Translations under genes and position numbers: made by a program
Assembly (NCBI GenBank): GCA_003565295.1
Contig: PXCO01000378.1
Coordinates: forward strand, 1-42,554
DNA length: 42,554 nucleotides
Direction: 5' to 3'
Source: Cyclobacteriaceae bacterium
GTDB lineage: Bacteria > Bacteroidota > Bacteroidia > Cytophagales > Cyclobacteriaceae
Shown here: one piece after another, positions 1 through 42,554 of the stretch
Position numbering within the stretch: the stretch's first letter is position 1
How the letters are laid out: each line of letters starts with the position of its first letter
The notes under the pieces: model-generated
What the model was told of the DNA's origin: nothing
What the model saw: the letters and a program-made list of their open reading frames with translations, nothing else
The model's database searches: none

Positions 1-2
1 CC

Positions 3-1169
3 GCCAGAGACATTGAGGCCTATGTGGACTGGTTGGACATTCAATTTGAAAGAAAAAACCTCCCTTGGGAAAACTCACGATATTATCGCTATAGTTTCCA
101 AAGGTTCAAGGACAACTTTCCTGGCGCAGTATCCATTGACACCTTTTCCAGAAAAGATCCCCTGAGCAATACTGCCTCCATAGAGGTAAGAGATATTGAA
201 AGTCATAAAACGGCCACCCGAAGTGCCTTGCAATGGCTTTTAGGGGAAACCCCAAACGGCATTGCCCCTTTTCCTATTGAGGGATTGAGCACCCGGGAGG
301 ACTACCTCGATCAATTGATCAACCGGCCTAACCCCAAAAATGGCAAACGCCGCAACTTTGCCCCATACAATGCCATTGGGGATTACCAGTATGCCGCTTT
401 CTATTACCCCATAGATGGGGAGGGCCAAATGAAATTACCTGCCTCCGGAAAGCTGCCTGTCATCATTTGGACCCATAAATACGTGAATACAGGTTTTGAC
501 AATAAGCTTACCTCCCTTTTTGAAAAATTTTTGGACCGGGGGATTGCTGTGCTCTGCTTGGACATGATAGGCTATGGCAGCAGAATCGAGGAAGGAACGC
601 TCTTCTATGATCGTTACCCCTCTTGGTCCAAGGCAGGGAAAATGGTGGAGGATCTTAAAGCTGGCATTAGAGGGCTGGAAGACCTGGAATTTGTGGATAA
701 TGACAATATTTATTTAGGCGGGTATGCACTAGGGGGAAGCATTAGCCTGTTTACAGGGGTTCTAGAGGAAAAAGTGGCTGGAATTGCAGCTATAGCAGCT
801 TTTACCCCTTGGCGAAAGGCTGCTGACAACCCTGATTTAATGGGTGCAAAAGCCTTTTCCCATCTCTATGGTTTAATTCCCAAATTGGGTTATTTTTAAC
901 ATGAAGAGGATAGGATCCCAGTGGACTTCCCGGAAATGTTATCTGCCCTGGCGCCAAAGCCATTATTGGTAATTGCGCCTAGCCTGGATAGACATGCGGA
1001 AAAAGCAGATGTGGAAAATGCGGTAAATACGGCCAGGCTCTACTATCAAATGTCAGGAAACAACGATGCATTACAATTTCTCCAACCTATGCAATTCAAC
1101 CGGTTCACCTCTGAAATGGAAGATATCGTGAGCGATTGGGTACATCAACAAATTCATACAACCAAATAA
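3..1169 (+). pseudogene. Alpha/beta hydrolase (dienelactone-hydrolase/acetylxylan-esterase-like), 5'-truncated by the window and interrupted by an in-frame TAA
   Basis: The frame is open from base 3, so the gene begins upstream of the window. It shows an alpha/beta-hydrolase core: a LPVIIWTHKY strand before the oxyanion region, AVLCLDMIGYGSR, then GYALGG at the nucleophile elbow. A TAA at 897-899 stops translation after GYF. The same frame resumes with HEEDRIPVDFPEML and ALAPKPLLVIAPSLDR, which is the expected next strand and acid region of the fold, and ends at 1169. Because both halves share one frame, this is a single nonsense change and not a frameshift. The elbow serine of the usual GxSxG is Ala here. 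The next gene begins 59 nt later. The likely original role is a secreted esterase. It could be a decaying gene, a sequencing error at one base, or a readthrough case. Confidence 0.75.
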
Positions 1170-1228
1170 ACTCAACCCTGGCTTTCTTACCTGAGCTTCT
1201 TACAAAACACTCCATAAAAAAGTGCAAG

Positions 1229-3604
1229 ATGAACCCCTACAGTCATTATATCAAAATCACATTACTCTGTTCTCTATTCCTTTATAGGATGGAGGTACAT
1301 GGGCAGCAGGAAGAGGAGGTACAGTTACGTCTTTCTCTGTTCGATATGGACGCCACACCTCCCATTGGCACCCTGCTGGCATATGATCCCATGGAAGGAA
1401 GGAGTGAATTGGGGTTAAGGGCAAGAGGATTGGTAATCCAGGGAAATGGTTTGCCCATTGTGATCTGTGCCATTGATTGGATTGGGATTGCCAATGGTAG
1501 CCACGAAAGCTTAAAAGCCCAACTGGCTCAAGCTGTGGGCACTCACCCGGAAAGAGTGGCTGTACATGTTGTACACCAGCATGACGCCCCCATCAGTGAT
1601 TTTACCGCAGAGGCCATTTTAATGGACAATGGGCTTGCCCCTCAAGCATTTGAAGGCGATTGGCAAAGGAAATTTATGACAGAATTAGCCGATGCAGCCC
1701 AACATTCGATGAAATTCAGTCAACCCCTCACACATGTAGGTTATGGAACTGCTGAGGTGGAAAAAGTCGCCTCCAACCGGAGAATTGAAGGTGAAAACGG
1801 TGAAATCATTCATTCCAGGACCTCTTCCACCAAGGATCCGGAAATCCGTGCGTTCCCGGAAGGGCTCATTGATTCCGCTGTTTCCCTTGTCAGTTTTTGG
1901 AACGAGGAGCAGCCTTTGGCTGTATTGAGCTATTACGCCGTTCACCCTCAAAGTTATTATCTCACCAAAAAGGCAGACCCAGACTTTCCCGGCATTGCCA
2001 GATTTATGAGACAACTGGAAGTGCCTGAAGCTTTACACATACACTTCAACGGAGCCGGAGGAAACATAACAGCTGGAAAATATAATGATGGCAATAAGGT
2101 CAACAGAGGGGTTCTCGCCCGGCGTTTGGAAGAAGGTATGGCAAAAGCCTGGGCAAACACTCTAAAGTCACCCATCGCTCCCAATGACTTGGACTGGAAA
2201 TATGAAAACGTATTTCTTCCCGTAAACAAGCAAGTAGCGCAGATCGAAGAAGAAATGAAAGAAAAGGATCATCGTTGGTTGACCAATCATATGCAGAGAC
2301 TGGCCTGGAAATATCTCAGGGATAGGGGAAGGGGCACAGCGGTTTCCTGTTTATACTTGGGCAACACCCGGATCCTTCACTTACCAGGAGAGTTATTTGT
2401 GGAGTACCAGCTATATGCCAAATCTTTGAACCCCAACTTGCAGGTTGCCATGGCTGCGTATGGGGATTATGGCCCCTTTTATATAGGTGATTCCATCGCT
2501 TACCAAAAAGGTGGCTACGAAATAGCCTCCAGCCCCACCACCTGGAAGGCTGAAAGACTACTTAAATCCACTATCAATGCTGTCCTAGAACAAGAGGTAC
2601 TGTCTTTGGAGAATAATGCCGAAGAAGCCGGGGTTAAGTTTCCAAACTCCATAGATGCTTGGAATGAACAAATAGCAGGTTGGAAGGAAAGGATGGAAAG
2701 TATCATGGGGCAATTTCCGGACGCACCTTCCCATCCGCCAACCTATGAACTTTTGGACAGTTTGACAACCCCCTCCTACTCCAGGTATCATATTCATTAT
2801 TCCTCCACCCCTGACCAAATGGTGCCCGCTTACTTATATATACCTCGGGAAAAGATGCGGGAAAAATTGCCCGCAATTATGGCCCTTCACTCCACCGGTG
2901 CAGCGGGAAAGGGAATTGTGGATGGACAAAGTGAACTGGAAAACCGGGCGGTGGGAAAAGAACTAGCAGAAAGAGGTTACGTGGTCCTGGCACCCGATTA
3001 CCCCAGTTTTGGGGAATTGGCTAACCATGACTTTAGCACCGATGGTTTTGATTCGGGAACCATGCTTGCTATTTGGAACCATCGTAGGGGCATTGATCTC
3101 CTACAATCCTTACCTATGGTTGCCCCAGAACTGATTGGTGCCATTGGTCATTCCTTAGGAGGGCATAATGCCTTGTTCCTGGCTGCCTTTGATGAACGGG
3201 TGAAGGCCACGGTTAGCAGTTGTGGATGGACGCCTTTTACCCATTATAACATAGGCGAAGAAGCCTCAAAAAGATACGGGGGAAGATTGGGGCCCTGGGC
3301 TCAGGATAGGTACATGCCAAAGATCAAAGCCTATCTTGACCAAGAAAAGCTGCCCTTTGATTTCACCCATATCATAGGAAGTATTGCCCCAAGGGCAGTG
3401 TTCTCCAGTTCCCCTATAGGCGACGGCAACTTCAGTGTGGAGGGTGTCAAAGAAGTGGTGCCCCTATTAACATCCATTTACAGGTATTTTGGCATACCTG
3501 CAAATTTCAAGGTGGTGTATCCAAAGGTTGGACATGACTTTCCTGCAGATACAAGGGATACCGCCTATCAATTTTTAGACCAGCAGCTGGATTTTAGCCG
3601 ATAA
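1229..3604 (+). CDS. Secreted two-domain hydrolase: neutral-ceramidase-like N-terminus fused to a dienelactone-hydrolase-type alpha/beta hydrolase
   Basis: A 791-residue protein. I chose the ATG at 1229 because a signal peptide follows it (hydrophobic KITLLCSLFLY, then VHGQQ). An in-frame GTG at 1136 would add a non-signal extension and overlap the preceding gene. Residues about 30-480 resemble the neutral/alkaline non-lysosomal ceramidase N-terminal domain: FDMDATPPIGT opening, VVICAIDWIG, AVHVVHQHDAP, YAVHPQSYY, FNGAGGNIT. Residues about 560-790 form a separate alpha/beta hydrolase: LPAIMALHSTG, YVVLAPDYPSFGE, nucleophile elbow GHSLGG with Ser about 642, and His about 769 in GHDFP. Both domains look intact. 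The substrate is unknown; an amide or ester in a lipid or glycan is plausible. It lies 32 nt before the dehydrogenase gene and probably shares its transcript. Confidence 0.8.
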   Translation: MNPYSHYIKITLLCSLFLYRMEVHGQQEEEVQLRLSLFDMDATPPIGTLLAYDPMEGRSELGLRARGLVIQGNGLPIVICAIDWIGIANGSHESLKAQLAQAVGTHPERVAVHVVHQHDAPISDFTAEAILMDNGLAPQAFEGDWQRKFMTELADAAQHSMKFSQPLTHVGYGTAEVEKVASNRRIEGENGEIIHSRTSSTKDPEIRAFPEGLIDSAVSLVSFWNEEQPLAVLSYYAVHPQSYYLTKKADPDFPGIARFMRQLEVPEALHIHFNGAGGNITAGKYNDGNKVNRGVLARRLEEGMAKAWANTLKSPIAPNDLDWKYENVFLPVNKQVAQIEEEMKEKDHRWLTNHMQRLAWKYLRDRGRGTAVSCLYLGNTRILHLPGELFVEYQLYAKSLNPNLQVAMAAYGDYGPFYIGDSIAYQKGGYEIASSPTTWKAERLLKSTINAVLEQEVLSLENNAEEAGVKFPNSIDAWNEQIAGWKERMESIMGQFPDAPSHPPTYELLDSLTTPSYSRYHIHYSSTPDQMVPAYLYIPREKMREKLPAIMALHSTGAAGKGIVDGQSELENRAVGKELAERGYVVLAPDYPSFGELANHDFSTDGFDSGTMLAIWNHRRGIDLLQSLPMVAPELIGAIGHSLGGHNALFLAAFDERVKATVSSCGWTPFTHYNIGEEASKRYGGRLGPWAQDRYMPKIKAYLDQEKLPFDFTHIIGSIAPRAVFSSSPIGDGNFSVEGVKEVVPLLTSIYRYFGIPANFKVVYPKVGHDFPADTRDTAYQFLDQQLDFSR

Positions 3605-3636
3605 TTAAATAATTTAGGCATTCAACTGTATTACCC

Positions 3637-5748
3637 ATGAAACGTATATTCCTATTAGTGGCAATATGTACATTAAATATTGCCTGTAGCCCTCCCAAAT
3701 ACCCCGATCCTCTTAGCCCCGAAGATTCAATGGCAAGCTTTGAACTGCATGAGGATTTTGAAATCGAACTTTTTGCTGCGGAACCCCACGTTTGGGATCC
3801 AGTGGATCTGGTATTTGCCGAAGATGGTAAAATATATGTGGTAGAAATGCCTGATTACCCCTACCCTCCGGAGAAAGGAAAAGGTAAAGGCAGGATTAAA
3901 TTATTGGAAGACACCAATGGTGACGGTATAATTGACCATTCCCAGGTATTTGCTGAAGGGCTCGCCGACGCCACTAGCGTGTTGCCCTGGAAAGGGGGTA
4001 TTTTGGTCACCTCTGCTCCTTATATCTACTACCTCGAAGACACCAATGGAAACGGACAGGCCGACAGCAAAGAAGTGATTTTCTCCGGGTTTTTCGACAA
4101 CAATTCCGAGGCACAAATCACCAATTTACGTTTTGGGGTGGATAATTGGATTTATGCAGCCAACAACGGTCAGGCCGGAAAAGTGAGTTTTGCCAGAAAA
4201 CCGGATGCCGAACCCTTGGACACCAGAGGGGCTGATTTTAGGTTCAGGCTGGACAAAGATTTATTTGAATTAGAAAGCGGTACGGCCCAATTCGGACAGA
4301 CCTTTGACGATTGGAACAATAAGTACTTCACCCAAAACACCCTGCACATCCAGCAAAGCGTAATCCCCAGAAGGTATCTTGAAAGGCATGAGGGCATGCC
4401 TTCCAAAAACGTCAACCTCAATATATCGGACCACGATTTCACCATGTATCAACTTACCCCTCCACCCTATTGGAGGGCAGAAAGGACCCGCAGGAGAAAT
4501 AACCAATACCAAGAGCAGGGGCTAGATAGGGTGGAACATGCCGATAAGTATTTCACGGGTGCCTCAGGTGGGACTTATTATCACGGAGATGCCTTTGGGG
4601 ACGGGTATTACGGCAATATTTTTACCGGAGATGTGGCAGGAAATCTTATCCATAGAGATGTGATCGCTAGAAATAAGGAGGGGTATGGCTTTGTGGCCTC
4701 CAGGGCAGTGGACGAAAAAGACAGAGAGTTCCTGGCTTCCACTGATCCTTGGTTTAGGCCTGTAGGCTTCACGGTGGGACCGGACGGGTATCTGTACGTT
4801 ATTGATTTTTACAGACAGCATATAGAAACCCCTGTTTCTATTCCTGATGATCTAAAGGAGGAAATGGACTTTATGTATGGGGAGAACCATGGAAGAATTT
4901 ACAGGATAAAACCTAAAAATGAATCCCAGCAGAAGACCCACGTAGTCAATCTCACTTCAGCAACAAGCTCGCAACTAATGGGACTATTGGCCCACCCCAA
5001 CGGCTGGTACAGGCTAAATGCCCAACGCATGCTGGTAGAAAACCCGGATAAGGACTTACTCGGGGAGGCAATTTCCTTAGCACATAAGCACAAAGACCCT
5101 AGGACCAGGCTTCATGCAGCCTATCTCGTAGAAGCCTGGGACGGCTTGAGTCCTGCCTTTATTGAGGAATTGCTGAAAGATGAACATCCCGAGATACGAA
5201 GACATGCCCTGATCCTGGCAGAGAAATTCCCTTCATTGAGAAAAAATATCCAAGAAGCCACTGAGGATCAAAATAGTGCAGTGGTATTTCAAGCCTTATT
5301 AAGTTTAGGAAATTTCACCGATGAGGAAGCAGCCCGTGTTTTAGCAAAAACCTTATCCACTACCGGCGAATCGAAATGGCATAGAATGGCGGTAGTGAGT
5401 GCTCCCGTTAGCTTAAAAAGCCCCATGCTTAAAGCCCTAAAAGAATTGAGTTTCTTTGAGAAAAAGGAAGATTGGAAGCAGGAATTTAGTAGTGAATTAG
5501 CCATGGCCTACGGTCTAATCGGAAACCCAGACCTTATACAGGACCTTATCAGGTATTTTGAAAAAGAAATTGCCTGGGCAGAAGGCAACCTGGCCTGGCA
5601 TGATGGATTAAGGAAAGGCCTTCAAATCCATGGAAAGGAAAACGAGGCCTTGCAAGCATCACTTGAATTATGGGATAGACAATCTGAGCAAGCTGAAGGT
5701 ACGGATACTGAAATCCTACTGGCGGCTCTTCAACACCTACACCCATGA
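3637..5748 (+). CDS. Piru/PVC-type putative membrane-bound dehydrogenase lipoprotein (beta-propeller plus HEAT-like C-terminus)
   Basis: A 703-residue lipoprotein with lipobox NIAC at residues 14-17. Residues about 35-420 match the soluble glucose-dehydrogenase-like propeller family often annotated as 'putative membrane-bound dehydrogenase' (TIGR02604-like): FEIELFAAEPHVWDPVDLVF, GKIYVVEMPDYPYP, GTYYHGDAFGDGYYGNIFTGD, DPWFRPVGFTVGPDGYLYVIDFYR. Two calcium-loop-like motifs, DTNGDGIID (about 92) and DTNGNGQAD (about 135), sit in the propeller. The C-terminal third is helical and HEAT-like (HPNGWYRLNAQRML, RLHAAYLVEAW, HPEIRRHALILAE). Many relatives end in a c-type cytochrome, but no CxxCH is present here. 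Its stop overlaps the start of the HiPIP gene (ATGA), suggesting a redox pair. The substrate is unknown; a sugar or alcohol is likely. Confidence 0.8.
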   Translation: MKRIFLLVAICTLNIACSPPKYPDPLSPEDSMASFELHEDFEIELFAAEPHVWDPVDLVFAEDGKIYVVEMPDYPYPPEKGKGKGRIKLLEDTNGDGIIDHSQVFAEGLADATSVLPWKGGILVTSAPYIYYLEDTNGNGQADSKEVIFSGFFDNNSEAQITNLRFGVDNWIYAANNGQAGKVSFARKPDAEPLDTRGADFRFRLDKDLFELESGTAQFGQTFDDWNNKYFTQNTLHIQQSVIPRRYLERHEGMPSKNVNLNISDHDFTMYQLTPPPYWRAERTRRRNNQYQEQGLDRVEHADKYFTGASGGTYYHGDAFGDGYYGNIFTGDVAGNLIHRDVIARNKEGYGFVASRAVDEKDREFLASTDPWFRPVGFTVGPDGYLYVIDFYRQHIETPVSIPDDLKEEMDFMYGENHGRIYRIKPKNESQQKTHVVNLTSATSSQLMGLLAHPNGWYRLNAQRMLVENPDKDLLGEAISLAHKHKDPRTRLHAAYLVEAWDGLSPAFIEELLKDEHPEIRRHALILAEKFPSLRKNIQEATEDQNSAVVFQALLSLGNFTDEEAARVLAKTLSTTGESKWHRMAVVSAPVSLKSPMLKALKELSFFEKKEDWKQEFSSELAMAYGLIGNPDLIQDLIRYFEKEIAWAEGNLAWHDGLRKGLQIHGKENEALQASLELWDRQSEQAEGTDTEILLAALQHLHP

Positions 5749-6083
5749 AGAGGAGAAAAGCGATCAAAGATCTAATGGGAATACTATTTGGGGCCTGTGC
5801 CTTTTCTGAAGTGGTTTCCTGTGCTGAAAAAGCAAAAGAGTATGATTTATCAATGGCGGAAAATTGTGGCGATTTAGAAGGGCTGGATGATGCTGAAATA
5901 TCCAAAAGAAACCAGTTAGGATATACCGAAGAGACCCCCATAGAGGAGAATACCTGTGGCAATTGCCAATTATACCTTCCTCCAAAAGAGGATCAACCTT
6001 GTGGAGGCTGCCAACTTTTTAAAGGACCTGTATACGAGAAGGCTTACTGTACCTATTGGGCACCCAGGGTAGCAAATACTTAG
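5745..6083 (+). CDS. High-potential iron-sulfur protein (HiPIP), exported
   Basis: A 112-residue protein. The C-terminal half carries the full HiPIP ligand pattern: CGNCQ (C71, C74), GCQLF (C89) and YCTYW (C102), matching the family's CxxCQ...GCQLFxG...WCxxW layout for one [4Fe-4S] cluster. C86 is an additional cysteine. The N-terminus KRRKAIK followed by a hydrophobic stretch is a Tat-type signal, fitting export of a folded Fe-S protein. VVSC at 23-26 could also be a lipobox. The start codon overlaps the previous stop (ATGA), so it is translationally coupled to the Piru-type dehydrogenase and is the natural candidate for its periplasmic electron acceptor. The HiPIP assignment is strong; the partnership is inferred. 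Confidence 0.9.
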   Translation: MKRRKAIKDLMGILFGACAFSEVVSCAEKAKEYDLSMAENCGDLEGLDDAEISKRNQLGYTEETPIEENTCGNCQLYLPPKEDQPCGGCQLFKGPVYEKAYCTYWAPRVANT

Positions 6084-6156
6084 TTTAGTAAAAAGCAAAA
6101 AATCCAAACGAATTACCTGTTGAATTGGTTGTTTAAGTAACAAACCACTTAAACCA

Positions 6157-6363
6157 ATGAAAAACTACCTTTTCCCAATATTTATCGCTACAGGATTTCT
6201 CCTAATTTACATAACCTCGGTTTATGCCAATCTTAATGTAGGTATCATCATGTTTATGTTTTCCATTTCTCCAATTATTTTGATTTGGATGGTATTAAAA
6301 GTGCTTAAAGCAGACGTTGACACCCCTTTTACATTCGAGGATAAATGGTATGAGGACCAATAG
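6157..6363 (+). CDS. Small two-helix membrane protein, unknown function
   Basis: A 68-residue protein with two predicted membrane helices (residues about 4-23 and 29-48), then a charged tail ending FEDKWYEDQ. I do not recognise a characterised family. It lies 73 nt after the HiPIP gene and 44 nt before a DUF805 gene on the same strand. The clear start, hydrophobic segmentation and compact neighbours support a real gene. Confidence 0.6.
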   Translation: MKNYLFPIFIATGFLLIYITSVYANLNVGIIMFMFSISPIILIWMVLKVLKADVDTPFTFEDKWYEDQ

Positions 6364-6407
6364 TTTATTTTAGGATCTCAATTTTACACCCTCAAAACTC
6401 AAAAGTC

Positions 6408-6761
6408 ATGACTACGATATTTTCTCCAAATGGAAGAATTACCCGAAGAAAATACCTTACCTTATTTATCGTGTTTTACTTTATAAATTTATTCTGTCTG
6501 CTAAGGATGTATGAAGCTTTTGTAAACGAAGCTTATGTAGGATTTGCTGTTTTCGGTATAATTCTAATATCCACCATAGTGCTTTTATTGGTTCAAGCTA
6601 TCAAAAGGCTTCACGATATAGGTTTAGATTGGCGATATGTCTTGTACCTCCTCATTCCTCCACCCGTAAATCTAATAGGGTTTGTATGGTTGGCCATCAA
6701 AAAAGGTCAAGCTGGTGACAACGAATATGGCAAAGATCCCAGAAAAACCGACGCATTTTAG
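6408..6761 (+). CDS. DUF805 family inner-membrane protein
   Basis: A 117-residue protein. The opening NGRITRRKYL, the central RLHDIG, and the C-terminal IKKGQAGDNEYGKDP are the hallmark motifs of DUF805 (YhaH-like) membrane proteins. Three to four hydrophobic segments lie between them. The function of the family is not established. Length and motif order are normal for the family. Confidence 0.88.
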   Translation: MTTIFSPNGRITRRKYLTLFIVFYFINLFCLLRMYEAFVNEAYVGFAVFGIILISTIVLLLVQAIKRLHDIGLDWRYVLYLLIPPPVNLIGFVWLAIKKGQAGDNEYGKDPRKTDAF

Positions 6762-6833
6762 AAACTCATTTGCGAATCAATTTTTTAATTGGTGGGTACT
6801 GTTTATTTTTGGCCCCTTAATCAGAATATCTTT

Positions 6834-7949
6834 ATGCCAAGGTCCCTTATTAAACCTACTGTAATAATTTTAATGCTTTTAATCTTGGCCAATTGCGGCC
6901 TTAAGGACAGAACCGGGCAAGGGTTCTACTTTGAATTGGAGAAAATTGATTCTTTCCAGGTGGAATATAGCGGACCATTTCATGGAATTGATTTTCATGA
7001 ACCTGAGGGGGTTATTTACAATTTCAGGGAAGGGTCCTTTCAAAAATTCAATACTGAAGGAAAAACCTTGGCGAAAAAAACAATCCCCAGAGAAGGCACC
7101 AATAGCATTTCCTATGTAGGCGGGTTGAAAGTGATGCCGGATGGTCGCACCTATTTACAAAGCCTAAAGGGAGAAATAGGAATATTGGACCAGGAGCTCA
7201 ACTTGATAGAAAAATTTCAGATGCCTTTTGCCCCATCGCTCTCTGACTTGAGAAGCAATGTGAAAAGCATGGAAATCGCAAATGGCCATGTGTATATCTA
7301 CTTTCCAGGAAGAGATGGAGTCAACCCCTACGAAAAAGATTTTTTCAAAAACAACCATTTATTGGAGAAGGTGGAATTAGAAACGGGTAAATCCTCACCT
7401 TTTCTCCGCTTGCCCGAAGGGAGTAAATATCAAGAAGAACTTTATTTCGAGCATCCCTTTATTTTTCTTTCCATCTTTGAGGATAAAATCCATTTTGCAT
7501 TTGATAATGAGCCTGTCATTTATGTTTTCCAACTGAATGATGGGGAGTTTTTGGGAGAAATTCCACTTGAGGCAAGCAACTTTGTGGAACTTGAAGGCCA
7601 GGAAATCCCTCTTGATTTGACTACTATCAAAATTCCGGGGATGATAGATGGCCTTTATGCCTTTGAAAATGGGGTAGCGGTAAACTATCTTGAAGGGATA
7701 ACCGAGGAAGCCCTTAAACAGGGTCAAGGAAATGATCCTAATTCCCAAACGAACCCACAAAATCATATTTTGAAAGTTTATCTAAAGGATAAGGGCTGGT
7801 CTAACGAAATCGTGATCCCTATGGAAATTTCCTATCTTCTTAATTTTGAATCACCGGAAAAGGAGTTTTATGCTCTAAAAAATGACCCTGTATCTTCAGT
7901 AGAACGAAGTGCAATTACCTTCTATAAACTCCGGCTATCCAAAAAATAA
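6834..7949 (+). CDS. Lipoprotein, DUF4221-like beta-propeller
   Basis: A 371-residue protein. The ATG at 6834 is preferred because it begins a classic lipoprotein signal (RSLIKPTVIILMLLILANC, Cys about 21). An in-frame GTG at 6789 would put 15 unlikely residues before it and sit in the intergenic region. The rest is rich in repeated beta-strand units of the type xxYNFREGSFQKFNTEGK and LQSLKGEIGILDQELNLI, as in Bacteroidota DUF4221 or six-bladed-propeller lipoproteins. No catalytic motif is visible. The role is unknown. It converges on the next gene with only 21 nt between stops. Confidence 0.7.
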   Translation: MPRSLIKPTVIILMLLILANCGLKDRTGQGFYFELEKIDSFQVEYSGPFHGIDFHEPEGVIYNFREGSFQKFNTEGKTLAKKTIPREGTNSISYVGGLKVMPDGRTYLQSLKGEIGILDQELNLIEKFQMPFAPSLSDLRSNVKSMEIANGHVYIYFPGRDGVNPYEKDFFKNNHLLEKVELETGKSSPFLRLPEGSKYQEELYFEHPFIFLSIFEDKIHFAFDNEPVIYVFQLNDGEFLGEIPLEASNFVELEGQEIPLDLTTIKIPGMIDGLYAFENGVAVNYLEGITEEALKQGQGNDPNSQTNPQNHILKVYLKDKGWSNEIVIPMEISYLLNFESPEKEFYALKNDPVSSVERSAITFYKLRLSKK

Positions 7950-7970
7950 TAATGCTCAATTATTTCAAAA

Positions 7971-9620
7971 TCATTTCAGCTCCACCACTTCTATAAAAAT
8001 AGCTTCACCGGATGTGGATGAAATGGAAATTCCTTCCACCAAGTCGGTACCACTTACTCTTTTAGTATCACCAGTATTTTTAAATATTAATTCATACTGC
8101 TGATCTCTTTCCACAGTGAACCATTCCGGCAGTTGGTTTATCCTGGGATAGTCCATTGGCAGGTTAAATATCTCTCTGTGCCGGGGATAATCAAATTTCA
8201 AGATGCCCTCCCAGGCAATCTCTGGGAAAATGGAAACCTTAATCCCCTTATCAGTAGCTTTGGCTCCCAGGTATACGTCCTTATTCCAAGGATGAAGGCT
8301 AGTGCCCTGCGTTTTCCAAAGGCTGTACATGATACTGGTACGTGCAAAATTACCATCCCCATGCCACCCTTCAATGATGCCTGTTCCTCTATAGGCCTCT
8401 GTTCCACTTCTATGAGCAGAATCCTGCATGGACCACATCACATGGATCTGGCTGTTGATCCAATCTTCTGCTGCTGCTACCTGCTCTCTATTATACAGGT
8501 TCAATGCACTCTCTATGGCATCCGCATAACCATCTGCACTTCCCCTTTCCCAATCGTAGTACTCATAGTGATGCAAATTCCCAAAAGCCTGTAATAAAGC
8601 GTCACGGTACCTATCCACACTATCCAGCATATATACTGAATAGTAGGCATTGTAGGTGTATCCCCAGGTATCTGCTATTCCTTTGTCCAGTATTTCCCCG
8701 GTGATGGGGTTTACCTGGTTATAGAAAAGTCCATGTTCGTTGGTTCCAACTTCTAAAATGCTGTCCAGCAATTCATAAATGGGTTGGCGATAAGCTTCAT
8801 GTTTATCCGGTTCGGCATAAGCAGTACTCACATATACCTCACAAAGACCTGATACGATTTCACAACCATGATCCCTTAACCTTAATACCTCCTGGTCCCG
8901 GGTGGGGTGATTCTCACCAAGTAAATAAAAATCAGCCAGGCGCATGCCCCAGTCCAGGTATTTTTGATCGCCCGTCATCCAATAAACCCTGGAAAGTGCC
9001 TGCATCAACTCTCCATTCACCTCAACATTGAAAGAGGGAATAGGCCCAAATGGAGTGGTTTTAGTGGCATGCTTCCAAATATCATCCAGCAAATCAATCA
9101 TACGTTCCGACCAGGGGGTTTCTCCGATATATTCGGTGAGGGGCAATAAACCGTCCTTCACATACTCGGAGGCTCCAAAAATAATGGCTTCCAAGTCGAT
9201 TTCTTCATTGACAAAGTCCTCCTTGGCAAAGGAATAATCATCCGGTAACCTGTCCAGCCTATTGGTCAATCGTTGTTCGGTTTCAAGTATTGCCCTCATT
9301 TTACCTTCGTATAAATCCTTGTCCAAAATTGCAGCTGTCAAAACCATGAAGGGGTAATTATCCGCTGCGGCATCCTTGGCGTTCCATAGGTCACTGGATT
9401 CGTGAAGGTTCCTGGGGATGAGCCCGGATTTCGGATCAGCGTGTTGTAGCCAGGCCTGGACAAATTCCCAACATCTTTGGTAACTTTCTTGAGCTAAATA
9501 GGCATTTTCTAAGGCAGTTTGAAATTCAGCATCTATTTCCTCTTCCTTCTTTCCACACCCACAAATTAGGGAAATGGAAAAGGAAAGGAGTAATAGAATA
9601 GCAATTTTGGTTTGGGTCAT
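7971..9620 (-). CDS. Lipoprotein resembling (alpha/alpha)-barrel glycosidases, function unknown
   Basis: A 549-residue lipoprotein with signal AILLLLSFSISLICGC (lipobox ICGC). The body is strongly helical with repeated Trp/Tyr-rich motifs (YPFMVLTAAILD, ELMQALSRVYWMTGDQKYLDWG, DTWGYTYNAYYSVY, YYDWERGSADGYADAIESALNLYNRE, GIIEGWHGDGNFART). These are typical of six-hairpin (alpha/alpha) enzymes such as unsaturated glucuronyl or other polysaccharide hydrolases. About the last 100 residues look beta-rich. Acidic residues in DxE and WxD settings could be catalytic, but I cannot assign a GH family. It is divergent from the sugar operon starting at 10010 and shares its 389-nt upstream region, which suggests a common carbohydrate theme. 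Confidence 0.65.
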   Translation of the reverse strand: MTQTKIAILLLLSFSISLICGCGKKEEEIDAEFQTALENAYLAQESYQRCWEFVQAWLQHADPKSGLIPRNLHESSDLWNAKDAAADNYPFMVLTAAILDKDLYEGKMRAILETEQRLTNRLDRLPDDYSFAKEDFVNEEIDLEAIIFGASEYVKDGLLPLTEYIGETPWSERMIDLLDDIWKHATKTTPFGPIPSFNVEVNGELMQALSRVYWMTGDQKYLDWGMRLADFYLLGENHPTRDQEVLRLRDHGCEIVSGLCEVYVSTAYAEPDKHEAYRQPIYELLDSILEVGTNEHGLFYNQVNPITGEILDKGIADTWGYTYNAYYSVYMLDSVDRYRDALLQAFGNLHHYEYYDWERGSADGYADAIESALNLYNREQVAAAEDWINSQIHVMWSMQDSAHRSGTEAYRGTGIIEGWHGDGNFARTSIMYSLWKTQGTSLHPWNKDVYLGAKATDKGIKVSIFPEIAWEGILKFDYPRHREIFNLPMDYPRINQLPEWFTVERDQQYELIFKNTGDTKRVSGTDLVEGISISSTSGEAIFIEVVELK

Positions 9621-10009
9621 TGGTCAATGAATTAATGTAAATGGCCTATACTTACATTTTGGCCATTTTTGTAGGTTATTATTGATGAAAAATAAAATTA
9701 ATCAATATTTCTAAAACACCAAAGCCATCTCGTAAAGAGATGGCTCCAATGAAATAATAGTTGGTCAATTTAAATGGTCTCAAGGTATGACCAATTATTT
9801 GCTCTCCGGCTTATTAAACACCGATTTCGGACGGTTAATGGCTTATTCAATTCATCTTTAAAACGGACAACCTGTAGTTTTGTTTAACTTATATGAAAAA
9901 ATATTAAACATTTTTCCGGACTACTTTTGTCAATTTATTCTTTAATGGCCCTATTGATACAGATTCACACAATTTGATTATCTTCAATTCTGATAAAGAA
10001 CCCATATTC
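9621..10009. promoter_or_regulatory. Divergent intergenic region with two dyads and a candidate -7 box
   Basis: This 389-nt region separates the minus-strand lipoprotein from the + strand sugar operon. It has a perfect 9-bp hairpin (AGCCATCTC, loop GTAAA, GAGATGGCT) at 9723-9745. It also has a looser dyad, TAGTTGGTCA at 9758-9767 with TGACCAATTA at 9788-9797 (9 of 10 pairs, 20-nt spacer), which could be an operator. TACTTTTG at 9922-9929 fits the Bacteroidota -7 consensus for the + operon, but no good -33 TTTG lies at the usual distance. No convincing gene was seen. Confidence 0.4.
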
Positions 10010-10798
10010 ATGCTAAAAGGCAAGAACATCGTCATCATTGGGGGTACAAGTGGAATAGGACTTGCCTCAGCCAAGCATATGATAAACCTTGGAGCAAATG
10101 TGCTGGTGACCGGAAAAGCAGATCAACATATCATAATGGCAAAGGAGGAATTGAAGGAAAATGCTGAGATTCTAGACCTGGATGCCACGTTAGAGGGTAC
10201 AGCTGAAACAGCCCTTCTGCGATGTGAAAGTAGTTTTGGTCAGGTGAATGGACTCTTCCATGTGGCCGGTGGCAGTGGCAGAAGTCATGGAGACGGCCCA
10301 TTGGAAAACCTTTCGCTGGAGGGATGGAATTATACCTTACACCTTAACCTCACCTCCCTTATGCTTTCCAACAGGGCCATGGTTAAATACCTTCTGGAAA
10401 AAAAATCAGCAGGTGCCATACTCAACCTTGGGAGTGTGCTGGCCAGACACCCTTCACCAAAGTATTTCTCCACACACGCCTACGCTGCGGCTAAGGCGGC
10501 CATAGAGGGTTTTAGTACTTCCATTGCTGCGTATTACGCTAACCAAAGTATTCGTGTCAATGTCATCTGCCCTGGGCTTATTACTACACCTATGGCCAAT
10601 AGGGCCGCAAATGACCCTCTTATTCAATCTTTTGTAAACACCAAACAGCCCCTTGACCTGGGCCGCATGGGGACCCCCGAGGATATTAGCGGACTGGCTT
10701 GCCTACTCCTTTCTGATCAATCCAAATTTATCACAGGACAATGCATAGCCGTAGACGGTGGATGGGGTATCAGTGAAGGCCAATATGGAAAACAATGA
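10010..10798 (+). CDS. SDR family oxidoreductase (NAD(P)-dependent), first gene of the sugar operon
   Basis: A 262-residue classical short-chain dehydrogenase/reductase. The nucleotide-binding glycine motif GGTSGIG is at about 11-17. The catalytic triad is visible as Ser 142 (NLGSVL), Tyr 158 and Lys 162 (YAAAK). The C-terminal VNVICPGLITTPM and GQCIAVDGGWG are typical of the family. The ATG at 10010 is chosen because LKGKNIVIIGG follows it, as usual for SDRs; an ATT/ATG upstream at 9974 would add 12 atypical residues. Its stop overlaps the kinase start (ATGA). In this context it probably oxidises or reduces a sugar or sugar-acid hydroxyl; the substrate is unknown. Confidence 0.9.
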   Translation: MLKGKNIVIIGGTSGIGLASAKHMINLGANVLVTGKADQHIIMAKEELKENAEILDLDATLEGTAETALLRCESSFGQVNGLFHVAGGSGRSHGDGPLENLSLEGWNYTLHLNLTSLMLSNRAMVKYLLEKKSAGAILNLGSVLARHPSPKYFSTHAYAAAKAAIEGFSTSIAAYYANQSIRVNVICPGLITTPMANRAANDPLIQSFVNTKQPLDLGRMGTPEDISGLACLLLSDQSKFITGQCIAVDGGWGISEGQYGKQ

Positions 10799-11670
10799 AT
10801 AAAATTGGCATAGACATAGGAGGCACCAATATCAAAGGCATTGTGCTGGACACACAGCATGATGTAGTGTACAAAACTACCGTGCCTACCAAAGATGCAG
10901 GAAATGAGGACTGGAAGAAAATAGTGCTCCAGGTTTATGAAATGCTCAAAAATAAAGCGGGTGCCAATTTCAGTTTAGGCCTTTCCGCTCCTGGCCTTGT
11001 CAATCCCGATAATACCACCATCCTTCATATGCCGGGAAGATTAAAGGGGCTTACCCAATTAATTTGGGGGGATTATTTGGGTTTTCCTTGTAAAGTAGTG
11101 AATGATGCCCACGCTGCCATTCTGGCTGAACACCACCTGGGAGTTGGACGCGGATATCAACATCTCATTATGCTCACCTTGGGTACGGGTGTGGGAGGAG
11201 GAGTGATCATCAATGGTGAGCTTTATCAGGGTGAATTGGGTAGAGCCGGCCATCTGGGCCATATTTCGGTACATAGAAAAGACTTCCTGGACATCACAGG
11301 AACACCGGGAAGCCTTGAAGATGCATTGGGCAATGCCAATATCTCCAAAAGGTCCTTTGGTTTATACCACCAAAACGAAGAGGTTTACACCCATTATCAG
11401 AAAGGAGAACCCATTGCTACTTACATTTGGCTCAATATGATTAGAGACTTGGCAGCGGCACTTGCCTCTTTGGTCAATGCCTTTTCTCCCGAAGTTATTA
11501 TCCTCGGAGGGGGCATGGCAGCAGCCAAAGAGGGCCTGACAGGGCCTTTGGGGGCATTTATGAACCTCTTTGAGTGGCAACCCTCGGGACACAGGACCCC
11601 TATCCGATTGGCCACACAGGGAGCTTATGCTGGAGCTATGGGAGCAGCCGTTTTTGGGGCACTAAAATAG
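10795..11670 (+). CDS. ROK family protein (probable sugar kinase) lacking the zinc-binding cysteines
   Basis: A 291-residue ROK protein. The phosphate-1 motif IGIDIGGTNIKG is at residues 4-15, the catalytic Asp is about 104 in NDAHAA, the phosphate-2 motif is LTLGTGVGGGVI, and the adenosine motif is VIILGGGMA near the C-terminus. There is no N-terminal DNA-binding domain, so it is a kinase and not a repressor. The usual zinc site (HxxG followed by CxCGxxGC) is altered: GHLGH at 149-153 is followed by TGTPGSLEDALG, with Ser and Gly where cysteines are expected. The start overlaps the SDR stop (ATGA). It likely phosphorylates the pathway's sugar in the cytoplasm. Confidence 0.88.
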   Translation: MNKIGIDIGGTNIKGIVLDTQHDVVYKTTVPTKDAGNEDWKKIVLQVYEMLKNKAGANFSLGLSAPGLVNPDNTTILHMPGRLKGLTQLIWGDYLGFPCKVVNDAHAAILAEHHLGVGRGYQHLIMLTLGTGVGGGVIINGELYQGELGRAGHLGHISVHRKDFLDITGTPGSLEDALGNANISKRSFGLYHQNEEVYTHYQKGEPIATYIWLNMIRDLAAALASLVNAFSPEVIILGGGMAAAKEGLTGPLGAFMNLFEWQPSGHRTPIRLATQGAYAGAMGAAVFGALK

Positions 11671-11702
11671 TATTTATTTCTACTTATTTAGATCAATTTC
11701 AC

Positions 11703-12497
11703 ATGTCAACACCTATCGCGCAGTACCTATCCAAATGCAGGACCATTACCGATACAATTGAAAAACAGCAGAAAGCCATCCAACAAGCAGCCCAATGGTT
11801 TGCCGAAACTATTATAAGCGGAAGAATGGTTCACGTATTCGGCTCAGGGCATAGCCGGATTATGGTGGAAGAAATGTGGCCCAGATACGGGTCTTTTCCC
11901 GGCTTCAACCCAATAGTGGAGCTTTCATTGACCTTCCATAACCTGGTGGTAGGGGCAAACGGCCAAAGGCAGGCCATGTTTTTAGAGAATGTGCCGGGAC
12001 TTGCCCCTAGAATACTAAGAAACTTTAACCTTTCTGAGCTGGACTCAGCTTTGATCATCTCCTCAAGCGGCTGCAATATTGTTCCCGTGGAAATGGCAGA
12101 ATGTTTCCAAAAGCAAGGCATAAAGGTAGTAGCCTTAGTGACCAAAGACCACTGCGCAGATAGTAAGAGCAAAAGGGAGGACGGTAAAAGATTAACTGAT
12201 TTTGCAGATTTGATCTTAGATACAGGGGCACCTTCAGGAGATGCCATGGTAAATGTGGAAGGACTGGAAACTCCGGTAGCACCCGGGTCCACTGTGGGTG
12301 GGGCAATGATGATCAACTGTATCAAGGCCGTACTCGCTGATATACTGACCAAAGGGGGACATCCCCCAAGGGTCCTTACCGGTGCAGCTGTGGTAGGTGC
12401 AGAGAGGTCCGCTGCCCTTTTCGAATCTGCCTATGATGAACATGCCCAGCGCCTTTCATCACTTTATCGAAATGTAGAACAAAGTCATCAACCATGA
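11703..12497 (+). CDS. SIS-domain protein (UPF0309-like), probable phosphosugar isomerase or hydrolase
   Basis: A 264-residue protein. The start at 11703 (MSTPIAQYL) is preferred; the frame is open back to 11574, but that part overlaps the kinase. The SIS signature is clear: MVHVFGSGHSR (GSGHSR 47-52), then ALIISSSGCNIVPVEMA, VALVTK and a GAPSGDAMV strand. The GxNGQRQAMFLENVPGLA segment resembles the UPF0309 SIS group. SIS proteins bind phosphosugars and act as isomerases, amino-sugar deaminases, etherases or sensors. Position after a sugar kinase fits a phosphosugar substrate. It lies 32 nt from the kinase gene and its stop overlaps the FAD gene start (ATGA). Confidence 0.85.
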   Translation: MSTPIAQYLSKCRTITDTIEKQQKAIQQAAQWFAETIISGRMVHVFGSGHSRIMVEEMWPRYGSFPGFNPIVELSLTFHNLVVGANGQRQAMFLENVPGLAPRILRNFNLSELDSALIISSSGCNIVPVEMAECFQKQGIKVVALVTKDHCADSKSKREDGKRLTDFADLILDTGAPSGDAMVNVEGLETPVAPGSTVGGAMMINCIKAVLADILTKGGHPPRVLTGAAVVGAERSAALFESAYDEHAQRLSSLYRNVEQSHQP

Positions 12498-13885
12498 ATT
12501 CCATCATCAACACTTCCAAGTTACGGGTATTGGCTGAAGTAGATATATTAGTCGTAGGCGCAGGCTCAGCCGGGGCGGTGGCTGCCATTGCCGCTGGCAG
12601 GTTTCATTCCGGCCCTGTAATGTTGATCGAAAGGTACGGCTTTCCCGGTGGCACCTCCACCCAAATGCTGGACACCTTTTATGGGTTCTTCACCCCTGGA
12701 GAATATCCAAGAAAGGTGGTTGGAGGAATACCGGACATAGTGGTCAACCACCTCCATCTGAGCGGTGATATCTTCTTAAGGCCTAACACCTATGGGGCCG
12801 GAACTGGTGTGAATTACAACCCGGAGCGGCTCAAATTCGTCTGGGATCAACTGATTCAGGAAGCGGGGGTGTCCTATCTCCTTCATACCACCCTGGTGGA
12901 GGTGAGCTCCGAAGAAAGCTCGGGAAGCCATGCCTGCGTGGTCTTCAACAAAGAGGGGTTTTTCCTTATCAAGGCTAAAAGGGTGATCGATGCAAGTGGA
13001 GATGCCGATTTTTGCCATTTGGCAGGTCATTCATATGAATTGGCCGGAGAGAAGGAACCTGCCCAAAGCATGACAACCACCTTTCGCATGGCCAATGTGG
13101 ACTTAGAGGCTTATCAGAAAGCGGGCGGCAAAAAAATGCTGATGGAGAAAATGGAGCAGGCAGTGAGTAAGGGACATCATCCTCTCCCGCGCAAACAGGG
13201 CTCCGCGCACGAAATGGTGCAGCCCAAATGTATAAGTACTGTAGCAGTAAAGGTTGCTGACTTGAAGGCTTACAAGGTGGATGAACTTACCCAAGCAGAA
13301 ATAGAAGGAAGAAAGCAGTCATTTATCTATGAAAAGTTTTTCAGAGATGAAGTTCCAGGGTATGAGCATGCCAAAATCATCGGACTTTCCCATCAAATCG
13401 GCGTGAGAGAAACCAGAAGGGTGTATGGAATGAAACGGCTCACAAAAGAAGACTGCCTGGAAGGCAAGATACCTGAAGACGGTATACTTCTTTGCGGAGC
13501 ACCCATAGAAGATCATAGAAAGTCCAGCGATGGAAGTTCTGAAACCATATGGGAATATATTCCCGGAGACGGGATGTATGGAGTGCCATATGGCACCATA
13601 GTCCCCTGCAAGAGTCACATTACCTGGGTGGTAGGCCGGTGCTTTTCGGCTACCCATGATGCACACGCTTCCTGTAGATCCATGGGTCAGACCATGTCTA
13701 TGGGTCAGGCGGCCGGGTTAGCGGCTAGTATTTCTATAAAGTCAGACCTTTCTGCAAGAGAAATCCCAGTATCCCTACTACAAGATATGCTCATTAACAT
13801 AGGGGCTGTCTTAGAGGTCCCACAAGAAAAAGCTGACACCAGTAGAGAGGGGTGGGGAAATAACCGAAATCCAAAAGCACTATGA
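12494..13885 (+). CDS. FAD-dependent oxidoreductase (FAD_oxidored family)
   Basis: A 463-residue flavoprotein with the Rossmann dinucleotide motif VGAGSAGAVAA (GAGSAG 22-27) and YGFPGGTST. A VIDASGDADFCHLAGH segment is typical of the FAD_oxidored (Pfam 12831-like) group that often sits in sugar-utilisation loci. The C-terminal GQAAGLAASI is the expected closing FAD contact. The start overlaps the SIS stop (ATGA) and the stop overlaps the phosphotriesterase start (ATGA), so four genes form one translationally coupled chain. The likely role is oxidation of a sugar or a derived alcohol or lactone precursor. The substrate is not deducible from sequence. Confidence 0.85.
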   Translation: MNSIINTSKLRVLAEVDILVVGAGSAGAVAAIAAGRFHSGPVMLIERYGFPGGTSTQMLDTFYGFFTPGEYPRKVVGGIPDIVVNHLHLSGDIFLRPNTYGAGTGVNYNPERLKFVWDQLIQEAGVSYLLHTTLVEVSSEESSGSHACVVFNKEGFFLIKAKRVIDASGDADFCHLAGHSYELAGEKEPAQSMTTTFRMANVDLEAYQKAGGKKMLMEKMEQAVSKGHHPLPRKQGSAHEMVQPKCISTVAVKVADLKAYKVDELTQAEIEGRKQSFIYEKFFRDEVPGYEHAKIIGLSHQIGVRETRRVYGMKRLTKEDCLEGKIPEDGILLCGAPIEDHRKSSDGSSETIWEYIPGDGMYGVPYGTIVPCKSHITWVVGRCFSATHDAHASCRSMGQTMSMGQAAGLAASISIKSDLSAREIPVSLLQDMLINIGAVLEVPQEKADTSREGWGNNRNPKAL

Positions 13886-14832
13886 AATCCTTTTTTAGAA
13901 CCGTTTTGGGAGATCTCCCCAGTGAAAAAATGGGGGTGACTTATTCCCATGAGCACATCATCATAGAGCATAGCCTCCCCACCGATCAAAATCCGGCATT
14001 TCTGCTTAATGATGTTGATAAGGTAAGCCGGGAGCTTAAGGAGGTATACAAGGCCGGCGGGAGAACCATGGTGGATACAATGCCCTCCAATTGTGGCAGG
14101 AACGTGGAAAAACTGGCTGCCGTATCCAAGGCTTCCGGGATACAAATCATTGTACCCACGGGCATTCACCTGGAAATCTATTACCCTCCTCATCATTGGA
14201 GATACAGCTATAAGGAGGATCAGCTGGCTGAATTATTTATTGCCGATATAGAGCAGGGAGTGGACCGGTATGATTATGCCGGCCCCATAGTGGAGCGAAC
14301 CTCCCACAAAGCAGGAATGATCAAGCTTGCCACGGGGGATGATCCCATTTCTGATCATCAGGACAAGATTTTCAGGGCAGTGACCTCTGCCCACATTCAG
14401 ACCGGTGCCCCCATCCTTACCCATACCAATTTTGGTAATCAAGCCATTGAGCAAGTTGAGCGGTTTTCAAAATACGGTGCTGATCTTAACCATGTCGTAC
14501 TTTCACATGTGGACAGAAAATTTGACATCATTTATCATAGGGATTTGTTGCAAACGGGTGTAAGGGTAGAATACGATAGTGCCTTTAGATGGAAAGACAC
14601 CAACTATACCTACCTGCTGTTGGAAAAGCTATTGCCCGAGTTTCCGGATCAAATCACGGTGGGCATGGATGCCGCCAAACATACCTATTGGAAAAGTTAT
14701 GGAGGGGAGCCTGGATTGGATTTCTTACTCACCACTTTTGTGAAAAAACTGGAAGATATTGGCCTTTCCTCTTATTTTGACAAATTGTTTGTGGAAACCC
14801 CATCACGGCTATATGCTTTCAAAAAATCATGA
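13882..14832 (+). CDS. Phosphotriesterase-family metal-dependent lactonase/hydrolase
   Basis: A 316-residue amidohydrolase-superfamily protein of the PTE/PHP group (COG1735). The binuclear metal ligands are in place: H23 and H25 (SHEH), bridging Lys 148 (GMIKLATG), H181 (LTHTNFGN), H209 (LSHVD) and D263 (GMDAAK). Some characterised relatives hydrolyse sugar lactones, including phosphorylated ones, instead of organophosphates. That fits a step after an oxidoreductase in this operon. It is ATGA-coupled to the FAD gene upstream. A further ATG overlaps its own stop and opens a 31-codon ORF. Confidence 0.88.
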   Translation: MKSFFRTVLGDLPSEKMGVTYSHEHIIIEHSLPTDQNPAFLLNDVDKVSRELKEVYKAGGRTMVDTMPSNCGRNVEKLAAVSKASGIQIIVPTGIHLEIYYPPHHWRYSYKEDQLAELFIADIEQGVDRYDYAGPIVERTSHKAGMIKLATGDDPISDHQDKIFRAVTSAHIQTGAPILTHTNFGNQAIEQVERFSKYGADLNHVVLSHVDRKFDIIYHRDLLQTGVRVEYDSAFRWKDTNYTYLLLEKLLPEFPDQITVGMDAAKHTYWKSYGGEPGLDFLLTTFVKKLEDIGLSSYFDKLFVETPSRLYAFKKS

Positions 14833-14924
14833 AATCGAGCGACACACGTGGGGGTGCCCTGAGCTATGGGGGCATGGCGAGATTCCTCCCGATAGCCATC
14901 GGGATAACCAATAAAAAGCAATAA
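14829..14924 (+). CDS. Possible 31-residue ORF, ATGA-coupled to the lactonase gene
   Basis: ATG at 14829 overlaps the lactonase TGA in the same ATGA arrangement used at three other junctions of this operon. The ORF runs 31 codons to TAA at 14922-14924, four bases before the next gene. Its 3' half (residues RFLPIAIGITNKKQ) is made from a palindromic repeat found elsewhere in the window. A second copy near 21177-21251 can be read as a similar short peptide (LFLSVAIGMTIERQL). The coding potential may therefore be a by-product of the repeat. No family is recognised. Confidence 0.3.
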   Translation: MKSSDTRGGALSYGGMARFLPIAIGITNKKQ

Positions 14925-14934
14925 ACTTATGAAA
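14877..14934 (+). repeat. Palindromic dispersed repeat, copy A
   Basis: Core CCCGAT-AGCC-ATCGGG (14888-14903) is a 6-bp hairpin with a 4-nt loop. It is preceded by GCGAGATTCCT and followed by an A-rich tail CAATAAACTTATGAAA, whose ATG is the start of the DUF4380-like gene. Copies B (21162-21230) and C (42464-42554) share core and tail; all point toward a downstream gene. Confidence 0.7.
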
Positions 14935-15858
14935 ACCCTTTCATTCACTATTTCCTTGATTTTGTTCCTTACCTACTCTTCAGCCATCCATGGTGGTGTG
15001 GAAATCGTCACCCACAGAGGATGGAAGGGCTGTTACAGGTTGTTCAATGCGCATAGTGAAGTCATTATCAATCCCCACACGGGGGCAAGGGTAATGGTAT
15101 TTGCCACTAAGGGGGAGAACATCATCTTCGAAAACCCCGCACAAGACGGCAAATCCTTTCAGGACTGGAAAGATTCCAATTATGACCCGGATGGGGGCAG
15201 GTTGGACTATGGGCCAGAAATGGAAACCAGAAAACTTCACCAACTCACTTGGATGGGGCCTTGGTCAGTGGAAGTGACAGGCGCTTTTTCTATTCGAATG
15301 AGCAGCGAAAAAGATGAACAACTGGGGTTGTATTCCCAAAGAATCTTCACTTTGGATCCCCAATCCCCCAAATTGACCATCACCCAAATCGGAGAAAACA
15401 TCAGCACTGATACGCTGAGCAGGCATTTTTGGAGTAGAACGCTTGTGAAACCCGGGGGCATTATGACCCTGCCTGTGGATGAAATTAACAGCCGTTTTCT
15501 GAAAGGAGCTGGTAAATTTGCCTGGAACCCCAGTCGGATTGAAGAGGAATGGGAAGATGAAAGGGTTTGGATAAAGGGGGGAATCCTTCATTTCCATGCG
15601 GTGGGTGGTACCTTTAAGGCAGGCACGGATTCCAAGGAAGGATGGATGGCCTATCAGGTGGGCAAGGTGAGAATGCTCAAGCGTTTCCCGGTTTTCCCTC
15701 AAGAAGACTACAGCGGCAGCGAACACATGAGCGGCATATTTTTCAGTAATGGAAAATTTGCTGAAATGGAACCCTGTGGCCCCACACATACTTTGGCTCC
15801 TGAAGAAAGTTTTAGTTTTACAGAGGAGTGGGAGTTGGAGGTTATGGATGGAGGGTAA
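14929..15858 (+). CDS. Secreted DUF4380-like protein (galactose-mutarotase-like fold)
   Basis: A 309-residue protein with signal peptide MKTLSFTISLILFLTYSSA. The mature N-terminus WKGCYRLFNAHSEVIINPHTGARVMVFATKGENIIFENP resembles the opening of DUF4380 proteins, which look like aldose epimerases: an all-beta carbohydrate-binding sandwich. No clear mutarotase His/Glu pair can be assigned by eye. It lies 96 nt after the lactonase gene, beyond copy A of the repeat, and probably shares the operon. A periplasmic sugar-binding or sugar-modifying role is inferred from context. Confidence 0.6.
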   Translation: MKTLSFTISLILFLTYSSAIHGGVEIVTHRGWKGCYRLFNAHSEVIINPHTGARVMVFATKGENIIFENPAQDGKSFQDWKDSNYDPDGGRLDYGPEMETRKLHQLTWMGPWSVEVTGAFSIRMSSEKDEQLGLYSQRIFTLDPQSPKLTITQIGENISTDTLSRHFWSRTLVKPGGIMTLPVDEINSRFLKGAGKFAWNPSRIEEEWEDERVWIKGGILHFHAVGGTFKAGTDSKEGWMAYQVGKVRMLKRFPVFPQEDYSGSEHMSGIFFSNGKFAEMEPCGPTHTLAPEESFSFTEEWELEVMDGG

Positions 15859-16092
15859 ATGAAAGGTTATTCAACCATAAAAGGTGTATTCAATACGCTT
15901 TTTTTGAAATTAAAAACTGATTCAATTTTCCACATTAAAAAGCGCAAGAAAATCCACTTGCAGAAATTACAGGAGGAATACCTGAGAAGATCATCCAAAA
16001 CATTTATAACACGGATGGCCTCAAAATCAGCTAGTGTAAATAACCTGACCTCAACTTCCTTCCTCGATGAAACAACGAAAAAAACCTATTGA
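15859..16092 (+). CDS. Doubtful basic 77-residue ORF
   Basis: The ATG directly abuts the preceding TAA. The product is Lys/Arg-rich in its first half (HIKKRKKIHLQKLQEEYLRR) and Ser/Thr-rich in the second, with no recognised domain. It may be a small operon tail gene or chance. Supported only by position and an open frame. Confidence 0.3.
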   Translation: MKGYSTIKGVFNTLFLKLKTDSIFHIKKRKKIHLQKLQEEYLRRSSKTFITRMASKSASVNNLTSTSFLDETTKKTY

Positions 16093-16123
16093 CAGTTCTA
16101 TAAAGGACGGTTAAAGCGAGTGG

Positions 16124-17587
16124 TCAATCCCTCAACAACTTCTTAAGCTTTTCCCTTACCCTTACAAATTCCGGGTTATTGGCTAAGTTATTAAACTCCT
16201 TAGGGTCAATATCATGGTCATAGAGTTGCGCACCACGTTTACCCTCATCCCATTCAATGTATCGCCAACGCTCAGTTCTCACTGCTCGCCCCATAAAATC
16301 ATCGGGCAATCGCCTTACTTGGGTTAATGCAGGGTAATCCCAGTCCGTTTCCGGGTTGCGAAGTAAAGGGCTCAAATCTTTTCCTGCCAGGTATGCAGGG
16401 GCTTCCAACCCACATAAACTTGCCAAAGTGGGATACATGTCGATCAGTTCCACTACTCTTCTGCTGGGCTTTCCGTTTCCTTCCATGCCCGGTGCGGAGA
16501 TATAAAAGGGCACCCTGGCGGACTCCTCAAACAAACTTTGCTTTTTCCACTGACCATGTTCTGTAAGATGATACCCGTGATCACTCCAAAAGACGACAAT
16601 GGTATGGTCTGCTAAACCCAGCTCCTCAAGTGCGTCCAATAATCTTCCCACCTGTGCATCCACAAAACTAACCGAAGCATAGTAGGCACGGATCACTTCT
16701 TTCCGTTGACTCTCCGTAAGGTCCCAATAGAGTGGATGGGTCCAAAAAGCAGGTTTGGGTATATCCTCGAGATGCCCTTCGGGTTCCTCTGGAAGCTTTA
16801 TTGCCTCCAATGGGTATAAGTCAAAGTATTTTTTCGGTGCTATGTAAGGACAATGCGGACGGAAAAAGCCAGCAGCAATAAAAAAAGGTTCGTCCACATG
16901 GGCTTTCATCATCCTAATTGCCTCATCTGCCACCATGGCATCAGTCTGCTCCTCATCCCCTCCGTCAGCCGCCAAAAAAGACAATGAACTTCCGAGCCCC
17001 CTTTTTGGGGTATAGTTGGTGAGTAGATGTTCATCGGCCTTGTCCCTTCCTTTGGGGTTGGCCACTTCATGCCAGGATTGGGGGTCATCCAATCCATTGG
17101 TACCGATGTCCCCAGGAACACCGTAATGAAAAATTTTTCCAGACCTTGCCACAAAGTATCCATTTTCCTTGAAAAGTTGGGGCAAGGTGGTCACCGTTGG
17201 GATGTTGTCCCTAAAATTGGTCTTCAGATCATAAACCAGGGTGGTGTCTGGCCTTAGTCCCGTCATGATGGAAACCCGGCTTTGGCTGCATTGTGGATAC
17301 TGGCAATATGCTTTCTCAAACAACACTCCCATTTCGGCCAACTTGTCAATATTGGGGGATTTCACCAAGGGATGACCATAACTTCCCAAATGGTTGTTCA
17401 GGTCATCCGAGGCAATAAACAAGACATTATAAGGCCTATCATCATTCAACTGACCCTGCACCTGATTACACATAAACATCAGGGATAAAGTGAAAATGAA
17501 GATCCTTAATGGAAGAATGGAAAATATGTGTTGTCTCCTTTGATTGAAGAGGCAAAACACCCAGGGATATAACTGGAAATTCATCAT
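16124..17587 (-). CDS. Secreted sulfatase, iduronate-2-sulfatase-like
   Basis: A 487-residue sulfatase. The N-terminus has a long charged lead, then a hydrophobic signal (LRIFIFTLSLMFMC) ending near VQGQ. The metal-binding start is FIASDDLNNHLGSYG (D61, D62). The activation site is CSQSR (C100, R104), followed by VSIMTG. The usual Pro of CxPxR is Gln here; Cys and Arg are kept. SDHGYHLTEHGQWKKQSLFEE and FFRPHCPYIAPKKYFDLYP match the iduronate-2-sulfatase-like S1 group. The Cys must be converted to formylglycine by an unlinked maturase. It converges on the sugar operon and may desulfate a related glycan. Confidence 0.88.
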   Translation of the reverse strand: MMNFQLYPWVFCLFNQRRQHIFSILPLRIFIFTLSLMFMCNQVQGQLNDDRPYNVLFIASDDLNNHLGSYGHPLVKSPNIDKLAEMGVLFEKAYCQYPQCSQSRVSIMTGLRPDTTLVYDLKTNFRDNIPTVTTLPQLFKENGYFVARSGKIFHYGVPGDIGTNGLDDPQSWHEVANPKGRDKADEHLLTNYTPKRGLGSSLSFLAADGGDEEQTDAMVADEAIRMMKAHVDEPFFIAAGFFRPHCPYIAPKKYFDLYPLEAIKLPEEPEGHLEDIPKPAFWTHPLYWDLTESQRKEVIRAYYASVSFVDAQVGRLLDALEELGLADHTIVVFWSDHGYHLTEHGQWKKQSLFEESARVPFYISAPGMEGNGKPSRRVVELIDMYPTLASLCGLEAPAYLAGKDLSPLLRNPETDWDYPALTQVRRLPDDFMGRAVRTERWRYIEWDEGKRGAQLYDHDIDPKEFNNLANNPEFVRVREKLKKLLRD

Positions 17588-17959
17588 ACAAATCCTATTG
17601 TTTTACTATCCGAACGATCTCAACTTTATAAACCTACCAAAAAATTGCCAGCTAGAAAAGTACGGGGAAAGAGGAATGTTATTAGCCGCAGAATTTGACT
17701 CGAGGATTGAGCCCCACCCTATCTCTCGTGAGGATTTCAATCAGGTAATTCATTTATGGTTGAAATCAAAAAAACAGGGATTAAGTTGGTTGCATAAAGT
17801 CCTCTAATGAATGTACGTATCGGATAGTAAAAATTATGGGCACCTCGCCGTCAACATTTTCCATCTCTGGGGTTAAAAAAACCATTAAGACATTATGCGC
17901 ATTGTCCCCCCTTGCTACCCAATATTCCTAAACGTCCTTAATGGTTAAATAATGTGTTT
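17588..17959. other. Intergenic region downstream of the his operon and upstream of the sulfatase
   Basis: This 372-nt region holds the sulfatase upstream sequence on its left and the probable his-operon terminator (17873-17946) on its right. A plus-strand open frame to 17807 shows no recognisable domain and overlaps the sulfatase start antisense; I do not call it. No good TAnnTTTG promoter for the sulfatase was found. Confidence 0.4.
17873..17946 (-). terminator. Probable terminator after the his operon
   Basis: Read on the minus strand, AACCATTAAG (17946-17937) pairs perfectly with CTTAATGGTT (17889-17880), extended by GAC/GTC across one bulge. A run of eight T follows directly. The loop is long (about 45 nt), so the fold is less certain than a tight hairpin. 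Confidence 0.5.
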
Positions 17960-18370
17960 CTAAAGCCTTATATAACTATAATAATCCCCGCCCGGAATGC
18001 TGAAAAGTTGATCATAGGCAAGGGCATAAAGGTAAACCCAGCAATCCACCCAACGCCCTTCCTTATGCAGAAATACATTGACCACTTTTCTTTCATACTC
18101 CCAGGGCGCTAGTTCACCCTCCCCTGTGCCCTCATAAGCATCGAGCCAGCGAAGGGTTTTTTCAGGTTGATGTAGGCAATAGATCTCACCTATCACCCTG
18201 GCCTCTCCCATGTCCGCCAAAACTGCCGCAGGGTATTCGCCTAGGTCAAAGATCTTACCCCAGAAGAACCCTTTGCCTAAAAAATCCGATTCTCTCTGTA
18301 GTTTTTTTGCCATGGGGTGGCCTAAGCCTTTCAATAAGGTGCCATAGACAAATAATTTGTCCGGGGTCAT
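17960..18370 (-). CDS. Gamma-glutamylcyclotransferase-like (AIG2/GGCT family) protein
   Basis: A 136-residue protein with the family opening LFVYGTLLKGLGHP (residues 6-19) and YPAAVL in the substrate loop. LRWLDAYEGTGEG carries the conserved catalytic Glu region, and a CWVYLYA strand is near the end. Family members convert gamma-glutamyl compounds to 5-oxoproline, but the fold is also used by other enzymes, so the substrate is uncertain. It starts 7 nt after hisIE and is the last gene of the his operon. Confidence 0.8.
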   Translation of the reverse strand: MTPDKLFVYGTLLKGLGHPMAKKLQRESDFLGKGFFWGKIFDLGEYPAAVLADMGEARVIGEIYCLHQPEKTLRWLDAYEGTGEGELAPWEYERKVVNVFLHKEGRWVDCWVYLYALAYDQLFSIPGGDYYSYIRL

Positions 18371-18377
18371 GTTTACT

Positions 18378-18983
18378 TTATTTTCTATGCCTTTGCATCA
18401 ATACTTCCATCACTTCATCCAACTCATAGCCCTTTGCTTCCAGCAAAACCAAATAGTGAAACAGTAAATCCGCCGCCTCTCCTAGAAAGAGCTCCTTATT
18501 GTCATCCTTGGCTTCAATGACTATTTCCACTGCTTCCTCCCCTACTTTCTGGGCCACTTTGTTGATTCCTTTCTCAAATAAAGATGCGGTGTAGGATGCA
18601 TCGGAGGGGTTGTTTTTTCTATCCTTGATGATGCTTCTTAGTCTATCAATAAAATAAGTCCTGGAACGATTGGTGTCTGCAAAACAGGTGTCGTCTCCCT
18701 TATGACATACCGGCCCAACAGGGCTTGCATACACTAGAAGGGTATCCCGGTCACAATCTAACTGTATATCCCGAACCATAAGATAATTCCCCGAAGTTTC
18801 CCCCTTGGTCCAGAGCCTGTCTTTAGTACGGCTAAAAAAAGTTACTTTACCGGTCTCCTGGGACTTTGAAAGTGCCTCTTGGTTCATAAACCCCAGCATC
18901 AGGACCTTTCCAGTATCCACATCCTGTACAATGGCGGGAACAAGTCCCTCCCCTTTCTCAAAATCTATGTCTAATGCTTCCAT
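18378..18983 (-). CDS. hisIE: Bifunctional phosphoribosyl-AMP cyclohydrolase / phosphoribosyl-ATP pyrophosphatase
   Basis: A 201-residue fusion. Residues about 1-110 are HisI: LVPAIVQDVDTGKVLMLGFMN, then LDCDRDTLLVY and GPVCHKGDDTCF with the metal-binding Cys/Asp residues. Residues about 115-200 are HisE: RSIIKDRK, SYTASLFEKG, KVGEEAVEIVIEAK, ADLLFHYLVLL. It catalyses steps 2 and 3 of histidine biosynthesis in the cytoplasm. The length is normal for the fusion. It lies 13 nt after hisF and 7 nt before the GGCT-like gene. Confidence 0.96.
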   Translation of the reverse strand: MEALDIDFEKGEGLVPAIVQDVDTGKVLMLGFMNQEALSKSQETGKVTFFSRTKDRLWTKGETSGNYLMVRDIQLDCDRDTLLVYASPVGPVCHKGDDTCFADTNRSRTYFIDRLRSIIKDRKNNPSDASYTASLFEKGINKVAQKVGEEAVEIVIEAKDDNKELFLGEAADLLFHYLVLLEAKGYELDEVMEVLMQRHRK

Positions 18984-18996
18984 AATTGCTGCTATT

Positions 18997-19752
18997 TTAT
19001 ATACGTATGGGAACGCCTTCTTTTTTCAAATAAGCTTTTAACGCTGGAATGGGAATTTCCTTAAAATGGAATATGCTGGCCGCTAGGGCAGCATCTGCCT
19101 TTCCTGCGGTAAACACATCCCTAAAGTGCTGCATGTTGCCTGCCCCCCCGGAGGCAATTACCGGAATACTTAGGGCTGAAGATATTTCTGAGGTGATATC
19201 ATTGGCAAAACCAGCCTTGGTACCATCATGATCCATGGAGGTGAGCAGGATTTCTCCCGCTCCTCTTTCCATTACTTCCTTCGCCCATTCTTGGGTAACC
19301 TTGATGGTAGGCTTTCTACCTCCATGGGTATGTACAAAGTCCACCCCGTCCAGGTTCTTGGTATCTATAGCCACCACGATGCACTGGCTGCCAAATTCAG
19401 CAGCCATCTCGTCTATGATATCAGGGTTTTTTACAGCGGATGAGTTTACACTTATTTTGTCGGCTCCTGCCTGCAAAAGTGCTTTAACATCGTCTACACT
19501 TGAAATTCCTCCCCCCACCGTAAAGGGAATATTCACCGTTTGGGCCACCTTGGTTACCAATTCCACCAGGGTTTTGCGTTTTTCCACTGTGGCGGTAATG
19601 TCCAAGAAAACCAATTCATCCGCACCCTGTTCTGCATATATCCGACCTAGTTGCACAGGGTCTCCTGCATCGCGAAGCTCCACGAAATTTACACCTTTAA
19701 CTGTTCTCCCATCTTTAATATCTAAGCAGGGAATGATTCTTTTGGTCAACAT
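18997..19752 (-). CDS. hisF: Imidazole glycerol phosphate synthase, cyclase subunit
   Basis: A 251-residue (beta/alpha)8 barrel. The opening [17 protein letters not shown] contains the catalytic Asp 11. The second catalytic Asp lies in [14 protein letters not shown]. The phosphate-binding segments TVGGGI and VIASGGAG are intact. With HisH it makes IGP and AICAR from PRFAR. It is placed 21 nt after hisA. Confidence 0.97.
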
Positions 19753-19773
19753 ATTCGTATTTTCGATAAAGGT

Positions 19774-20496
19774 CTAGCCACGCACAAAGTCGGCCAATTG
19801 TTCCAATGTTATTTTTTGCTCATAGTAAGCCTTTCCAACGATACCCCCTTGCACACCTATATCAGCCAAAGCTTCCAGGTCACTATAACTGGCCACTCCG
19901 CCACTTGCGATAAGCTTCAACCTGGGAACGGCTTGCAGGATTTCCCTATACAGGTCTACGGAAGGCCCCTGAAGAAGGCCGTCCTTTGCCACATCAGTAC
20001 ATATCACGTATTTTACACCCTTAGCTGCATAACTCGAAATAAAGGAAAGTAGATCCATGGAGGTGGTTTCCTGCCAACCGCTGATGGCAATCTTCCTGTC
20101 CTTGGCATCTGCCCCCAAGATGATTTTCTCCCCACCGTAGATATTAAGCCAGGATTCGAAAAGTTGAGGGTCTTGGGCTGCAATACTTCCACCCGTGACC
20201 TGTGAGGCACCTGCATGAAAGGCAGCTTCCAGATCTTCGGTGGATTTTACACCTCCCCCAAAATCCACTTTGAGAGAAGTATGGGTACAAATGCGGGAAA
20301 GCACTTCCAGGTTAACGATCCTTTTGGCCTTAGCACCATCCAAGTCCACCAAGTGCAACCTTTTGATTCCGGCATCTTCAAACCGCTTTGCAACCTCCAA
20401 TGGGTCATTGGCATATTCCTTTTTTTGGGCATAGTCTCCTTGAGTAAGTCTTACACACTTACCATCTATGATATCTATTGCGGGTATAATTTCCAT
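19774..20496 (-). CDS. hisA: 1-(5-phosphoribosyl)-5-[(5-phosphoribosylamino)methylideneamino]imidazole-4-carboxamide isomerase
   Basis: A 240-residue (beta/alpha)8 barrel. IIPAIDIIDGKCVRL carries the catalytic Asp 8; CTDVAKDGLLQG carries the second acidic residue. VDFGGGV and IASGGVAS bind the phosphates. It performs the Amadori rearrangement of ProFAR to PRFAR. One nucleotide separates it from hisH, so the two are tightly coupled. Confidence 0.97.
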   Translation of the reverse strand: MEIIPAIDIIDGKCVRLTQGDYAQKKEYANDPLEVAKRFEDAGIKRLHLVDLDGAKAKRIVNLEVLSRICTHTSLKVDFGGGVKSTEDLEAAFHAGASQVTGGSIAAQDPQLFESWLNIYGGEKIILGADAKDRKIAISGWQETTSMDLLSFISSYAAKGVKYVICTDVAKDGLLQGPSVDLYREILQAVPRLKLIASGGVASYSDLEALADIGVQGGIVGKAYYEQKITLEQLADFVRG

Positions 20497-20497
20497 G

Positions 20498-21085
20498 TCA
20501 AAGTGCTAGAAAGTTTTTGAGAATTCGATCTCCGGTAACACTACTTTTTTCGGGATGTGCCTGCATGGCATAGAAATTATCCCTGTGCAATAGTGCAGAA
20601 AAGTCCAACATATAGTGGGTTTTGGCAATGGTGTATTCAGGGTGCAGTTCTGCATAATAGCTATGTACGTAATAAGCATAAGGCTCATCCCCAATCTCTT
20701 TCAACAGCGGGGTATCAGCAGGGTTTTCCAACAGGTTCCACCCTATATGAGGAACTTTCTCCCGGGCTGGGAATTTTTTTACTTGTATCGGAAATATCCC
20801 TAAGCAGCTGGTGTCCTTTTCCTCGGAATAGTCGCAAAGCAATTGTAGCCCCAGACAAATCCCTAGGAAAGGCTGCTGTAATGACTTGATTAACTCGTCT
20901 AACTTACGGGCCTTTAGGTATTTCATGGCCGTTGCCGCCTCACCTTGCCCAGGGAATATTACCTTATCAGCTTTCCTTATGGTTTCCCAATCATCGGTAA
21001 GTTCGGCATCTGCTCCTAGCCTTTCCATGGCGTACAGGACTGACCTAACATTCCCAGCGTTATATTTGATTACTGCTACTTTCAT
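20498..21085 (-). CDS. hisH: Imidazole glycerol phosphate synthase, glutamine amidotransferase subunit
   Basis: A 195-residue class I glutamine amidotransferase. The nucleophile is Cys 77 in FLGICLGLQLL, and His/Glu of the triad are in MQAHPEKS near the C-terminus. PGQGEA and YYVHSYYA are typical of HisH. It supplies ammonia to HisF. It is the first his gene here: hisG, hisD, hisC and hisB are not in the window, so the his genes are split. The 205-nt upstream region carries copy B of the palindromic repeat and shows no His-rich leader peptide. Confidence 0.96.
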   Translation of the reverse strand: MKVAVIKYNAGNVRSVLYAMERLGADAELTDDWETIRKADKVIFPGQGEAATAMKYLKARKLDELIKSLQQPFLGICLGLQLLCDYSEEKDTSCLGIFPIQVKKFPAREKVPHIGWNLLENPADTPLLKEIGDEPYAYYVHSYYAELHPEYTIAKTHYMLDFSALLHRDNFYAMQAHPEKSSVTGDRILKNFLAL

Positions 21086-21143
21086 CTGTTTGTATTTTCC
21101 TTTCAGCGGTCACATGGAATGCCTTGGATAATCATCCCCCTGT

Positions 21144-21161
21144 ATGAGAATTCTTTCTCAT
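21144..21161. repeat. Short perfect hairpin upstream of hisH
   Basis: ATGAGAA, loop TTCT, TTCTCAT: a 7-bp stem with a 4-nt loop, 59 nt before the hisH start and adjacent to repeat copy B. It may be part of a longer version of that repeat. No T-run follows, so it is not an obvious terminator. Confidence 0.5.
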
Positions 21162-21230
21162 GGGCATTTCATATGTTTATAATTGTCTTTCAATGGTCAT
21201 CCCGATAGCCACCGAGAGGAATAAGGCCGC
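21162..21230 (-). repeat. Palindromic dispersed repeat, copy B
   Basis: Read on the minus strand, the core matches copy A over 29 positions (21222-21194) with five differences, all transitions. In that strand the changed stem bases still pair as G-U (CTCGGT with ATCGGG). The tail CAATTATAAACATATGAAA follows. It lies about 80-140 nt before hisH, pointing toward it. Confidence 0.7.
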
Positions 21231-21290
21231 TAAAATACTGGATTTAGGCATGGAAATATAATTTTACTCCGCAAATTTCCTTTGCCACCT

Positions 21291-22073
21291 TTAGATATCA
21301 GCGGGCTTTTTGAGCATGCGCTCCAGACATTCTTCTATTTCAGGGATAGAAGCATAAAGCTGCTCATAACTCTCGATCACATAATACCTGTCTTGAAACC
21401 TGTTTTTCCAATAAGGGTTGTTTAGGATGGTTTCCACGTCAAAGTCAAGATGCCTAGGTTCCTCGGAAAGGCAGTATTTAGTTTCACCTGCGGAACTCAA
21501 TATCCCGGCCCCATATACCCTCAGGGAGCCATTTTCCAGGATAAGTCCAAACTCAATGGTAAACCAATACATTCTGGACAATAGCTCTATTGCCAGCGGG
21601 TTATCCAAGTTAGTTAAGGCTATCCTTGCCAGATCGGAAAGAAAAGCCACATACGGCTGATGGGTGAGCAGAGGCAGGTGGGCAAACGCATCGTGAAACA
21701 TATCGGGCTCCTGTAAATAATCCAATTGCTCCTTTTTTCTAAGCCAGGTAGAGGAAGGGAAGCGTTTATGATAAAGCAGCCCGAAAAACAAATCATTATC
21801 TATCAGGCCCGGCACTACCTGCACCGACCACTTGGTACTATCACCCAAAATTTGGTTGACCTTGTTAAAGTTGGCGATTTCCTTTGAAGAAAACCCTATA
21901 AGGTTCAAGCCATCCAAATAAGCCTTGGAGGCAGCATTGGGGAGGTTCTCGTACTGTCTCTCAAAAAGTATTTTCCAAACTTCTAAGTCTTCGGCAGTGT
22001 AGGAGTCATAATCTTGTTTTGAACCTTTAAGTCTGGGGTCGGAGAGTATCCGGCTTTCATCGGGAAGAGGCAT
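21291..22073 (-). CDS. phhA: Phenylalanine 4-monooxygenase-like aromatic amino acid hydroxylase
   Basis: A 260-residue catalytic domain with no ACT regulatory domain. The iron ligands are recognisable: H127 and H132 in PDMFHDAFAHLPLL, and E174 in FTIEFGL. The Gly normally before the second His is Ala here. GAGILSSAGETKY matches the pterin/substrate loop of bacterial enzymes. It hydroxylates Phe to Tyr with a pterin and oxygen, giving either Tyr supply or the first step of Phe breakdown. It lies 122 nt after aroF, with a hairpin-plus-T-run only 22 nt before its start, so its expression may be read-through or attenuated. Confidence 0.9.
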   Translation of the reverse strand: MPLPDESRILSDPRLKGSKQDYDSYTAEDLEVWKILFERQYENLPNAASKAYLDGLNLIGFSSKEIANFNKVNQILGDSTKWSVQVVPGLIDNDLFFGLLYHKRFPSSTWLRKKEQLDYLQEPDMFHDAFAHLPLLTHQPYVAFLSDLARIALTNLDNPLAIELLSRMYWFTIEFGLILENGSLRVYGAGILSSAGETKYCLSEEPRHLDFDVETILNNPYWKNRFQDRYYVIESYEQLYASIPEIEECLERMLKKPADI

Positions 22074-22094
22074 TTTCTTTTTAAGTTTTCAATT

Positions 22095-22126
22095 AAAAAA
22101 GGGCGAAGAGCTTAACCTCATGCCCT
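22095..22126 (-). terminator. Terminator-like hairpin between aroF and phhA
   Basis: On the minus strand AGGGC (22126-22122) pairs with GCCCT (22104-22100), with an inner GAG/CTC pairing. A T-run at 22100-22095 follows. The start of phhA is only 22 nt beyond it. It could end the trp operon or attenuate phhA. Confidence 0.6.
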
Positions 22127-22195
22127 ATACGTTTACTACGTTCATCCCACTGATTCAGTTCAGTAATTATCTAATTTATTCTTGGTAAAATTAAT

Positions 22196-23215
22196 TTATA
22201 ACAATGGGAAAGTTTTGCGCATCGCAAAAGTCTTACGAATCTGGTCTGCCAGTAGTGCACTCTGGGCGAAATTCAGCGTCTGTTGACCGTCAGAATAGGC
22301 CTTGTCAGGATCCTCATGGGTTTCATAGATGATGCCGTCGGCTCCTGCCATAACCCCGGCCAATGCCATCTGGGCCACGAAATCCCTGATCCCTATGCCA
22401 TGGGAAGGATCCACCACCACTGGAAGGTGGGACTTTGATTTCAAAATAGGTACTGCATTTAAATCAAGGGTATTTCTGCTGGCCTTTTCATAGGTTCTTA
22501 TCCCCCTTTCACAGAGGATCAGCTTTTCATTACCTCCGGAAAAAACGTATTCCGCAGATTGCAACAGTTCTTCTATGGTACCTGAGATCCCTCTTTTGAT
22601 CAATACTGCTTTATCGATTTTCCCCAATTCATCGAGCAGGTTGAAATTCTGGGTGTTTCGTGCACCTACCTGGAATACATCCACGTAGTCGTGCATTTCC
22701 TCTATCTGGGACACTTGCATCACCTCCGTCACGATCTTAATACCGGCTGCCTTGGCATGTTTGTACCATAGCTTGAGTCCTTCCATACCCATACCCCTGA
22801 AGGAATAGGGACTGCTCCTGGGTTTAAATACCCCTCCTCTCATAAGGTTAATCCGGTTGGATTTAAGATGGGCTATGGTATGGACAATTTGCTCTTCCGA
22901 CTCTATGGAACAGGGGCCTGCCACTATTGCCATATCCCCATCCTTGATGCTTACCCCATCACCCAAATCAATGGATGTAGGCTTAACCTTCCACTTTTTA
23001 GAGACCAACTTATAATCATCAGAAACGACATGGATATCCTGAATGCCATTGAGGTGGCCAATGCTTCTTATGTCAAACTCCCCGGTACCGGTACCGATCA
23101 GGTACTCCCCTTTCTGGGTTTTTACTTCTGTGATTTTATAGCCTACCTTATTGACCTGGGTCATCAAGGCTTCTTTTTCTGCGGCACTTACGTCTAGCCT
23201 AAGTTGAATGATCAT
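22196..23215 (-). CDS. aroF: 3-deoxy-7-phosphoheptulonate (DAHP) synthase, type I-beta with N-terminal regulatory domain
   Basis: A 339-residue protein. Residues about 1-70 form a ferredoxin-like domain as in the Thermotoga-type enzyme. The catalytic barrel has IVAGPCSIES, MRGGVFKPRSSPYSFRG, RGISGT, ILCERGIRTYE and VVVDPSHGIG, the substrate- and metal-binding set of this family. It condenses PEP and erythrose-4-phosphate, the first shikimate step. Its start overlaps the trpA stop by 4 nt, so it is translationally coupled to the trp operon and falls under the same attenuator. Confidence 0.95.
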   Translation of the reverse strand: MIIQLRLDVSAAEKEALMTQVNKVGYKITEVKTQKGEYLIGTGTGEFDIRSIGHLNGIQDIHVVSDDYKLVSKKWKVKPTSIDLGDGVSIKDGDMAIVAGPCSIESEEQIVHTIAHLKSNRINLMRGGVFKPRSSPYSFRGMGMEGLKLWYKHAKAAGIKIVTEVMQVSQIEEMHDYVDVFQVGARNTQNFNLLDELGKIDKAVLIKRGISGTIEELLQSAEYVFSGGNEKLILCERGIRTYEKASRNTLDLNAVPILKSKSHLPVVVDPSHGIGIRDFVAQMALAGVMAGADGIIYETHEDPDKAYSDGQQTLNFAQSALLADQIRKTFAMRKTFPLL

Positions 23216-23994
23216 TGTTTTACCTTCTGTATGAAAGAATGAATAGCAGGGGATAGATCTCCTTTCTCATTGGCCTTTTTCAATATATTGATAAAGGCGC
23301 TCCCTATAATAGCACCGTGGGCATATTGCGAAGCCTTTGAAAAGGTTTCATGATCGGAAATTCCAAATCCTATAAGTCTGGGATTACTTAGCTCCATGCG
23401 TTGAATCCTTTCAAAATAAGTAACCTGCTCCTGGCTTATACCGGACTTTGCTCCAGTAATGCTTGCCGAGGAAACCATATATATGAACCCATCGGAATGC
23501 TGGTCTATTTCCCGGATTCTAGCCTCACTGGTTTGGGGACTGATCAAAAAGGTATTCCTTAGCCCATATTCATCAAACAATTCTTTATATTCATAAATGT
23601 ATTGTTTCATTGGCAAATCAGGGATGATCAATCCATCCACTCCCACTTCCTTGCATTTTTGGCAGAACTTTTCCACACCATATTGTACCACTGGATTAAG
23701 GTAACCCATCAAAATGACTGGTAGGCTCAAATGCTCTCGCATGTTGGCAAGTTGCTCAAACAATTTATGTAGGCTCATGCCATTGCTTAAGGCCACCATA
23801 TTGCTGTCCTGTATGGTAGGGCCATCAGCTATGGGGTCAGAATAGGGTACTCCCACCTCAATGATGTCGGCACCAGCCGACTCCAGTGCCTTCATGACGG
23901 GCAGGGTGTCCTCAAGATGAGGAAAACCTGCAGTGAAATAAATGGATAAAATATCCTTCTTTTTATTTTTGAAAAGTTGGTCAATTCTGTTCAT
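23212..23994 (-). CDS. trpA: Tryptophan synthase alpha subunit
   Basis: A 260-residue (beta/alpha)8 barrel. The catalytic Glu 46 is in IIEVGVPYSDP, Asp 57 in ADGP, and the phosphate-binding loops are GFGISD and GAIIGSAF. It cleaves indole-3-glycerol phosphate to indole for TrpB. The family-typical YFTAGFP opening supports the start. It lies 12 nt after trpB. Confidence 0.97.
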   Translation of the reverse strand: MNRIDQLFKNKKKDILSIYFTAGFPHLEDTLPVMKALESAGADIIEVGVPYSDPIADGPTIQDSNMVALSNGMSLHKLFEQLANMREHLSLPVILMGYLNPVVQYGVEKFCQKCKEVGVDGLIIPDLPMKQYIYEYKELFDEYGLRNTFLISPQTSEARIREIDQHSDGFIYMVSSASITGAKSGISQEQVTYFERIQRMELSNPRLIGFGISDHETFSKASQYAHGAIIGSAFINILKKANEKGDLSPAIHSFIQKVKQ

Positions 23995-24006
23995 TAAATT
24001 ACCAGA

Positions 24007-25185
24007 TTAATAGTTTCCCCATTTGATATATGTTTCCAAATCCTTATCCCCCCTTCCTGAGAGGTTAATCACGATGACATCGTCCTTGTTAAACCGAATT
24101 TGGTCCAATGCAGAAAAGGCATGGGCGGATTCTATGGCGGGTATGATCCCTTCTAACCTACTCAACATGATGCCTGCTTGCATGGCCGCCTCATCTTCCA
24201 CGGCTACAAACTCCCCTCTTCCACTGTCGAAAAGGTGGGCATGTACAGGGCCTATGCCTGGGTAATCCAGTCCCGCTGAAATGGAATGGGGCTCCACCAC
24301 CTGACCATCCTCCGTTTGCATCAGCAAGGTACGGCTTCCATGAAGAATACCTGGTTTGCCCAACATGGTGGTAGCAGCAGATTTCCCGGATTTCACCCCC
24401 AAGCCCGCTGCTTCCACTGCGATTAAGCGAACTTCTGGTTGGTTATAATAATGATAATAGGCCCCTGCCGCATTACTTCCCCCACCCACGCAAGCCACTA
24501 CCAGATCAGGGTTTTCCCTTCCTTCCTTTTCCAGAAGCTGGGTCTTCATCTCCTCTGAGATCACAGATTGAAACCTGGCCACCATCTCCGGATAGGGATG
24601 AGGACCTACCACAGACCCAATGATGTAATGAGTGTCAACGGGGTTATTGATCCATTGGCGCATGGCTTCATTGGTGGCGTCTTTGAGTGTTTTGCTACCG
24701 GATGTTGCCGGTACTACTTTGGAACCCAAGATCCGCATACGCTCCACATTGGGCTTTTGCCTGGCCATGTCCACCTCCCCCATGTAGACGGTACAGTCCA
24801 TTCCCATTAAGGCACAAACTGTGGCGGTGGCCACCCCATGCTGACCTGCCCCAGTCTCTGCAATGATCCTTTTTTTACCCAACTTCTTAGCCAATATGAT
24901 TTGTCCCACCGTATTGTTCACCTTATGGGCCCCAGTGTGGCAGAGGTCTTCCCGCTTGAGATAGATCTTAGCGCCATATTTTTCCGAGAGACGACTGGCA
25001 AAAAACAAGGGGGTAGGTCTGCCCACGTAATCTTTGAGTAGGCTCCTAAATTCTTTTTGGAATTCTTCACTGTTGGTGATGGAAAGATAATTCTCCCTAA
25101 GTTCCTCTATATTGGGATATAACATTTCAGGGATAAAGGCACCGCCAAACTTCCCATAAAACCCGTTTTCATCTACTGCTATCAT
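24007..25185 (-). CDS. trpB: Tryptophan synthase beta subunit
   Basis: A 392-residue PLP enzyme. The cofactor lysine is K88 in [10 protein letters not shown], and the phosphate-binding loop is [19 protein letters not shown] and the C-terminal LSGRGDKDL are canonical for TrpB1. It joins indole and serine into tryptophan, receiving indole by the tunnel from TrpA. It is located 12 nt after trpF, in normal operon order. Confidence 0.98.
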
Positions 25186-25197
25186 CTCTTATTACGT

Positions 25198-25848
25198 TTA
25201 AGCTTCGGATTTCGCCGAAGATCGAATGTACTCAATAAAACTTTTCACCTTTTCTAACTCCTTTAGCCCGGGGGCTTGTTCAAATTTAGAGTTAATATCT
25301 ATGCCTTTCATTTTAGGTAGCTTTCTTGCTAACTCCAATACGGCCTCTTTATGTTCCTCTCCAATTCCCCCACTGAGCAGAAAAGGCTTTGCAAAAGGAT
25401 AGGTATGAATAACCCCCCAATCAAATCTATGTCCAGATCCTCCAAATTGTGGGGTTGCCGTGTCAAAAAGCAACCAATCTATATGCTCAACATAGGGTTC
25501 GGCCTTCTCCCACATCCATTCTTTACCTATACGAAATACTTTTATCACTTCAATCCCTAAGGTTTCTTTTAGCATTCTTGATAGGTCCGGAGGCTCGTCC
25601 CCGTGGAGTTGTACTTTATCAAGGCCATAATCTTTCACTATCCGTTGAATGGAGTGCAAATCCTCATTAACAAACACCCCCACCTTTTCCACATCAAGGT
25701 CCGCGTAAAACGTTGGGGGTAAATTCGCATTTTTCACGTATCTGGGGGAAGCAGGATAGAAGATCAAGCCCATCCAGTCAGGGGAAGGTTCCTTCAGGAG
25801 ACCCTTTATATTCTCCATCTCCCTCATCCCACACACTTTGATGATCAT
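25198..25848 (-). CDS. trpF: Phosphoribosylanthranilate isomerase
   Basis: A 216-residue barrel opening IIKVCGMRE with the catalytic Cys 6. Asp of LFDTATPQFGGSG and the phosphate loop LLSGGIG follow. KMKGIDINSKFE is the typical closing motif. It isomerises phosphoribosylanthranilate to CdRP. Its start overlaps the trpC stop by 4 nt. It is separate from trpC, unlike the enterobacterial fusion. Confidence 0.96.
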   Translation of the reverse strand: MIIKVCGMREMENIKGLLKEPSPDWMGLIFYPASPRYVKNANLPPTFYADLDVEKVGVFVNEDLHSIQRIVKDYGLDKVQLHGDEPPDLSRMLKETLGIEVIKVFRIGKEWMWEKAEPYVEHIDWLLFDTATPQFGGSGHRFDWGVIHTYPFAKPFLLSGGIGEEHKEAVLELARKLPKMKGIDINSKFEQAPGLKELEKVKSFIEYIRSSAKSEA

Positions 25849-26663
25849 AGGGCGTCCAGCGTTTTTTCAGAAAGTAACCTTCGGAAATCATTCATGAAAT
25901 TATAAGCAGCCTGATGGGGCCTTATGTTTTTCATAAAATTCTCCCCAATCAAAAATCCCTGATAACCGGCACTTAGCAATTCAATCAATGTATGAGGGTC
26001 CGAAATACCACTTTCTGAAATCTTCACGAATTCCTCAGGGATCTTATCCACCAGGTGAATACTTGTGGTCACACTTACATCAAAGGTTTTCAGGTTTCGG
26101 TTGTTTACCCCCACCACATCCAGATGTTCGTTAAGGGAACGGTCCAATTCTTCCTCGTCATGCACCTCCATCAAGACCTCCATGCCCAACTCATGTGCAA
26201 ATTTGGCCAAAGAGGAGAGCCTTTCCGGTTCCAAAATGGCGGCAATTAGCAAAATACAATCAGCACCAATCGATTTGGCCTCGATAAGCTGGTATTCATC
26301 GATTATGAATTCCTTTCTTAAAATGGGGCAGAAGTTAAACTTTCTGGCCAACTTTAAATCCTCTGAAGTCCCGCCAAAGAAATGTTCATCTGTAAGAATG
26401 GACAAAGCCGAGGCCCCTGCTTGCATGTAACCAATGGTTGTCCTTTCCACCTTGGCATTAGGGTTGATCCAACCTTTGGAAGGAGACTTCCGCTTAAATT
26501 CAGCGATTATCCCGGTTTTTTCAGGGTCAAGCAGGTATTTCTTCATACTTACTGACCGTGTGCCGAAATATATGCTTTTCTCCAGCAACTTCACCGGCAC
26601 CAAGGCTTTTCTTTCAGCGACTTCCTGCTTTTTATGGGCAACGATTTTTTCTAAGACATTCAT
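25845..26663 (-). CDS. trpC: Indole-3-glycerol phosphate synthase
   Basis: A 272-residue barrel. IIAEFKRKSPSKGWI carries the catalytic lysine and phosphate contact region. LRKEFIIDEYQ, VGVNNRNLKTF, and SESGIS near the C-terminus are canonical. It closes the indole ring from CdRP. One nucleotide separates it from trpD. Confidence 0.97.
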   Translation of the reverse strand: MNVLEKIVAHKKQEVAERKALVPVKLLEKSIYFGTRSVSMKKYLLDPEKTGIIAEFKRKSPSKGWINPNAKVERTTIGYMQAGASALSILTDEHFFGGTSEDLKLARKFNFCPILRKEFIIDEYQLIEAKSIGADCILLIAAILEPERLSSLAKFAHELGMEVLMEVHDEEELDRSLNEHLDVVGVNNRNLKTFDVSVTTSIHLVDKIPEEFVKISESGISDPHTLIELLSAGYQGFLIGENFMKNIRPHQAAYNFMNDFRRLLSEKTLDAL

Positions 26664-26664
26664 G

Positions 26665-27675
26665 TTATCGGGTACTTAAGGTGGTTTTTGGATCCAGCAA
26701 GGTTTTGAACACTTTCAAGGCTTTCCCGCTTATCAGGGACTCACTTGCTTTATCCCGAGCTTCTTCCAGTGACCAATCAGGGCGCGCTGTCGCTAGTGCC
26801 ACTGCAGCATTGGCGATCACAACGGACTCTTGGGCAGGACTACCTTCTCCCCTCAGGATGTTTTCAAAAATCTTGGCAGATTCTTCCACAGTCTGGCCTC
26901 CCCTGATTTCATCGGCGTACACTTTTGTAAAGTTTAAATCCTCTGGAGACATTATCTTTTCCCCCGAATTGCCGATCATTTTGAAATCACCGGTAAGGGA
27001 TACCTCGTCATACCCATCCAATGCATGAATGATGGAGAAGCGCTGCTGATTGCTTTGATAGAGGTAAGCATAAAGCCTGGCTAATTCCAGACTAAAGACT
27101 CCTACCATCTGTTTTTTGGGGAAACTGGGGTTCACCATGGGCCCTAGCATATTAAAAAAAGTTTTTACCCCCAATTCCTTACGAATGGGTCCCACATTTT
27201 TCATTGCCGGGTGAAAGAGTGGTGCATGGAGAAAGCAAATATTAGCCTGATCCAGGCTCTTTCTTATGGTATCAATATCATTGGTGAACGCATAGCCGAA
27301 ATGCGCCAAAAGATTAGAAGAGCCACAAACGGAGCTCACACCAATATTTCCATGTTTGGCCACTGCTTGCCCTGCTCCTGCCACAATAAAGGAGGCCAAA
27401 GTAGAAATATTGAAGGTGTCCTTGCCATCTCCACCGGTGCCACAAAGGTCTATGGCATCATATTCGGGGATTTCTACGGGAATGCACTGTTCCAGCATGG
27501 CTTCCCGGAATCCCATCAATTCCTCCACCTTTACACTTCTCATCAGGAAGACGGTCAAAAAAGCCGCTATTTGACTTTGGTTATATTCCGCGGAGGTAAT
27601 TTTTTTTAACACCTCCTTGGCCTGATCCTTGGTAAGGGTTTTGTGCTCTATGAGATGGTTGAGTATATCTTTCAT
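26665..27675 (-). CDS. trpD: Anthranilate phosphoribosyltransferase
   Basis: A 336-residue protein with the PRPP motif CGTGGDGKDTFNIST, then KHGNIGVSSVCGSSNLL. FLHAPLFHPAMKNVGPIRKELGVKTFFNMLGPMVNP is split by known substrate contacts, and the length is normal. It transfers phosphoribosyl to anthranilate. It is a stand-alone protein and not fused to trpG. It lies 39 nt after trpG. Confidence 0.97.
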   Translation of the reverse strand: MKDILNHLIEHKTLTKDQAKEVLKKITSAEYNQSQIAAFLTVFLMRSVKVEELMGFREAMLEQCIPVEIPEYDAIDLCGTGGDGKDTFNISTLASFIVAGAGQAVAKHGNIGVSSVCGSSNLLAHFGYAFTNDIDTIRKSLDQANICFLHAPLFHPAMKNVGPIRKELGVKTFFNMLGPMVNPSFPKKQMVGVFSLELARLYAYLYQSNQQRFSIIHALDGYDEVSLTGDFKMIGNSGEKIMSPEDLNFTKVYADEIRGGQTVEESAKIFENILRGEGSPAQESVVIANAAVALATARPDWSLEEARDKASESLISGKALKVFKTLLDPKTTLSTR

Positions 27676-27714
27676 GGTCTTGCTGGTTTTTTAGGATTTT
27701 TCAAGGTTGAGCAT

Positions 27715-28281
27715 TTAGGCTTCTAACCAATTTTTCATGATTCTCACCCCATTTTCTGTAAGTATACTTTCGGGATGAAACTGAAGGCCTCTCACATTAA
27801 AGGAAGAATGGGTCACAGCCATAATTTGCCCATCTGGGGTTTTAGCTGTGATTTTCAGCGAGGAGGGTAGTGTGCTTTCATCTATTACCCAACTATGGTA
27901 CCTCCCCACTGTGAACGTTTCCGGCACTCCTTCAAACAACAAATCTGGTTTTACTTTTACGGTGGAAGCCACGCCATGTACCACCTCAGTAAGGTTGGTA
28001 AGCCCGGCACCAAAGGACTCGCCTATTGCCTGATGACCAAGACAAACCCCCAGGATATCCTTTTCTTTAGCATATCTGGAAAGCAGTTGAGGCATAATTC
28101 CTGCGTCAGCAGGTACACCAGGGCCTGGTGAAAGCAAAATCTTATCGTATTGAGCCACAGCCTCGAGGCTGATTTTATCATTTCTGAAGATATCCATCTG
28201 TGGGCCATACCCTAAGTCCCTGATAATATAAACCAGATTATAGGTAAAGGAATCGTAATTGTCCAGTACTAATATTTTCAT
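27715..28281 (-). CDS. trpG: Anthranilate synthase component II (glutamine amidotransferase)
   Basis: A 188-residue class I amidotransferase. The opening is ILVLDNYDSFTYNLV, the nucleophile Cys 80 lies in ILGVCLGHQAIGESFG, and His/Glu in LQFHPESILTENG. It provides ammonia to TrpE. As in many bacteria it could also serve aminodeoxychorismate synthase, if no dedicated pabA exists. It is 41 nt after trpE. Confidence 0.95.
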   Translation of the reverse strand: MKILVLDNYDSFTYNLVYIIRDLGYGPQMDIFRNDKISLEAVAQYDKILLSPGPGVPADAGIMPQLLSRYAKEKDILGVCLGHQAIGESFGAGLTNLTEVVHGVASTVKVKPDLLFEGVPETFTVGRYHSWVIDESTLPSSLKITAKTPDGQIMAVTHSSFNVRGLQFHPESILTENGVRIMKNWLEA

Positions 28282-28322
28282 TCAATTTCAATTAATCTAT
28301 GGAAAGGTTGTTTTGCCCAATA

Positions 28323-29729
28323 TTAGACTTTTTCTGCCGTCTTCAGAGCCACCCTAAGTGCTTCAAGTTTATTGGATACCTCCTGCAATTCACTTTCTAT
28401 GGAGGATTTTGCCACCACCCCGGCACCTGCCTGAAATCTCAATTGGCTGTTTTCTGAGACGAAGGAACGAATGAGAATAGCATGGTTGAAATCCCCGTTA
28501 AAGCCCAGGTAACCTATGGCACCTCCATAAAACCTACGAGCCTGATTTTCCAGTTCATCGATTAATTCCATTGCCCTGTATTTAGGGGCACCAGAAAGGG
28601 TTCCTGCCGGAAAAGTATCTGCCACCAATTGCAAGGGGTTGGAACCAACTGGTAAGCTCCCGGTTACCTTTGACACCAGATGGATCACATGAGAATAATA
28701 TTGAATTTCCTTAAACACCTCCACTTCCACTTTTTCTGAAGACCTGCTCAAATCGTTCCTGGCCAAGTCCACCAACATGACATGCTCAGAGTTTTCCTTG
28801 GGATCATCATATAATTTTCTGGCCAATTCTGCATCTGCCTCGTCATTGCCCGTCCGCTTAAAGGTCCCTGCTATAGGATAAATGATGGCTTTATGGTCTT
28901 TGATGACGATTTGGGCCTCTGGGGAGCTCCCAAATATTTTAAACGATCCGTAATCGAAATAAAACAAGTAGGGGGAGGGATTGATGGACCGTAAAGCCCT
29001 GTACACATTGAACTCATCCCCCTTGAAGCCCGTGGTGTACGCCCTGGACAGGACAATCTGAAACACGTCCCCTTTGAAACAATGATCCCTTCCCTTGCTA
29101 AGGATATCCAAAAACTCAACGTCAGTGTAATTTGAGGACTCTTCACCGGATAGGCTAAAGGAATAGGATGGTATATTCTTGTTATTTAATACCATTTCAA
29201 TCTTTGGAATACCGGATTCCATCTCCTCTCCTTCCAGGTAATGTTCCAGTATATAAAGTTCATTTTTGAAATGATCCACCACAATCATATTTCTATACAC
29301 CGCGTAATGCATGAGGGGGGTGGAGGATGGCTGGGGGTTTTTTAGATCTATATCTTCAAAAAAAGGAACGGCATCATACTGAATGTAACCAAAGAGCCCG
29401 GAACTGATGAATTTGAATTTCCGGTTTTCGGTGCGGAACCTTGCGCCAAAGCCCCTCAGCACATCCATTACTTTCTCTCCTTTGCCCAGACTTAGCTCTT
29501 GGGGATCCTTGTGGGGAAGTTGCTGCTTGATTTTTCCTCCCACCAGGGAAAAGGTGGCGATAGGATCGCAGCAAATATAGGAGTAGCTGTTCTCGTTCCC
29601 GTGATAATCAGAACTTTCCAGAAGTATGGGGTTGGCATACCTGTCCCTGATTTGGAGGTAGATACTTACAGGAGTAATGGTGTCTGCAAGCAATTTTTTA
29701 TACCTGGTTTTGATATGAAAGGTCTCCAT
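28323..29729 (-). CDS. trpE: Anthranilate synthase component I
   Basis: A 468-residue chorismate-utilising enzyme. The feedback (Trp-binding) motif LLESS is at residues 36-40. The catalytic C-terminal domain shows FKGDVFQIVLSRAY, SPEAQIVI, YPIAGTFKRTG, LVDLARND, GTLSGAPKYRAMELI and GGAIGYLGFNGD. It converts chorismate and ammonia to anthranilate. It is the first structural gene of trpEGDCFBA-aroF. Its start lies 17 nt after the attenuator T-run, so expression depends on the trpL leader. Confidence 0.97.
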   Translation of the reverse strand: METFHIKTRYKKLLADTITPVSIYLQIRDRYANPILLESSDYHGNENSYSYICCDPIATFSLVGGKIKQQLPHKDPQELSLGKGEKVMDVLRGFGARFRTENRKFKFISSGLFGYIQYDAVPFFEDIDLKNPQPSSTPLMHYAVYRNMIVVDHFKNELYILEHYLEGEEMESGIPKIEMVLNNKNIPSYSFSLSGEESSNYTDVEFLDILSKGRDHCFKGDVFQIVLSRAYTTGFKGDEFNVYRALRSINPSPYLFYFDYGSFKIFGSSPEAQIVIKDHKAIIYPIAGTFKRTGNDEADAELARKLYDDPKENSEHVMLVDLARNDLSRSSEKVEVEVFKEIQYYSHVIHLVSKVTGSLPVGSNPLQLVADTFPAGTLSGAPKYRAMELIDELENQARRFYGGAIGYLGFNGDFNHAILIRSFVSENSQLRFQAGAGVVAKSSIESELQEVSNKLEALRVALKTAEKV

Positions 29730-29745
29730 GCGTGCTTCGGTTATG

Positions 29746-29782
29746 TAAAAGAAAAAGGCTTACCGGAGTTCCAGCAAGCCTT
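29746..29782 (-). terminator. trp attenuator: intrinsic terminator with competing antiterminator
   Basis: On the minus strand AAGGCTTGCTGG (29782-29771), loop AACT, CCGGTAAGCCTT (29766-29755): a 12-bp stem including G-U pairs, then TTTTTCTTTT. The competing arm GGAGTTCAGC (29823-29814), just after the leader stop codon, is complementary to GCTGGAACTCC (29775-29765) apart from one bulged base. The same arm can instead pair with AACTTCT inside the leader ORF. This is the classical 1:2, 2:3, 3:4 attenuator layout. Confidence 0.92.
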
Positions 29783-29825
29783 GAATATTGTGTTTCAAAA
29801 TGGGCAATGAAAAGCTGAACTCCCT

Positions 29826-29879
29826 CTATAAGAAGTTAAGATGCCACCACCAGTTTTGTATAAATGTTCTGTTTTTCAT
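29826..29879 (-). CDS. trpL: trp operon leader peptide
   Basis: A 17-codon ORF encoding MKNRTFIQNWWWHLNFL, with three consecutive Trp codons at positions 10-12, then a TAG stop. It lies between a consensus promoter and the trp attenuator. Stalling at the Trp codons would keep the first arm covered and free the next one to form the antiterminator. Ribosomes reaching the stop codon would cover that arm and allow termination. The ATG lies only 9 nt after the -7 box, so the mRNA should be nearly leaderless. Confidence 0.93.
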   Translation of the reverse strand: MKNRTFIQNWWWHLNFL

Positions 29880-29888
29880 AAGCTGTGG

Positions 29889-29918
29889 CAAATATAGCCA
29901 AGGCAAAGAATTATCAAA
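29889..29918 (-). promoter_or_regulatory. trp operon promoter
   Basis: On the minus strand TTTG (29918-29915), 18 nt, then TATATTTG (29896-29889). This fits the Bacteroidota TTTG / TAnnTTTG consensus. Transcription should start a few bases before the trpL ATG. Confidence 0.75.
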
Positions 29919-29952
29919 AACAAAATGTTTTTTATTTCAACAGGGGTTATTG

Positions 29953-30270
29953 TCAAGGGGAAGTTTGGGAAGGGGCTCCATCCATCATGCGTCTATCTTG
30001 CCACACAGGCTGCAGCTGAAGTTCTCTCTCCTCCAAATTGGTCAGTTCTCCATCCTCAAAGGTAGCAAGAATATAAAATCTGTCATCAGTATTCACCCTA
30101 TACACTTTTCTGTTACCGTCCAATTGGCTGATCACTGCTGATCTATTTTGCCTCAAAAACCTGTTTTCTGACATGCCTATCCAATACGGTATCCTAGGTC
30201 TAAAAAGCACACAGGCCTGAAACACCATTAGTATCACCATTACCCAAACCAGACTTCTCAATTTTTTCAT
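29953..30270 (-). CDS. Small lipoprotein, unknown function
   Basis: A 105-residue protein. The signal SLVWVMVILMVFQAC gives a lipobox with Cys 20. The mature part is basic and aromatic, with a short beta-rich middle (RKVYRVNTDDRFYILATFEDGEL in pieces). I recognise no characterised family. It lies upstream of the trp promoter on the same strand but is separated by 74 nt with its own promoter downstream of it, so it is probably a separate unit. Confidence 0.65.
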   Translation of the reverse strand: MKKLRSLVWVMVILMVFQACVLFRPRIPYWIGMSENRFLRQNRSAVISQLDGNRKVYRVNTDDRFYILATFEDGELTNLEERELQLQPVWQDRRMMDGAPSQTSP

Positions 30271-30461
30271 ATGCTACAGTTATTGAAAAATATTTTAACA
30301 GTGGCAAATTTAGCCCATTTGCCCATGTTAATCTATTCATTTCATTGTTCAATTAATCTAACTTATTTACCTATTGACAGGAATAACAATAATACTGCCA
30401 TAAAAAAGAAGATTGAATATAAAGGGGTTAAGAAAATCTTAATGGAAAATAGGGGTTAAAT
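30271..30461. other. AT-rich intergenic stretch between small lipoprotein and SRP RNA promoter
   Basis: AT-rich region upstream of both the minus-strand lipoprotein and the + strand SRP RNA. No conserved gene, hairpin with T-run or clear second promoter was seen. The open frame beginning at 30271 has no recognisable features. Confidence 0.35.
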
Positions 30462-30492
30462 TTTGTAGCTCATACTATTACTCGTACCTTTG
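30462..30492 (+). promoter_or_regulatory. SRP RNA promoter
   Basis: TTTG at 30462-30465, a 19-nt spacer, then TACCTTTG at 30485-30492. This is an exact match to the Bacteroidota -33/-7 pattern. The predicted start, about 5 nt downstream, coincides with the base of the SRP RNA stem at 30498. Confidence 0.8.
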
Positions 30493-30497
30493 TACTC

Positions 30498-30579
30498 AAG
30501 CGGCACGACCAGCTCCTGCTGAATCCCCCAGGTCCGGAAGGAAGCAAGGGTAGGCGGTTGTAGCGGTGCGATGCCGCTT
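30498..30579 (+). ncRNA. ffs: Signal recognition particle RNA (small bacterial 4.5S type)
   Basis: The conserved apical domain is present: CCCAGGTCCGGAAGGAAGCA with the GGAA tetraloop and the asymmetric loop that binds Ffh. The ends close as AAGCGGCA (30498-30505) with TGCCGCTT (30572-30579), an 8-bp perfect stem followed by a T-run that would terminate transcription. The RNA pairs with Ffh for co-translational targeting of membrane proteins. Confidence 0.93.
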
Positions 30580-30665
30580 ATTTTTTGGCTTTTCCTGTAT
30601 GATATCCCAATGCTTCTAAATTTTTAACCTAAATTTACGGAAACAAAAAACCACAGTTTATAACT

Positions 30666-31322
30666 ATGAAATTCTTTATTGACACGGCAAACCTGGACGA
30701 AATTAAAGAGGCCTACGATCTGGGAGTTTTAGATGGCGTCACCACAAATCCTTCCCTAATGGCCAAAGAAGGCATCAGTGGAGAGGAAAACATAAGAAAC
30801 CACTACAAATCAATCTGTGGAATCGTGGATGACAACGTGAGTGCCGAGGTTATTTCTACGGAATTCGAAGGCATCGTAAAAGAAGGCAAGGAATTAGCCA
30901 AAATCGACGACAAAATCGTGGTAAAAGTACCCATGATCAAAGATGGAGTTAAAGCCATCAAATATTTTCACAGCGAGGGCATACGTACCAATTGCACCTT
31001 GGTCTTCTCCGCAGGACAGGCCATTTTGGCGGCCAAGGCCGGTGCTAGCTACCTCTCCCCCTTTATCGGGAGACTGGATGACATAGGTTTTGACGGTCTG
31101 GACCTCATTGAGCAGATTGCACAAATTTACCAAAACTATGGGTTCGAAACCGAGATTCTGGCGGCTTCACTTAGGCACACCATGCACCTGTTGAAATGTG
31201 CGGAGATAGGGGCTGATGTGGTAACTTGTCCACTTAAGGTGATCACCGGGTTGCTGAACCACCCCTTGACTGACAAAGGGCTGGCTCAGTTTTTGGCAGA
31301 CCATGCCAAATCCAACAAGTAA
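30666..31322 (+). CDS. fsa: Transaldolase-like protein / fructose-6-phosphate aldolase (TalC/MipB group)
   Basis: A 218-residue short transaldolase barrel. [16 protein letters not shown] and GVTTNPSL open the protein. [15 protein letters not shown] contains the Schiff-base lysine, and [31 protein letters not shown] (given in known sub-motifs) and ILAASLRH follow. The length fits the short class. This class includes both fructose-6-phosphate aldolases and true transaldolases, and the two cannot be told apart by eye. It is cytosolic, in the pentose-phosphate or sugar-phosphate pathway. Confidence 0.92.
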
Positions 31323-31324
31323 TT

Positions 31325-31371
31325 CCTCCTTAAACACATGGCCTTTTCTTACCTTATAAGGTTTGAGGAGG
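31325..31371 (+). terminator. Possible terminator after the transaldolase gene
   Basis: CCTCCTTAAAC (31325-31335) pairs with GTTTGAGGAGG (31361-31371) with one G-T pair; a perfect palindrome ACCTTATAAGGT lies inside. No strong T-run follows, so termination is uncertain. Confidence 0.35.
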
Positions 31372-31424
31372 CTTTGTGCCTTTGGATTGGACCATCTTAC
31401 TATTCTTTCTAAACCCCGTTTACC

Positions 31425-31628
31425 ATGTACATCATCAAAGTGAAAGGAAAGGCAAAAATCCCCAACTACATTCAAATCAGGGATGAGAACTTTGTGCTGG
31501 TAGCGTATTTTAGAGCGGATAGACCATTGAAAAACATAGAGAAGTTTGGATTGGGCGGAAAAGAAAAAGAGTTGGAAAAATTAATCCAGGAACTGCCATT
31601 TGGCAAACTTCAAAAATTGACGTTCTAA
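31425..31628 (+). CDS. Small cytosolic protein, unknown function
   Basis: A 67-residue protein (MYIIKVKGKAKIPNYIQIRD...), mixed beta/alpha, with no signal or membrane segment. It ends 4 nt before ftsE and is probably co-transcribed with it. I recognise no family. The compact spacing and balanced composition support a real gene. Confidence 0.6.
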   Translation: MYIIKVKGKAKIPNYIQIRDENFVLVAYFRADRPLKNIEKFGLGGKEKELEKLIQELPFGKLQKLTF

Positions 31629-31632
31629 TTTT

Positions 31633-32343
31633 ATGGTGTTCACCGACGAACCTGTTGTCAATGTAAACCAAGCCTCCATTTTTCAGGGCATCAACACCGT
31701 ACTTTCGGAGGTGAATTTTACGATTGACAAGGGAGAATTCGCCTTCTTGATTGGTAGGACCGGTAGCGGCAAGAGTTCATTACTGAAAACCTTATATGCT
31801 GATCTCCCCCTGGTTATGGGTGAGGCAAGTGTGGCAGGGTTTAACCTGAATGGAATCAAAAGTAAACAGATCCCTTTTCTACGTAGAAAACTAGGTATAG
31901 TATTTCAGGATTTCCAACTTTTCCCCGACAGAACAGTTGCCGAAAATCTCAATTTTGTAATGCGTGCTACTGGATGGAAAGAGAAGGCCAAAATGAAGAG
32001 TCGGCTGATCGAAGTGCTAATGGGGGTAGGATTGGGTGGCGCAGGCTCTAAAATGCCCCATCAACTTTCCGGGGGAGAACAGCAAAGGGTGGTAATCGCC
32101 AGGGCTTTGCTAAATGAACCTTCAATATTGCTGGCCGATGAACCCACCGGTAATCTAGACCCGGAGGTTTCTGAGGGCATATTCAAGTTATTCCAGGAAA
32201 TAAACAGGAGGGGAACGGCAATACTCATGGCCACACACAACTACGAGCTGTTAAAAAAATATCCCTATAGAATCCTGAAATGTGAGAACGGTAAACTTCT
32301 AGACAGCAAAGAAACCGAGATTCGCATACAGCCAAGCTATTAA
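31633..32343 (+). CDS. ftsE: Cell division ATP-binding protein FtsE-like ABC ATPase
   Basis: A 236-residue ABC ATPase. Walker A GRTGSGKSS is at 41-49, the Q-loop is VFQDFQLF, the signature LSGGEQQR, Walker B ILLADEPTGNLD, and the H-loop MATHN. FPDRTVAENLNFVM and the overall length match FtsE. FtsE and FtsX together regulate cell-wall hydrolases during division. No ftsX is adjacent, which is common in Bacteroidota. A bidirectional-looking hairpin follows the stop. Confidence 0.9.
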   Translation: MVFTDEPVVNVNQASIFQGINTVLSEVNFTIDKGEFAFLIGRTGSGKSSLLKTLYADLPLVMGEASVAGFNLNGIKSKQIPFLRRKLGIVFQDFQLFPDRTVAENLNFVMRATGWKEKAKMKSRLIEVLMGVGLGGAGSKMPHQLSGGEQQRVVIARALLNEPSILLADEPTGNLDPEVSEGIFKLFQEINRRGTAILMATHNYELLKKYPYRILKCENGKLLDSKETEIRIQPSY

Positions 32344-32369
32344 AAAAAAGCCGGGTTCTACACCCGGCT
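32342..32369 (-). terminator. Intrinsic terminator for the cca/TPR operon, in the convergent gap with ftsE
   Basis: AGCCGGGT, loop of 5, ACCCGGCT (32349-32369) gives an 8-bp GC-rich stem. On the minus strand it is followed by eight T, so it best terminates the minus-strand operon. The stem could also slow + strand transcription leaving ftsE. Confidence 0.9.
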
Positions 32370-32397
32370 CTATAAATGCTATTTAAACCAATCCCCC

Positions 32398-33117
32398 TTA
32401 CAAGGATGATATGTTCTTTTTGGCCATCTCAAAGTCGGGGTTATGACTCAGGGCTTCTTCAAATGCAGACTTTGCCTCAGTATTACTTCCCTGCTCTTTG
32501 TAAATAAGTCCTTTCAAATTAAGCGCCGCTGCCAACATACTCACCTCTTGAGAGTCGTTGCCCTCTGTAGGAAAGGTAAGGTTTTGCTCCGCCGCCTTTT
32601 TTTCTTTGATGAGCATATTCACAGAATTCATTGCCTCATCATACTTCTTTAGCGAATATTGCAAATAACTGGATTTATATAGGCTAAATAAATCCCCGGA
32701 CAACAAATGTAGTGACTCGAAATGAGGAAGTGCCCGCTCCAAAGCTCCCAGTTGTTCAAGAGAATACGCGGCTATTTCCAAAGACTCAATGTTTTTGGAG
32801 TCCCTTTCCAACACATCCAGCGCCACTATGGCAGAAGATGCATATTGTTCCATTTCAAAATAGATACCCGCCAATAGGTTGGCATACCTAATGTTTCTGG
32901 GGTTCCTTACCATTAACTCATACAATTTGGCCTTTGCCACCGAAACATCATTATAGCGCAGCGCCATCTGATAAATTTGCATATCAGTTTGATCCCTTAA
33001 CTTATTGCTATCCGATTCCAATTTCTTAGCATCAGCAGCAGCGGCACTGTCTTCCTGTGCCAAAACCCATCCGGTAAGCGCCACACTCATGCATACCAGC
33101 AAAACATACTTTTTCAT
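32398..33117 (-). CDS. Exported TPR-repeat protein
   Basis: A 239-residue protein with a signal peptide (MKKYVLLVCMSVALTGWVLAQ). Several TPR-like helical pairs follow from about residue 45: YANLLAGIYFEMEQYASSAI, LEIAAYSLEQLGALERALPH and, near the end, AAALNLKGLIYKEQGSNTEAKSAFEEALSHNPDF in two overlapping motifs. It is probably periplasmic and a protein-binding scaffold. It starts 3 nt after the cca stop and is the last gene of that operon. Confidence 0.8.
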   Translation of the reverse strand: MKKYVLLVCMSVALTGWVLAQEDSAAAADAKKLESDSNKLRDQTDMQIYQMALRYNDVSVAKAKLYELMVRNPRNIRYANLLAGIYFEMEQYASSAIVALDVLERDSKNIESLEIAAYSLEQLGALERALPHFESLHLLSGDLFSLYKSSYLQYSLKKYDEAMNSVNMLIKEKKAAEQNLTFPTEGNDSQEVSMLAAALNLKGLIYKEQGSNTEAKSAFEEALSHNPDFEMAKKNISSL

Positions 33118-33120
33118 ATC

Positions 33121-34548
33121 CTATGGTTGTTTTTCAGTCTTTTTTAATCCTTTTTCCTCAGCCAGGCTATACATTAACTCCAAAGCTTCCGATTTATTGT
33201 TTCTAATTTTCCCATCTAAAATGGCTTCCTTAATTTCTTCTTTCAGCTGTCCCACTACCTTGGAAGGATTAATGCCAAAAATACTCATAATTTCGTCACC
33301 AGAAATAGGAGGCTGGAAATTTCTGACCTGGTCTTTTTCCTCCACCTGTTTGAGTTTATTATCTACTTTGTCAAAGTTTGCCAAAAAACGCTTCACCTTA
33401 TTATCATTTTTTGAGGTGACATCTGCTCTGCAGAGTTTCATCAAGTCGTCTATATCGTCGCCAGCCTCGAAAAGTAGCCTTCTCAGTGCAGAATCGGTTA
33501 CCTTGTCATTTACAAGGGCAATGGGCCTCAAATGTAATTTGACCAATTTTTGCACATACTTCATGCGCTCATCCATGGGGAGTTTTAGACGCCTGAAAAT
33601 ACCGGGTGTCATTCTTGCCCCCTTATCCTCATGGCCATGAAAGGTCCAACCACTTTTAGGATGAAACCGTTTGGTGGCGGGTTTGGCAATATCATGCATG
33701 ATGGCCGCCCATCTTAGCCATAAATTATCGGTATGCGGGCAAATATTGTCCAGCACCTGAAGGGTATGGTAAAAATTATCTTTGTGCGATTGGTCACCCA
33801 CAGAGTCTACCCCTTGCAACTCCACCATTTCGGGAAAAAATTCATTTAATAACCCGCTTACAAACAGCAGCTTAAATCCATAGGAGGGTTTTTTGGTCAT
33901 GATGATTTTGTTTAGCTCATCGATGACGCGTTCTCCAGAGATGATGGATAATCTATGCGCATTATGTACTATACCGTCAAAGGTGTCAGGTTCTATGTCA
34001 TATTGTAATTGAGCAGCAAACCGAATAGCACGCATCATTCTTAAAGGGTCATCCGAAAAAGTGATGTCAGGATCCAAAGGGGTACGGATAAGCTTCCTCT
34101 TCATGTCCTTGAGGCCTTCAAAGGGATCCAGGAGCACACCGAAACTTGAGGCATTCACTGAGATGGCCAAGGCATTGATGGTGAAATCCCTTCTCTCCTG
34201 ATCCTCCTGAAGCGTACCTGCCTCTACTTCTGGTTTCCGGCTGTCAAATCTATAGGATTCCTTTCTGGCACCCACAAATTCCACCTCATAATCCCCTACC
34301 CTGATGTTTGCAGTTCCGAAATTTTTGAAAATATTGACCTTTGTATTTGAACCATAAGTTTGAGCCACTTTTTTGGCAAGTTGAATACCGTCCCCCACAC
34401 ACACAAAATCGATGTCCTTGCAGGGTCTATTGAGCAATAAGTCCCTTACAAAGCCTCCGATCACATAGGTTTCCAACCCCAATTCATCAGCGCAGGCACC
34501 CACCTGCTTGAAAAGTTGTATATCTGCTATTTTTTCTGAAAGATTCAT
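33121..34548 (-). CDS. cca: CCA tRNA nucleotidyltransferase with HD domain
   Basis: A 475-residue protein. The polymerase-beta-type head has YVIGGFVRDLLL and KDIDFVCVG with catalytic D45 and D47, then RRDFTINALAI. The RNA-binding neck has DPLRMMRAIRFAAQL. The C-terminal HD domain has the metal motif IMHDIAKP and FHGHEDKGA, as in cca of many Gram-negative bacteria. It adds or repairs the 3' CCA of tRNAs. The start overlaps the upstream gene by 4 nt. Confidence 0.94.
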   Translation of the reverse strand: MNLSEKIADIQLFKQVGACADELGLETYVIGGFVRDLLLNRPCKDIDFVCVGDGIQLAKKVAQTYGSNTKVNIFKNFGTANIRVGDYEVEFVGARKESYRFDSRKPEVEAGTLQEDQERRDFTINALAISVNASSFGVLLDPFEGLKDMKRKLIRTPLDPDITFSDDPLRMMRAIRFAAQLQYDIEPDTFDGIVHNAHRLSIISGERVIDELNKIIMTKKPSYGFKLLFVSGLLNEFFPEMVELQGVDSVGDQSHKDNFYHTLQVLDNICPHTDNLWLRWAAIMHDIAKPATKRFHPKSGWTFHGHEDKGARMTPGIFRRLKLPMDERMKYVQKLVKLHLRPIALVNDKVTDSALRRLLFEAGDDIDDLMKLCRADVTSKNDNKVKRFLANFDKVDNKLKQVEEKDQVRNFQPPISGDEIMSIFGINPSKVVGQLKEEIKEAILDGKIRNNKSEALELMYSLAEEKGLKKTEKQP

Positions 34549-35015
34549 TCATTCCAAATTTTAACTTCCCCATCCGGCCCAATGAACATGTTAATGGCGG
34601 ATGGAGTAGTCCATGGGAAAGGCCTGTTGCTAGTGCATTCCGGTATCCCATTTTTCCTCGATTGGCAAAGGACAATTTGACCTGAATTAAACAGGAAATC
34701 CCTCCAATATGGTTCTTTGATAAGTGCAAATTTAATCAAAGCATCTGAATTAGTAGCATCTTCGAGTAAATTGGAGGGAAAGGTAGAGAACACGACCGGC
34801 TTTTCCGTCCATTCTATAAGATCCAAGGCCACTTCTTCAAAAGGTAGGGCAATCGACCTTAGTTGAAAAATCTCGTAAAGCAGATAAATCCCCTCGGGTT
34901 GGTGCCCCGCTACCTCATATGAAAAGCTTTTCATTTGCAACAATTGATTATCCCCGGTTTGAACCAGTAAGCTTTTATTTTCTCTGAGCTTTTTTCCCCA
35001 CTTTTTGTTTTCCAC
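34545..35015 (-). CDS. Hypothetical protein upstream of cca (possible distant Sua5/YrdC-like C-terminal part)
   Basis: A 156-residue cytosolic protein, ATGA-coupled to cca. The end TTPSAINMFIGPDGEVKIW faintly recalls the PSTVVDL...ILR closing motif of Sua5/YrdC proteins, and KPVVFSTFPSN recalls their TSAN strand. The N-terminal threonine/ATP-binding part is missing. I would not assign a function. The cca neighbour makes a tRNA link tempting but unproven. Confidence 0.6.
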   Translation of the reverse strand: MENKKWGKKLRENKSLLVQTGDNQLLQMKSFSYEVAGHQPEGIYLLYEIFQLRSIALPFEEVALDLIEWTEKPVVFSTFPSNLLEDATNSDALIKFALIKEPYWRDFLFNSGQIVLCQSRKNGIPECTSNRPFPWTTPSAINMFIGPDGEVKIWNE

Positions 35016-35084
35016 GTCTTTTTTTTTGCAAAGAAAGCGGAAATTGATTTATTTAGAAAGAGAAGTCCTAAACCCTTGCCCATT

Positions 35085-37511
35085 ATGGCGGAAAAGAATC
35101 CTCAACCTCAGCTTACCAACATCCTGTTTATACTCCCATCTTTATTTATGCTATCCGCTTTTCTGGTAACCTGCCAGCAAAAGTCCCGCTTACCCCAATT
35201 ACAGGAGCCTGTGGAGGTAATTAGGGATGAAAATGGCATCAATCACATTTTTGCCCAAAACGAGCATGACCTGTTCTTTACCCAAGGATACCTGGCAGCC
35301 AAAGACAGGATTTTTCAATTTGAAATATGGAGAAGGCAGGCTACTGGCACAATGGCAGAAATCCTGGGGAACAAAGCACTGAAAAGGGACATAGGAGCCA
35401 GACTTTTTCAGTTCAGAGGGAATAAGGAGGAGGAGCTCAGCCATTATCACTCCAGAGGTGAAACCATTGTGGACGCATTTGTAGCCGGCATCAATGCCTA
35501 TGTGGAGGAGGTGAGAAATGACCCCAGCCTTTTGCCTATAGAATTTGACATGCTGGGCATAACGCCTGGAATTTGGACTTGGGAGGTAGTGGTATCCCGG
35601 CATCAGGGTCTTCTTCAAAATGTGGAGGAGGAATTAATGATCAGTAGAATGGTGAAGCTCATTGGAGAGGAGGCTACAAAAGAATTATTTCATTTTCACC
35701 CCTTTTCCCCAGATTTAACCATAGACCCCTCCATACCTGAGGCATTATTGTTCAAAGATATCATTGCCCCCTATGCTGCATTTAGAGAAAACATGAGATT
35801 CGAACCGGAGGATGTTATGCCCACCTATAGAAACACTCAGGAAGCCTTTCACCAACAGTGGGAAGAACAAGAGTTGGAGAAGTCAATACGGTCTACGGTC
35901 GACTACACCTCGGTGGGAAGTAACAACTGGGTGGTAAGTGGTGAGTTAAGCGAAAGCGGTTTTCCTTTGATGGCCAATGACCCCCATAGAAGGCACAGCG
36001 CCCCATCCCTCCGGTACTGGGCAGGCCTTCACGCTCCTGGTTGGAGTGTGGTGGGAGGAGGTGAACCGGTATTGCCCGGCTTATCCATAGGTCTCAACGG
36101 CACTGGGGCATGGGGGCTTACCATCTTTAGAACCGATATGGAAGACCTGCGCATCTATGACATAGATCCTGCATCTCCGACCAAGTATTACCACGATGGA
36201 GAGTGGAAGGAGATGGAGGCCATCAACGACACCATTTTGGTAAAGGGAAAAGAGCCTGAAATTGTCACGCATCATTACACCATACATGGCCCGGTCACCT
36301 TCATCGATGAAAATTTACAAAAAGCTGTGGCCATAGAATGCGCTTGGTTGGAAACCGGGGGCGCTCCCTATCTGGCCAGTCTAAGAATGGATCAGGCACA
36401 GACTTGGGAGGAATTCAGAGAAGCCTGCAAATACAACCACGTACCTGCGGAAAATATGGTATGGGCAGATAAGGAGGGCAATATCGGATGGCAAGCAACA
36501 GGCATCGCCCCTATTCGAAAAACACATTCAGGCTTGGTGGCAGTACCCGGCAACGGGGAATATGAGTGGGAAGGGTACCTTCCCATGCTGGACAGACCTA
36601 ATGAGACCAACCCCGAAAAGGGCTACTACAATACTTCCAATGAAAACCAAGTAGACACTGATTATCCTTACCCTGAAACCATTGGCTATACCTGGTCTGA
36701 TTCTTTTAGAGGAGACCGGGTAAAGGAAATACTGGGATCAGGAAATAAGTTTTCTGTAAAAGAAATGGCCGCTTTACAAAATGATTATCTTTCTATTCCA
36801 GCAAGGATACTGGTTCAAGAAATAGAGTCTATTAAGTTCGATAATGAAAAGGCGGAAAAGGCCAGGCTCAAGCTGTTGGATTGGGATTATAGGCTGATGC
36901 CAAATTCCGTTCCTGCGGGCATATACGTGATGTGGGAAAGGAAAATCAGGGATGGAATGGTACCCTTGGTAGTCCCAACGCAAGCACAGGAATGGATGGA
37001 GTCGTTGAATCTCACCAAGGTTTTAACATGGATTCAAGAAGAGGATCCAAAGGTCTTTGAAAATACGTCAAGAGAGCTGTTTTTAGAAGAAATGATGAAG
37101 GATGCGGTGGAGGAATTGGAACAAAAACTGGGGCATGACTGGGATAAATGGCAATATGGTCAGGCAGCCTATAAGCATGCCCTCATTCGTCACCCCTTGA
37201 GTGCCGCAGTTGCTGACAATTGGCAGAAAAAGCTGGACTTAGGCCCATTGCCCAGGGGAGGTTACAGCTATACCCCCGGGGCCAATGCCTACGGAGACAA
37301 TAACACCACCGGAGGATCTTTCAAGATCGTGGTAGACACAGGGGATTTTGATGCCACTTGGGGCATCAACACCCCCGGGCAGTCTGGAGATCCCGAAAGC
37401 CGTTTTTATAGAAACTTGTTTGGGAAGTGGGCTAGAGATGAATATTTCAATGTCCATTTCACCAAAGAAAGGGTGAAGAAAAATGCGGTAGAAAATTACA
37501 CCTTGAAATGA
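35085..37511 (+). CDS. Penicillin acylase family lipoprotein (N-terminal nucleophile hydrolase)
   Basis: An 808-residue protein. I chose ATG 35085 over TTG 35076; both precede the lipoprotein signal (LFILPSLFMLSAFLVTC). The family pattern is present: alpha-chain EVIRDENGINHIFAQNEHDLFFTQGYLAAKDRIFQFE, given here by its sub-motifs, and a cleavage site SVGSNNWVVSG. Ser 279 after Gly 278 becomes the new beta-chain N-terminal nucleophile. LMANDPHR and a conserved Asn/Arg set follow. Relatives cleave amides such as acyl-homoserine lactones, beta-lactams or other N-acyl compounds; the substrate cannot be read. The stop overlaps the MobA-like gene (ATGA). Confidence 0.9.
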   Translation: MAEKNPQPQLTNILFILPSLFMLSAFLVTCQQKSRLPQLQEPVEVIRDENGINHIFAQNEHDLFFTQGYLAAKDRIFQFEIWRRQATGTMAEILGNKALKRDIGARLFQFRGNKEEELSHYHSRGETIVDAFVAGINAYVEEVRNDPSLLPIEFDMLGITPGIWTWEVVVSRHQGLLQNVEEELMISRMVKLIGEEATKELFHFHPFSPDLTIDPSIPEALLFKDIIAPYAAFRENMRFEPEDVMPTYRNTQEAFHQQWEEQELEKSIRSTVDYTSVGSNNWVVSGELSESGFPLMANDPHRRHSAPSLRYWAGLHAPGWSVVGGGEPVLPGLSIGLNGTGAWGLTIFRTDMEDLRIYDIDPASPTKYYHDGEWKEMEAINDTILVKGKEPEIVTHHYTIHGPVTFIDENLQKAVAIECAWLETGGAPYLASLRMDQAQTWEEFREACKYNHVPAENMVWADKEGNIGWQATGIAPIRKTHSGLVAVPGNGEYEWEGYLPMLDRPNETNPEKGYYNTSNENQVDTDYPYPETIGYTWSDSFRGDRVKEILGSGNKFSVKEMAALQNDYLSIPARILVQEIESIKFDNEKAEKARLKLLDWDYRLMPNSVPAGIYVMWERKIRDGMVPLVVPTQAQEWMESLNLTKVLTWIQEEDPKVFENTSRELFLEEMMKDAVEELEQKLGHDWDKWQYGQAAYKHALIRHPLSAAVADNWQKKLDLGPLPRGGYSYTPGANAYGDNNTTGGSFKIVVDTGDFDATWGINTPGQSGDPESRFYRNLFGKWARDEYFNVHFTKERVKKNAVENYTLK

Positions 37512-38155
37512 GCCTTTCCATTTCACATCCATCCACGGCCATAATCATTTTAGGAGGGGGCGAGTCTAGAAGGCTAGGTCGTCCTAAACAAACCTTAAGT
37601 TACAGAGGGGATTTTCTAATCAACCATGCGATCCGAGCGGCGCTGGGGACGAAGCCTGCACTTTGTAAATTGGTATTGGGGGCAAACGCTGAGGTGATAC
37701 GCCAAATTTTGATTCCGTGGCAATCCTTAGGTATCGTCAACTGTGATGATTGGAAATCAGGCATGGGGGCTTCCATACAATGTGGCATGTCCCAACTTCC
37801 CGATTGTATTACGCAGGTGATATTGATGGTAGGTGACCAGCCCTTTGTAGATTCCTTTTTGCTAACCAAGCTCATGGAAAAAGCAGCCTCCGCTCAAACC
37901 CAGCTTACCTGCTGTGCCTATGGTGATGAAGTAGGGGTACCTGCACTTTTCGGAAAGAAATATTTCCACCAGCTGCGAAATTTGGAAGGCAAAGGAGGTG
38001 CCAAAAAGGTGCTAAAGAAACATATTAATGACCTCATCACCGTCCCTTTTCCCAAAGGAGTGGTGGATGTGGACACAGAAAAAGATTACCGAGCTTTGCT
38101 CAAGGAGGATTGGGGATATTTTGATAAAAAGACGTCCTCTAAGGTTATGGATTAA
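37508..38155 (+). CDS. MobA-like nucleotidyltransferase (molybdenum cofactor cytidylyl/guanylyltransferase family)
   Basis: A 215-residue NTP-transferase. ILGGGESRRLGRPKQ at about 14-28 is the NTP-binding loop, with Gly-rich and RxxGxxK features. MVGDQPFVD is the metal-binding Asp motif. The GVPALFGKKYF and KGGAKKVL segments are as in MocA/MobA relatives. It probably nucleotidylates molybdopterin for molybdo-enzymes, though related proteins use sugars. It is ATGA-coupled to a penicillin acylase. It shares 4 bases with the end of the convergent channel gene. Confidence 0.8.
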   Translation: MSLSISHPSTAIIILGGGESRRLGRPKQTLSYRGDFLINHAIRAALGTKPALCKLVLGANAEVIRQILIPWQSLGIVNCDDWKSGMGASIQCGMSQLPDCITQVILMVGDQPFVDSFLLTKLMEKAASAQTQLTCCAYGDEVGVPALFGKKYFHQLRNLEGKGGAKKVLKKHINDLITVPFPKGVVDVDTEKDYRALLKEDWGYFDKKTSSKVMD

Positions 38156-39849
38156 TCGGATTTGGATCCATAGATTTCAAAAAATTTATTTTCTGAGGAC
38201 ACAGTACCGATAAGGATTATTTCTGAATGATCAGGTATCTCTGTTTGTGGTTCTGGGTTAATCATCATCTGGTTGTCTTTTTTTATCCCAATGATAGTGC
38301 ATCCCGTTTCTTTACGGATTTCCGTTTCCTTAATCGACTTCCCAACCAACTCTTTAGGCACTTTTAATTTTATCAGATCAAGCCCCTCAGCCACCATTAA
38401 AATATCGCTTCTTTGTAGGAGGTTCAACATCATATTTGCACCAATGGAAGCATAGGACATGACAAAGTCTGCACCTGCCCTATGCATAGTGTTAAGGTTT
38501 CGTTCCAGGGTGCACCGTGTGATGATCTGCACATCCGGTCTAAGCTGCCTGGCATATATGGTGAGATAAACATTGATATCGTCATCATGTGTGGTGATCA
38601 TCACGCAGGGTGTTTCATCTATCCCTGCCTCCTTAAGCACTTCCAACTCAGCGGCATCCCCCAGGATGGTTTTTTCGTAGTTTTTGATCCGCTGGCTTTC
38701 TTTTTCCACAATCCTGTAATCAATATTTCGTGCAGCCAATGCACTGCCAGTGGCTCTACCCACCCTGCCTCCACCGATAATTAAAATGGGGTACTTATTC
38801 GTGTGTTTTACCCCATAGGTCTCGTTGTAAATCTTTATCTGGTCAACGGATCCTGCTAATACCAGAACGGTATTTTCTGAAATAGGGGTTTCAGGTTGCG
38901 CAGCAAAATAATTTCCTCTTTCCCAAACTCCTACTACGTTTACCCCTATATCCTGCCTTAGCCTGGTTTCCTTTAACATTTTGCCTACCAAAGCCGAACC
39001 ATTCACCAATGCTTCGGCAATCAATAAGTCGCCAAACCTCCCAATGGGATGGGCTTTTGCACCACCTACGCTGGCCCTCCGGCTAAGGTACACCCCCATC
39101 ACTTCTCCCAATTGCAATACATGGTTGGCACCTGCTAATTTCAGAATATCCTGTGACGCTTCAGAGTTACAGGTGGCAATGATAGGTACTTTTTTTTCTA
39201 TACCCCTGACGGTAAACGCTACGTTTGTGTTAACCACATCACTTTCGGTAGTTGCGACCAGAGCAGCTTGGGAAACCCTGGCTTTTTTATAGGTATCGGG
39301 ATCTTCCAATGGCCCAAGCATTACTCTTATTCCCATTTGGGAAAACTCCAACCCTTCGGCTAAAGTGGGCACCAATACCACATAGGAATAATTAAATCGC
39401 TTTAACTTTTTTATCAATGCCTCCGTCACCGGGCCACATCGTGTAAGAATCACATGGCCTTTGGTGTTTTCAGGTAATTCCCAGGGTACTTTTGACTGCT
39501 CCTGTGCTTTCATCCAAGGACTGTAAAAGAAATTAATAAAAGTAAATGGAAACAATATCAGCAAAAACAGCATGCCAGAAAGTAGCACCACCATGGAAAA
39601 AAACCTGCCGGTATCACTATCAAAGGTGATATCCCCAAACCCTAATGTCGACATCACGGTAAGTGTCCAATAAAACCCGGTGATCACCGAAAAGGAACGC
39701 CCCTCTCTCAACATTAACAGGTGAAAAATCAAAGTGAATACCGAAACCAATATGATCAATACCAATAAAAACTTTAGCAAAAGAGTGAAGTTTCTACGGT
39801 CTGGTTTGTTCCTTAAAAAAAGCAGTACCTGTGTGGCGATTGTTTTCAT
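38152..39849 (-). CDS. Potassium channel with two RCK (TrkA-N/TrkA-C) units
   Basis: A 565-residue membrane protein. Two membrane helices (about 21-47 and 84-108) flank a pore loop with selectivity filter TLGFGD at 68-73. Then come two cytosolic TrkA-N domains, the second with the clear dinucleotide motif IIGGGRVGRA, and each followed by a TrkA-C-like part. A single chain with two RCK units, as in archaeal GsuK-type channels, is seen less often than one RCK. It likely gates K+ flux in response to nucleotides or ions. It is the last of a minus-strand cluster. Confidence 0.9.
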   Translation of the reverse strand: MKTIATQVLLFLRNKPDRRNFTLLLKFLLVLIILVSVFTLIFHLLMLREGRSFSVITGFYWTLTVMSTLGFGDITFDSDTGRFFSMVVLLSGMLFLLILFPFTFINFFYSPWMKAQEQSKVPWELPENTKGHVILTRCGPVTEALIKKLKRFNYSYVVLVPTLAEGLEFSQMGIRVMLGPLEDPDTYKKARVSQAALVATTESDVVNTNVAFTVRGIEKKVPIIATCNSEASQDILKLAGANHVLQLGEVMGVYLSRRASVGGAKAHPIGRFGDLLIAEALVNGSALVGKMLKETRLRQDIGVNVVGVWERGNYFAAQPETPISENTVLVLAGSVDQIKIYNETYGVKHTNKYPILIIGGGRVGRATGSALAARNIDYRIVEKESQRIKNYEKTILGDAAELEVLKEAGIDETPCVMITTHDDDINVYLTIYARQLRPDVQIITRCTLERNLNTMHRAGADFVMSYASIGANMMLNLLQRSDILMVAEGLDLIKLKVPKELVGKSIKETEIRKETGCTIIGIKKDNQMMINPEPQTEIPDHSEIILIGTVSSENKFFEIYGSKSD

Positions 39850-39913
39850 GCCTTTGGAAGAGCCGTTTGATTGATTGGTATACTTGAGAGGCAGAGAATG
39901 TGTCTCATCCTCC

Positions 39914-40474
39914 TTACCCTGTAGAAATCTGAAAATCCCGGAAATGAACCCGAAACCCCTTTCCCTCCGGAGATGCTGCCATTACCCCAACTTTTACAGG
40001 CCCAGCGGGATCAAAATATCCGAGCCTATACATTTCATATGTTCCGTCATCCAACGCGTAACTGGCCTGAACAAAATCACCTTTCCTTAATAGTTTTATT
40101 TTTAAATATTCCGGAAATTGCTTTGGCGTTAACTTTGACCAATCGGAATAACCCCGGGTGATCACTGCACTTATCCTTTGGATCCCATCCACGAATTCTA
40201 TTCCAGCCTTTATCCAGTTGTGCTCATCCTGCATCAGCATAAGTCCTGCCTGGTCGTATTGATCCTGATAGTTACCAGAAAATGAACAGGAAACTTCAAA
40301 ATCCCCTTCAACTATAGTATGATAAAAATGGCCCGATTTTCGGGTGAACCCATAGTGTGTTTTAACCCAAAAATCAGTGTTCGGTAAAGTGGAAATAGTT
40401 ATAGTTCCACTCTGCGACTCCCATTTCTCAGGGGGATTCATCCAGCCCCATCCTTCTGTTGATTTACCTTCCAT
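39914..40474 (-). CDS. DUF1349 domain protein (concanavalin-like fold)
   Basis: A 186-residue protein with no signal peptide. The family features WESQSGTITIST, DFWVKTHYGF, GDFEVSCSFSGNYQDQYDQAGLMLMQDEHNWIKAGIEF (in sub-motifs) and VGVMAASPEGKGF match DUF1349, a jelly-roll family related to lectin-like domains. Its role is unknown. It lies 32 nt after the aldo/keto reductase and is probably co-transcribed. Confidence 0.88.
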   Translation of the reverse strand: MEGKSTEGWGWMNPPEKWESQSGTITISTLPNTDFWVKTHYGFTRKSGHFYHTIVEGDFEVSCSFSGNYQDQYDQAGLMLMQDEHNWIKAGIEFVDGIQRISAVITRGYSDWSKLTPKQFPEYLKIKLLRKGDFVQASYALDDGTYEMYRLGYFDPAGPVKVGVMAASPEGKGFRVHFRDFQISTG

Positions 40475-40506
40475 TTGTTAATTGATAAAATCTTTTTCCG
40501 CCGGAA

Positions 40507-41508
40507 TTAAATCACCCTACAATCTGATTGCCAAAGGTCGGCATTGCCGCCCAGATGCTCCTTTAGAGGGGCAGTTATGGCATTGAGCTCGTTTACGATA
40601 TCTTCTGTAATAGGAACTTTTAGGGCCTCCATATTTTTTTGGACCTGAGAACTGTTTCTTCCTCCCGCAATCACCGCAGCCACTCCATCCTGTACCAACA
40701 GCCATGCCAGGCTCAAAGCACCCATGTCCATTCCCAATTCTTCGGAAAGCTTCCTGATTTTGTCAATGGTATCAAAGGTAAGATCCTCACATCCTTCATC
40801 TTGGTGCCTTGCCTGGGGCCTGTCCTTGGTAAAATGCCTTGTCCTTGCCCTATCGTCAGGGACTTCATTTTCTTGGGTGAATTTTCCGGTGAGCAAGCCC
40901 TGCATAATGGGAGAATAACATAATATGGGAACCTCGTCCTCCAAACATTGGGGAAGGATTTCAAATTCAATTGCTCTAAACAAGAGGTTGTAGGCCATTT
41001 GGTTACTGCTCAATTTATACCCACCATTTTTTGCTGCTGTCAAACTTTGATTACCAAAATTGGAAACACCGTATGAACGGATTTTTCCTTGCTCCTTTAA
41101 TTGTTCCATTGCTTCCAATGTCTCTTCCAATGGGATATTTGGGTTTGGCCAATGCAATTGATAAAGATCTATATAATCGGTTTGCAGGTTTTTCAAGCCT
41201 CTTTCACAAGCCTTTACGACTCCATCCTTGGTGAAATCCTGAGGACCCACTTTTGAGGCAATGATAATCCGCTTTCTTTCCCCTTTCAACGCCTTAGCCA
41301 AAAGGTTTTCGGATTGGCCTGCCCCATACGCCTCTGCAGTATCAAAGGTGGTAATTCCAAGATCATAAGCTTTTTTAATTGCAGATAAGGAATCTCTTTC
41401 GTCTTGATCACCCCAATTAAAGCCGCCCACTATGGCCCAACAGCCAAATATCATGCGTGAAATTTCATAATCGGTATGGGGCAATTGGTAGGTAGTAGAA
41501 ATTTGCAT
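40507..41508 (-). CDS. Aldo/keto reductase
   Basis: A 333-residue (alpha/beta)8 NADPH enzyme. The catalytic tetrad is visible: D56 and Y61 in FDTAEAYG, K86 in ASKVG, and H119 in LYQLHWPN. YGVSNFGN and the VIAGGRNSSQV cofactor segment complete the fold. It reduces a carbonyl, possibly a sugar or aldehyde. It lies 42 nt after the SGNH hydrolase gene and 32 nt before the DUF1349 gene. Confidence 0.93.
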   Translation of the reverse strand: MQISTTYQLPHTDYEISRMIFGCWAIVGGFNWGDQDERDSLSAIKKAYDLGITTFDTAEAYGAGQSENLLAKALKGERKRIIIASKVGPQDFTKDGVVKACERGLKNLQTDYIDLYQLHWPNPNIPLEETLEAMEQLKEQGKIRSYGVSNFGNQSLTAAKNGGYKLSSNQMAYNLLFRAIEFEILPQCLEDEVPILCYSPIMQGLLTGKFTQENEVPDDRARTRHFTKDRPQARHQDEGCEDLTFDTIDKIRKLSEELGMDMGALSLAWLLVQDGVAAVIAGGRNSSQVQKNMEALKVPITEDIVNELNAITAPLKEHLGGNADLWQSDCRVI

Positions 41509-41550
41509 ATTTATAGGTTGGTTAATTTAATTTAAAAGTAATCATATCCA

Positions 41551-42222
41551 TCACTTTATCAAAAAACCCGCAATAAATGCGGCCTGAAGGGACCGGGTAA
41601 CCTCATCAAAATGCACATGATCGATGAAGGTGTCATTTCCTAAATTAAGGGTGAATTGGTGAAGGTCAATCGTTTCTATGCCAAAGGATTTTGTCACCCT
41701 ATCTGCCACTTCATTATAGGCTTCAAGGTCTTTCTCATACCGATGAAAGGAGCGTGACCTTGTATTGTGCCTTATTTCATCCAAAGGGGTGGTTCTCACC
41801 CAAACCCCCTTTATATCCCGCTCTTTCAATATATCGAAAATCTCAGTGAGATGATGTTCATAGTTATCGATAGGTACCTGTATTTCCCCCGATTGAGGAT
41901 TTCTTTTGATATCGTGAAGCCCACAATTGAGCAGAAGTATTTCCGGTGAGAATGATTTATCTTGGAGTTTCTTTTTTAAATAATCCAAAACCATTGAGGA
42001 ATCTCCCCCATTGGCACCTTGGGGGTTGTCTAGGTCATTCCCACCCTTTCCATCATCCCTTTTGCGGTCATATTCAAAAAAACCTCTTAGATGATTTTCT
42101 AAATAAGGGCCGTACTGCATGGAAATGCTATCGCCGATTACAAATAACTTGGGAAGTGGATTCACGGGGGAAATATGAAAGCTAAGGAATGAAAGTATAA
42201 ATAGGATTCTGATTGGGATCAT
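41551..42222 (-). CDS. Exported SGNH/GDSL hydrolase
   Basis: A 223-residue protein with a signal-like N-terminus (IRILFILSFLSFHI). The four SGNH blocks are in order: Ser 32 in IGDSIS, Gly in NGGDSS (about 72-73), Asn 99 in LLNCGLHD, and D201/H204 in DHVHF. These enzymes deacylate carbohydrates or lipids; relatives act as acetyl-xylan or rhamnogalacturonan acetyl esterases. It is the first gene of the minus-strand cluster. Repeat copy C lies upstream. Confidence 0.88.
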   Translation of the reverse strand: MIPIRILFILSFLSFHISPVNPLPKLFVIGDSISMQYGPYLENHLRGFFEYDRKRDDGKGGNDLDNPQGANGGDSSMVLDYLKKKLQDKSFSPEILLLNCGLHDIKRNPQSGEIQVPIDNYEHHLTEIFDILKERDIKGVWVRTTPLDEIRHNTRSRSFHRYEKDLEAYNEVADRVTKSFGIETIDLHQFTLNLGNDTFIDHVHFDEVTRSLQAAFIAGFLIK

Positions 42223-42554
42223 GTTAAAGAATTATGGATTGAATGTTCTTTGTGTAACGGTTTAATTCTAGGGTCACGTTAGGAATAAATTGACGGTCGG
42301 ATTCCTGCGGAGTAACTTGTGTACTGCGGAGGTCTTCTGAGAAATCTGCGGGAGATATTTGTCCATAGTTTGGCTAACATAACACTAATAAGAATGCTGA
42401 TCATCGTTTGTTCTCATCCTACCTCTCTACTTTTTACTATTTGTGCGATACCTCATTTGGGATGAAATTTTTCATGTGTTTATAATTGATTTTTATTTGC
42501 CACAACTTGTCCCGATCTTCGGGATAGCCTGCCCCGGACTTCGGGGGAATCTCG
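42223..42554. other. Intergenic region upstream of the SGNH hydrolase gene
   Basis: 332 nt to the window end. It holds three short direct repeats of CTGCGG (42305, 42324, 42346) and repeat copy C. No TAnnTTTG promoter or gene was found on the minus strand close to the hydrolase start. Confidence 0.35.
42464..42554 (-). repeat. Palindromic dispersed repeat, copy C (runs off the window)
   Basis: Read on the minus strand it begins CGAGATTCCCCCG, as in copy A, then carries two hairpins (CCCCG/CGGGG, and TCCCGA-AGA-TCGGGA). It ends in CAATTATAAACACATGAAA, one mismatch from the copy B tail in 19 positions. It lies about 240 nt before the SGNH hydrolase gene. Confidence 0.6.

Follow-up and report, generated by a model that had tools for sequence, protein, structure and literature searches.

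The window analyzed here is a stretch of 42,554 nucleotides on contig 386 of a 5.6 Mb genome, whose host is placed near Pleomorphovibrio (Cyclobacteriaceae), with Pleomorphovibrio marinus as the nearest named relative found (85% identity in the SIS protein). It contains on the + strand a compact five-gene operon (10010-14832) coding, in order, for an SDR-family dehydrogenase, a ROK kinase, a SIS-domain protein, a FAD oxidoreductase of the PF12831 family and a PTE-type lactonase (Table 1). ATGA overlaps join the SDR and ROK genes (10795-10798), the SIS and FAD genes (12494-12497) and the FAD and PTE genes (13882-13885); 32 nt separate the ROK and SIS genes and 96 nt lie between the PTE gene and a downstream mutarotase-like gene. 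A first-pass annotation made from the sequence alone had placed all six genes, the three overlaps with their short gaps and a flanking sulfatase in this arrangement, and the open reading frames and Pfam searches agree with it, the scores for the five core enzymes being far over the cut-offs. The promoter consensus of Bacteroidota, TTTG-N17-23-TANNTTTG, has no match near the operon, and its matches across the window did not exceed chance; scans for sigma-70 promoters and terminators returned 9 against 9.8 expected and 11 against 7.3 +/- 2.7, respectively, numbers that carry no information.

Table 1. Genes of the operon and its surroundings, with positions in the window and supporting domain matches
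Feature	Position	Strand	Evidence
SDR-family NAD(P) dehydrogenase, predicted C1 (lactol) dehydrogenase	10010..10798	+	PF13561 (adh_short_C2) 2.9e-51
ROK-family sugar kinase	10795..11670	+	PF00480 1.2e-45, ATGA overlap with SDR
SIS-domain protein, UPF0309/NagS family, putative phosphosugar dehydratase	11703..12497	+	SIS_2 2.4e-33; NF002805
FAD-dependent oxidoreductase PF12831 (FAD_oxidored)	12494..13885	+	1.1e-87
PTE-family enzyme, putative phospho-furanose (1,4-) lactonase	13882..14832	+	PF02126 3.4e-44
Secreted mutarotase-like protein (DUF4380/TTE1925-like), accessory	14929..15858	+	NF052227 2.3e-14, under cut-off
Sulfatase, flanking gene	16124-17587		Pfam
549-aa protein, divergent from operon	7971-9620	-	GH127 match weak at most

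A survey of 196 genomes of the family recovered 18 other orthologs of the SIS protein (64-85% identity). The SDR and ROK genes lie directly upstream, in the same order, in all 16 with enough upstream DNA, the remaining two being cut by a contig end, and FAD and PTE genes follow in 8 of the 18. Among 91 loci from Bacteroidota at large, which were picked by SIS similarity and are not a random sample, both upstream genes are present in 64 of the 76 loci with sufficient upstream sequence. This gene order is far beyond chance, and SDR-ROK-SIS is an invariant, conserved cassette. Downstream of it two modules are found: 23 loci have FAD-PTE, 48 have a MetE-like zinc protein, in many cases with a UlaG-like lactonase behind it, and 6 have both. 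On the SIS protein tree, a quick tree with many weak branches, the module states switch at least 16 times, and such recurrent swapping around a shared core hints, without being proof, at related functions of the two modules. The earlier description of a single unit thus stands insofar as the five-gene operon is real, but its invariant part is only SDR-ROK-SIS and FAD-PTE is one of two exchangeable modules. The specific account, in which five enzymes and a mutarotase act as one unit, falls short of the breadth of the data, and the observation itself, a recurrent cassette with exchangeable modules, is broader than that annotation saw. Reading the order of reactions from the order of genes, as it had done, was considered and dropped, since gene order does not show it.

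The first-pass annotation had proposed co-occurrence of the families elsewhere as its own test. All five indeed occur together in other genomes, and in Deinococcus four of them are accompanied by a different kinase, of the FGGY family; this supports its view that families which occur together form a catabolic operon here, one that probably combines a kinase, a phosphosugar enzyme, oxidation and a lactonase. The host genome also encodes a distant SIS paralog (34% identity) without an adjoining SDR, FAD or PTE gene, the neighbors of which are an MFS transporter and a ROK fragment, with nagB about 7 kb away.

The SIS protein belongs to the UPF0309 family (NF002805, 258 bits against a cut-off of 135), and sequence searches of the PDB recovered only two relatives, 3cvj and NagS (9eol, E 1.6e-23), the latter being the sole characterized member of the family with a solved structure. 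NagS (SCO4393) was reported in 2025 to dehydrate GlcNAc-6P to 6P-chromogen I as the start of a toxicity pathway in Streptomyces; its H53A, R64A, E94A and D179A mutants are inactive, activity is severely reduced in S91A and N228A, and homologs from other taxa at 26-36% identity show nil or negligible activity on GlcNAc-6P (PMC12680351). All four essential residues and the phosphate serines S54 and S119 are present in the window protein and invariant in 74 aligned orthologs, and the phosphate serine S121 is also present and kept in 72 of these. The substrate contact S91, in contrast, is lost (Q or M in the window protein, depending on the alignment) and is not kept in the orthologs, while N228 is replaced by A and retained as N in 13 of the 74. 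As the catalytic residues are kept and these two contacts lost, the protein probably shares the mode of action of NagS but takes a different phosphosugar as its substrate, and should not be filed as NagS. Given the UPF0309 membership, the characterized dehydratase relative and the retained essential residues, it is better described as a NagS-type phosphosugar dehydratase than by the generic label of a rearranging isomerase, favored in the first-pass annotation. Outside Bacteroidota, relatives of the SIS protein are also found in nagE-nagA-nagB-gntR-SIS sets (Priestia, Planococcus) and a nagA-ABC-ROK-GntR-SIS set (Martelella), so that an amino sugar is still a candidate substrate.

The two genes that precede the SIS gene code for the SDR protein and the ROK kinase. 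The best NCBIfam match of the SDR protein, under the cut-off, is glucose 1-dehydrogenase (PRK07231), with gluconate 5-dehydrogenase also among its nearest models, and the segments GGSGR.GDGPL and SVL..P.P.YF.THAYA..K are conserved in 58 orthologs. The kinase (PF00480, 156.8 bits, over the gathering score) shows the conserved motifs GIDIGGT (DxGGT) and VNDAHAA (with the catalytic ND), and its nearest solved relatives are glucokinases, followed by beta-glucoside and N-acetylmannosamine kinases. The zinc motif CxCGxxGCxE is absent from it, the corresponding region reading ...AGHLGHISVHRKDFLDITGTPGSLED... with no cysteines; this motif is typical of the ROK family, yet is not needed in all its members.

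The FAD enzyme matches PF12831 over its full length (residues 17-433, 295.5 bits, cut-off 27) and is 51% identical to its counterpart in the Deinococcus operon. No PDB match was found for it by sequence. An AlphaFold model built from an alignment of the window's own and related locus sequences (pLDDT 76) has geranylgeranyl reductase and flavocytochrome c3 fumarate reductase as its nearest folds (Z about 17). The fold is that of a generic flavoprotein, with C=C reductases leading but tying with monooxygenases; as this margin is too small we claim no reaction from it, and the enzyme may serve either as a C=C reductase or as a further dehydrogenase next to the SDR.

The best curated NCBIfam model for the PTE-family protein is NF045706, phospho-furanose lactonase, at 187 bits and thus far under the equivalog cut-off of 630. 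Its binuclear metal site (HxH, K, H, H, D) is intact, with H23, H25, K148, H181, H209 and D263 all present, and these ligands are common to the Deinococcus and Listeria proteins. Relatives of this protein occupy the place of the lactonase in mycoplasma ula operons where UlaG is otherwise missing, a point also made for swine mycoplasmas (PMC4866288), and another relative adjoins the galactonate dehydratase gene dgoD in Enterococcus. Members of the family hydrolyze D-xylono- and L-arabino-1,4-lactone 5-phosphates (PMC10971088). The PTE and UlaG-like proteins are hence both candidate phospho-lactonases, and the presence of the former in mycoplasma ula operons together with that of the latter in the alternative module points to a 1,4-lactone 6-phosphate.

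A possible end point is indicated by gene neighborhoods in other taxa, the spread beyond Bacteroidota having been sampled through plasmid records only. On a Deinococcus aetherius plasmid the order is ABC transporter, FGGY kinase, SDR, FAD (51% identity to the window protein), PTE (36%), KDPG aldolase and SIS. In Listeria an ascorbate-type PTS, PTE, a creatininase-family protein, a KDGP aldolase and SIS are grouped, and PTE, creatininase and KDGP aldolase also occur together in Alicyclobacillus; in the open-access literature the Listeria genes were found named only in a transcriptome paper. In one Bacteroidota genome with the full set (L152), a KDPG aldolase and DgoK adjoin the PTE gene convergently. 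A search of the Bacteroidota locus set for KDPG aldolase, DgoK or creatininase returned none, and the KDPG end point therefore rests on the other taxa and L152. The host genome has two PF01081 aldolase genes, both outside the operon. Within the Cyclobacteriaceae, all 19 genomes that carry the SIS ortholog also have a PF01081 gene, compared with 134 of the 177 that lack the ortholog (Fisher p = 0.016, uncorrected for kinship).

The sixth gene is an accessory. The DUF4380-like label given to it earlier is weak, as PF14315 reaches 13.9 bits against a cut-off of 29.4, below the gathering score, and the TTE1925-family mutarotase model (NF052227) matches better, at 53 bits and under its cut-off of 550. 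Neither a PDB match by sequence nor an open-access paper on TTE1925 or DUF4380 was found. Its inclusion in the operon does not hold as a core feature: within the locus set an ortholog at the same place was seen only in Pleomorphovibrio, where it starts 2 nt after the PTE stop codon and is for this reason probably co-transcribed. The secreted protein probably helps supply the right anomer.

Taking these observations together, we tentatively propose, as a reading with somewhat less than even chances, that the operon specifies a cytoplasmic pathway which breaks down a hexose-type sugar, perhaps an N-acetylhexosamine, and runs through phosphorylation, SIS dehydration, C1 oxidation and opening of a phospho-lactone to a KDPG-type acid. 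The ROK kinase would phosphorylate the sugar at C6, and the SIS protein, as a NagS-like dehydratase, would open the ring of the 6-phosphate and eliminate water across C2-C3 with loss of the C3 hydroxyl, giving a 2,3-unsaturated furanose 6-phosphate or the 3-deoxy-2-keto equivalent. Oxidation of C1 to a 1,4-lactone 6-phosphate might then fall to the SDR, perhaps aided by the FAD enzyme, and the PTE-type lactonase would open this lactone to a KDPG-type (2-keto-3-deoxy) acid or to an amide that precedes it. A KDPG aldolase whose gene lies outside the operon would potentially cleave the acid. The sequences themselves show the gene set and its conservation, the intact catalytic residues of the SIS protein and metal site of the PTE protein, the ROK protein lacking zinc cysteines and the linkage to KDPG-type aldolases in other taxa. 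The substrate, the order of the steps and the part played by the FAD enzyme are what we infer in this scheme, and several observations weigh against it: the loss of S91 and N228 alongside the behavior of the NagS homologs; the absence, by gene list and Pfam, of an aldolase or deacetylase in or near the operon; the FAD enzyme without a clear place, its fold neighbors tying with monooxygenases; the MetE-like module left unaccounted for; and the low score of the PTE protein against the lactonase equivalog. In Deinococcus the FGGY kinase further argues against an amino sugar.

A search of the open-access literature, the coverage of which is incomplete, found each family known singly and no pathway described with this gene combination, in keeping with the first-pass annotation; nor was a paper found there on UPF0309 with the SIS domain. 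The system is probably an undescribed route of sugar breakdown made of known enzyme types, and there is a moderate chance that its catabolic logic is genuinely new. One form of that logic, which we regard as doubtful, is to dehydrate first and oxidize later, with a SIS-fold dehydratase turning a hexose- or HexNAc-6-phosphate into an unsaturated furanose phosphate that proceeds via an ascorbate-like lactone phosphate to KDPG. If true, NagS-type chemistry, known so far as a toxicity pathway limited to Streptomycetaceae, would here be put to productive catabolic use for the first time, and the pathway would extend across Bacteroidota, Deinococcota and perhaps Bacillota. The dehydratase reading would, if right, extend central amino-sugar or hexose catabolism by a further branch and place 6P-chromogen I chemistry in a physiological context outside Streptomyces. 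Most UPF0309/SIS proteins, PF12831 flavoproteins and PTE-type lactonases, all three being widespread groups, have no assigned substrate, and a conserved cassette that unites them makes all three testable together.

A rather unlikely alternative is an oxidative route for a non-amino sugar that does not involve dehydration by the SIS protein, in which the SDR oxidizes C1, the ROK kinase phosphorylates, the PTE protein opens an aldono-1,4-lactone phosphate, the SIS protein is an aldose-ketose or other phosphosugar isomerase and the FAD enzyme oxidizes a ring carbon. Such a route would accommodate the pentonolactone phosphates hydrolyzed by the PTE family, the FGGY kinase of Deinococcus, the neighboring dgoD of Enterococcus and the SDR models; against it stand the retention of every residue essential for NagS dehydration and the ties of the SIS family to nag genes elsewhere. 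Less probable still is that the operon handles sugars set free by the 3-keto-glycoside pathway. A 3-keto sugar or its enol would be phosphorylated and converted by oxidation into an ascorbate-like 2-en-1,4-lactone phosphate, whose ring the PTE or UlaG-like lactonases would then open. The replacement of UlaG by PTE in mycoplasmas agrees with this, and the commonest neighbors of FAD-PTE loci are Gfo/Idh/MocA dehydrogenases (11/81) and AP_endonuc_2 proteins (6/81), with a GMC oxidoreductase adjoining the set in Haliscomenobacter and such proteins also among the neighbors; but the 3-dehydrogenase of the Gfo/Idh/MocA type and the AP_endonuc_2 lyase are not adjacent in the window or in Pleomorphovibrio, and many loci have no such dehydrogenase or lyase. 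Lactonases acting on phosphorylated lactones can be repair enzymes, and NagS itself begins a toxicity pathway, but a role in clearing damaged or dehydrated phosphosugars (6P-chromogen I, phospho-lactones) rather than feeding growth is very improbable, as many copies have GntR or AraC regulators, transporters and glycosidases beside them and the FAD enzyme is patchily present (12 of 395 genomes), a catabolic rather than a repair pattern.

The proposed dehydrating route shares parts with several known systems. NagS resembles the window SIS protein in its UPF0309/SIS_2 family, catalytic residues and phosphate serines, whereas it is distant in sequence, differs at positions 91 and 228, and stands in another gene context, the window having no dmdR1. 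The mycoplasma phospho-furanose lactonase represents the model that best matches the window PTE protein, which has the full binuclear metal site, but is only about 32% identical to it and is encoded in an ula operon, not beside ROK, SIS and FAD genes. The L-ascorbate 6-phosphate (Ula) pathway shares the opening of a phospho-lactone, and a UlaG-like protein in the alternative module; its UlaD/E/F-type genes are absent from the window operon, and import and oxidation of the substrate differ. Glycoside 3-oxidation in Bacteroidota is a frequent genomic neighbor of related loci, with its signature genes absent from the operon itself. Entner-Doudoroff-type routes (semi- or non-phosphorylative, DgoK/DgoA) employ Edd or an enolase-superfamily dehydratase, whereas here a SIS protein would act before oxidation and the aldolase is not in the window operon; their combination of C1 oxidation, lactone opening, dehydration and a KDPG-type aldolase is nevertheless matched by the Deinococcus version.

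The gene most frequently found 3' of SDR-ROK-SIS in Bacteroidota codes for a MetE-like protein, an alternative to FAD-PTE that places a methionine-synthase-like fold in a sugar cassette and retains the HxC...E...C zinc ligands (L113 and about 50 other loci). In Bacillota, PTE occurs in a set with creatininase and KDGP aldolase, present in Listeria monocytogenes (along with SIS and an ascorbate-type PTS) and Alicyclobacillus; these sets look like a related, undescribed pathway of that phylum. The SIS paralog belongs to a ROK-MFS-SIS set, with nagB about 7 kb away; the ROK frame upstream of it, at 170 aa, appears shortened.

Upstream of the operon, the DUF7133/HEAT and iron-sulfur protein pair recurs in two compared loci, L021 (Pleomorphovibrio) and L024, at most about 10 kb from the SIS cassette. 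The 549-aa secreted protein matched no Pfam family above cut-off and GH127 only weakly, and has a Pleomorphovibrio ortholog at the equivalent position.

Coordinates of features in the window and compared loci
Feature	Position	Remarks
Neutral-ceramidase-like (N-terminal, weak match) and glucuronyl-esterase-like (C-terminal) two-part protein	1136-3604	822 aa
PVC-type DUF7133/HEAT protein, then high-potential iron-sulfur protein	3637-6083	
Secreted protein	7971-9620	549 aa; minus strand
Near-perfect palindrome	14888-14903	PTE-mutarotase gap
SIS paralog	G000:C282:35801-36544 (L040)	34% identity; same genome as window
MetE-like protein gene	L113:10776-11801	same kind in about 50 other loci

The palindrome, CCCGATAGCCATCGGG, is present as a single copy within the window; in Pleomorphovibrio only two bases separate the PTE gene from the mutarotase-like one.

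Follow-up and report, generated by a model that had tools for sequence, protein, structure and literature searches.

A probable ribosome-mediated attenuator of the trp operon, with its leader AUG close to a putative promoter, in Bacteroidota

How might tryptophan synthesis be regulated in a phylum in which translation starts without Shine-Dalgarno (SD) pairing, and in a genome with no recognisable TrpR or T-box? The question is raised by a Cyclobacteriaceae contig (PXCO01000378.1, assembly GCA_003565295.1), of which positions 1 to 42,554 were analysed and are referred to here as the window. A complete trpEGDCFBA-DAHP synthase operon is encoded there on a single strand (minus), downstream of a short region that a first-pass annotation had read as a ribosome-mediated trp attenuator. 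Most of the operon is identified by profile matches above cut-off, namely trpG (27715..28281; TIGR00566), trpD (26665..27675; TIGR01245), trpC (25845..26663; NF001377), trpB (24007..25185; TIGR00263), trpA (23212..23994; TIGR00262) and the final gene of the run, encoding DAHP synthase, step 1 of the aromatic pathway (22196..23215; NF006421 and TIGR01361). The matches of trpE, anthranilate synthase component I (28323..29729; TIGR00564, E 3e-120, below the equivalog cut-off), and trpF (25198..25848; NF002298, E 2e-43, below the cut-off) are weaker, and both names are backed by operon context. The nearest named TrpE relatives are those of Cyclobacterium and Lunatimonas (82%), which makes Cyclobacteriaceae, Cytophagales, the most likely origin by sequence as well. 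A gene for an aromatic amino acid hydroxylase of the phenylalanine 4-monooxygenase family (21291-22073, minus strand) directly follows the run, and on the opposite strand, just upstream of the operon, is the gene of a small SRP RNA (30491-30583, plus strand; Rfam RF04183, 78.9 bits).

TrpR has no match in the window's own genome. Covariance searches of the genome and the window are likewise negative for T-boxes, which rules out a T-box riboswitch as the identity of the leader region. The presence of a conserved leader ORF points elsewhere than to the TRAP-regulated trp leader of Bacillus, with its mtrB gene and (G/U)AG repeats.

Leader peptide and exclusive pairings upstream of trpE

The leader peptide ORF MKNRTFIQNWWWHLNFL comprises 17 codons, from an ATG at 29879 to a TAG at 29826 (29826..29879, minus strand), and has corresponding leaders in relatives. 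Three consecutive Trp codons, the candidate regulatory codons, occupy 29844..29852. Arm 1 (AACUUCUU; 29830..29837), the anti-antiterminator, is located within the ORF, and arm 2 (AGGGAGUUCAGC, in DNA AGGGAGTTCAGC, with the segments AGGGAGUU and GGAGUUCAGC; 29814..29825) immediately follows the stop codon. A 31-nt spacer separates arm 2 from a 12-bp intrinsic terminator hairpin, AAGGCUUGCUGG-AACU-CCGGUAAGCCUU (in DNA AAGGCTTGCTGG-AACT-CCGGTAAGCCTT; 29755..29782; -18.4 kcal/mol), whose U-tract UUUCUUUU (in DNA TTTCTTTT; 29747..29754) lies 17 nt before the trpE ATG at 29729. Arm 3 (GCUGGAACUCC; 29765..29775), the 3' side of the antiterminator, overlaps the 5' arm and loop of this hairpin; all these elements are on the minus strand.

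Arm 2 has two partners. It pairs either with arm 1, through 8 bp between AACUUCUU and AGGGAGUU that are kept despite substitutions in the closest relatives, or with arm 3, as GGAGUUC(AGC) against GCU(G)GAACUCC, a 2:3 duplex of -18.0 kcal/mol (z -2.7). Because arm 3 shares bases with the 5' arm, the loop and two 3'-arm bases of the terminator, the 2:3 duplex and the terminator cannot form together. As a whole, the 148-nt leader RNA folds at -37.1 kcal/mol, compared with -27.8 +/- 3.2 kcal/mol for dinucleotide shuffles (z -2.9), and better than all but one of 200 such shuffles. Every countable detail that the first-pass annotation had given for this region proved accurate on sequence, translation and fold: the 17-codon leader with its three consecutive Trp codons, the arm after the stop codon, the overlapping antiterminator, the 12-bp terminator with its T-run 17 nt before trpE, and the mutually exclusive pairings 1:2, 2:3 and terminator.

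We consider it probable, at about 0.87, that this region is a classical ribosome-mediated transcription attenuator of the trp operon, with a transcription start ~5 nt before the leader AUG. In the proposed mechanism, a sigma-ABfr promoter would start transcription at that distance, so that a ribosome would load almost at the 5' end of the RNA without an SD site and trail RNA polymerase. If charged tRNA-Trp runs short, the ribosome would stall at the three Trp codons and cover arm 1, leaving arm 2 to pair with arm 3; no terminator would form and trpEGDCFBA-DAHP synthase would be transcribed. With ample Trp, the ribosome would reach the stop codon and cover arm 2, and arms 3 and 4 would form the terminator, stopping transcription before trpE. 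If the leader is not translated, 1:2 and 3:4 would both form and the operon would be off. A textbook ribosome footprint at W11/W12 reaches ~29835-29832 and masks some or most of arm 1; that of a ribosome at the stop codon reaches ~29815 and masks arm 2. The reach of the footprint relative to the arms is thus that of a classical attenuator.

Conservation of Trp codons and pairing arms

The trpE upstream regions of relatives were gathered from family, order and phylum samples, giving 221 distinct regions, in which counts are not independent events since the genomes are related. Regions anchored on trpE were used because searching the window's own genome for WWW by DNA pattern alone gave 18 matches, mostly chance. 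A short leader ORF is present in 198 of the 221 regions, with WWW in 160 and a weaker Trp pair in 38; ten shuffles of the regions yield 0-1 WWW and 1-5 weaker leaders, and the opposite strand yields 0 and 3. The phylum sample contains WWW in 20 of 23 regions. In a second collection, whose species overlap with those of the first, leaders occur in 78 of 80 loci, including those of Flavobacterium, Algoriphagus, Belliella, Hymenobacter and Adhaeribacter.

The RNA elements recur with the peptide. Between the leader and trpE, a hairpin with a U-tract at or below -12 kcal/mol is found for 121 of 197 leaders and for 2 of 99 shuffled sequences. In 63 of 120 usable cases (~2 expected) the 2:3 duplex is stronger than in any of 50 dinucleotide shuffles, and arm 2 lies around the leader stop codon across relatives (median -7..+11). 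The sequence of the antiterminator varies by clade while its pairing is kept, as in GGAGUUCAGC/GCUGGACUCC, GUGAACAGC/GCUGUUCAC, GGGAAAAACC/GGUUUUUCCC and GCGAUAAGUC/GACUUAUCGC, and in L110, among the nearest relatives, a G-C pair is replaced by A-U (GAAGUUCAGC/GCUGGACUUC). Duplexes were evaluated per sequence instead of by column counts, which were dropped because the MAFFT alignment of the closest relatives shifts the antiterminator by one base between sequences and misplaces W codons in L003, L108 and L110. The clade of the window shows a clear 1:2 hairpin; over all leaders this pairing is only weakly above chance (median z -1.4).

Conservation of the Trp codons and pairing arms in relatives had been set beforehand as the check on the attenuator, and both are found in the family, order and phylum samples, which supports the ribosome-mediated reading. 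Alternatively, a Trp-rich ORF and a terminator might be neighbours by chance, or a constitutive terminator might separate operons without any regulation. We regard this as highly improbable, given that WWW leaders are far above the shuffled and opposite-strand controls, which rule out a chance Trp-rich ORF, and that the alternative pairing is conserved. Among the Bacteroidota genomes examined, trpE is commonly preceded by the textbook anatomy of attenuation.

Position of the putative promoter relative to the leader start

In Flavobacterium, the -7 element of Bacteroidota promoters, TAHHTTTG, occupies -12..-5 relative to the transcription start (PMC6847099, PMC9723704). Read 5' to 3' on the minus strand, the window contains a TTTG, an 18-nt spacer, the -7 box TATATTTG (29889..29896), which is an exact match to this consensus, then CCACAGCTT and the leader ORF. 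The TTTG (29915..29918) is a weak motif that resembles the -33 element of a sigma-ABfr promoter (consensus TTTG/TANNTTTG; PMC6847099). It coincides with 29918, the end of the stretch delimited by the first-pass annotation, which is silent on a promoter. Applying the Flavobacterium offset would place the transcription start at 29883..29884 (minus strand), corresponding to a 5'UTR of ~4-5 nt; a start ~5 nt before the AUG implies that the ribosome would load near the 5' end of the RNA.

This placement recurs. The box is located 17 nt from the leader ATG in eight of the nine closest sequences, the window included, and in 96 of 197 leaders an exact box lies no more than 80 nt away, implying 5'UTRs of 0 nt in 4, at most 5 nt in 39, at most 10 nt in 60 and at most 15 nt in 85. 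At -22..-10 of the 197 leaders there are 60 boxes, against 1.7 from shuffles, while the 80 nt upstream of trpE itself contain 3. As a control, 292 ORFs of at least 200 codons in the same loci include 21 with a box, and their median implied 5'UTR is 25 nt, compared with 8 nt for leaders (Fisher p 5e-4 for at most 10 nt). The second collection gives 66 exact boxes, 65 of which imply a 5'UTR of at most 16 nt. Genome-wide, 3.7% of 5'UTRs in B. thetaiotaomicron are shorter than 10 nt (PMC7366714), and a published figure for F. johnsoniae is 87% longer than 10 nt.

The first-pass annotation was correct that the leader lacks an SD site: no SD-like motif precedes the leader AUG in the window. That remark needs context, since SD sites are generally absent in the phylum (PMC6847099, PMC3155529). 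More specific than their absence is the leader AUG's position ~0-17 nt from the putative transcription start. Across relatives, SD-like motifs before the leader AUG are depleted (1 in 197, 6.3 expected), and A is favoured at -3 (57%) and at the first base of codon 2 (85%). Judged by promoter position, initiation at the leader is most likely SD-free and near-leaderless, a placement that points to a way of coupling the leader ribosome tightly to transcription in the absence of an SD site.

A real attenuator could also be translated from an ordinary, longer 5'UTR made from an upstream promoter, the TAnnTTTG near the AUG being incidental or a secondary promoter. The half or so of leaders without an exact box within 80 nt speak for this, their promoters being degenerate or farther away, or the leader lying behind another gene, as does the same-genus relative L002. 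Here, a repeat with AAATCGAGC...GGGATGATTA, of which there are several copies in the vicinity, interrupts the locus at the leader ATG (minus strand), so that the promoter TATCTTTG lies ~180 nt upstream of a leader that is itself intact; this means either that the short 5'UTR can be dispensed with or that control is altered in the L002 strain. A third point is provided by ilvD of the window's genome (L233), which has a branched-chain leader, MFSFVHIIILVVLVI, ~231 nt upstream and, after this leader, a strong terminator. The nearest box is ~121 nt upstream of that leader's ATG, and the long 5'UTR so implied rules out a short 5'UTR as the rule for all amino-acid leaders. Against a longer 5'UTR stand the sharp confinement of the box among trp leaders, in the closest sequences and in the second collection alike, and its recurrence upstream of hisG, and we therefore consider this alternative unlikely.

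The hisG gene of the window's genome (L231/L235) has a His-rich leader MKEALQHSNFLFHHVHRHCL ~140 nt upstream, with a TAAATTTG box 16 nt before the leader ATG. Of 24 relatives, 17 also have a His-rich leader before hisG, and in most of these a box or TTTG is similarly spaced. By its sequence, the hisG leader of the window's genome is a probable near-leaderless his attenuator.

Relation to known leaders, and a tandem form

In E. coli trpL, a leader ORF with consecutive Trp codons, exclusive 1:2, 2:3 and 3:4 pairings and an intrinsic terminator precede trpE. The window shares this anatomy of leader ORF, arms 1-4 and terminator with the E. coli leader (Rfam Trp_leader, RF00513). Unlike it, the window leader has no SD site, an implied 5'UTR of ~5 nt and a putative sigma-ABfr rather than sigma-70 promoter, and it is found in a genome in which no trpR repressor was found. 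A search of 29700-30000 with the RF00513 covariance model yields nothing up to E 10, and no Rfam family reaches its gathering threshold here, matches at E up to 10 being sub-threshold noise. The window leader would work like Trp_leader and is not a sequence member of it.

A second comparison is with trpL of Sinorhizobium meliloti, in which the leader mRNA begins at the AUG and transcription of the trp operon is not controlled by repression (PMC7298713). The likeness lies in the 5' end, at the AUG there and apparently within a few nucleotides of it here, and in the lack of a TrpR match here. The two differ in phylum, promoter type and peptide; the 5'UTR in Bacteroidota would usually be 2-15 nt and not exactly 0, and the leader in the window precedes a full trpEGDCFBA operon, whereas that of S. 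meliloti precedes trpE(G) alone. Terminated leader RNA or peptide also acts in trans in S. meliloti, as rnTrpL and peTrpL (PMC7298713). This precedent, together with a short terminated RNA (putatively ~138 nt), a 5' end of leaderless type and strong conservation of the WWW(H) core, would fit additional trans action in Bacteroidota. In 88 of 159 leaders WWW is followed by His, always as CAY, and in many genomes CAC can pair with GUG of arm 2, so the His may be kept by RNA structure. Residues outside WWW also differ widely between genera, and trans action in addition to attenuation of the trp operon seems to us quite unlikely, more so than a longer 5'UTR.

The attenuation mechanism itself is classical and already known. 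In a comparative study from 2004, Vitreschak and colleagues reportedly predicted some attenuators in Bacteroidetes/Chlorobi. In the open-access literature searched, outside of which most subscription papers lie, there is no description of Bacteroidota trp attenuators, of the near-leaderless design or of the tandem form described below; with a reserve for the 2004 study, that literature does not seem to cover either the tandem form or the recurring use of near-leaderless leaders without an SD site. For Flavobacterium psychrophilum, of the same phylum, an RNA-seq and structure study reports 'strong clues' of attenuation by leader peptides ahead of amino-acid biosynthesis operons (PMC9723704), the same proposal as made here for the window; its main text does not mention trp, nor does it present a leader sequence, an arm model or a pattern of 5'UTR lengths. 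On novelty, the first-pass annotation is incomplete in that these clues for attenuation already existed. The leaders collected here provide a catalogue of trp and his leader peptides, whose small size may well cause annotation to overlook them.

Nine genomes from seven genera (L042, L047, L142, L144, L167, L182, L189, L228 and L229) carry tandem Trp attenuators upstream of trpE, in the order leader 1, terminator 1, leader 2, terminator 2, trpE. Serial leader ORFs before an operon are also known from the tandem attenuators of Salmonella mgtCBR, which encodes MgtC and a Mg2+ transporter (PMC3641672); both tandem leaders in Bacteroidota are Trp-rich, each with its own terminator. We lean towards a general picture in which trp and his attenuators of Bacteroidota use near-leaderless ribosome loading, with the promoter held 12-29 nt from the AUG and the ribosome binding the RNA on its emergence, in step with RNA polymerase, and in which some lineages may stack two Trp attenuators for a sharper response. 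An exact box lies 12-15 nt upstream of leader 1 in seven of the nine tandem loci and upstream of leader 2 in none of the nine, and alternative pairing is supported for most, not all, of the first units.
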